A stretch of 34,528 nt of DNA from the NCBI GenBank assembly GCA_003221195.1, contig QHQO01000030.1:1-34528 (forward strand), read 5' to 3'. Each line of letters begins with the position of its first letter. The first letter of the stretch is position 1. Under the pieces are notes generated by a model. It was not told where the DNA came from. It worked only from the letters and a program-made list of their open reading frames with translations, and did not search any database. This stretch comes from Verrucomicrobiota bacterium (GTDB lineage: Bacteria > Verrucomicrobiota > Verrucomicrobiia > Chthoniobacterales > UBA10450). This document shows, piece by piece, positions 1 to 34,528 of this stretch. A program made the position numbers and the translations under genes.

Positions 1-683
1 AAGAGAGGATAGAGCCGTTGCAAAGAAGTCATCATTCTTTGCAATGCCCGGAGCTTTGGCGGTCGCTTTTTTAAAGAATTGCGCGAGACCTCGCTCAACT
101 GGCGTGTGATCGAGGTGCTTAATTGTTCCACCTGTTTGCAGAGACGCGGGAGATTTTTCATATACCTTTCCCGGCTCTCGATTTTCTTGTCGAGAATCAC
201 CCGATCGAACCGTTCCCTGCCCTCGATCAGCTTCGTGGCGAGATCCAAGTGGGCCTGTGCGATAAAACCGAACCGATTGATGTGCTTCAGCACCATGTCT
301 TCGGCTTCCTCGATCCGTTTGGATATTTCTACTTCCTGTTCCCGGGTTAGAAGGGGGACCTGGCCCATCTGTTTGAGATACATCCGTACCGGGTCGTCCA
401 GGATATCAACCTTGGCTTCGGGCCTCTCTTCCTCTTCTAATTCCTCCTCTGTATCTTTTTTCCCGTCCTTGTAGCGATCGACTTCCGACGCTTCAATAAT
501 GTCGATCTCCAGGCGGCGCAGCCGCGTGAGAATGAGGTCCAATTCATCGGCGTCCGTGATGCCCTCAGGCAACGCCTCGTTTAAGTCGTCAAACGTGAGA
601 TAGCCTTGTTCCTTCGCGAGTTTGATCAGTTCGCGAATGCGGCTCTGTAATTCAATCGCCGAGTATAACCGGGATGCTGCCAT
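1..683 (-). CDS. rpoD: RNA polymerase primary sigma factor RpoD (sigma-70), N-terminal part, cut by the window edge
   Basis: This is the N-terminal 227 residues of the housekeeping sigma factor, which directs RNA polymerase to promoters; the rest lies beyond base 1. After the start comes a region 1.1-like helical segment (residues about 10-65, with LIKLAKEQGYLTFDDLNEAL), an acidic Glu-rich linker (about 75-92) and region 1.2 (DPVRMYLKQMGQVPLLTREQE, about 95-115), the best-conserved part present. The ATG at 683 is preceded by GAGAG. The same frame stays open upstream to the dnaG stop and encodes an Arg/Lys-rich stretch, so an earlier TTG near 897 is possible. It follows dnaG on the same strand, recalling the macromolecular-synthesis operon (dnaG-rpoD). 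Identity is very likely; the exact start is uncertain. Confidence 0.93.
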   Translation of the reverse strand, partial: MAASRLYSAIELQSRIRELIKLAKEQGYLTFDDLNEALPEGITDADELDLILTRLRRLEIDIIEASEVDRYKDGKKDTEEELEEEERPEAKVDILDDPVRMYLKQMGQVPLLTREQEVEISKRIEEAEDMVLKHINRFGFIAQAHLDLATKLIEGRERFDRVILDKKIESRERYMKNLPRLCKQVEQLSTSITRQLSEVSRNSLKKRPPKLRALQRMMTSLQRLYPL

Positions 684-957
684 TTGCTCTCGCGGCTCCG
701 GTAACGATCCGTTCTGGTGTTGTGGCGAGGTCGGCCTGCGTTTGGCTTTGAGTGCGGCGATTCGTGGTTGTTTCTTAAGCTTTCGGCGAAGCCGAAGAGC
801 GACAGGCCTTTTTGACGGACTCCGGCGCTCGACCTGCTTAAGCCGTTTGGCCGACGACTGCCGGCTGCCTCCCCTGTGTTTCGAATGCCTGGCCAAGATG
901 ATGGGATTACTGATTTGACTAAGACGTTCGACTCGCCGCGCGGCAGTAGATCGACAA

Positions 958-2784
958 CTAATTGTCGCCCGGGCCGGCAGGCCGGGAAAGCTCGTGGAGC
1001 TGTTCCTGCAGGTCAAGGATTTGTTTCTGCAAATTTACGATTTCCCCAGTGCTCAGGTTTGGCAGTTTTATTTGGTTTGCAGCGACATCAAGTTGGCGGC
1101 GCAGGACAGCCTGGCGAATGCCGAGCCACCATTTTTCGACCATCGCCGCAGCATTGGGCGGCACCTTTTGCAGCAGCCACGAAGAGACTAATCGCTCCTC
1201 AGGCGGGGAAAGCGTGACCATGAAGGCGTTGAGTGAGGCTGCGTCATGCGGACGCAGGTCGCTTGTGAGAATGCGAACAAGAATTTCTCCATCCGCTACT
1301 TGGACGAGAATCTCGCGCCAATTTTGTTCGCGAAGAAATTCTCGGGCTTCTTCGTCTCTTAACGCCAGAATACAAAGCATGGCAATGTCGTGTCGCGGTG
1401 GTGAAGCTGTTCCCCCGATGCCATCCGCCTGGGATTGATCGTTTGACCGGAGTAATTCGCTTCTCTGCTTGGGCAGTAGCGCCTGAAAATCTTGAGCGGC
1501 GACACCGAGGCGTGCGCTAACTTTGCTCGCAACTTCCCCACGCATCAGTGGGTCGCGCACACGCGAGACGGTTCCAGCCAGGCTTCTGGCTAACTGCATC
1601 TTGGCCCCGAGGGAAGCCAGATCGACACTGGCAGCCTCACGTTCGATCCAGTAGTCGAAAAAATCACGCGCACGAGCGACGCGGCTTTCAAATGCCTCTT
1701 TTCCTTCGCGCCGAACTAGCGAGTCGGGATCTTCGCCCGCCGGGATTTCTGCCACGCGCACGATCAAGTCATTCTGGAGTAGCGCATCGAGCGAACGCTC
1801 CGCAGCCTTCTGACCGGCTGCGTCAGCATCGAAGCAAAGAACGACTTCATTTACGAAGCGTTTCAAAACCCGCGCCTGATTTTCTGTGAACGCAGTTCCC
1901 TGCGGCGCGACGACGTTCGTGACTCCCGCTTCAAATAAACTTATCAAATCTAGCTGGCCTTCACACACAATGGCGCAGTTCGCCTCGATCAGGGCGCGCT
2001 TGGTTTTGTGCAGACCAAAAAGCACGCTGCCTTTTCGGAAAAGCGGCGTCTCAGGCGAATTCAAATATTTCGCCGCGCCCTCCGCGTCTTTCAAAAGGCG
2101 GCCGCTGAATGCGATCACTTCGGCGACATCGTTACAAATCGGAAACATGATCCTGCCGCGAAAGCGATCGTATGCACTTGAGCTCTCAACCGGCCCGCTC
2201 TCTGTATTATCTCTTGTTTTTGCGAGGCCACTCGTAATGAGGTCGCGAGTAAGGTAGCCTTGCGCGCGTGCCCAGCTGCCAAATGCCTCCCACTCATCGG
2301 GGGCATAACCAAGCTGCCAATTTTTGGCGATTTCCGCCGTAATCCCGCGCTGTTTGAGATATTTTCGCGCTGGTTCTCCGAGATCTCTTTTCAACAAATT
2401 TTCATGAAACCATTCGGCCGCGTCGGCGTGCAATTTCAGCAGTGTCCGGCGCGCCTCATATCGTCGATCTTCATCCGCCGCGCCGCGCTTCTCCACCACC
2501 GTAATTCCGGCGCGCCCCGCGAGCTTCCGCACTGCCGATGGAAAATCGGTATGCTCGTAGTCCATGACGAACCGAAAAACGCTCCCGCCCGCGCCACAAC
2601 CGAAGCAGTGAAAGGTCTGCCGGCTCGGGCTGATCATGAACGAAGGCGTTTTCTCCTGATGAAACGGACAGAGCGCCTTGAAATTTGCTCCGGCGCGTTT
2701 GAGCGGAAAATACGAGCCGATCACTTCGACAATATCGTTCGCGGCAGCGATCTGCTCGATTGTTTCCGAAGGGATCGTTCCCAT
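958..2784 (-). CDS. dnaG: DNA primase DnaG
   Basis: DnaG synthesises the RNA primers for lagging-strand DNA replication and works with the DnaB helicase. At 608 residues it has the family's normal size. The N-terminal CHC2 zinc domain shows C39, H42, C60 and C63. The catalytic core follows, with a TOPRIM fold: E275 in CEGQLD, where many DnaGs have VEGYMD, and D319/D321 in CFDADAAGQKA, plus the downstream acidic EDPDSL (351-356). The C-terminal helicase-interaction domain is weakly conserved, as is usual. The ATG at 2784 is followed directly by the canonical MGTIPSETIEQI-type start. The 3' end carries a GC palindrome (about 969-987) that encodes the last residues before the stop and could modulate read-through into rpoD. 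The gene is divergent from the NfeD-type protease. Confidence 0.97.
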   Translation of the reverse strand: MGTIPSETIEQIAAANDIVEVIGSYFPLKRAGANFKALCPFHQEKTPSFMISPSRQTFHCFGCGAGGSVFRFVMDYEHTDFPSAVRKLAGRAGITVVEKRGAADEDRRYEARRTLLKLHADAAEWFHENLLKRDLGEPARKYLKQRGITAEIAKNWQLGYAPDEWEAFGSWARAQGYLTRDLITSGLAKTRDNTESGPVESSSAYDRFRGRIMFPICNDVAEVIAFSGRLLKDAEGAAKYLNSPETPLFRKGSVLFGLHKTKRALIEANCAIVCEGQLDLISLFEAGVTNVVAPQGTAFTENQARVLKRFVNEVVLCFDADAAGQKAAERSLDALLQNDLIVRVAEIPAGEDPDSLVRREGKEAFESRVARARDFFDYWIEREAASVDLASLGAKMQLARSLAGTVSRVRDPLMRGEVASKVSARLGVAAQDFQALLPKQRSELLRSNDQSQADGIGGTASPPRHDIAMLCILALRDEEAREFLREQNWREILVQVADGEILVRILTSDLRPHDAASLNAFMVTLSPPEERLVSSWLLQKVPPNAAAMVEKWWLGIRQAVLRRQLDVAANQIKLPNLSTGEIVNLQKQILDLQEQLHELSRPAGPGDN

Positions 2785-2854
2785 GCGCGCCTGATTATTT
2801 TTGCCTCGTTTGCCTTTTGAACCGATGCCAAACTTACGCAGTGCGATTGCATTT

Positions 2855-2928
2855 CCAATGGAGTATTGGAGTGCGGAGTAATGAAATGAACCCTCCGTCT
2901 CAATACTCCACTATTCCATCACTCCATC
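2855..2928. repeat. TACTCCAT-type inverted repeat (copy 1), dnaG/NfeD divergent region
   Basis: The left arm contains repeated GGAGT units (about 2860-2880). The right arm contains their complement as repeated ACTCC(AT) units (about 2905-2927), so the stretch can fold into an imperfect hairpin. The same unit occurs at 13151-13233, also in a divergent gap. The repeat overlaps the GGAG and ATG proposed as the start signals of the downstream protease gene. Confidence 0.75.
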
Positions 2929-4349
2929 GCTCTGTGTTGGTACAAAGAATTTCCAAGAGCGCGAGCTTAATCGCTGCGGCGTTGTTTCTGCAGCTGCCTG
3001 CGAATCTTGAAGGAAAGGAGCTGATCAGCGAGGGAGATGTGGTTGTGGTGCCGCTCCGTGGCGAGGTCGCACCTTCGCTTCTGGCATTTCTGCGCCGTGC
3101 AGTGAAAACGGCCGAGAGCAACGAGGCGTCCGCGATCATTTTCGACATGAACACATACGGCGGCCGGCTCGATACAGCGACCGATATCGTCAATGCACTT
3201 AACCAAACCAAAATCCCGAGCTACACGTTCATCAACACAAATGCCGGGTCCGCTGGTTCGCTTATCGCCATTGCCACACAACGCATTTACATGGCGCCGG
3301 TGAGCGCAATTGGCGCCGCCGCACCGATCCTCTCCAGCGGCGAGGATTTACCCGCTACCGCGAAGGAGAAGACGATTTCGTATTGGTCTGCGCTCATCCG
3401 TGGTTCCGCGACGAAGAATGGGCACAATCCGGATGTCGCCGAAGCGTTCATCAACAAGGACAAAGAAGTGAGGATTGGCGACCGCGTCGTTCACCCGAAG
3501 GGAGCAGTGCTCACTCTCAATGCTCAGGAAGCAACTGAACGGATCAATGGCAAACCATTGCTTGCAGAAGGTGTCGCCGATTCGGTTAGCGATCTGATCA
3601 AAAAAGCCGGCCTAAAAGGAAATGAAGTCACGATCGAGCCGACTGGCTTCGAGCAAATCGCGTTTTGGATCACTGCGCTTGCGCCATTGCTCCTGCTAGG
3701 AGGAATTCTCGGCGCGTATCTGGAATTTAAAATTCCTGGTGTGACGTGGCCAGGGGTTATCTCTGCAATTTGTTTCGCGCTATTCTTCCTGGGGCATTAT
3801 CTGGCCGGCCTCGCCGGCTGGGAAGTCGTCGCAATGTTCATTCTCGGAATGATTCTGGTCCTGATCGAGATACTTTTCTTCGCGCACAGCACGATTGTTT
3901 TTGGTGTTGTCGGCGTTTTCCTCATGCTCGCTTCGCTGCTGTGGACAATGATCGATCGCTATCCGGGTCAGAATTTCTTCCCGACCGGCAAAATGCTCGC
4001 GATGCCGCTGCTTAACATGTTTATCGCGATCGTGGGATCGTTCATCATCATCGCCCTGCTCGCCCGCTATTTACCGCGCACGAGCATTTACCGGCGATTC
4101 GCCTTGATGGATTCAAATCCACCCGGCCCATCGCTCGCCGGCGTTCCGCGACAGTTCACAACTGCGCTCGCACTGACTCCAGGAATGCAAGGTACCTCGG
4201 TTACGGTTTTACGGCCGAGCGGCAAAGCGAGTTTCGCCGATCACGTGGTCGACGTTGTCACCGAAGGTGAATTCATCGGCCCCCAAACACCCGTCACCGT
4301 CATCCAGACCGACGGAATGCGTGTCGTAGTAAAAAGCGCTCAAATCTGA
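2886..4349 (+). CDS. NfeD-family membrane protease (ClpP-class domain plus C-terminal OB-fold)
   Basis: This is a long-form NfeD protein, a membrane-bound serine protease of the ClpP/SppA class that usually acts with SPFH/stomatin proteins in membrane quality control. An N-terminal hydrophobic signal segment is followed by the protease domain. That domain has an oxyanion-type TYGGRLDTA motif, a nucleophile candidate in NAGSAGSLIAIA, and downstream lysines in TAKEKT that could complete a Ser-Lys dyad. Four or so membrane segments come next, then a soluble NfeD OB-fold beginning at LTPGMQGTS and running to the C-terminus. The ATG at 2886 has GGAG seven bases upstream, but both lie inside a dispersed repeat; GTG 2934, just before the signal peptide, is a good alternative. 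No stomatin gene is adjacent. It converges with thiS. Confidence 0.88.
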   Translation: MNPPSQYSTIPSLHRSVLVQRISKSASLIAAALFLQLPANLEGKELISEGDVVVVPLRGEVAPSLLAFLRRAVKTAESNEASAIIFDMNTYGGRLDTATDIVNALNQTKIPSYTFINTNAGSAGSLIAIATQRIYMAPVSAIGAAAPILSSGEDLPATAKEKTISYWSALIRGSATKNGHNPDVAEAFINKDKEVRIGDRVVHPKGAVLTLNAQEATERINGKPLLAEGVADSVSDLIKKAGLKGNEVTIEPTGFEQIAFWITALAPLLLLGGILGAYLEFKIPGVTWPGVISAICFALFFLGHYLAGLAGWEVVAMFILGMILVLIEILFFAHSTIVFGVVGVFLMLASLLWTMIDRYPGQNFFPTGKMLAMPLLNMFIAIVGSFIIIALLARYLPRTSIYRRFALMDSNPPGPSLAGVPRQFTTALALTPGMQGTSVTVLRPSGKASFADHVVDVVTEGEFIGPQTPVTVIQTDGMRVVVKSAQI

Positions 4350-4368
4350 GGAGAAGAATCGCCAGCCT

Positions 4369-4569
4369 CTAGCCGCCGGCGACGACGCGGATCAATTCAA
4401 CACGGTCGCCTTCGGCTAATGATCGCTCCGTCCACTCATGTCGATGAACGGCGAGGCCGTTGTGCTCGACTAAAATCGATTGCGGAGACAATTGATAGCG
4501 ATCGACTAACTCCGCGATCGTTTTTGCCTCGCGCACATCAACACGTTCGCCATTGAGTGAAATCGTCAC
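4369..4569 (-). CDS. thiS: Sulfur carrier protein ThiS
   Basis: ThiS is the ubiquitin-like sulfur carrier of thiamine thiazole synthesis: its C-terminal Gly-Gly is adenylated by ThiF, then thiocarboxylated to donate sulfur. The 66-residue product ends in VVAGG, the required Gly-Gly tail, and has the small beta-grasp pattern (MTISLNGERV at the start, ILVEHNGLAV in the middle). The start chosen is GTG at 4569, which overlaps the thiH stop as GTGA. This gives exactly the family length and implies translational coupling. A longer ATG reading from 4602 would duplicate thiH coding sequence and is less likely. ThiG, the usual thiazole synthase partner, is not adjacent. Confidence 0.92.
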   Translation of the reverse strand: MTISLNGERVDVREAKTIAELVDRYQLSPQSILVEHNGLAVHRHEWTERSLAEGDRVELIRVVAGG

Positions 4570-5690
4570 GCTCCGCAAAGGGCCTGGTCCCAATCTTTCC
4601 AAACCGGATCGAGGCCGCGACGCCTAAGGATTGCGGCGATTTCCGCTGGGGCCCGTTCGTCGCTGATCTCAAATTGGCCGGTGGCGAGTTGATCTTCGCC
4701 GTCCTGGAATTCCGGCGCGACGATGCGGCCGCGTAAGGTGCGATGCAAATGCGCGCGCCCGCGTCGGGTGTAACCGCCCGGCTCCGTGTGACTGCCGGCA
4801 CTCATCATCGTTACCCCGATTAACGCCAGTGAATCCCGCAGGGGCGCGCGCTCGCGAGTGCTCAACACGATGCCGAGCTGCGGGAAAGTGATGCGTAGCG
4901 CGCAAACTAATTGCGCCAATTCGCGGTCAGTCATGGAAAAAAGCGGACGAAATTCGCCGGCTGCGGGACGCAAACGCGGCAGGCTCACAGTAATTTGTGC
5001 CTGCCAGCAGTGTTTGAACAGATGTTCCAAGTGCGCTGCCAGCGCGACTGCTTCGTCCTGCCAGCGCGACAAACCAATCAACGCGCCGATGCCGAGTCTG
5101 CGAAAACCGGCCGTATAAGCGCGCTCGGCGCATTCGAGCCGGAAATTAAAATCGCGTTTCGGTCCGGCGGTATGCATTTCCGCATAAATCCCGCGATTGT
5201 AGGTTTCCTGATAAACGACAAGCCCTTCGGCGCCCGCTTCCACGATCGGCACGTAATCCTCCGTTTCCATCGGGCCCACTTCGATCGAGATCGAAGAAAA
5301 ATCAGGAGCGAGCGCCCGAACGCATTCGGCGAGATAGTCGCGGCCAGCAAATTTTGGGTGCTCGCCCGCGACAAGAAGAATCTGACGAAATCCCTGACGC
5401 GCGAGATGCTGCGCTTCGGCGATGACTTCATCGACATTAAGTGTGACGCGAAGGATCGGATTATCGCGCGAGAAACCGCAATACCGGCAGTTGTTAATGC
5501 ATTCGTTGGAAAGATACAGAGGAGCGAACAGACGCATCGTACGTCCAAAATTCTGTAGCGTAAGCGCACGCGAAGTTTGCGCCATCGCTTCGAACTCTCG
5601 ATCCGATTTCGGAGCAATCAGGTGCTCGAATCGCTTGACTAGCTCAGATTTCTTCAGAGCCAGATTGTCCAGGGTTTCGACGAATGGCAT
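4566..5690 (-). CDS. thiH: 2-iminoacetate synthase ThiH (radical SAM tyrosine lyase)
   Basis: ThiH cleaves tyrosine to 2-iminoacetate (dehydroglycine) and p-cresol using S-adenosylmethionine and a [4Fe-4S] cluster, feeding the thiazole ring of thiamine. With the ATG at 5690 the protein has 374 residues, close to the E. coli enzyme. The radical-SAM cysteines are C64, C68 and C71 in CINNCRYCGF. The family-typical VYQETYN stretch, the MSAGSHTEPGGY stretch and the DPVWKDWD C-terminus are all present. An earlier in-frame ATG at 5741 starts within the T-tract side of the terminator at 5745-5774 and has no clear ribosome site, so 5690 is preferred. It is coupled to thiS by a GTGA overlap. Because it follows a terminator it probably has its own promoter. 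Confidence 0.95.
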   Translation of the reverse strand: MPFVETLDNLALKKSELVKRFEHLIAPKSDREFEAMAQTSRALTLQNFGRTMRLFAPLYLSNECINNCRYCGFSRDNPILRVTLNVDEVIAEAQHLARQGFRQILLVAGEHPKFAGRDYLAECVRALAPDFSSISIEVGPMETEDYVPIVEAGAEGLVVYQETYNRGIYAEMHTAGPKRDFNFRLECAERAYTAGFRRLGIGALIGLSRWQDEAVALAAHLEHLFKHCWQAQITVSLPRLRPAAGEFRPLFSMTDRELAQLVCALRITFPQLGIVLSTRERAPLRDSLALIGVTMMSAGSHTEPGGYTRRGRAHLHRTLRGRIVAPEFQDGEDQLATGQFEISDERAPAEIAAILRRRGLDPVWKDWDQALCGA

Positions 5691-5744
5691 CACGATAATT
5701 TCGTGCCCATGCCCGCGTTCGCAAACGCAAATCGCGTACAAACA

Positions 5745-5774
5745 AAAGCGGCGTCCTATTCCGGACGCCGCTTT
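5745..5774 (-). terminator. Rho-independent terminator of the outer-membrane protein gene
   Basis: A perfect 12-bp stem (AAAGCGGCGTCC paired with GGACGCCGCTTT) encloses a 6-base loop. On the minus strand it is followed by TTTTG-TTTG, the U-tract expected of an intrinsic terminator. It lies about 20 bases after the stop of the outer-membrane gene at 5796 and separates it from thiH. Confidence 0.9.
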
Positions 5775-5795
5775 AGCAAATCTGATCGTGGGTCT

Positions 5796-6479
5796 TTAGA
5801 ACGCGAAATTTACGCCGGTCCGGACCATCCCGAAGTTATTCTTCGGTCCATCGACAAAATTCCAGCTGAAATCACTGACCCAGCCAATGTGCGGGGTGAA
5901 GCGAACTTCCATGCCGCCGCCGACCTGCCCGATTGCCCGCGACTCGGAACCGGTTTGTTCAGTGCGGATGATTCCGTCGTTCACGACAACGTTTGTCTTT
6001 TCGCCGCCACCAAAGATTCCGCCGGCTCCGCCAAAAAGGTAAGGCGAGAAGCGCGTGCAGGGAATTGGATATCGCAGCGTCAATGTACCTAACACGGAAC
6101 CCACCGCGCGGCTCTCATGTCCAGTATGGACGTCGAAGACGCCGTTATTAAGATCGATAAAGACATCCTCAAACGCACGCCTGGCATCCACGGCCCAACC
6201 TTCGATACCAACACCGAAGTAGCGATGGAAAAAGTATTTGAGGTCAAGACCACCGCCAAAGGCGTGATCCGATTCGAGGTAGCGATCATCCTGCCACTCG
6301 TTTCCTGTGAAAACGTAAGTACCCCACAGACCGACGTTAAACTCGTTGTCTGCGTACCATTGCGGACACGGTGGCGGTGCCACCTGTTTCATCTCTTTTC
6401 CGGAATAAGTTTCAGTCCCAGCAAACGCTGCCGAAGTGAGTGCAGCAATGCATAACAACCCCAACACTGGTTTCTTCAT
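5796..6479 (-). CDS. Outer-membrane beta-barrel protein (OmpA-like transmembrane barrel)
   Basis: This 227-residue protein has a clear Sec signal peptide (MKKPVLGLLCIAALTSAAFA, cleaved after residue 20). The mature part is rich in alternating hydrophobic, Gly and aromatic residues typical of an eight-strand outer-membrane barrel. It ends in VNFAF, a C-terminal Phe as recognised by the BAM machinery. A Pro/Cys-containing stretch (APPPCPQWYADNEFN) precedes the first strand, and a Gly-rich loop (FGGAGGIFGGGEK) lies near the middle. An excellent AAAGGAG ribosome site stands seven bases before the ATG, and an intrinsic terminator follows, so it is probably a monocistronic, strongly expressed gene. 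The barrel assignment comes from pattern, not from a named family; substrate or function is unknown. Confidence 0.8.
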   Translation of the reverse strand: MKKPVLGLLCIAALTSAAFAGTETYSGKEMKQVAPPPCPQWYADNEFNVGLWGTYVFTGNEWQDDRYLESDHAFGGGLDLKYFFHRYFGVGIEGWAVDARRAFEDVFIDLNNGVFDVHTGHESRAVGSVLGTLTLRYPIPCTRFSPYLFGGAGGIFGGGEKTNVVVNDGIIRTEQTGSESRAIGQVGGGMEVRFTPHIGWVSDFSWNFVDGPKNNFGMVRTGVNFAF

Positions 6480-6638
6480 TTATTTCTCCTTTGGTTAAGT
6501 CTCTCCTCAGTTTCTTAGCCCCAAACACTCCTTTGGAGCACACGCTAGCTAATAACGAAACTCGCGATTACTGCGGATGCCCCGACTTTTGAGCCGGCGA
6601 CAAGAAATTGCAAGGATTTTTTGGTGTAAGGCACTGCC

Positions 6639-8213
6639 TTACGTGTGGAGCTCCGCGCCTGTATTTGCGTCGGTAATAACAAACTTTTCGTGATGAAACG
6701 TAGGATCGCCGCGAAAGGTGAGCCGGCTCGCGTAACGGCGTTCCAAATCCACCAGCAATTCTTCATCTTCTTCTTTCAACCGTTTGAGCACGCCTGGATT
6801 CAGAATCACGCGGATGTCATGAATACTGTCCTGATACTTGCGCATGACAGTATTGAGAGTCCGATGCAATTCTACGCTCGTGGTCATGGAGGTTTTTACG
6901 ACACCGCGTCCGCCGCAGTAGGGACAATTCTCGTAAATCGTGTCGCTCAGGCTTTCCTGGGCTCTTTGACGCGTCATTTCCATCAAACCGAGCTGCGAAA
7001 TGGGGAGGACATGTGTCTTGGCCTTGTCACGATTGAGCCGTTCCTTCATCAAGCTGAAGACTGCCTGTTGGTCTTTGCGGCTCTTCATATCGATGAAATC
7101 GGCTATGATCAGTCCACCGATATTGCGTAAACGAAGCTGTCGCGCAATTTCATCTGCGGCCTCCAGGTTGGTTTGCAAGATAGTCTTCTCCACGTCGCGC
7201 CCGCCTTTGTTTCGACCCGTATTCACGTCAATTGCGACCAGTGCTTCGGTCTCGTCGATCACAATATAGCCACCGCATTTCAGCCAAACTTGCCTATGAA
7301 AAGCGTCATCAATTTGCTTTTGCACGCCGTACGTTTCGAACACCGGCATCGCACCATCGTAGTGGTGGACGCGATTCCGGGCGCGTCGGGAAATCTGGCC
7401 GATCATTTCGATCATTCGTTCGGTTGACCCGCGGTCATCGCAAAGGACTTCGTCGATTTCCTCAGTGAGAAAATCGCGGACTGTCCGTCCGACCAAATCC
7501 GGCTCCTCAAAGAGACGGCAGGGAGTTGGTTCCCCGCGAATGAGCTGCTCGACCTGGGCCCACTGATCGAGAAGAAAACGCAGATCCCGCACAAAATATC
7601 TCGCCCGCTGGCCTTCGCCCACGGTGCGAATAATGACTCCAACGCCGTCGGGAATTTCCAATTCACGGACAATCTTGCGCAATCGCTCGCGCTCCTTCTG
7701 GTTTTCAATTTTTCGCGAGATACCGCTACGATCACTAAACGGCATCAATACCAGATAGCGCCCTGCAAAACTAAGATTCGTAGTTACCCTTGGCCCTTTT
7801 GTGCCAATGGGCCCCTTGGTTACCTGAACGATGACATCCGAACCGACAGGATAAATACTCGGGATGTCTTTTACCGTGATTCGTTTTCGCGGCCGCTTGC
7901 TCCCACGGCGATCAATTTCCTCAATGCCGCTGTCGAGCGCGGCCGGAATTGCATCCCAAAAGTGGAGGAACGCATTTTTTTCGAAGCCGATGTCAACAAA
8001 CATCGCCTTCAACCCCATCTCGATATTTTTGACTTTACCCTTATAAACGCTGCCGACGATATTCCGTGAGCTCTTACGTTCGACACTGTACTCCTCGAGC
8101 CGGCCATTCTCGAGCAGGGCAACCCGAGACTCGAGTTTTTCCACGCTGAGTATGAGCTTTTTGCCGGTCTTGCGTGAGGAAAGACCCAAAAGTTTTCTTA
8201 CTTTGTCTATCAT
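6639..8213 (-). CDS. rng: Ribonuclease G / E family endoribonuclease
   Basis: This enzyme cleaves single-stranded RNA in 5S/16S rRNA maturation and mRNA decay. The 524-residue length fits RNase G rather than the much longer RNase E with its scaffold tail. The N-terminal S1-type RNA-binding domain (NIVGSVYKGKVKNIEMGLKAMFVDIG) carries an insertion of basic residues (about 100-113). The catalytic Asp pair is visible as D329 in AIDVNTGRNKGG and the DFID motif at 372-375. The Zn-link CPYCGGRG (C430, C433) supports dimer or tetramer formation. It is the last gene of the mreBCD-mrdA cluster, 72 bases after mrdA; rng beside mre genes is a familiar arrangement. A short hairpin (6626-6642) covers its stop codon but lacks a U-tract. 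Confidence 0.95.
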   Translation of the reverse strand: MIDKVRKLLGLSSRKTGKKLILSVEKLESRVALLENGRLEEYSVERKSSRNIVGSVYKGKVKNIEMGLKAMFVDIGFEKNAFLHFWDAIPAALDSGIEEIDRRGSKRPRKRITVKDIPSIYPVGSDVIVQVTKGPIGTKGPRVTTNLSFAGRYLVLMPFSDRSGISRKIENQKERERLRKIVRELEIPDGVGVIIRTVGEGQRARYFVRDLRFLLDQWAQVEQLIRGEPTPCRLFEEPDLVGRTVRDFLTEEIDEVLCDDRGSTERMIEMIGQISRRARNRVHHYDGAMPVFETYGVQKQIDDAFHRQVWLKCGGYIVIDETEALVAIDVNTGRNKGGRDVEKTILQTNLEAADEIARQLRLRNIGGLIIADFIDMKSRKDQQAVFSLMKERLNRDKAKTHVLPISQLGLMEMTRQRAQESLSDTIYENCPYCGGRGVVKTSMTTSVELHRTLNTVMRKYQDSIHDIRVILNPGVLKRLKEEDEELLVDLERRYASRLTFRGDPTFHHEKFVITDANTGAELHT

Positions 8214-8285
8214 AAAACGAAATAGGTTGTCTGATCAGAAGCAGAACTGACCAAATGCACTGCAGCGAAGGTTCTGATCGGGTGT

Positions 8286-10559
8286 TCATCGTGGTGGTGT
8301 TCCACGCCGGCGGTTAGGAGGAGGAGGAGGCGCCTGGCGCGGATGCATTCCAAAGATCCGTTGGAAGAAATTGCGGGGAGCTGGCGTCGCAGCAGGGAGC
8401 GCACGGGCCACAGCAGGACCTTGCCGACGTACTTTGCCCTGAGTATCTGCTTCCGGTTCGACATCGGGCGATGCATCCGAACTAGCCATCTGCGCTGTGG
8501 CAGTTTGCGAATCGCCGGCGTCTTCTTCGTCGTCGCTTCCAAGATTGCCGCCCGTGTCGTGATAAGCCACTGATTTGATCAATTGGAGCGGATTCGCCTT
8601 ATGTGCGGGTGCGAGCCAGGCGACCTGCATATCGTACTTTCCTTCATCCTGCGCGAGCGTGCGTTCGAGAATGCGTGTAGCGATTGGGCCCGCGACCTCG
8701 CCGCCGTGCCCAGAGGCGCCCTGCACCATCACTGCGACGACATATTTCGGATGGTCATACGGAGCGAAACATGCAAACCACGCCACGTTTTCCTCGTGAC
8801 CACGGTCGGTGGCCTGTGCAGTGCCGGTTTTCCCAGCTACCACCCAATCTTTCAAGCGCGCGCGGCCGCCGGTTCCTCCATCTTCGTTAACAACTTTCCA
8901 AAGGCCTTTACGCACAAGCTCTATTTTTTCAGGTGAGATTTCCTGACGTAAGTCCGATCGCACTCGGGGTGTCTGCGGCACTGCGACGTTGCCATGCTCA
9001 TCCAGCACAGGCGAGCCGTCCTGCTTCAAAACCCGATCCACCAGCCGGGGGTAATAGCATACGCCGCCGTTTGCGATGGTCGCGTAGGCCATCGCCAATT
9101 GCAGAGGCGAGACAAGCGTGTAGCCCTGGCCGATCGAAACATTGGCCGTTTGCGCCTGCGACCACCTCTCCTGGGGATGGTGAATTTGCATCCACTCAGG
9201 CCCCGGCATGTTGCCGGTTTGTTCGCCTGACAGTTGCAGGCCGGACTCTTGGCCGATGCCTAACATTTTGCCAACCGCGTCGATCGATTGAATGCCAGCC
9301 GCGTTGCCATACTGATAAAAAAAAGAGTCGCACGACACCTTAAGCGCATCGGCGAGTCCGATGGTCCCGTGCGTATAATGTTTTTCGGCTACCCAACATC
9401 GGAAAAAGTGATCGCCGTAACTCACGCCGCCACCGCAGCTGTATTTGGCGCCTGAAAGATTTTTCGTGCTGCTGCGCAGACCGGCGAGTGCCGTGATGAG
9501 CTTGAACGTTGAGCCCGGCGGCAAGCAGCTGATTGCACGGTTGACCAGCGGATCGCCCTCATCTTTTTGCAGCGCTTGCCAATCCTTGGCCTTGATGCTG
9601 GGAATGAAAGTATTTGGATCAAATGATGGAACAGTAGCCATCGCCAGGATGTTGCCACTGTTTGGATCGACAACTACCGCACCTGCCCGGCTCACTGCGC
9701 GAAGCGCCTCCTCCGCAACCGCCTGAGTGCGTGCGTCGATCGTCAGGAAAACATTGGCACCTTGCTCCGGGGGATTTTCGCGCAGGACGCCATCAATGGT
9801 ACCCTTTGCGTTGCGCCGTAAATAACGCACCCCGGGTTTCCCGCGCAGATATTCGTCCATGATCTTTTCGACGTTCGATTTCCCCTCAACGTCTCCCTGG
9901 TAAAACGTGAATTTCTTTGCGTCGTCTTTATCGACATCATCCGGCATACCGACATAACCCAGAAGATGCGAGGCAAGCGCGCCATAAACGTAAGAACGCA
10001 CGGGTTTGAGCGCGAGTTCCACTCCCGGCAACCCGACATCATGCTCGGAAAATTTCGCCAAAGTTGGAAAATCGATGTCTTTGACGTACGAAAACGGAAC
10101 TTCGGTATCGTTGCGATAGTGTTTTTGCAACTTGCCCGCATTGTAATCGCGCGCGAGGTCGAGGTCATTAAGGCGTGGGACGACGCCATTATTTACTATC
10201 CTAATGATGTCCGGTTCCCTCAGGTCTTTCGGCATTCCATTGATGGTTGCTCGATACTCGGTCACGGGCGGCTGGCCAAAGCGTTCGCGATAGCCTTTGA
10301 CCATTTCTGGCAGATAAAAATCGACCTCATAACTCGCCCGGTTTTGAACGAGAGTTAGTCCGTTCCGATCTTTGATTTCGCCGCGCACCGAGGGGATGCG
10401 CACCGTCGCCTGAGAGCTACCGCGCAGCTGGGAAGTCCATTCCTGGCCATGCGCTACCTGAATCCACCAAAGCTTAAGGCCCAGAGCGCCAATGCCCATC
10501 AACATCAACAGCCCGAGAAATTGAATCCGCGCACGCGAAGTAATACGGCGCCTGCTCAT
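8286..10559 (-). CDS. mrdA: Penicillin-binding protein 2 (peptidoglycan D,D-transpeptidase of the elongasome)
   Basis: PBP2 cross-links peptidoglycan during lateral wall growth as partner of RodA and MreBCD. An N-terminal membrane anchor (about 12-35) is followed by the PBP dimerisation domain (VRGEIKDRNGLTL at 58-70). The transpeptidase has its nucleophile in SxxK (S350-TFK), then S409-C-D as the SxN-like motif and K577-T-G. At 757 residues it is longer than E. coli PBP2 (about 630). The excess includes a disordered acidic then Pro/Arg-rich C-terminal tail from about residue 675, ending in PPPPPNRRRGTPPR. Its ATG overlaps the mreD stop by 4 bases, so translation is coupled. No rodA follows; the next gene is rng. 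Confidence 0.96.
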   Translation of the reverse strand: MSRRRITSRARIQFLGLLMLMGIGALGLKLWWIQVAHGQEWTSQLRGSSQATVRIPSVRGEIKDRNGLTLVQNRASYEVDFYLPEMVKGYRERFGQPPVTEYRATINGMPKDLREPDIIRIVNNGVVPRLNDLDLARDYNAGKLQKHYRNDTEVPFSYVKDIDFPTLAKFSEHDVGLPGVELALKPVRSYVYGALASHLLGYVGMPDDVDKDDAKKFTFYQGDVEGKSNVEKIMDEYLRGKPGVRYLRRNAKGTIDGVLRENPPEQGANVFLTIDARTQAVAEEALRAVSRAGAVVVDPNSGNILAMATVPSFDPNTFIPSIKAKDWQALQKDEGDPLVNRAISCLPPGSTFKLITALAGLRSSTKNLSGAKYSCGGGVSYGDHFFRCWVAEKHYTHGTIGLADALKVSCDSFFYQYGNAAGIQSIDAVGKMLGIGQESGLQLSGEQTGNMPGPEWMQIHHPQERWSQAQTANVSIGQGYTLVSPLQLAMAYATIANGGVCYYPRLVDRVLKQDGSPVLDEHGNVAVPQTPRVRSDLRQEISPEKIELVRKGLWKVVNEDGGTGGRARLKDWVVAGKTGTAQATDRGHEENVAWFACFAPYDHPKYVVAVMVQGASGHGGEVAGPIATRILERTLAQDEGKYDMQVAWLAPAHKANPLQLIKSVAYHDTGGNLGSDDEEDAGDSQTATAQMASSDASPDVEPEADTQGKVRRQGPAVARALPAATPAPRNFFQRIFGMHPRQAPPPPPNRRRGTPPR

Positions 10560-11098
10560 TCAAGCCGCCCCCTTTCAGGTTGATAGGAGTAGACCGTAAT
10601 CCGTCCGATCCATTGGAGAAACCAAAACAGGATCGGGGCCATCGCCATGGCAACAAGACCAGGCCCGCCGATCTGCCACCAAATTTCGCGGGTGAAAATA
10701 AAAGAGCCGCGACGAAATGTGATCATCAAATATTGCGCCAGAATTATTAATGAGGTGAAAACACCGCTCAGGATACAGTGCACTTCCCATCGACCGCGTG
10801 CAAAAAGCGGTCTTAGGCCATGCATTACTCCTGCCAGCACACCGTAAATTAGTATCGATGATCCAGTTGAAATTTCAACTTTGCCTCCGATCACCTGCAC
10901 GGTAACGGCATCCAGTAAAACTCCTGCGTACATGGCCAGCGCCAGCATGAGCGGAAACGGCAGGGCCATCGCACCGTAAAAAACGATCACAGGTACGATG
11001 TACACGTGCGCGTTGTAGAGCCATGGCAGCGCTGGAATAAAAAACTCTGCGATCTGCGCCATCAGCACCAGTAGGAGCAAAACAAAAAAGAAAATCAT
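10556..11098 (-). CDS. mreD: Rod shape-determining membrane protein MreD
   Basis: MreD is a small integral membrane protein of the elongasome that links MreC to the cytoplasmic machinery. The 180-residue product is almost wholly hydrophobic with about five to six predicted membrane helices, opening with MIFFFVLLLLVLMAQIAEFF. Sequence is poorly conserved in this family, so the call rests on hydrophobic profile, size and position between mreC and mrdA. It overlaps both neighbours by 4 bases, indicating tight translational coupling. Confidence 0.88.
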   Translation of the reverse strand: MIFFFVLLLLVLMAQIAEFFIPALPWLYNAHVYIVPVIVFYGAMALPFPLMLALAMYAGVLLDAVTVQVIGGKVEISTGSSILIYGVLAGVMHGLRPLFARGRWEVHCILSGVFTSLIILAQYLMITFRRGSFIFTREIWWQIGGPGLVAMAMAPILFWFLQWIGRITVYSYQPERGRLE

Positions 11099-11898
11099 TT
11101 TCGGCCAGTTACCACGAACACGTCCTCCAGATGCGACAGATCGACTGCGGGCGTGAGCTGTGCTTGCCCATCCAGTTCTCGCACACGGAAAGTCTTCACC
11201 ACACCAATCAGCAAACCCGAAGGGAACACGCCGCCAACTCCTGAAGTATAAACTTTTTGGCCAGGCTTCAGGTCGGCTTGTTTTGACAAAAAATTCAGGT
11301 TCAAAAACGGCGTGAGTCCTGTTGTCACGCGCTCGCCAGATACGATCCCCTGTTCTCGGCTTCCTTCGACCTTTGCGGCGACCCGGCAGTTTTCATCGGA
11401 AACCAGCAATACAATCGAGACGCTGTCGCTCACGGTGGTTATTTTTCCTATTAAGCCCTCGTCAGTCGCAACAGGCATGTCGATTTCGATGCCATCTCTC
11501 TTGCCACGGTTAATTGTGACCGTTCGCCACCAGGTCGACGAATCACGCGCCACAGTTTCAGCGGCGATTAACTTAAACACTGAGCGCTCGCGATAATTGA
11601 GCGCATGACGCAAGCGATTCACCTCGTTCTCGGCATCGCGCAGACCCTGGTTAGTTGCCCTCAGCTCTCGATTTTCCACCTGTAAGCCAGCATTTTCGTG
11701 CTCCAATTGGTCGAGCGACTTCAAGCCTGTACGCACGGATGTAAGCTGTTTTTTTAATCCAGAGCCGCCGGTGAAAAATGGTGCCAGCAACTGATAGACG
11801 CCAGACTTGAACTTCTGCGTGGCCGTCGGGCCAAAGCTGAGAAAGTATCCCAGAATTGCGCCGAAAATCAGCAGCGCGATGATGTTCGTGCGGCTCAT
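11095..11898 (-). CDS. mreC: Rod shape-determining protein MreC
   Basis: MreC is the periplasmic scaffold that connects MreB to PBP2. From the start chosen it has 267 residues: a membrane anchor (about 5-22, IIALLIFGAILGYFLSFG), a coiled coil (about 50-95, heptad-rich LEHENAGLQVENRELRA region), and two beta domains with the typical GLIGKI and FPSGLLIGVV stretches. An in-frame ATG at 11934 would add 12 residues (MSEHGLEARATV), but these are encoded by a dispersed palindrome (11903-11954). The ATG at 11898, just before the anchor, is therefore preferred, though it lacks a strong ribosome site. mreC lies 60 bases after mreB and overlaps mreD by 4. Confidence 0.93.
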   Translation of the reverse strand: MSRTNIIALLIFGAILGYFLSFGPTATQKFKSGVYQLLAPFFTGGSGLKKQLTSVRTGLKSLDQLEHENAGLQVENRELRATNQGLRDAENEVNRLRHALNYRERSVFKLIAAETVARDSSTWWRTVTINRGKRDGIEIDMPVATDEGLIGKITTVSDSVSIVLLVSDENCRVAAKVEGSREQGIVSGERVTTGLTPFLNLNFLSKQADLKPGQKVYTSGVGGVFPSGLLIGVVKTFRVRELDGQAQLTPAVDLSHLEDVFVVTGRK

Positions 11899-11902
11899 TA
11901 CC

Positions 11903-11954
11903 GTGGCACGGGCTTCCAGCCCATGTTCAGACATCGGCTGGAAGCCGATGCCAC
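11903..11954. repeat. Palindromic repeat at the mreB/mreC junction
   Basis: An imperfect 52-bp palindrome opens with GTGGCA and closes with TGCCAC. Its inner arms are GGCTTCCAGCC (about 11910-11921) and GGCTGGAAGCC (about 11936-11946). It occupies the gap between the mreB stop and the preferred mreC start and would form a strong hairpin in the mreBC mRNA. The element looks like a REP-type dispersed repeat, but only one copy is present in this window. Confidence 0.75.
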
Positions 11955-11958
11955 TTTC

Positions 11959-12996
11959 CTACCGCCACTGGCGGTCTGCCGAGGCCACTTGACGCAAGAA
12001 TTTAAGTTCATTGAGGCATTTGCCAGTCCCTTCCGCCACTGCGCTGAGCGGATCTTCAGCAACGTGGACAGGCAAACCCGTTTCTTCGCTCAAAAGCTTG
12101 TCAAAGCCCCGTAGCAACGCGCCGCCGCCTGCCAGTACCAGGCCGCGATCGACGAGGTCCGCCGAAAGCTCGGGCGGACAGCGCTCGAGAGTGATCCGCA
12201 CCGAATCGACAATTGTCGAGATTGGTTCAAGCAGCGCTTCGCGCACTTCCTGAGAGGTGATCATAAGCGTCTTCGGTAGACCGGCGACCAGGTCGCGTCC
12301 CTTAACTTCTACGCTCGTCTCCTTTTCGCTCGGATATGCCGACCCAATTTTAATCTTTATCTCCTCGGCTGTACGTTCGCCGACCATCAGATTGTAGGCG
12401 CGCTTCATATACTGCACGATTGCTTCGTCCAGTTCATCGCCAGCGACGCGCACGCTGCGGCTAAACACGATTCCCGACAGCGAAATCAGTGCGACCTCGG
12501 TCGTGCCTCCTCCGATATCGATGATCATGTTGCCGGCTGGATCCTGCACCGGAAGGCCCACCCCGATCGCCGCTGCCATTGGTTCTTCGATCAAATAAAC
12601 TTCGCGCGCCCCGGCATGCGTCGCCGATTCACGCACGGCGCGCTTTTCCACTTCTGTGATCCCGGATGGCACTGCGATAACGACACGTGGTCTCGCCTTT
12701 ACCCGGCGATTGTGCACCTTGGTGATGAAGTGCCGCAGCATGGCTTCCGTCACTTCGAAGTCCGCAATGACGCCATCTTTGAGCGGTCGCACTGCGACGA
12801 TGTTTGCCGGTGTGCGACCGAGCATACGTTTGGCTTCGTCACCGACAGCCAGCACTCTGTTGGTGCCGGCCTGCACGGCAACGACAGATGGCTCGCGCAG
12901 AACGATCCCTTGATCCTTTACGTAAACAAGAGTGTTTGCCGTGCCGAGATCGATCCCGATGTCGCTGGATAACCAGCCGAAAAGTCCGTTGAACAT
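11959..12996 (-). CDS. mreB: Rod shape-determining protein MreB (bacterial actin)
   Basis: MreB forms membrane-associated filaments that guide the peptidoglycan elongation machinery. The 345-residue sequence has the actin-fold phosphate-1 motif ([15 protein letters not shown] at 12-26), the phosphate-2 motif ([12 protein letters not shown]) and the adenosine motif ([10 protein letters not shown]). The N-terminus [12 protein letters not shown] resembles the membrane-binding amphipathic start of other MreBs. The last nine residues (VASADRQWR) come from a CCGCC-N3-GGCGG palindrome at 11961-11975 and are not conserved MreB sequence. It heads the mreB-mreC-mreD-mrdA-rng cluster. The upstream gap (12997-13150) holds a possible -10 hexamer TATAAA at 13070-13065 on this strand, but I could not match a good -35. 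Confidence 0.98.
11961..11975. repeat. Short CCGCC-N3-GGCGG palindrome inside the mreB 3' end
   Basis: ACCGCCACTGGCGGT is a perfect palindrome apart from its 3-base loop. It encodes part of the non-conserved MreB tail. Similar elements lie at 13047-13059 (CCGCCCGAGGCGG, mreB leader) and 33154-33168 (inside lhr). Confidence 0.6.
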
Positions 12997-13046
12997 GAAT
13001 TATTAATTAGCAGCAACTTTCCAGCCCGGGAAGAAGCGCGTTCTTC

Positions 13047-13059
13047 CGCCCGAGGCGGC
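13047..13059. repeat. Short CCGCC-N3-GGCGG palindrome in the mreB leader
   Basis: CCGCCCGAGGCGG can form a 5-bp GC hairpin in the mreB 5' untranslated region, about 50-60 bases before its ATG. It is the second of three such elements noticed in the window. Confidence 0.5.
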
Positions 13060-13150
13060 CTATCTTTATAGAAACCTCCCCACGAGCGCGATTCGGCCGG
13101 CTGAGTCGCCGTAACATGAAACAGAGAGGGACGCCGTCAAGCGCATTCTG

Positions 13151-13233
13151 TTGGAGTAATGGAGTATTCGAGTGCTGGAGTCTTGTGGAGGGGCTTGCCA
13201 TTACTCCATTACTCCATTACTCCATCACTCCAT
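13151..13233. repeat. TACTCCAT-type inverted repeat (copy 2), mreB/rpe divergent region
   Basis: The left arm has GGAGTAATGGAGT units (13153-13180); the right arm has four tandem (A)TTACTCCA-like units (about 13198-13233). Together they form an inverted repeat with a short loop. The right arm ends exactly in the CCATG that supplies the rpe start codon. The same unit is found at 2855-2928. Confidence 0.8.
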
Positions 13234-13879
13234 GGGAAGAGTGATCGTCGCCCCATCCATTCTGGCAGCCGATTTCTCACGACTCGGTGACGAAATTCAT
13301 CGGGTGGAGGTCGCCGGCGCCGATTGGATCCACTGCGACATCATGGATGGACATTTCGTCGATAACATTTCCTTCGGGCCGGAGATGGTCGGGCGAGTGC
13401 GCGGCCTAACAAGTCTGCCGCTCGATGTTCATCTTATGATCGAGCATGCCGATCATTACGTCCCGCGATTTATCAAAGCTGGCGCAAACTCGATCACTGT
13501 CCACGTAGAACCGGAGGCGAAACACAGCGTCACGAAAACATTGCAGCAGATTCGAGACGCCGGTTGCTGCGCCGGCCTCACTCTAAATCCCGAAACGTCA
13601 TTCGATCTCGCCGAGTCGTTTCTGGACAAGATCGACTTGCTGCTGGTAATGACGGTGCATCCGGGTTTCGGAGGCCAATCCTTTCGAGCTGATCAAATGC
13701 AAAAAGTTAAACGTGCAAGATCGTTGAGCAGCAGGATCGACATCGAAGTAGACGGCGGTATCAATGCGGAGACTGCGCGAGTATCGATCGAAAACGGCGC
13801 AAACGTACTCGTCGCCGGCACTTCAATTTTTCACGCGAAAGATTACGCAAAGGCGATCCGCGAATTGCGGGGCGAATAG
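13232..13879 (+). CDS. rpe: Ribulose-phosphate 3-epimerase
   Basis: Rpe interconverts ribulose 5-phosphate and xylulose 5-phosphate in the pentose phosphate pathway. The product is a 215-residue TIM barrel. It has the N-terminal APSILAADFSRLGDE, the metal-binding and catalytic HCDIMDGHFVDN and VHLMIEHAD stretches, the MTVHPGFGGQSF loop and the EVDGGIN phosphate-binding segment. An in-frame start 20 codons earlier exists, but those codons read through the TACTCCAT repeat. The ATG at 13232, formed by the last bases of that repeat, gives the normal family N-terminus. No Shine-Dalgarno sequence is visible before it. It is divergent from mreB. Confidence 0.96.
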   Translation: MGRVIVAPSILAADFSRLGDEIHRVEVAGADWIHCDIMDGHFVDNISFGPEMVGRVRGLTSLPLDVHLMIEHADHYVPRFIKAGANSITVHVEPEAKHSVTKTLQQIRDAGCCAGLTLNPETSFDLAESFLDKIDLLLVMTVHPGFGGQSFRADQMQKVKRARSLSSRIDIEVDGGINAETARVSIENGANVLVAGTSIFHAKDYAKAIRELRGE

Positions 13880-13887
13880 CAAGGCGG

Positions 13888-13994
13888 GTCATCCCGAGCG
13901 AAGCGAGGGACCTCACATTCGGAGTACCAAGCACGCAAGCGAATTAGCGTCATCAATCAGCTTGAGCGAGATCCTTCACTTCGTTCAGGATGAC
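13888..13994. repeat. GTCATCC-GAGCGAAGCGA inverted repeat (left side of the GIY-YIG unit)
   Basis: The segment opens with GTCATCCCGAGCGAAGCGAG and closes with the related complement CTTCGTTCAGGATGAC, so it is itself a hairpin-forming unit of about 107 bp. It starts nine bases after the rpe stop and ends ten bases before the GIY-YIG ATG. An inverted partner lies at 14303-14329. Confidence 0.85.
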
Positions 13995-14004
13995 GACTAG
14001 CCAA

Positions 14005-14328
14005 ATGAACGCCTACTACGTCTATATGATGACCAATCGCAGCCGGGTGGTTCTTTATACCGGCGTCACAAAGAGTCTCCAACGGCGTGTCTGGTTTCAC
14101 GGCAACGCTTCAAAGCAAAGTTTTACTAAAAGATACAAGGTCGATCGCCTTGTTTACTATGAAAGATTTGATCGTGCTCGTGACGCAATCTCGCGCGAGA
14201 AAGAGATTAAGGGTTGGCGTCGAGAAAAGAAGAATGATCTCGTGCGAAGGCTCAATCCGAAGTGGGAAGATTTGGGAGAGAAGCTATTCGGAGATCGTAG
14301 GCGAGGTCCCTCGCTCCGCTCGGGATGA
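14005..14328 (+). CDS. Small GIY-YIG endonuclease-domain protein (COG2827/YhbQ-like)
   Basis: This 107-residue protein is a stand-alone GIY-YIG nuclease domain. Y5-V-Y7 and Y18-T-G20 (NAYYVYMMTN and VVLYTGVT) stand for the GIY and YIG motifs. The expected Arg follows in LQRRVWFH (R27/R28), the metal-binding Glu lies in SREKEIKGW (E65 or E67), and N84 in RRLNPKW completes the set. Members of this family are single-domain; some act on DNA, but most are uncharacterised. The last seven residues (GPSLRSG) and the stop are encoded by the right flanking repeat, and another repeat precedes the ATG by ten bases. The gene is therefore enclosed by inverted copies of one repeat family and may have arrived with it. 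It converges with the GspE-type gene. Confidence 0.88.
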   Translation: MNAYYVYMMTNRSRVVLYTGVTKSLQRRVWFHGNASKQSFTKRYKVDRLVYYERFDRARDAISREKEIKGWRREKKNDLVRRLNPKWEDLGEKLFGDRRRGPSLRSG

Positions 14329-14329
14329 C
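14303..14329. repeat. Inverted partner repeat at the 3' end of the GIY-YIG gene
   Basis: GAGGTCCCTCGCTCCGCTCG followed by GGATGAC is the reverse complement, with one or two mismatches, of the opening of the repeat at 13888. It covers the final codons and stop of the GIY-YIG gene. Confidence 0.85.
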
Positions 14330-14349
14330 ACGCACCTAAGATTGGTGCG

Positions 14350-16089
14350 CTAGCCCGCTACCACCGGCGCGGCTTCTTCAGTGGTTTCGGCCATCACCTC
14401 GTCGGTTTGCGTGACCCGAACGACTTCTTCGATGGTTGTTTTGCCTTCAGCGACGCGTCGCCAACCGTCCTGCCGCAAAGTCTCCATGCCCTCGGCGATG
14501 GCGCATTGCTTGAGCTCGCCGCCATCGCGTTTTCGCATGATCATCTTTCTCAGCGGTTCCGTGATGAGGCAAACCTCATAAATTGCCGCGCGCCCTTGAT
14601 ACCCAGTCTGACGGCATTGATCGCAACCGGCGCCGCGCTGGAAACTGGTACCGTGTTCTTTCACGGGAAAACCGATTTCCGCGAGATATTCGCGAGGATA
14701 ATCGACCAATTGCGCGCACTCTGAACAAATCGTGCGCACGAGTCGCTGTGCAATAAACGATTTGACCACCGATGCGAGTAGAAATGGTTCCACATCCATA
14801 TCGAGCAAACGGGTGATGCCACCAACAGCATCGTTCGTGTGCAGGGTGCTAAAAACAAGGTGACCCGTCATCGCCGCGCGGATCGCGATATCCGCAGTTT
14901 CAACATCACGAATCTCGCCGACCATCACCACATTGGGATCCTGTCGCAAAATGTGACGTAGACCTTTGGCGAACGTCAGATCGATCTCCGGTTTCACATC
15001 GATTTGCGAGACGCCGGGAATTCGATATTCCACCGGTTCTTCGACGGTAATAATGCGGCGTTGCACTGAATTGATGCTGCTTAGGAAGCAATAAAGCGAC
15101 GTCGATTTTCCACAGCCGGTGGGGCCAGTGAGAAGAATAATTCCATTCGGCTGTGCCAGCAGATGCCGAATAATTTTCTCCTGCTTTTCGCTGAGATCGA
15201 GCCGCTCGAATCCGAACTGCTGCTCACCGCGGCTAAGCAATCGCAAACTAATCGATTCGCCGTTCACGGTGGGGATGGTTGAAACGCGTACGTCGATGTT
15301 TTGGCGGTTCGACTGCAAATTCATGCGCCCGTCCTGAGGCAGACGACGCTCCGCGATATCCATGTGCGACATCACCTTTAGGCGCGAGATGATGGCCGAT
15401 TGCAGGACCCGCAATTGTGGCGGAACAGCGACCTCGTGCAGGATCCCGTCGATCCGATAACGAATCCTTAGATCGTTTTCCAGCGGTTCAACGTGAATAT
15501 CGGTTGCGCGCTCGACGATTGCTTCGCGAATGATCTGGTTCACAAATTTCACCACCGACGCTTCGGGGTCGTCGTCATTCAACTCGATGGCAGTCTCGCT
15601 GTCCTGCAATACCTCGAAGGAACGATTCGTCTTAAGAATTTCGTCGAACGTTTCTGCGCCGACTCCGTAGAGAGTTTTCATCGCACGCAGAACTTGCGCG
15701 CGCGGCACCAGCACCCATTCAACTGGCTTTTTCAAAAGCTGCGACGCAAGCTGGCGGCCAATGGAATTGAAAAGATCGTATGTCGCCAGTACCACCGAAT
15801 TTTCCTTCACCTCGATGGGCAGAATGTGATGTTGAAAAACAAAACGGCTCGGTAAAACCGATAACGTCGCGCGGTCGACCTTTTTCGCATCGATGGAGGT
15901 AACCGGCACGCGGAAGAAATTCCCGATCGCACCGAGGAAAAGTTGTTCGTCCACCTTACCGGAATCGAGCACCTGGCTCACCCACGAACCGCCGTTCAGG
16001 TTCACGGCCAGTTGTGCCGCTTCTTCAGTCGAAGAGACGCCGCTTTCCAGCAGCAAATTAATCAATGATTGACTGGCAGGTGAACTCAT
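14350..16089 (-). CDS. gspE: GspE/PilB-type secretion ATPase
   Basis: This is the cytoplasmic hexameric ATPase that powers pseudopilus or pilus assembly in a type II secretion or type IV pilus system. An N-terminal MshEN/T2SSE_N-like domain (about 40-135) precedes the ATPase core. That core has Walker A GPTGCGKST (322-330), an Asp-box region TVEEPVEYRIPGV (348-360), Walker B VVMVGEIRD (387-395) and a His box HLVFSTLHTND (410-420). Four zinc-binding cysteines, C455, C458, C489 and C492, mark it as GspE/PilB rather than PilT. At 579 residues it is full length. It lies downstream of the secretin and the small peptidoglycan-binding protein on the same strand. Sequence alone does not decide between GspE and PilB. 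Confidence 0.95.
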   Translation of the reverse strand: MSSPASQSLINLLLESGVSSTEEAAQLAVNLNGGSWVSQVLDSGKVDEQLFLGAIGNFFRVPVTSIDAKKVDRATLSVLPSRFVFQHHILPIEVKENSVVLATYDLFNSIGRQLASQLLKKPVEWVLVPRAQVLRAMKTLYGVGAETFDEILKTNRSFEVLQDSETAIELNDDDPEASVVKFVNQIIREAIVERATDIHVEPLENDLRIRYRIDGILHEVAVPPQLRVLQSAIISRLKVMSHMDIAERRLPQDGRMNLQSNRQNIDVRVSTIPTVNGESISLRLLSRGEQQFGFERLDLSEKQEKIIRHLLAQPNGIILLTGPTGCGKSTSLYCFLSSINSVQRRIITVEEPVEYRIPGVSQIDVKPEIDLTFAKGLRHILRQDPNVVMVGEIRDVETADIAIRAAMTGHLVFSTLHTNDAVGGITRLLDMDVEPFLLASVVKSFIAQRLVRTICSECAQLVDYPREYLAEIGFPVKEHGTSFQRGAGCDQCRQTGYQGRAAIYEVCLITEPLRKMIMRKRDGGELKQCAIAEGMETLRQDGWRRVAEGKTTIEEVVRVTQTDEVMAETTEEAAPVVAG

Positions 16090-16248
16090 GAGGCCCAGCG
16101 TTCAGTAGAATCGACAACGCAGAATTGGAAGCGTTCGAATGAAGCCGATTTAGGACGTTTCGCAAGTGCTTTCACGTATAATGCGTGGGTACGAATATTA
16201 CGCGGCAACGAGAGTCAGGCGTCGCAAAGCTCCGCCTTCCATATCTTG

Positions 16249-16656
16249 TCAAGGCATGTGCAACGCTCGTCGCACAGAATCGGTAAGGGTCCCCGTGACG
16301 CGCATCGAATAATTTTTTTGAAGCCGCGCGATGGCGTCGCTTACCTCGGGAGTAAATACGCCGTTAATGGGACCGCAATAATAGCCCAACCGGCGCAACC
16401 CGGTTTGCATCGAGCCTACGTAAGCCGGTTGCAGAATGAGTTGTTCGTTGGCCTTGAAGTAGTAAACCCATCGCCACTTATAGCGCGGCGCAAAGTCAGT
16501 CGCGTTTACATTCTTCCCCTGATGGAGCAGACCGTACTCGTCTCGTTGAGCTAATGGGTCGGGCGAACGCCAAATGTCGTCAATGATTGCGAAATCGTCG
16601 GCTTGGGCGATGGTCGCGGCGAGGCCAAGAATTACGGCGAGAGTTAATCGTTTCAT
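16249..16656 (-). CDS. Small exported peptidoglycan-binding domain protein
   Basis: A signal peptide (MKRLTLAVILGLAATIAQA, residues 1-19) is followed by a mature protein of about 115 residues. It holds a C-terminal PG_binding_1-like three-helix repeat (about 78-133): LQPAYVGSMQTGLRRLGYYCGP, then DAIARLQKNYSMRVTG. The pattern 'L..LGYY.GPINGVFTPEV..AI..LQ..' is characteristic of this domain, which binds the murein stem peptide. It starts ten bases after the secretin stop, so the two are probably co-transcribed, and it may help anchor or open the wall for the secretin. That role is inference; no enzymatic domain is present. Confidence 0.85.
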   Translation of the reverse strand: MKRLTLAVILGLAATIAQADDFAIIDDIWRSPDPLAQRDEYGLLHQGKNVNATDFAPRYKWRWVYYFKANEQLILQPAYVGSMQTGLRRLGYYCGPINGVFTPEVSDAIARLQKNYSMRVTGTLTDSVRRALHMP

Positions 16657-16666
16657 AACTGCGAGA

Positions 16667-19048
16667 TTACTTAATATATTTCGCTGGAGGAATATCGGGC
16701 GGTGGTAAGGTTAATTGTTTGCCTTCCCTTGGCTTGGGACATTCAGGACAGTCGTCCTGCTCGAGTTCAGGTCCAAAGTGCGTCCTGTCCTCCTGTTTTT
16801 GGCGGAGCCGATAAGCGTCTAGTTTAGTCAGCGTGACCTCTGGGCGCATTAGAATGATTAGTTCCGTACGGATCCGACTGTCCTTTGTGCTCCGGAAAGC
16901 CGCACCCAGATACGGGATACGAGACAGATAAGGAATGCCGTTGGTGGTTCTTTGCTTATTGTCTTCAATTAACCCGCCAAGAACAATCGTTGACTTATTC
17001 GGAGCAGATACATTTGTTCGGATGTACCGCGTGGTGATTTCGGGCACCAGGTTTCCGCTAATTAGTCTGTTGTTGCCCAGGGCGTCGATCTTTTGAAGGA
17101 TATCGAGCGACACTTCTTTCTCCGAATTAATGAGCGGGACTACCTCAAGCTGAAGCGCAACCTTTTTGTATTCGATGCTCGATTGCACCGAACCTACATT
17201 CACGGTCGTGGTAGCATTCGTCAGAGTGCTCACCGGCACGGGAACTTCCGAGCCCGAGGCGATGATAGCTTTCTTATTGTTGCTTGTGAAGACCGTGGGT
17301 CGCGAAATGATTTTGAACTTACCGGTGGACTCGAGCAAGTGCACTATGGCTGCGAAGGCGTCGCCTGCTGCCACATAAACATTGGTACCACTGGTCGCAG
17401 TCTTAAGGATTTTGCTGAAGTCGATGATCTTGGAGGGATCCATAACAGCGGTGGCGGGAATGCCTGGGTTGTTGTCGCCAAATACCCCGTTGTTAGTTGA
17501 GGTGCCCACAAATCTGTTGTGGTACTTCGCGAAGTAATCCGCGCCGAATTCCTCGTCGTTGTTGAGCGTCAATTGACCGACAACTGTGCTCAGCGCCACT
17601 TGCGGGGCCTGAACGTCCATTTCGTCCAGAACCTTTTCCACTTTTACCACAACCTCGCGGTTCCCAAGGACGATGATGGAATTGGCGCGCTGATCGGCGA
17701 TGAGTTTGGAGTTTCCGACTGTGACCGCTTGCGGCGTGGTGTTGACCGGCTGCGTAGAAAGTTCCTCGGAAATGTTCAGCGTGCTGCCACCGCCTGCCGT
17801 GCTGGATGTGCCACTTGTGCCGGTCAGGTCCGCACCAGCGCCTCTGCCGCCATAAGAAGGACTCGGACCGCGCTGCGGTTGTGGACTTGCACCAGGTAGC
17901 CCGCCACCGGGCAGTCCGCCAGCTCCAGCGCCCTCTGTGCCCGGCTCCGTTAACGCCTGAACCAACACCGGCAGAACGTCACCGGCTGAAATGTATTGCA
18001 AATAGCGCGTAACTGGTTTTGCAAACTCAACGTTAGCGTCGAATTCATGAATTAGTTCACGGATGAAAGGCATGTTGATTGGGCGCGTCACAACGTGGAT
18101 TCGGTTGGTGCGCACGTCAGGGGTGAGCTTGATTTTCCCCACGATGATCGCTTCCTCGGACAGCACATTCAATCCGGCACCTTCGGCCTGCTGCGGTTGC
18201 GGGACCCCCCCTGGCATGTTCACCCTGCGGACACCCGGCTGAGTCGGCGATTCGGTGCCCTTTTCAAAAATATCCTTGAGCATGTCGCAGACTTTGCTCG
18301 CGTCGGCGCGATCGAGCTTTATAAACTCACTCACCACTTCGGCCGGCGCCACGTCCACCTGATTAATCACACTGGCAAGTTGTCGGATGATGTCGGCGTT
18401 TTGCGTCACCAGAAGAGCGGATGCTTTCGGCAAGGCGAGGATATTGATCGTCCCCGAGCTTCCCTGAAAATATGCCATCAAGACTTGTTGGAGTTCCAGA
18501 GGATCAGCATACTGCAATCGGAACAGGAAGCTGATCGCCGGGTTTCCTGCCGGAATATCCGCCAGATCGGAAACGATTGGCACCGGCGCTTTTCGAGGAT
18601 TTTGACCCGCCCCCACAACGTCCAACAGGTCGCGGCCAGCCGGAACGAGGGAGATTCCGTTCAGGGACATACTCATTTCGATGATTTTGATGGCTTCTTC
18701 GCGCGACACGTCTTTGGCGATGAAAATATTCACCTTGCCCTGCACGAAATTATCCATCACCAACTTCTTGCCGGTGAGCTGCTCATAGAGATGCAGTACA
18801 TCGACGACATCGCTATTCGGGAATTGAAGCCTAACCATAGCGGGGGCGTTTGGAGGGGGAGGAGCCGGGGCTTCCGCCGCCGGCGCTTTCGCCGTCTGAG
18901 AAGCAGGAGATGATTCGGGACGCCCCAGCTTGCTCTGAGCCGAGGCTGCGGTCGCGCTGGCAAGCACCAGCGTCGCGATGCAGAAAAAGCGGTGCACAGC
19001 CTTATTTAAATGGATGGCCGACGCTAGTGCATTTGTGAGACCCGTCAA
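16667..19048 (-). CDS. gspD: Type II secretion / type IV pilus secretin GspD
   Basis: GspD forms the multimeric outer-membrane channel through which folded proteins or pili exit. The 793 residues begin with a signal peptide (hydrophobic 20-34, cleavage near ATAASA-Q38). A Pro/Ala-rich linker and N0 (about 71-125), N1 and N2 periplasmic domains follow. N3 contains a long Gly/Pro/Ser-rich insert (about 365-430). The C-terminal secretin domain has GSEVPVPVS and the STIVLGGLIEDN stretch, then IPYLSRIPYLGAAFR. The C-terminal tail carries a CPECPKP motif. The start is TTG at 19048, preceded by GAGGG seven bases upstream; no ATG occurs before residue 71. No pilotin or GspC gene is adjacent. Assignment to the secretin superfamily is secure; GspD versus PilQ-like is inferred from the N0-N3 layout. 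Confidence 0.95.
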   Translation of the reverse strand: MTGLTNALASAIHLNKAVHRFFCIATLVLASATAASAQSKLGRPESSPASQTAKAPAAEAPAPPPPNAPAMVRLQFPNSDVVDVLHLYEQLTGKKLVMDNFVQGKVNIFIAKDVSREEAIKIIEMSMSLNGISLVPAGRDLLDVVGAGQNPRKAPVPIVSDLADIPAGNPAISFLFRLQYADPLELQQVLMAYFQGSSGTINILALPKASALLVTQNADIIRQLASVINQVDVAPAEVVSEFIKLDRADASKVCDMLKDIFEKGTESPTQPGVRRVNMPGGVPQPQQAEGAGLNVLSEEAIIVGKIKLTPDVRTNRIHVVTRPINMPFIRELIHEFDANVEFAKPVTRYLQYISAGDVLPVLVQALTEPGTEGAGAGGLPGGGLPGASPQPQRGPSPSYGGRGAGADLTGTSGTSSTAGGGSTLNISEELSTQPVNTTPQAVTVGNSKLIADQRANSIIVLGNREVVVKVEKVLDEMDVQAPQVALSTVVGQLTLNNDEEFGADYFAKYHNRFVGTSTNNGVFGDNNPGIPATAVMDPSKIIDFSKILKTATSGTNVYVAAGDAFAAIVHLLESTGKFKIISRPTVFTSNNKKAIIASGSEVPVPVSTLTNATTTVNVGSVQSSIEYKKVALQLEVVPLINSEKEVSLDILQKIDALGNNRLISGNLVPEITTRYIRTNVSAPNKSTIVLGGLIEDNKQRTTNGIPYLSRIPYLGAAFRSTKDSRIRTELIILMRPEVTLTKLDAYRLRQKQEDRTHFGPELEQDDCPECPKPREGKQLTLPPPDIPPAKYIK

Positions 19049-19135
19049 AATATTTCCCTCGGTTCAAACAATCCTTTGATGCTCACGCTGGACGCGGCAG
19101 GGCACCTAGTTTACAAGAGATTGCCGTCGCTGCAA

Positions 19136-19615
19136 ATGATCAGTCCTGTAAGTCTGGGTGGGGCGCGCTGGATCGCAATCACTTATTGTTCCTTCTTTGC
19201 GATCACTCTCTTCGCCGCGCCCAAACAAACCGCAAATGCGCTCACTCAGATTCGATCTGTCCTTCAGGCACAGCAGGATGCTTGGAACCGGGGCGATATC
19301 GACGGATTCATGAATGGATACGCCAGCTCGGCATCGACTGTCTTTATTTCGGAAGACACAATCGCACGCGGCTGGCAAACAGTGCGCGATCGTTACAGGA
19401 AAAAATATTCCAGTCGCGCGAAGATGGGGACCCTCACGTTTTCTGACCTTGAAATCACTCTGTTATCATCTCATTCCGCGGTGGCGTCCGGACGTTGGAA
19501 ACTGAAGCGTGCAAACGACCAGCCGCACGGACGGTTTACCCTTATTCTTAGACGCCAGCTGGAAGGCTGGCGAATTGTGTACGATCATACAAGCGCGGCT
19601 TCGCCGCCGAAGTAA
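19136..19615 (+). CDS. Exported NTF2/SnoaL-like (DUF4440-type) protein
   Basis: A hydrophobic N-terminal segment (WIAITYCSFFAITLFA, about 12-27) looks like a signal peptide. The 130-residue domain behind it has the NTF2-like pattern: VLQAQQDAWNRGDIDGFMNGY, a middle ISEDTIARGWQTVRDRYRKKY, and a C-terminal FTLILRRQLEGWRIVYDHTS. DUF4440/SnoaL-like domains of this kind include isomerases, but most exported members have no known role. An in-frame start exists near 19079; the ATG at 19136 is preferred because it lies close to the signal segment, though no clear ribosome site precedes either. It is divergent from gspD and convergent with mpl across a long inverted repeat. Confidence 0.75.
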   Translation: MISPVSLGGARWIAITYCSFFAITLFAAPKQTANALTQIRSVLQAQQDAWNRGDIDGFMNGYASSASTVFISEDTIARGWQTVRDRYRKKYSSRAKMGTLTFSDLEITLLSSHSAVASGRWKLKRANDQPHGRFTLILRRQLEGWRIVYDHTSAASPPK

Positions 19616-19618
19616 TTC

Positions 19619-19683
19619 GTTAAAAAGTTACAACGTTAAAACAGCGTTCCTTTTTAACGTTGTAACCCCTTTAACTTTTTAAC
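19619..19683. terminator. Long AT-rich inverted repeat, probable bidirectional terminator
   Basis: The left arm begins GTTAAAAAGTTACAACGTTA (19619 on). The right arm ends with the matching complement (19652-19683, including TTTTAACGTTGTAAC and AACTTTTTAAC). The stem is A/T-rich on both flanks, so U-runs occur on either transcript. It sits between two convergent genes, and the last mpl codons and stop (19671-19679) are drawn from its right arm. Confidence 0.65.
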
Positions 19684-21062
19684 CTAGCTAGAAGCTTCTC
19701 GTGGATATTATCAAACCCGCCATTGCTGAAAACCGCGACGATGTCGTTTGGCCGCAGCATCGGAACCATTCGATCCACAATCGCATCGGCGTTCCGCTCG
19801 TAAAACGCAGGACGGCCCGCCTTGGCAATCGCAGCCACAACTCTTTCGGGATTTAGTCGGTCTTCTTCAGGGATCTGCTCCAGCTTGGCGACCTGCGCAA
19901 TGAAAACTCCATCGGCTAACTTTAACGCGTCCGGAAGCTGTTGTTGAAAGACTGCGCGACGCGTTGTGTTGGAGCGCGGTTCGAAGACAGCCCACAGCCG
20001 ACTTCCTCGATAGCGATGGCGCAATGCTTCCAAGGTGTATGCGATCGCGGTAGGATGATGACCGAAATCGTCGATCACCTTCACCCCTCGGGCCTCCCCG
20101 CGGAGTTCCTGCCGCCTGGCGATCCCGGCAAAAGTCTTAAACGCGTTGTCGATTTTTGCCTTGGGCACATCGTAAAATCGCGCCGCCATCGCCGCCATCG
20201 CAGCGTTGTGTACATTAAATTCGCCTACGAGGGGAATTTCGAACGTCTCATCTCCAAGGTTGAATCTGGAACCTTTAGCCGAGGAAGCGACATCACGGAT
20301 TCGCTGCGCGCAATTCTTCGAGAAACCCACTTCAATCATCTGTGCAAGACAATCTTTTGCCACCTCCACGCAATTGGCATCGTCGCCATTCACCAGCACC
20401 ATGCCGTTGCGAGGAACGATGTTGAGCAAACGCCGGAAGCTCAGCTTGATCTCATCGAGGTCCTTGAAAATATCCGCGTGATCAAACTCGATGTTGTTTA
20501 TGATCAGCAGTTCGGGCAGGTAATGAATAAATTTTGAGCGCTTGTCGAAAAAGGCTGAATCGTATTCGTCGCCTTCGATCACGAAATACTTCGAATCATT
20601 CAGGCGCGCGCCCTGGCCAAGGTTTTTCGGGAGTCCGCCGATGACGTAACCGGGTTTGAGCCCGGCTTTTTCCATGATCCAGGTGAGCAGCGCTGTTGTC
20701 GTTGTTTTACCGTGCGTCCCGGTGACAACGAGGTTATGGCGGCCGCGCAAAAAATAATTCTTCAGCACTTCCGGCAACGAAAGGTAAAGGAGCTTTCTAT
20801 TTAAAACGGCTTCCACCTCCGGATTCCCACGCTTCATCGCGTTGCCGATCACCACCACGTCTGAATCGGCAGGGATATTTTCCGCGCAATACCCGTTTCT
20901 TAACGAGATGCCCTTTTCACGAAGAAAAGTCGACATCGGCGGATACGCATTTTCGTCCGATCCTGTGACTTTGAATCCGCGCTCCTTGAGCGCTGCCGCC
21001 ACCGACGCCATGGCCGTGCCGCAAATCCCAAGGAAATGAAATTTCTTCGGCGCTTCCTTCAC
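19671..21062 (-). CDS. mpl: UDP-N-acetylmuramate:L-Ala-gamma-D-Glu-meso-DAP ligase Mpl (murein tripeptide recycling)
   Basis: Mpl joins recycled tripeptide L-Ala-gamma-D-Glu-meso-DAP to UDP-MurNAc, short-cutting peptidoglycan precursor synthesis in the cytoplasm. It is a Mur ligase of 463 residues. The N-terminal Rossmann domain opens HFLGICGTAMAS with GSDENAYPPMSTFL, the Mpl-type variant that separates it from MurC. The ATP site is GTHGKTTTT (115-123). FVIEGDEYDSAFFDKRSKF is a strongly Mpl-specific stretch, and the Mur ligase C-terminal DDFGHHPTAI and FEPRSNTTRR motifs follow. The final LKS-stop is supplied by the AT-rich repeat. It lies 86 bases after the cyclase on the same strand, with an inverted repeat between. 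It implies meso-DAP peptidoglycan. Confidence 0.95.
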   Translation of the reverse strand: MKEAPKKFHFLGICGTAMASVAAALKERGFKVTGSDENAYPPMSTFLREKGISLRNGYCAENIPADSDVVVIGNAMKRGNPEVEAVLNRKLLYLSLPEVLKNYFLRGRHNLVVTGTHGKTTTTALLTWIMEKAGLKPGYVIGGLPKNLGQGARLNDSKYFVIEGDEYDSAFFDKRSKFIHYLPELLIINNIEFDHADIFKDLDEIKLSFRRLLNIVPRNGMVLVNGDDANCVEVAKDCLAQMIEVGFSKNCAQRIRDVASSAKGSRFNLGDETFEIPLVGEFNVHNAAMAAMAARFYDVPKAKIDNAFKTFAGIARRQELRGEARGVKVIDDFGHHPTAIAYTLEALRHRYRGSRLWAVFEPRSNTTRRAVFQQQLPDALKLADGVFIAQVAKLEQIPEEDRLNPERVVAAIAKAGRPAFYERNADAIVDRMVPMLRPNDIVAVFSNGGFDNIHEKLLARLKS

Positions 21063-21073
21063 GCCGGAGAAGA

Positions 21074-21147
21074 AACCACGGATTACGCGGATTTCACGGA
21101 TAACAATTTGTAATAAAATATCCGTTTCATCCGCGTAATCCGCGGTT
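21074..21147. repeat. CGGATTACGCGGAT-type inverted repeat between cyclase and mpl
   Basis: The left arm (21074-21102, containing CCACGGATTACGCGGATTTC) and right arm (21119-21147, containing CATCCGCGTAATCCGCGG) are near-perfect complements of about 29 bases with a 16-base AT-rich loop. The right arm ends just before the cyclase stop. Transcribed from the cyclase side, it would form a very stable hairpin ahead of mpl and could reduce read-through. Confidence 0.85.
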
Positions 21148-21148
21148 C

Positions 21149-23254
21149 TTATTTTTTCTCAAATACCTCTACCGCGTCCCACGCTTCATCCGGCGGGGCC
21201 TGTTCGTATTCGAGAGCGCGATTGAGATACATCTTGGCCAGTAAATCGTCCGGATAAAATTCCAGGAAACGAGAAAACAGAATCTTGGCCTCAGTAAAAT
21301 CGCGTGCCCGGAATAGCTCCAGTCCCTCCTCGTACGTTTCGAGCCACTTCAAGAATTCTGGGGCGACCTCTTCGTTTCGTCCACCAATGAAAGTGAAAAC
21401 ATCCACCGGTTTGCTTTTGCCTTTTACCTGCACGCGGGCAACCGAGCGAAGATGAACCTCGTCACGCGCCAATTCAGCCGCTGAAGCCCCGACGAGAATA
21501 TCCACGCCATAAATTCGCGTGAGCCCCTCGAGCCGCGACGCCAAATTAACCGAGTCACCGATGACCGTGGGATCCATCCGCTCGTGCGAACCAATATTGC
21601 CGACGACCACTTCGCCTTGATTGATGCCGATGCCCATGCCGAGCCCCATTCGGCCCTCTTCGCGCCATTTTTGATTGAGTGTCCTCAGTTCACGCCGCAT
21701 CGCCAGCGCCGCGCGCGCGCAATTTTTCGCGTCCTGCGCCATGCCAAAACTACGCACGTTCCCCCACACCGCCATGATCGCGTCGCCGATAAATTTATCG
21801 AGGGTCCCACCATTACTGAAAACCACGGAAGTCATGCGGCTGAGGTATTCATTAAGTTGCGAGACTAGCGCCTCGGGATCGGCTTTTTCCGATAACGTGG
21901 TGAAACCAATCAAATCCGAGAAGAGTACCGTCGCAGGGACGCGTACTCCGCGAAGCGAGCTGTAATAACTGTCAGGATTTTCGAGGACTTCTTTGACTAA
22001 ATTTTTCGAGACATAACGCTCAAGCGTGCGCCTGGTGCGTACCCTCTCACGCCATTCGAGTGCGTACTCCAAGCCGAGCGAAAATAATCCGCTTAACACC
22101 AGAGCCGAGAGGACTGGAACCGTCAGAAGCAAGAGCCCCGTTTTATCGTAGAAGAATCGTGACGCGCCAAGATACGCGCTTGTAATCAGGACGAGTGTAC
22201 CAAGACAAAGCAATGGTCGGCGCAAAAAGGCGACCAGCAACCACGCTGCGAGCCCCGCCGCCCCCACGAGCGCGAGGCCGGCTTTGGCCGGTGTGGACCG
22301 CAAAAATTCGTGATTCATTGCGGCGGCCATCGCCTGCAAATGAAGCGCGGGACCCAAGGTGGTTGGGCTCATCGGCGTAACAACGGTGTCGTGCTCAACC
22401 TGCGCGGATGACCCCACTATTACGATCTTGTCTTTAAAAAACGTGCCGTCGGCATAATTGGCATGCCAAAACTTTGGATCAAAAACTTCGTACAGCGGGC
22501 GAGGCGCAAAGGCGTCTGGCGACGTGAAACGAATCTTGTGACCACGAAAATCCTGCGGCACATCATTCGCGTGACCGATTTTGGCCAATCCGCGAGCCGA
22601 AAGAGATTGATAAACTTCTTCGCTTGGATCAGGTGGCAAATCGGCGATCTCCCGATCGGTCACGCGATAAGTCACGGCGCGGATTTTTCCGTCGATTGGA
22701 TCAGCCCAGAAATTCACGAACCCGACGCGATCGTCCTGCAATTGCGGCGGGGGAATCAGCGTATTGTTTGGCGTGACGGCCTGAGCCGCGTTGGCCATGT
22801 CGAAATTAGCGCCAAGCACGACCTTATCGTGGTAACGATCGAGCGCGGCATGAAATGTTGGATCGCCATCATTGGGCGGACTAAAGATCATGTCGAACAT
22901 CACCACTCGCGCGCCCGCCGCGAACAACCGATCAAGCAAAAGCGCCCATACTTCGCGTGACCACGGGAATGGCTTCTCAGTCATCAGTTGAAACGCGCGG
23001 TTGCCCGCAATTTCTTCAGCGCTCAACGGCGCTAATTGCAATGTGCTTTGGTCGATCCCGAGGAAAACAAAATCGGCTGGCGCAGGCGTCTTCCGACCTT
23101 CGCGCCGAAGCAAATCTTCAAAGCTCTGTTCACCACGCCACGGCGCCGAAATAAATGGGACGCCCGGAAAAAAGTGACCGAGAACGATTACGCCCGTCCA
23201 AGAAAAGCAGATGAAGCCAAGGACCAGGAGCCGATGACGCCCGAGCCAGTGCAT
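21149..23254 (-). CDS. CHASE2-domain class III adenylate cyclase with C-terminal TPR-like tail
   Basis: This membrane receptor cyclase makes cAMP in response to an extracytoplasmic signal. An N-terminal membrane segment is followed by a CHASE2 sensor domain (FVFLGIDQSTLQL, then ARVVMFDMIFS and the FKDKIVIVGSSAQ stretch). Three membrane helices lead to the cyclase domain. Counting from the upstream in-frame ATG at 23344, the metal Asp residues are D477 (FSDLIGF) and D521 (FIGDAIMAVWG). K517 and T593 (PTVIGDSVNLASRLE) set the purine pocket, the Thr being usual in class IIIb adenylate cyclases; N600 and R604 are the transition-state residues. A helical TPR-like tail (FRARDFTEAKILFSRFLEFY) ends the protein. 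The ATG at 23254 is preferred because the 30 codons before it read through a CATT-rich dispersed repeat. The signal sensed is unknown. Confidence 0.93.
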   Translation of the reverse strand: MHWLGRHRLLVLGFICFSWTGVIVLGHFFPGVPFISAPWRGEQSFEDLLRREGRKTPAPADFVFLGIDQSTLQLAPLSAEEIAGNRAFQLMTEKPFPWSREVWALLLDRLFAAGARVVMFDMIFSPPNDGDPTFHAALDRYHDKVVLGANFDMANAAQAVTPNNTLIPPPQLQDDRVGFVNFWADPIDGKIRAVTYRVTDREIADLPPDPSEEVYQSLSARGLAKIGHANDVPQDFRGHKIRFTSPDAFAPRPLYEVFDPKFWHANYADGTFFKDKIVIVGSSAQVEHDTVVTPMSPTTLGPALHLQAMAAAMNHEFLRSTPAKAGLALVGAAGLAAWLLVAFLRRPLLCLGTLVLITSAYLGASRFFYDKTGLLLLTVPVLSALVLSGLFSLGLEYALEWRERVRTRRTLERYVSKNLVKEVLENPDSYYSSLRGVRVPATVLFSDLIGFTTLSEKADPEALVSQLNEYLSRMTSVVFSNGGTLDKFIGDAIMAVWGNVRSFGMAQDAKNCARAALAMRRELRTLNQKWREEGRMGLGMGIGINQGEVVVGNIGSHERMDPTVIGDSVNLASRLEGLTRIYGVDILVGASAAELARDEVHLRSVARVQVKGKSKPVDVFTFIGGRNEEVAPEFLKWLETYEEGLELFRARDFTEAKILFSRFLEFYPDDLLAKMYLNRALEYEQAPPDEAWDAVEVFEKK

Positions 23255-23280
23255 GCCGGAGTATATGAGAAAAAAGACGA

Positions 23281-23393
23281 AGCACGAATGTCGAATGTCG
23301 AAGGAAGCCCGAATGCTCAAATGACGAAAGCGGGGTTTTGTCATTCGGATTTCGTCATTCCTTCGTCATTAGGCATTCGTCATTTGTCATTGA
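23281..23393. repeat. ATTCGTCATT-type dispersed repeat upstream of the cyclase
   Basis: The stretch is built of (A)TTCGTCATT units and their complement AATGACGAAA/CGAATGTCGAA. On the minus strand the outer left part contains CGAATGACGAAATCCGAATG, facing the complementary run at 23281-23330, so it can fold back on itself. It fills much of the gap between the cyclase start and the rplT leader and accounts for the spurious N-terminal extension of the cyclase frame. Confidence 0.75.
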
Positions 23394-23459
23394 TTTTCGG
23401 TTGTCATTCTCGACTCGCTACTTATTGTTCGTCGCTCGGCGCTGCCGCGTCGTGACGAT

Positions 23460-23575
23460 CTGCGCACCTGGTTCCGTGCAACGGGACTGTATCAGCGAGT
23501 GAGGTCGCGAAGATCGATAGTGGAACAAACGACTCGCTGAACGAGGAGCTCCGGAGCAATTCGGGGCAAACAACC
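23460..23575 (+). promoter_or_regulatory. Candidate structured leader of rplT
   Basis: The 5' region just before rplT contains a perfect 8-bp inverted repeat, CAGCGAGT (23493-23500) and ACTCGCTG (23532-23539), enclosing 31 bases. A GCTCCGGAGC palindrome follows at about 23548-23557. A GGAG is too far from the ATG to be a normal ribosome site. L20 autoregulates its operon through leader structures in other bacteria; a similar role here is inference. Confidence 0.4.
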
Positions 23576-23953
23576 ATGCCAAGAGCTACAAATGCCCCGG
23601 CAAGCCGGGCGCGACGCAAAGGAGTCTTAGAAAAAGCCAAGGGTTACCGCGGACGCCGTTCAAAACTCTTTCGCTACGCGAAGGACGCCATTATGAAGGG
23701 CAAGTACTGGGCCTATCGCGACCGCAAAACGCGTAAACGCACATTTCGCTATCTTTGGATCCAACGACTAAACGCGGCTGCTCGCGCAAATGGAATGACC
23801 TACAGCCGCCTCGCGGAAGGATTAAAAGCCGCGGGCATCGGCCTGGACCGAAAAATTCTCGCCGATCTGGCGGTCTCAGATGAGACCGCGTTCAAATCGA
23901 TTGTCGATCAGGCGAAAGACGCGCTCGAAAAGAAAAATAAGAAAGCGGCGTAG
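23576..23953 (+). CDS. rplT: 50S ribosomal protein L20
   Basis: L20 binds 23S rRNA early in 50S assembly and in several bacteria represses its own operon. The 125-residue protein has the highly basic, helical N-terminus (RRKGVLEKAKGYRGRRSKLFR, then KGKYWAYRDRKTRKRTFRYLW) and the conserved WIQRLNAAARANGMTYS region. Family length is about 117-120, so there is a short Lys-rich extension (KKNKKAA). The ATG gives the canonical MPRATN-type start. In most bacteria infC and rpmI (L35) precede rplT. Neither is present in the 320 bases upstream, so the operon is split. pheS-pheT follow at 24116 after a dispersed repeat. Confidence 0.97.
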   Translation: MPRATNAPASRARRKGVLEKAKGYRGRRSKLFRYAKDAIMKGKYWAYRDRKTRKRTFRYLWIQRLNAAARANGMTYSRLAEGLKAAGIGLDRKILADLAVSDETAFKSIVDQAKDALEKKNKKAA

Positions 23954-23997
23954 TACTTGAGCCGCGTCGTTAAAGCCTAAATGCCGAAGGCGGCATT

Positions 23998-24084
23998 GTC
24001 ATTCTGAGCGACGCGAAGAATCTCTGGTTAATTCTTCGGGCAAAGCCAAAATAATCAGAGATGTTTCGCTTCGCTCAACATGAC
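23998..24084. repeat. GTCATTCTGAGCGACGCGAAG-type inverted repeat between rplT and pheS
   Basis: The segment starts GTCATTCTGAGCGACGCGAA and ends CTTCGCTCAACATGAC. The outer ends are complementary and the inner parts pair partly (AATCTCTGG.../...AATCAGAGATG). It belongs to the same family as 13888-13994 and 29421-29515. Its end supplies an ATG for a likely spurious longer pheS reading. Confidence 0.8.
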
Positions 24085-24115
24085 ATGGGAACGCTTGCCG
24101 TTTAGCGCTGGAACA

Positions 24116-25147
24116 ATGCTTCAACCGTTCATGACTCACCCCCTCGAACAACTAAGTGACGATGCACTGCGCGAAATCGAAGCCGCGTCTGACGAACAGG
24201 CGCTCGAGGCCGCGCGCGTAAAATACCTCGGCAAGAGCGGCAGCATTTCCGCGTGGGGCGAGCAAATGAAAACGCTCGCGAAGGAAGAGAAGCCAATCAT
24301 TGGCAAACTACTCAACGAGGTTCGCAACGCCGTCACCGCCGCGATCGAAGCCCGCAACGCACAATTCCGCTTACAAAAAGAATCGGGCGCGCTTGCCAAG
24401 ATCGACATCTCCCTTCCGGGAACGCCGCACGAGATCGGCGCGCTGCACCCGCTCACGCAGATGTGGGAACGTTCGATCGAAATTTTTCGGCGAATGGGCT
24501 TCGCGCTCGCGGACGGACCGGACATTGAAGACGAATGGCATTGTTTCGACGCGCTTAACACGCCGCCCGAACATCCGGCGCGAAACGAGCAGGACACATT
24601 TTATTTACCGGACGGCCGTTTGCTCCGAACGCACACTTCGACCGTGCAGATTCGGACGATGCAAGCCGCGCCCCCGCCGATTCGTGTGATTGCTCCCGGT
24701 GCTGCGTATCGTCGCGACGAACTCGACGCCACCCACAGCCCGCAGTTTCACCAGATCGAAGGACTTTATGTCGATGAAAACGTAAGCGTCGCCGATTTGA
24801 AAGGCGCCCTCGAGTTTTTTATGCTCGAACTTTTCGGTTCGGAAACGGAAGTGCAATTTCGTCCGCACTTCTTCCCGTTCACCGAGCCGAGTCTCGAGGT
24901 TTATGTGAAATCGAAAGCGCTCAAGGGTGGCGAGCGCTGGATCGAAGTAGCCGGTTGCGGCGTGGTGCATCCTGCGGTTTTCGAGCAGGTCAACAAAGCG
25001 CGTGGTGACAAAGCTTACGATCCCGAAAAATGGAGCGGCTACGCGTTCGGTCTCGGAATGGACCGGCTCGCGATGATCCTGTTCGACATCCCCGACATCC
25101 GCCTCTTTGCGCAAAACGACCTGCGGTTTCTCCGCCAGTTCGCATGA
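24116..25147 (+). CDS. pheS: Phenylalanyl-tRNA synthetase alpha subunit
   Basis: PheS forms the catalytic part of the alpha2-beta2 enzyme that charges tRNA-Phe. An N-terminal coiled-coil region (about residues 5-75) leads into the class II synthetase core. The HPLTQMWERSIEIFRRMGF segment is motif 1-like, with RTHTSTVQIRTM and GAAYRRDELDATHSPQFHQIEG around motif 2, and GYAFGLGMDRLAMILFDIPDIR as motif 3. Full length is about 343 residues. The ATG at 24116 is chosen because an earlier ATG at 24080 lies in a dispersed repeat; ATG 24131 (MTHPLEQL) is also possible. The stop overlaps the pheT ATG by 4 bases (ATGA), so the two subunits are translationally coupled. Confidence 0.96.
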   Translation: MLQPFMTHPLEQLSDDALREIEAASDEQALEAARVKYLGKSGSISAWGEQMKTLAKEEKPIIGKLLNEVRNAVTAAIEARNAQFRLQKESGALAKIDISLPGTPHEIGALHPLTQMWERSIEIFRRMGFALADGPDIEDEWHCFDALNTPPEHPARNEQDTFYLPDGRLLRTHTSTVQIRTMQAAPPPIRVIAPGAAYRRDELDATHSPQFHQIEGLYVDENVSVADLKGALEFFMLELFGSETEVQFRPHFFPFTEPSLEVYVKSKALKGGERWIEVAGCGVVHPAVFEQVNKARGDKAYDPEKWSGYAFGLGMDRLAMILFDIPDIRLFAQNDLRFLRQFA

Positions 25148-26430
25148 AATTTTCCGTTAATTGGTTGCGCGAATTTGTTGATCTTCCAGAAAATCCGGAA
25201 GAGATCGCGGATTTGCTCACTCGCGCCGGCGTTGAAACGCAAAACATCGAAACCCGCGGCGCAAGGATCGACAAGGTGATCGTTTCGCAAATCACCGCGT
25301 CATCGCGCCATCCGAATGCTGATCGGCTCACAGTTTGCGAAGTGGACGACGGCAGCGGCACGAAACGCCAAATCGTTTGCGGCGCGACCAATTACAAAGT
25401 GGGCGACAAGGTTCCACTCGCCTTGCCGGGCGCAAAGTTGCCGGACGGAACCGAAATTAAAAAAAACAATCTGCGCGGTGTCGAATCGGAAGGAATGCTT
25501 TGCAGCCCAATCGAGCTTGGCATGGGCGAAGACGCCTCCGGCCTTTTGATTTTGTCGCCCGAAGCGAAAATCGGCACGCCGATCGGTGAATTCTTTCCCG
25601 CGGACACGATTCTCGACGTCGAGGTCACGCCAAACCGTGGCGATCTGCTTAGCCATTTTGGTCTCGCTCGCGAAATCGCGGCGCTCACCGAAAAAAAACT
25701 TAAGTCAACGGCGCGCGAATCGAAAATTCCCGTCAAGAAGACCGGCGTAACCATCACCTCAACGCACGAATGTCCCTTTTTCTCCGCGCGCAAGATCGAC
25801 AACGTTACGGTCGGACCGAGTCCGCAGTGGCTACGTATCAAGATTGAGAGCGTCGGCACTCGCTCCATCAACAACATCGTCGACATCTCCAATTTCATAA
25901 TGTTGGAGCTCGGCCAGCCTACGCATGCATTCGACGCCAATAAATTGAACGGCGGCATCAACGTGCGCCTCGCGCGTGAAGGCGAGAAATTTCTCGCGCT
26001 CGATGGAAAGACTTATTCGCTGAAGCGAGACAGTTGTGTCGTCGCCGATCAGAAGCGTGCTGTTGGCATTGGCGGTGTCATGGGTGGCGAAGAAACAGCT
26101 GTGACCGATTCGACCAAGAATATTTTACTCGAGGCAGCTTATTTCCTGCCGGCGAGTATTCGTCGGACCGCGCGGGAATTAAATTTACCTAGCGACGCCA
26201 GCTACCGATTCGAGCGCGGCGTCGATCCTGAAATGGTGCTCCGCGCGTCGCAGCGGGCCATTCGGTTTGAAGAAAATCAGCGCGGCCAAAATAACGAGAT
26301 GGAAAATTCCAAGCTACCGTCGCGATTTGCAGCGCGACGTCGATCTTATCGAAGAAGTCGTGCGAGCTTACGGCGCCGAAAGAATTCCGGGAACGGATCG
26401 AAGCCTGTTCACGCCTTCGAGCGCGGCTGA
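25144..26430 (+). CDS. pheT: Phenylalanyl-tRNA synthetase beta subunit, N-terminal part (gene disrupted)
   Basis: PheT carries tRNA binding, editing and structural domains of PheRS. This frame is normal up to about base 26265: the tRNA-binding/EMAP domain (DKVIVSQITASSRHPNADRL, about 40-150), then the B1/B3-B4 region with the editing site (IVDISNFIMLELGQPTHAFD) and YRFERGVDPEMVLRASQRAIR. After RAIR the reading becomes unrelated and Arg-rich (EENQRGQNNEMENS...) until the stop at 26428-26430. The true continuation lies in another frame from about 26261. Compared with other PheTs, some 50-60 residues between RAIR and the FGLKK stretch appear missing. The gap therefore looks like a deletion of roughly 150-190 bases that is not a multiple of three. 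Confidence 0.93.
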   Translation: MKFSVNWLREFVDLPENPEEIADLLTRAGVETQNIETRGARIDKVIVSQITASSRHPNADRLTVCEVDDGSGTKRQIVCGATNYKVGDKVPLALPGAKLPDGTEIKKNNLRGVESEGMLCSPIELGMGEDASGLLILSPEAKIGTPIGEFFPADTILDVEVTPNRGDLLSHFGLAREIAALTEKKLKSTARESKIPVKKTGVTITSTHECPFFSARKIDNVTVGPSPQWLRIKIESVGTRSINNIVDISNFIMLELGQPTHAFDANKLNGGINVRLAREGEKFLALDGKTYSLKRDSCVVADQKRAVGIGGVMGGEETAVTDSTKNILLEAAYFLPASIRRTARELNLPSDASYRFERGVDPEMVLRASQRAIRFEENQRGQNNEMENSKLPSRFAARRRSYRRSRASLRRRKNSGNGSKPVHAFERG

Positions 26431-27328
26431 TCGCGCGCACGATTTGGAATCACAGATACGCGAACGACTGGTTGCAGCTGGCCTGAATGAAGTGCGGACG
26501 TCAAAGTTGCTTCCGAGAGAAAGATTCGGGTTTGGGGAAAATGCAATCGAGTTACGTAATCCGCTGAGTGAAGATCACGTGGCGCTACGCCCCAGCTTGC
26601 TGGCGGGGTTGCTAGGAGTACTGGATCACAACATTCGTGCGGGAGCGAAACGCGTCGCGATCTTTGAAACAGGCAGGGTTTTCGAACCACCGAGCGGCGC
26701 AGAAAAGAAACGAGTAGCTATTCTCCTTTGGGGTAACCTTGGCAATGAAGTTCATTGGCGGAACGAAAAACGGCCGCTCGATTTTTTCGACCTGAAAAGC
26801 GCGATTGAATTAACAAGAAACGACAAATTGTCGTATCAGCGCGGTCTTAAGAATAGGAACATGGCACTTACCGTGGACATCCTTACAAACCATGACTTAA
26901 TTGGTGTAGCAGGCCAGCTATCCAACGCGCTCTCCTCGAAACTCGACGCTTCGGGTGGTGTTTTTGTTGCAGAAGTATCGCTTGATTTTCCGACAACGAG
27001 CCGAGGACTCCACGCGACTTTCCGCGAATTTGGAAAGTTTCCGGCAGTCACGCGCGACATTGCAATGATTGTGCCTGAGACTCTGAGTCACGAAGAAATA
27101 TCGAACGTAATTCTGCAGAAGGAGCCTTTGCTGGAAACAGTCGCGTTTTTCGATCGGGTCGTTGGCAAAGAGGCCGAGCAACTGTTTGGCCCAGGAAAAA
27201 AGTCGGTCGCATATAGATTGACATATCGCGACCGGAGTCGCACACTGACAAGCGAGGAAGTGAATGCGGCGCATGCGAAAATTCGCGAGCGATTGCGAAG
27301 CGACCTCGGCGCAGAATTGCGCGAATAG
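26261..27328 (+). CDS. pheT: Phenylalanyl-tRNA synthetase beta subunit, C-terminal part (gene disrupted)
   Basis: This is the downstream half of pheT in a shifted frame. It resumes inside the B5 domain (FGLKKISAAKITRWKIPSYRR, then DVDLIEEVVRAYGAERIP). It continues through the catalytic-like core (ESQIRERLVAAGLNEVRTSKLL, PLSEDHVALRPSLLAGLLGVL) to the C-terminal anticodon-binding/FDX-ACB domain (FPAVTRDIAMIVPETLSHEE, then YRLTYRDRSRTLTSEEVNAAH). The end at 27328 is the normal C-terminus. No proper start codon serves this part (only TTG at 26267), so it is expressed only if the gene is intact in the genome. All conserved motifs on both sides are well preserved, which argues against an old pseudogene. 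Confidence 0.92.
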   Translation, partial: FGLKKISAAKITRWKIPSYRRDLQRDVDLIEEVVRAYGAERIPGTDRSLFTPSSAADRAHDLESQIRERLVAAGLNEVRTSKLLPRERFGFGENAIELRNPLSEDHVALRPSLLAGLLGVLDHNIRAGAKRVAIFETGRVFEPPSGAEKKRVAILLWGNLGNEVHWRNEKRPLDFFDLKSAIELTRNDKLSYQRGLKNRNMALTVDILTNHDLIGVAGQLSNALSSKLDASGGVFVAEVSLDFPTTSRGLHATFREFGKFPAVTRDIAMIVPETLSHEEISNVILQKEPLLETVAFFDRVVGKEAEQLFGPGKKSVAYRLTYRDRSRTLTSEEVNAAHAKIRERLRSDLGAELRE

Positions 27329-27340
27329 TTCTTTGAAAGT

Positions 27341-27411
27341 GTGAGAGTCGTTTGTTGAGGGTTGGGAAGAAAACCAGTGCTTTTCTCTCAACTCTCAACC
27401 AGCGGCTCTCA
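27341..27411. repeat. GAGAGT...CTCAACTCTCAACC inverted repeat after pheT
   Basis: The left arm (about 27343-27369, including TTGTTGAGGGTTGGGAAG) and right arm (about 27381-27408, including CTCTCAACTCTCAACCA and GGCTCTC) are imperfect complements with a short loop. It lies 13 bases after the pheT stop, between pheT and the 6S RNA. It lacks a U-tract, so terminator activity is doubtful. Confidence 0.6.
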
Positions 27412-27432
27412 TCAGTGGCGGGTAGTTTCGCG

Positions 27433-27620
27433 CTTTACCCTGCGATGTTCGAGATTACAGGTGGGATTCCCGAACCGATATTTGGTTAACCTAAGGAGGC
27501 TGAGTCGCTCGGAGAAGATGGCAGGCCTTAATTGGAAGTCAGACGCTGCGGCGACGGTCATCCGCCCGTTACGAAAAGGGAACGGGAGATCCGCCTAAAC
27601 GGCATCAGCGGGGTAACATT
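27433..27620 (+). ncRNA. ssrS: 6S RNA (SsrS)
   Basis: 6S RNA mimics an open promoter and sequesters sigma-70 RNA polymerase in stationary phase. The segment matches the hallmark blocks of the E. coli RNA in order. CCTGCGATGTTCG is near the 5' end, then a purine-rich stretch with CCCGAACCGATATTT, then CTCGGAGAAG and GCCTTAA, then GCTGCGGCGAC, with ACGGCATCAGCGGGGTAA at the 3' end. The ends pair (TTACCC with GGGTAA, GATG with CATC), closing the long hairpin around the central bubble. Length is about 188 bases. A strong intrinsic terminator follows immediately. Exact ends are estimated from the closing stem; no clear promoter hexamers were seen. Confidence 0.82.
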
Positions 27621-27622
27621 TC

Positions 27623-27658
27623 AAAAAACCCGGATCGAGATTTCGATCCGGGTTTTTT
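27623..27658 (+). terminator. Rho-independent terminator of the 6S RNA gene
   Basis: The stem ACCCGGATCGA / TCGATCCGGGT, extended by A/T pairs, has a 4-base loop (GATT) and is followed by TTTTTT. It lies a few bases after the 6S closing stem. Its A-run on the other side makes it potentially bidirectional. Confidence 0.92.
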
Positions 27659-27724
27659 CGTTTAGGCATTCGGCGTTCTAACTGATTTGAAAATGGCGCG
27701 CAAAGATCGACAGTGCGCGGTGAC

Positions 27725-28867
27725 ATGCGCGCCCTGTTAGCTCTCGAAGACGGTCGATTTTTCGAGGGCGAATCATTTGGCGCGACCGGTACCCGCGTCG
27801 GCGAGGTTTGTTTCAACACGGCCATGACCGGTTATCAGGAAGTACTGACGGATCCTTCATACCGCGGCCAGATTGTGGCGATGACTTATCCGTTGATCGG
27901 CAATTACGGCACGAACTCGCTCGATCAGGAAAGCCACTCGCCACACGTCAGCGGTTTTGTCATCGAAGAGCTGAGCGAAATCCCGAGCAACTGGCGCTCG
28001 GAAATGTCGCTCGATCAATATTTGAAAAAATGGAACATCCCCGGCGCGCAAGGAATTGATACTCGCGCGTTGACCCGGCACTTGCGCACCCGCGGCGCAA
28101 TGAAGGCTTGTTTGACTACGGAAGAGATTTCTCCGGAAGAAGCGACGCAGCAGGCCATCAAAGGCGAGGGCGTTATCGGCATGGATTACGTTCGCGAAGT
28201 TTCAGCGCGCGAAATTTATCAATGGGACGCCGAGGACAAATTGAGCGCACCCTGGTCAATCAGATCCACTAACGGCGGAATCAAACCCAGCCTTCCGGCG
28301 GTCCGATTTCGCATCGTCGCCTACGATTATGGAATCAAAGAAAATATTCTGCGGCTTCTGCGGCAGAAAGGCTTTCGCGTCACCGTTGCACCAGCAACCA
28401 CAACTGCCAAAGAAGTGCTCGCGCTAAATCCGGATGGCGTTTTTCTTTCCAATGGACCGGGAGATCCCGCAGCTCTGCCTTATGCGCACAAAGCGACGCG
28501 CGATTTGATGGGCAAGAAGCCGATTTTCGGGATTTGTCTCGGTCATCAGATTCTTGGATTCGCGTTCGGCGGATCGACTTACAAATTGAAATTTGGGCAT
28601 CACGGTGCGAACCAGCCCGTAAAAGATTTGAGCAGCGGTAAGGTGGCAATCACGGCCCAAAATCACGGGTTCGCAGTCGATCCCGACTCGCTGCCGTCCA
28701 ACGTAGAAGTGACGCACATAAATCTGAACGATGGCACCGTGGAAGGAATGCGGCACAAGGAATTGCCGATCTTCAGTGTGCAATATCATCCCGAAGCCGC
28801 GCCCGGCCCGCATGACGCTTCCTACTTCTTCGATCAGTTCGCGGATTTGCTCGAGAGGAGCGCGTGA
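27725..28867 (+). CDS. carA: Carbamoyl-phosphate synthase small subunit (glutaminase) CarA
   Basis: CarA hydrolyses glutamine and channels ammonia to CarB to make carbamoyl phosphate for pyrimidine and arginine synthesis. The 380-residue product has the N-terminal CPSase domain ([39 protein letters not shown]) and the class I glutaminase domain. The nucleophile Cys is in [11 protein letters not shown], the oxyanion-type stretch is LSNGPGDP, and the catalytic His and Glu are in [12 protein letters not shown]. The ATG at 27725 gives the usual [10 protein letters not shown] start; one four codons earlier is less likely. carB is not adjacent downstream. Confidence 0.97.
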
Positions 28868-28956
28868 GGCAGGCAATCCTGCCTGCCGTTCGTACGGATT
28901 TCTCCGATGCGCGAACCCGCAAAACGAATCACGCAGACAGGATTGTCTGCGCCACA
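28866..28956. repeat. GCAGGCAGGATTGCCTGC-type palindrome pair after carA
   Basis: Two related palindromes, GGCAGGCAATCCTGCCTGCC (from 28868) and GCAGACAGGATTGTCTGC (28933-28950), flank about 47 bases. They are inverted relative to one another and form nested hairpins. The pair fills the 128-base gap between carA and the next gene and resembles a REP doublet. Confidence 0.7.
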
Positions 28957-28995
28957 TGATATTGACCGACACGCTGAGCGGCCGACATTTCTCTC

Positions 28996-29403
28996 ATGTT
29001 TAATTCAACAACAAACAGACACGCGATTCTTAAGATCGCAGTCGCTGCAACGCTGATCGGCGCACTGACAGCTTGTCCGCTCGCCATTGCGCAGGAACAT
29101 GAGCATGGCAGCGATACAGCCGCTTCAAAAGAAGTGACCGGCGAAGTAGTCGATATGATGTGCTACGTCGATCATAATGCGGTCGGGGAAAAACATGGTC
29201 AGTCCTGCGGGGCGAAGTGCATCAAGAGCGGTGGGCCAGTCGGTATTGTAAGCGAAGGCCAAGCCTATCTGGTGGTTGGCGAACACAAGCCAATCAACGA
29301 TCAACTCGCCGAGTACTGCGGTAAGAACATCACCGTGAAAGGCAAGCTCGCAGAGCGTGGCGGCATTGCCATGATCGAGAACGTCGAGATTGTGAAGAAA
29401 TAG
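28996..29403 (+). CDS. Small exported Cys/His-rich protein, possible lipoprotein
   Basis: I do not recognise a named family. The N-terminus is a signal peptide (hydrophobic 12-26). LTAC (24-27) fits a lipobox, which would make C27 the lipidated residue, although an ordinary cleavage after AIA-Q33 is also possible. A His-rich start of the mature protein (QEHEHGSD) precedes a compact domain with spaced potential metal ligands: C56, H60, H67, C71, C75 and C108. The central pattern reads GEVVDMMCYVDH, H-GQSCGAKCIKSGG, PVGIV. The C-terminal ITVKGKLAERGGIAMIENVEI has an OB-fold-like beta rhythm. No ribosome site is clear. Flanked on both sides by dispersed repeats, it stands alone. A metal-binding or redox role is possible but unproven. 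Confidence 0.72.
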   Translation: MFNSTTNRHAILKIAVAATLIGALTACPLAIAQEHEHGSDTAASKEVTGEVVDMMCYVDHNAVGEKHGQSCGAKCIKSGGPVGIVSEGQAYLVVGEHKPINDQLAEYCGKNITVKGKLAERGGIAMIENVEIVKK

Positions 29404-29420
29404 CGAGCGCTTGGTCGCTC

Positions 29421-29515
29421 GTCATCCTGAGCGAAGCGAAGCGGAGTCGAAGGATCCCGCGAAACTGCCAGACAGCCCTGCTGCGGGGCGATTCTTCGAC
29501 TTCGCTCGGAATGAC
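29421..29515. repeat. GTCATCCTGAGCGAAGCGAAG-type inverted repeat
   Basis: The segment opens GTCATCCTGAGCGAAGCGAA and ends CTTCGACTTCGCTCGGAATGAC, its near complement. A GC-rich loop and an inner AGGATCCCGC/GCGATTCTT pairing lie between. Third copy of the family seen at 13888-13994 and 23998-24084, located between two convergent genes. Confidence 0.85.
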
Positions 29516-29525
29516 CGACGGCTGG

Positions 29526-32500
29526 TCACTTATAATACGGCCGTAATGACGGCCGTAGCTTTCCGACCTTAAGAGTTGTCTCAACTTGCAAATCAGAAAT
29601 CGGCGTATCCGCGAATTTGTGAATTTCGCCTGCCTCGAGCGCCGCGATTGGCAATCCGTCCAAAAATAAAACTCGATTTGCAGTCAGCGCCGCAATTCGC
29701 GGCCCCGGCGTCAGAATGCCTTGCAAATTCAGCGGATCGGCACCGCTAAGCGTAATCAGCTCGCCATTTGGCGATGCCTTGCGAATGGAACGCAACAGGC
29801 CGATGGCCTCAGGCAGCGCAAATTGTTCGCCGCTGGTTCCTCCCACAAAATAGCCCCCGCGAATCTCCCCGCGCGCCTCCCAGCGGCGATAAATTCGCCC
29901 CAGCTCATACCACGTAACTGGGAAACTCTCGCGTCCGAGCAAACGGCGAAAGACCACGCCGTACCGATGGAGCAACACCCGCGCAAATTGCTCGATTGCC
30001 TCGGCGCGCGCGGAACTTTCCGCTCCATTTCCCAATGACGGCGAAGAGCCGGCGTTCGTTCTCAGAAGCGACCAACGTCCTGCAAACTCGATACTGGCAA
30101 GATTGGCTTTGCGCCGCCGTTTCCCGATGTTACGACCAAACGTGGGACGTTTGTTCGAAGGCACCAAAAGAGCTCGCAATCCATCGAAACTATCCGAAGT
30201 CACCAAGCCAAGTGCGGCAAGTTGCGACAAAGCTTCTTCAACTTGAGAAGGCAGCAGTCCGCTGCGGCGCACCAGTTCGCCGAAGAAGAGCGCCCCGCCA
30301 TCTGCAAGTGTGTCGAACAGAGTTCGGCTGGCGCCGGAGAGTTCCATCTCCGAATTCGCCTGCGTCAGCATCAGCCAATGCGGGAGGTTCTCACGTTGAT
30401 AAAGCGCGATGGGGCTGCTTCGTAATGGAGCGCTCGCCCGCGTGTTTGGATTTTGCGGCGCACTCAAGCGTGCCCAGCCAATCCGGCCCGAAAAACAAAG
30501 GCGGTCGAGCCATTCGGGGTCGTAGTCAGCAACACGCGCGGTGAGGACCGCGGATTCCCACGCCGCCAACGGAAGCTCGCAACCGTCGAGCTGCTCGAGA
30601 ACCGATTGCAGACCATCAAGGCCTTCGACGCGATGTGCCCGATCGGCGCGCTGCCATGTGAAGAGAAAGCGATAAAAATCCTGCGGTGAGACCGGCTGAA
30701 TTTCCGCGCGCAACCGATCGATCGTGAGCCGATGAATTGGCGCGAGTAACCGGCGGTCGCACCACTCCTGGTCAATCGCCTGCGGGCGAAACTTGCCACG
30801 CAAGACAAATCCTTCCGCTTCGAGGGCCAGTAAAGCCGCATCGATGTCCGATCGTGGCAATACCAGTACATCTGACAGCTCGCCAACAGTGATCGGTGCG
30901 CAAACTTCCATTCGCCCCCGAACCACTTCGCGAATAGCGTTTGCGCGTTCCCACGTTTTTCCGCGCACTGAATCGGGAACAATCAATTCAGGCTCAACGC
31001 GCGCGCTGGGATAAATTGACTGAATCATTGGAAGCCGTTCGGCAGCGGCCCAAAAAGTTCTTTCGCCGAATCGGACTTTCGTTGCTCGATTGGAGGCAAT
31101 GAGTTCTTTTAGCAAATGTTCCGCAGACGCGCCGTTTCCGTCATGATGCGTGGAAACTGCGACTTCTTCTTCGGTCATCACGCCGAGCAGCATTAATGCG
31201 TCGTGCAATTCATCCGCATTCGTTGCTTCGGGCCATGCTTCCTTTTGAACTTTCTCAATCGCTGCCGCATCGAGAACCCCTAAGCCATCGCTGCCGTTGC
31301 GCTCAGAGGCTCGACGCGTGTATACCGCCTGGGTGCGGCGTTCTTCCAAAGGCGCGTTATCCAGAAACGCATATGGCCGCGCGTTGAGAATCTCAGACGC
31401 AAGCGGCGATGGTTCCGGCAAATCGCGTGCGATACAGCGGATCTGGCCATGTTCGATCTTGCGCAACACTTCTTCCAAACCCTCGATGTCCATCGCTTCG
31501 GTCAAACAATCGTCAATTGTCTGTTTCACTAGCGGATGATCCGGAATTTCGCGATCACCCACGATATGTTCGAGACAAGCGAGCTGATCGGGAAAAACTG
31601 CCGCTAAAAGATTTTCCGACTCCATGCGTTGCAATGGCGCGGCGATTTTTGCGCCGCCACGAAAACGAGGCACCGCAAGTGAACGCATGGCGTTCCAGCG
31701 CCAGCGAATGGTGAACATCGGCGCGTCGAGCAGGGCTTGGACCAGAAGGTCACGCACCGTTTTGGAATTCAGATAGCGAAAAACCTCCTCAAGCGGGAAC
31801 GAATGCTGCGTGCCAAGCGAAATCACGATTGCGTCATCTGTGGCTGCCGCCTGGAGCTCGAAATTGAACGAACGACAAAAACGTTTTCGCAGCGCGAGTC
31901 CCCAAGCACGGTTGATCCGATTACCGAATGGCGAGTGAAGAACCAGCTGCATCCCACCCGATTCATCAAAAAAGCGCTCCATCACCAGAGTTTGCTGTGA
32001 AGGAATTGCGCCGAGCGACCGATAAGCGTCCGCGAAGTATTCGCTGATCTGTTCAGCCGCTTTATCCGGTAACCGCATTTCTTCGGCAAGCCATCGTGTG
32101 GGACTTTGCCTATAAGAAAGTCTATTCTCGATTTCCATCCGCAAATCGGACACAGCGTGCGACAACTCCGAGGTGCGCGCCGGAGCTTCGCCCAGCCAGA
32201 ACGGAATTCCCGGCGGCTGGCCTTTTGCATCTTCCACACGAACGACGCCGGAGTTGATGCGCAGAATTCGCCAGGACGCATTCCCAAGCTGAAAGATGTC
32301 GCCCGCGAGACTTTCAACCGCGAAATCCTCGTTCACTGTGCCGAGGAAAGTTTCAGACGGATCGAGCACCACACGATAATCTGCATTGTCAGGAATTGCG
32401 CCACCGGACGTCAGAGCAACGAGGCGTGCACCGCGTCTCCCACGCAAACGATGATTGACTGCATCATGATGAATCAGCGCCGAGCGCCGGCCGCGCTTGG

Positions 32501-33065
32501 TGCTGAAACCTTCAGCGAGCATTTTCACTACGCTGTCGAATTCTTCGCGAGCGAGATTGCGATACGACCAGGATGAACGGATCAGATTGAAGAACTCATT
32601 TTCATCCCAATCCTCGGTAGACGCGGCGGCGACAATTTGCTGTGAGAGGACATCCAGCGGTTTTTCGGGGATGCTGAGGCGATCAAGCTCGCCGCGACGA
32701 ATACAACGCAGTAATGCAGCGCATTCGACCAGTTCATCACGGCTCAATGGGAAGATTCGGCCCTTCGGCAAACCACCGCGCTTATGCTCGGCACGCCCGA
32801 CGCGCTGTAGCAGACTGGCGATGGATCGCGTGGTGCCGAGCTGGCAAACAAGATCAACCGAACCGATATCGATGCCCAACTCCAGCGAAGCTGTGGCAAC
32901 CAGCGCTGTCAGTTCGCCTCGCTTCAACCGATCTTCCGCATCCAGGCGCAGTTTGGCCGAGAGACTTCCGTGATGCGATGTCACAGCCTCTGAACCAAGC
33001 AGTTCGCTGAGATGATGTGTCACGCGTTCGGCCATTCGACGCGTGTTCGCAATCCGGATTGCCGG
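29526..33065 (-). CDS. lhr: Lhr-type ATP-dependent helicase, C-terminal part (gene disrupted)
   Basis: This is the large C-terminal portion of a long-form Lhr superfamily 2 helicase, a 3'-5' DNA/RNA-DNA translocase involved in repair. It resumes in [20 protein letters not shown] (motif IV region). It contains motif V ([21 protein letters not shown]) and motif VI ([11 protein letters not shown]), then the winged-helix and Lhr-core domains, and the long C-terminal region found only in the roughly 1,500-residue members. The frame has no authentic start. Its natural beginning is the frame of the upstream part (33033-33747), and the two do not connect. The 3' end converges on the repeat at 29421-29515. 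Sequence conservation is good throughout, so this is not a decayed relic. Confidence 0.9.
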
Positions 33066-33747
33066 CCGCATCCACTGCATGCGCGCCGACTAAGAAACGC
33101 GCGACTTCCTCGATTGGTTTTTGTGTCGCGGACAAACCGACTCGCTGGAGCGGTCCGCCGGAGGCGGATTTCGTTAGCGCAGCTAAGCGCTCCACGCTCA
33201 GGGCCAGATGAGCGCCGCGCCGATCATCGACGACAGCGTGAATCTCGTCCATAATCAGCGTCCGCGTTGTGCTCAACATCCGCCGACCCGACTCGGACGT
33301 AAGCAGCAGATACAGGGACTCCGGTGTGGTAACGAGGATGTGCGGCGGCTTTTTGATCAGCGCCTGCCGTTGCGCGGCAGTTGTATCGCCGGTGCGAACT
33401 TCGGCGCGCACGTCGATCTCGCGACCATTTGCTTGCTGTAGCAACGCACGAATTCCAACGAGCGGTTCCTGCAGATTTTTTCGGATATCGTTGCTTAACG
33501 CTTTGAGCGGCGACACGTAAACTACTTGTGTCTCGTCCGGCAAATCGGCGTGTGCGCCTTCGCGAAAAAGCGCATCGAGCGAAGCAAGAAATGCCGCCAG
33601 CGTTTTGCCTGAACCGGTCGGCGCAGAAATCAGCACGTCCCGGCCGGATTGGATTGCCGGCCAGCCGCGCACCTGCGGCTCGGTCGGTGATCCGAACGTC
33701 TGGTCGAACCACTGCGCGACCGCGGGATGAAATCGGAAGGACTGCAT
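33033..33747 (-). CDS. lhr: Lhr-type ATP-dependent helicase, N-terminal part (gene disrupted)
   Basis: This is the first RecA-like domain of Lhr. It has the Q-like start ([14 protein letters not shown]), motif I APTGSGKT (42-49), motif Ia ([12 protein letters not shown]), motif II DEIH (167-170) and motif III SAT (206-208) in [14 protein letters not shown]. The ATG at 33747 is preferred; the 73 codons upstream read openly but show no helicase similarity. Conserved sequence continues to about base 33060 ([16 protein letters not shown]). After that this frame gives unrelated residues up to a stop at 32854. Roughly 70-100 residues normally found between motif III and the NTRR stretch are missing. 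A palindromic TCCGCCGGAGGCGGA insert (33154-33168) adds SASGGP in frame. Confidence 0.9.
33154..33168. repeat. TCCGCCGGAGGCGGA palindrome inside lhr
   Basis: A perfect palindrome apart from its 3-base centre. It encodes the extra SASGGP residues before the RVGLSAT motif and keeps the frame. Related palindromes lie at 11961-11975 and 13047-13059. Confidence 0.6.
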
Positions 33748-33966
33748 AAAGGCAAGAGCAATTAATTTAGGTGCCGAAGCGAGAAAGGAAAGTTCTGGCG
33801 AAACCTTCCGAGGTGGATCGGCTTCTCCAGAAGACGATGGCAATCGCCGAAGGCGCAGTAATCTGTTCCATGGCCGATCGCACACAAATTCCGTGACAAG
33901 CCGCATCTTTGCCACCGCCTTGAGGACACTGCTTTCCCTCCGGAATGCGTACCGGCCGAGCGGCAA
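33748..33966 (-). other. Open stretch upstream of lhr, no recognised gene
   Basis: This 219-base interval is open in the lhr frame (from ATG 33966) but encodes Arg/Leu/Ser-rich residues with no helicase similarity. It may be untranslated leader, a small unrecognised gene, or a dispersed element. No intrinsic terminator or clear promoter was seen in it. It separates the glycosyltransferase stop (33969) from the lhr ATG. Confidence 0.4.
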
Positions 33967-33968
33967 CG

Positions 33969-34528
33969 TTACGCGCGCGCTCTCAGCGCGATCACTTCGC
34001 GCAACATTCGCAAGCTATCGCGAAAAAAACTGACTTTGCTACCCTCAGCGTGGTTCCAGCGCACCGGAATTTCACGGGTTCGCAGTCCGGCATGCTGCGC
34101 CAGATAAAGCAATTCGACATCAAAGGCGAACCCGTCCAGGCGGGCGGCCTCAAGAATCGGGCGGCACACATCGAGACGAAAGGCCTTGAACCCGCACTGT
34201 GTGTCCCAAAACGGCAGCCCAGTCGCGGTGCGGACGAGCAGGTTGAACGCGCGCCCAGCCTGCTCGCGTCGCCACGGCTGATGGATGCCAATCAATCCGC
34301 GATCCAGGGCGCGCGACCCTAATGCAATGTCGATCTCGCCATTTGCAATCGGCTCGATCAATTTCGGCGTCTCTCCCAGCGGCGTGGAAAGATCGGCATC
34401 GAAAAACAGGCCGATCGGTTTTCGCGCGGCAAGCAATCCGGCACGAACCGCAGCGCCTTTGCCGCGATTTGGAAAATTCTCGAGCAAGCGCGTTTCGATC
34501 CTGGCATCTTTCAATCTTTCACGCGCAA
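33969..34528 (-). CDS. Family 2 glycosyltransferase (dolichyl-phosphate mannose synthase-like), cut by the window edge
   Basis: The reading frame is open to the right edge, so the N-terminus is missing. The visible 186 residues hold [34 protein letters not shown], the GT2 nucleotide-binding region with the DxD motif (DAD). They continue with [11 protein letters not shown], then [18 protein letters not shown] and [14 protein letters not shown], all typical of the DPM1/DPG-synthase branch of GT2. These enzymes transfer a sugar from a nucleotide donor to a polyprenyl phosphate or glycan. The protein ends with IALRARA, without the C-terminal membrane helices seen in some relatives. The donor and acceptor cannot be told from sequence. 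It precedes lhr on the same strand but is probably unrelated in function. Confidence 0.88.

Follow-up and report, generated by a model that had tools for sequence, protein, structure and literature searches.

The window analysed here is the whole stretch of 34,528 nucleotides, and its host genome belongs to the phylum Verrucomicrobiota, order Chthoniobacterales; the genus may be Candidatus Udaeobacter. Between pheT and carA the window carries a 6S RNA gene together with a leader and a terminator, laid out as follows.

26267-27328, plus strand: 3' part of pheT, phenylalanyl-tRNA synthetase beta chain (Pfam PF17759, PF03484, PF03147), with the stop codon TAG at 27326-27328.
27218-27246, plus strand: probable 6S promoter within the pheT coding sequence, recognised by codon constraint; -35 TTGACA (27218-27223), 17-bp spacer, -10 CACACT (27241-27246).
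27328-27338, plus strand: boxA-like element GTTCTTTGAAA, starting within the pheT stop codon, recognised by its match to the consensus.
27343-27410, plus strand: long hairpin in the leader of 6S, a conserved feature of the window's family that covariation upholds (alignment A2); probable processing site.
27434-27618, plus strand: 6S RNA (SsrS), mature region, assigned by RF00013 match, fold, single copy, orthologues and covariation.
27479, plus strand: predicted template base for the start of pRNA, the U of a conserved CCGAU, placed by analogy with E. coli U44.
27623-27658, plus strand: intrinsic terminator, an almost perfect palindrome carrying runs of A and T, by sequence and fold.
27713-28867, plus strand: carA, carbamoyl-phosphate synthase small chain (PF00988, PF00117), a neighbour outside the 6S unit.

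The pheT gene of the window is split over two frames by a frameshift (25030-26430 and 26267-27328). Both parts lie in a single frame in the close relative L003; the frameshift is either a sequencing error or a real lesion.

The first-pass annotation had claimed a 6S RNA between pheT and carA, and the RF00013 and Pfam searches upheld its identity, coordinates and neighbours. The match of RF00013 to 27434-27618 on the plus strand covers the full model (1-187 of 187) with 38.2 bits and an E-value of 2.1e-6 in a search of 401 bases, and it is the single match in the whole genome. That annotation had also named a covariance score below threshold as grounds for rejection. The full-length match is significant, but the window copy taken alone does score under the Rfam gathering cut-off for RF00013 (38.2 against 46.4 bits), which is an annotation threshold and not a biological feature. 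Automatic annotation therefore overlooks the gene; an Rfam scan of the window found no family reaching its own cut-off anywhere in it. Matches to mir-627 and Thr_leader, far under their own cut-offs, fall on the leader hairpin or the terminator and were rejected. Within the order, RF00013 matched at E<=0.001 in 103 of 147 genomes and passed the cut-off in 56 of the 147; the window's own family contributes seven passing genomes (G064, G135, G073, G094, G128, G036 and G106), and orthologues of the window 6S at the same locus exceed the cut-off. A DNA search with the 6S element found it in 47 of 58 relatives, and a plasmid search with the 6S sequence gave no match.

Folding of the region gives a single long hairpin with interruptions, as had been predicted for it (z -4.2; 0 of 200 shuffles equally stable). 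To this fold we added an alignment, A1, of 40 loci hand-picked for diversity among those available. In it, the closing stem leads through a broken inner stem to a wide bubble, whose 3' strand holds a small hairpin; a long terminal stem completes the structure. Both sides had changed in 28 of the 49 pairs, and 93.9% of cells were paired, against 83.5% in shuffled and 35-47% in slid controls; none of 500 shuffles matched the real alignment on any measure. Compensatory changes uphold the closing stem, the central bubble and the terminal stem, and in the small 3' bubble hairpin (helix 9 of A1) 90.6% of cells are paired and two of four pairs show two-sided change. R1, a 6S model built from the A1 helices, detected 6S in 129 of the 147 order genomes and in 95 of the 101 good ones, a recovery that is partly by construction because many of the searched genomes supplied its sequences. 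Since the match is full-length, same-locus orthologues pass the cut-off and the helices covary, 27434-27618 is, on these sequence grounds, a true 6S RNA gene; the orthologues and the covariation outweigh the sub-threshold score of the window copy. The CCGAU in the 5' bubble strand is largely conserved among the aligned 6S sequences. Its U at 27479 we take to be the equivalent of U44 in E. coli 6S, and by that analogy the predicted pRNA of the window 6S would begin AUCGGUUCGGG. Two assemblies hold two 6S copies each, G029 (G029:C25 and G029:C280) and G074 (G074:C91 and G074:C92); these are probably strain mixture or contig ends.

The first-pass annotation had remarked that the placement of the gene differs from the fau linkage of proteobacteria. 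This stands, with the refinement that the pheT-6S arrangement is no local oddity. For the order, synteny was read at 125 loci of the 129 R1-positive genomes (G074, G083, G101 and G158 were excluded for contig-end or split hits); in 110 of these loci 6S has pheT upstream and in the same orientation, and in 46 it has carA downstream. For the rest of the phylum we used 101 of the 102 genomes above the cut-off, excluding G253. Among these 101 loci, pheT is upstream in 41, rarA (identified by NCBIfam and Pfam) downstream in 38, and both are present in 32. The 24 6S loci of 24 genomes from other groups have pheT nearby in none and RarA in one. From these neighbours we infer an ancestral order pheT-6S-rarA in the phylum. 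The gap between the pheT stop codon and 6S is as short as 11-28 nt in family f12 and in parts of f5 and f13. In several loci of other classes of the phylum (L144-L163), a short ORF with a TWIE- or QWIE-like N-terminal start lies between pheT and 6S. These small ORFs resemble short membrane-like peptides, and their identification as ZapA was rejected, since all seven tested lack a Pfam match. On the contig of L004, carA is reversed over the pheT end beside 6S, probably a misassembly. In family f8 (G043, G052, G061 and G070) 6S was absent from all four genomes by RF00013 and R1, and the loci near pheT (L368-L371) gave no 6S match either; the RNA may have been lost there or have strongly diverged. 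Two of the four f8 genomes measure 0.9 Mb.

The interval first proposed for the gene, 27433-27658, correctly holds the 6S RNA and its strong terminator, found as a hairpin with a T run at 27623-27658, and omits the probable promoter and boxA-like leader upstream. Because the near-perfect palindrome carries both A and T runs, the terminator is possibly bidirectional. In the leader, GTTCTTTGAAA agrees with the gammaproteobacterial boxA consensus GYTCTTTAANA (PMC5725501) at 10 of its 11 positions. In linked leaders, G[TA]TCTTT occurs at the pheT stop codon or shortly past it. We counted the core [TA]TCTTT in the 130 nt ahead of 6S. Of 110 linked order loci 83 have it, where shuffled sequences gave a mean of 16.1 and a maximum of 20 (20 shuffles) and the opposite strand gave 3. 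Unlinked order loci have it in 10 of 14 (shuffle mean 2.9), and in the rest of the phylum it occurs in 25 of 41 linked (shuffle mean 2.9) and 10 of 60 unlinked loci (shuffle mean 5.0). In 72 of 106 linked loci the element is at most 27 nt from the pheT stop codon, and in 53 of these it abuts the codon directly. Where 6S does not adjoin pheT, none of 12 unlinked and none of 4 f8 pheT genes has it near the stop codon, and of 17 from other orders of the class only 1 does, indicating that the element accompanies 6S and not pheT. A similar element lies within 400 nt of the 16S gene in 9 of 10 rRNA leaders of the order, a count made without a shuffle control. By analogy with rRNA leaders, the boxA-like element probably recruits NusB-S10. 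The motif is short, and most of f13 lacks it or carries an altered form.

The long hairpin that follows was aligned from 22 hairpin-bearing loci of the window's family or of relatives found through CarA (A2); 12 of its pairs show two-sided change, and pairing holds in 96.6% of cells. In some relatives the hairpin ends 2-6 nt ahead of 6S, and from this position the simplest reading is that it is a probable processing stem. We ruled it out as a terminator, since no T run follows it, and as a dispersed repeat, since elsewhere in the genome it has just weak and partial matches, all on one other contig (E 0.0025 and 0.0093).

To locate the start of transcription we scanned for sigma-70 promoters, using E. 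coli base frequencies and a threshold of p<=0.05. At the mature 5' end, promoters were found in only 6 of 110 linked loci of the order and 2 of 41 linked loci in the rest of the phylum. The same scan was positive at 38 of 60 unlinked loci of the phylum, a set dominated by family f17 (25 of 25) in which at least half of the loci were positive in 6 of 14 families; the scan thus has power, and the linked 6S genes appear to have no promoter at the mature end. The 6S genes of the class outside the order lie mostly apart from pheT, L165-L167 of f17 being examples. Among order loci without adjoining pheT, the mature end had a promoter in only 1 of 14, indicating that the absence is not due to linkage alone (the unlinked order locus L115, with 50 bases upstream, was excluded from the promoter and boxA counts). 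When the scan was widened to -215 to -20, 55 of 109 linked order loci yielded a promoter-like hit at p<=0.05. Inspection revealed a recurring element, TTGAC, 17 bp, NACNYT, located in the codons L-T-Y/F ... R-T-L of the pheT C-terminus; transcription from the window copy (27218-27246) would be expected to start near 27253. The mature-end scan therefore speaks to starts at that end alone. It had suggested that 6S arises solely by processing of pheT mRNA, a reading we rejected, as the wider scan and the codon tests below point to the pheT-internal element.

Protein conservation could mimic conservation of a promoter, and we therefore tested synonymous codon choice. The counts cover 109 of the 110 linked order pheT genes; the unlinked G086 (no pheT match), G163 and G162 were excluded. 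The leucine codon at the -35 position is TTG in 103 of the 109, where the genes' own codon usage predicts 24.6. Elsewhere it is TTG in 1 of 12 order genomes with a distant 6S, in 1 of 4 from f8 and in 0 of 17 from other orders of the class; linked pheT genes of the phylum outside the order have it in 16 of 41 against 8.1 expected, with no clear promoter there. When 6S lies within 300 nt of pheT, which we define as close linkage (n=105), TTG is used in 101 of 105, a difference from the 16 others with Fisher p 1.2e-11, but the rows are related. At the other leucine columns of pheT the TTG share is 8-48%. The threonine codon that follows is ACA in 71, ACT in 31 and ACC in 3 of the 105 closely linked genes. 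Mapped on the tree, codon changes number 3 at the -35 leucine against 26-45 at seven other leucine columns, and 14 at the neighbouring threonine against 40 at another threonine. Across eight independent pairs in which pheT and 6S have separated, TTG tracks linkage in about 5.5 and runs opposite in 1; with a median sign-test p of 0.125 this contrast is not significant and is suggestive. The -35 of the embedded element is thus consensus and constrained; its -10, NACNYT, is weak, with two of six bases dictated by the protein.

Four closely linked genomes do not use TTG, namely L265 and three from one lineage of f13 (L113, L268 and L271); as the codon is missing, their 6S may have a different promoter. 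Among 14 unlinked 6S loci of the order, TTGAC is present within 330 nt upstream in 11 and missing in three; over that length, chance alone would give it in perhaps a third. Three of the loci, L204, L201 and L238, have it 17 bp ahead of GANNNT immediately before boxA, without pheT, and in L234 and L270 it lies within an apparent decayed pheT tail, as expected if the promoter stayed with 6S while pheT was lost. The TTG constraint appears relaxed where 6S and pheT have parted.

Together, these data make it likely, judged from the sequence, that the expression unit consists of an embedded promoter, a boxA leader, 6S and the terminator, with a start inside the pheT coding sequence and with 6S acting as it does elsewhere. 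As the codon constraint at the DNA level suggests, transcription of 6S would start at the element near the 3' end of the pheT coding sequence, whose Leu-Thr ... Arg-Thr-Leu codons would double as -35 and -10. The precursor would run across the pheT stop codon and the boxA-like element, where NusB-S10 may help the polymerase to pass untranslated structured RNA; in the window's family it would then cross the long hairpin, probably cut at 5'-end maturation, and end at the terminator 27623-27658. By homology, the mature RNA would mimic an open promoter and capture the housekeeping RNA polymerase holoenzyme, which pRNA synthesis would release. Read-through from pheT may add to 6S expression. The broader proposal, that the 6S of Chthoniobacterales is expressed in the manner of rRNA, from a TTGAC promoter in pheT codons through a boxA at the stop codon, Nus antitermination and hairpin processing, we regard as evenly balanced between right and wrong.

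It is improbable, in our judgement, that 6S is promoterless and cut out of the pheST mRNA, the TTG constraint having another cause. The linked loci do lack a promoter at the mature 5' end, the gaps after the pheT stop codon shrink to 11-28 nt in f12 and parts of f5 and f13, boxA acts as RNA only, and the hairpin adjoining 6S resembles a processing stem. Such excision leaves unexplained a near-invariant TTG plus ACW placed exactly at -35 with 17-bp spacing and relaxed where 6S has left, and the same elements precede unlinked 6S genes. Even less credit goes to the idea that TTG ACA is kept for a reason specific to pheT (translation speed, the protein, or a carA promoter). The element does lie within the conserved FDX-ACB domain and carA does follow in 46 of 125 loci, but TTG is retained in families without carA behind and lost in most pheT genes whose 6S moved. 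A chance hairpin or a different RNA in place of 6S has a negligible probability, the window score under the Rfam cut-off being set against the full-length match, orthologues over the cut-off, covariation, single copy and conserved place.

The finding adds a 6S RNA that the standard family cut-off misses in the majority of genomes of an abundant order of soil bacteria, and a clear case of a regulatory-RNA promoter probably hidden in the codons of an essential protein. If the broader proposal is true, a synonymous codon choice in pheT would have been maintained for the sake of 6S over much of the order. The genomes in which the two genes parted form a natural experiment, with an apparent relaxation of the constraint. 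If boxA holds, 6S expression would be coupled to the rRNA antitermination machinery, joining two growth-rate controls. A literature search, with most subscription journals outside its scope, found no paper on 6S with pheT and nothing linking boxA to 6S, though two papers contain both of the latter terms; for 6S in Verrucomicrobia, among the matches listed only PMC8321541 mentions both terms, once each. We treat this silence as weak evidence of absence.

Like the 6S RNAs of RF00013 (E. coli ssrS, B. subtilis bsrA), the gene is single and of the same length, and its RNA has a closing stem, an open central bubble, a hairpin in the 3' bubble strand and the conserved CCGAU. Unlike typical members, the window copy has diverged below the cut-off, its promoter apparently lies inside the upstream gene, and its leader carries a boxA-like element. 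E. coli ssrS has a distal promoter, P2, which gives a long precursor that is then trimmed, and also a proximal promoter. The inferred start some 200 nt upstream and the trimmed precursor of the window 6S resemble P2; unlike in ssrS, no proximal promoter is seen, and the distal element is under codon-level constraint across an order. The candidate boxA resembles that of rRNA leaders with the Nus factor complex (PMC5725501) in 10 of 11 consensus positions and in the structured untranslated RNA downstream; unlike the rRNA boxA it stands before 6S and overlaps a stop codon. In its genomic place, the window 6S follows pheT, in contrast to the zapA-6S-fau order of Proteobacteria (PMC7641849) and to the adjoining RarA gene in lactic acid bacteria and B. 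subtilis (PMC8414754).
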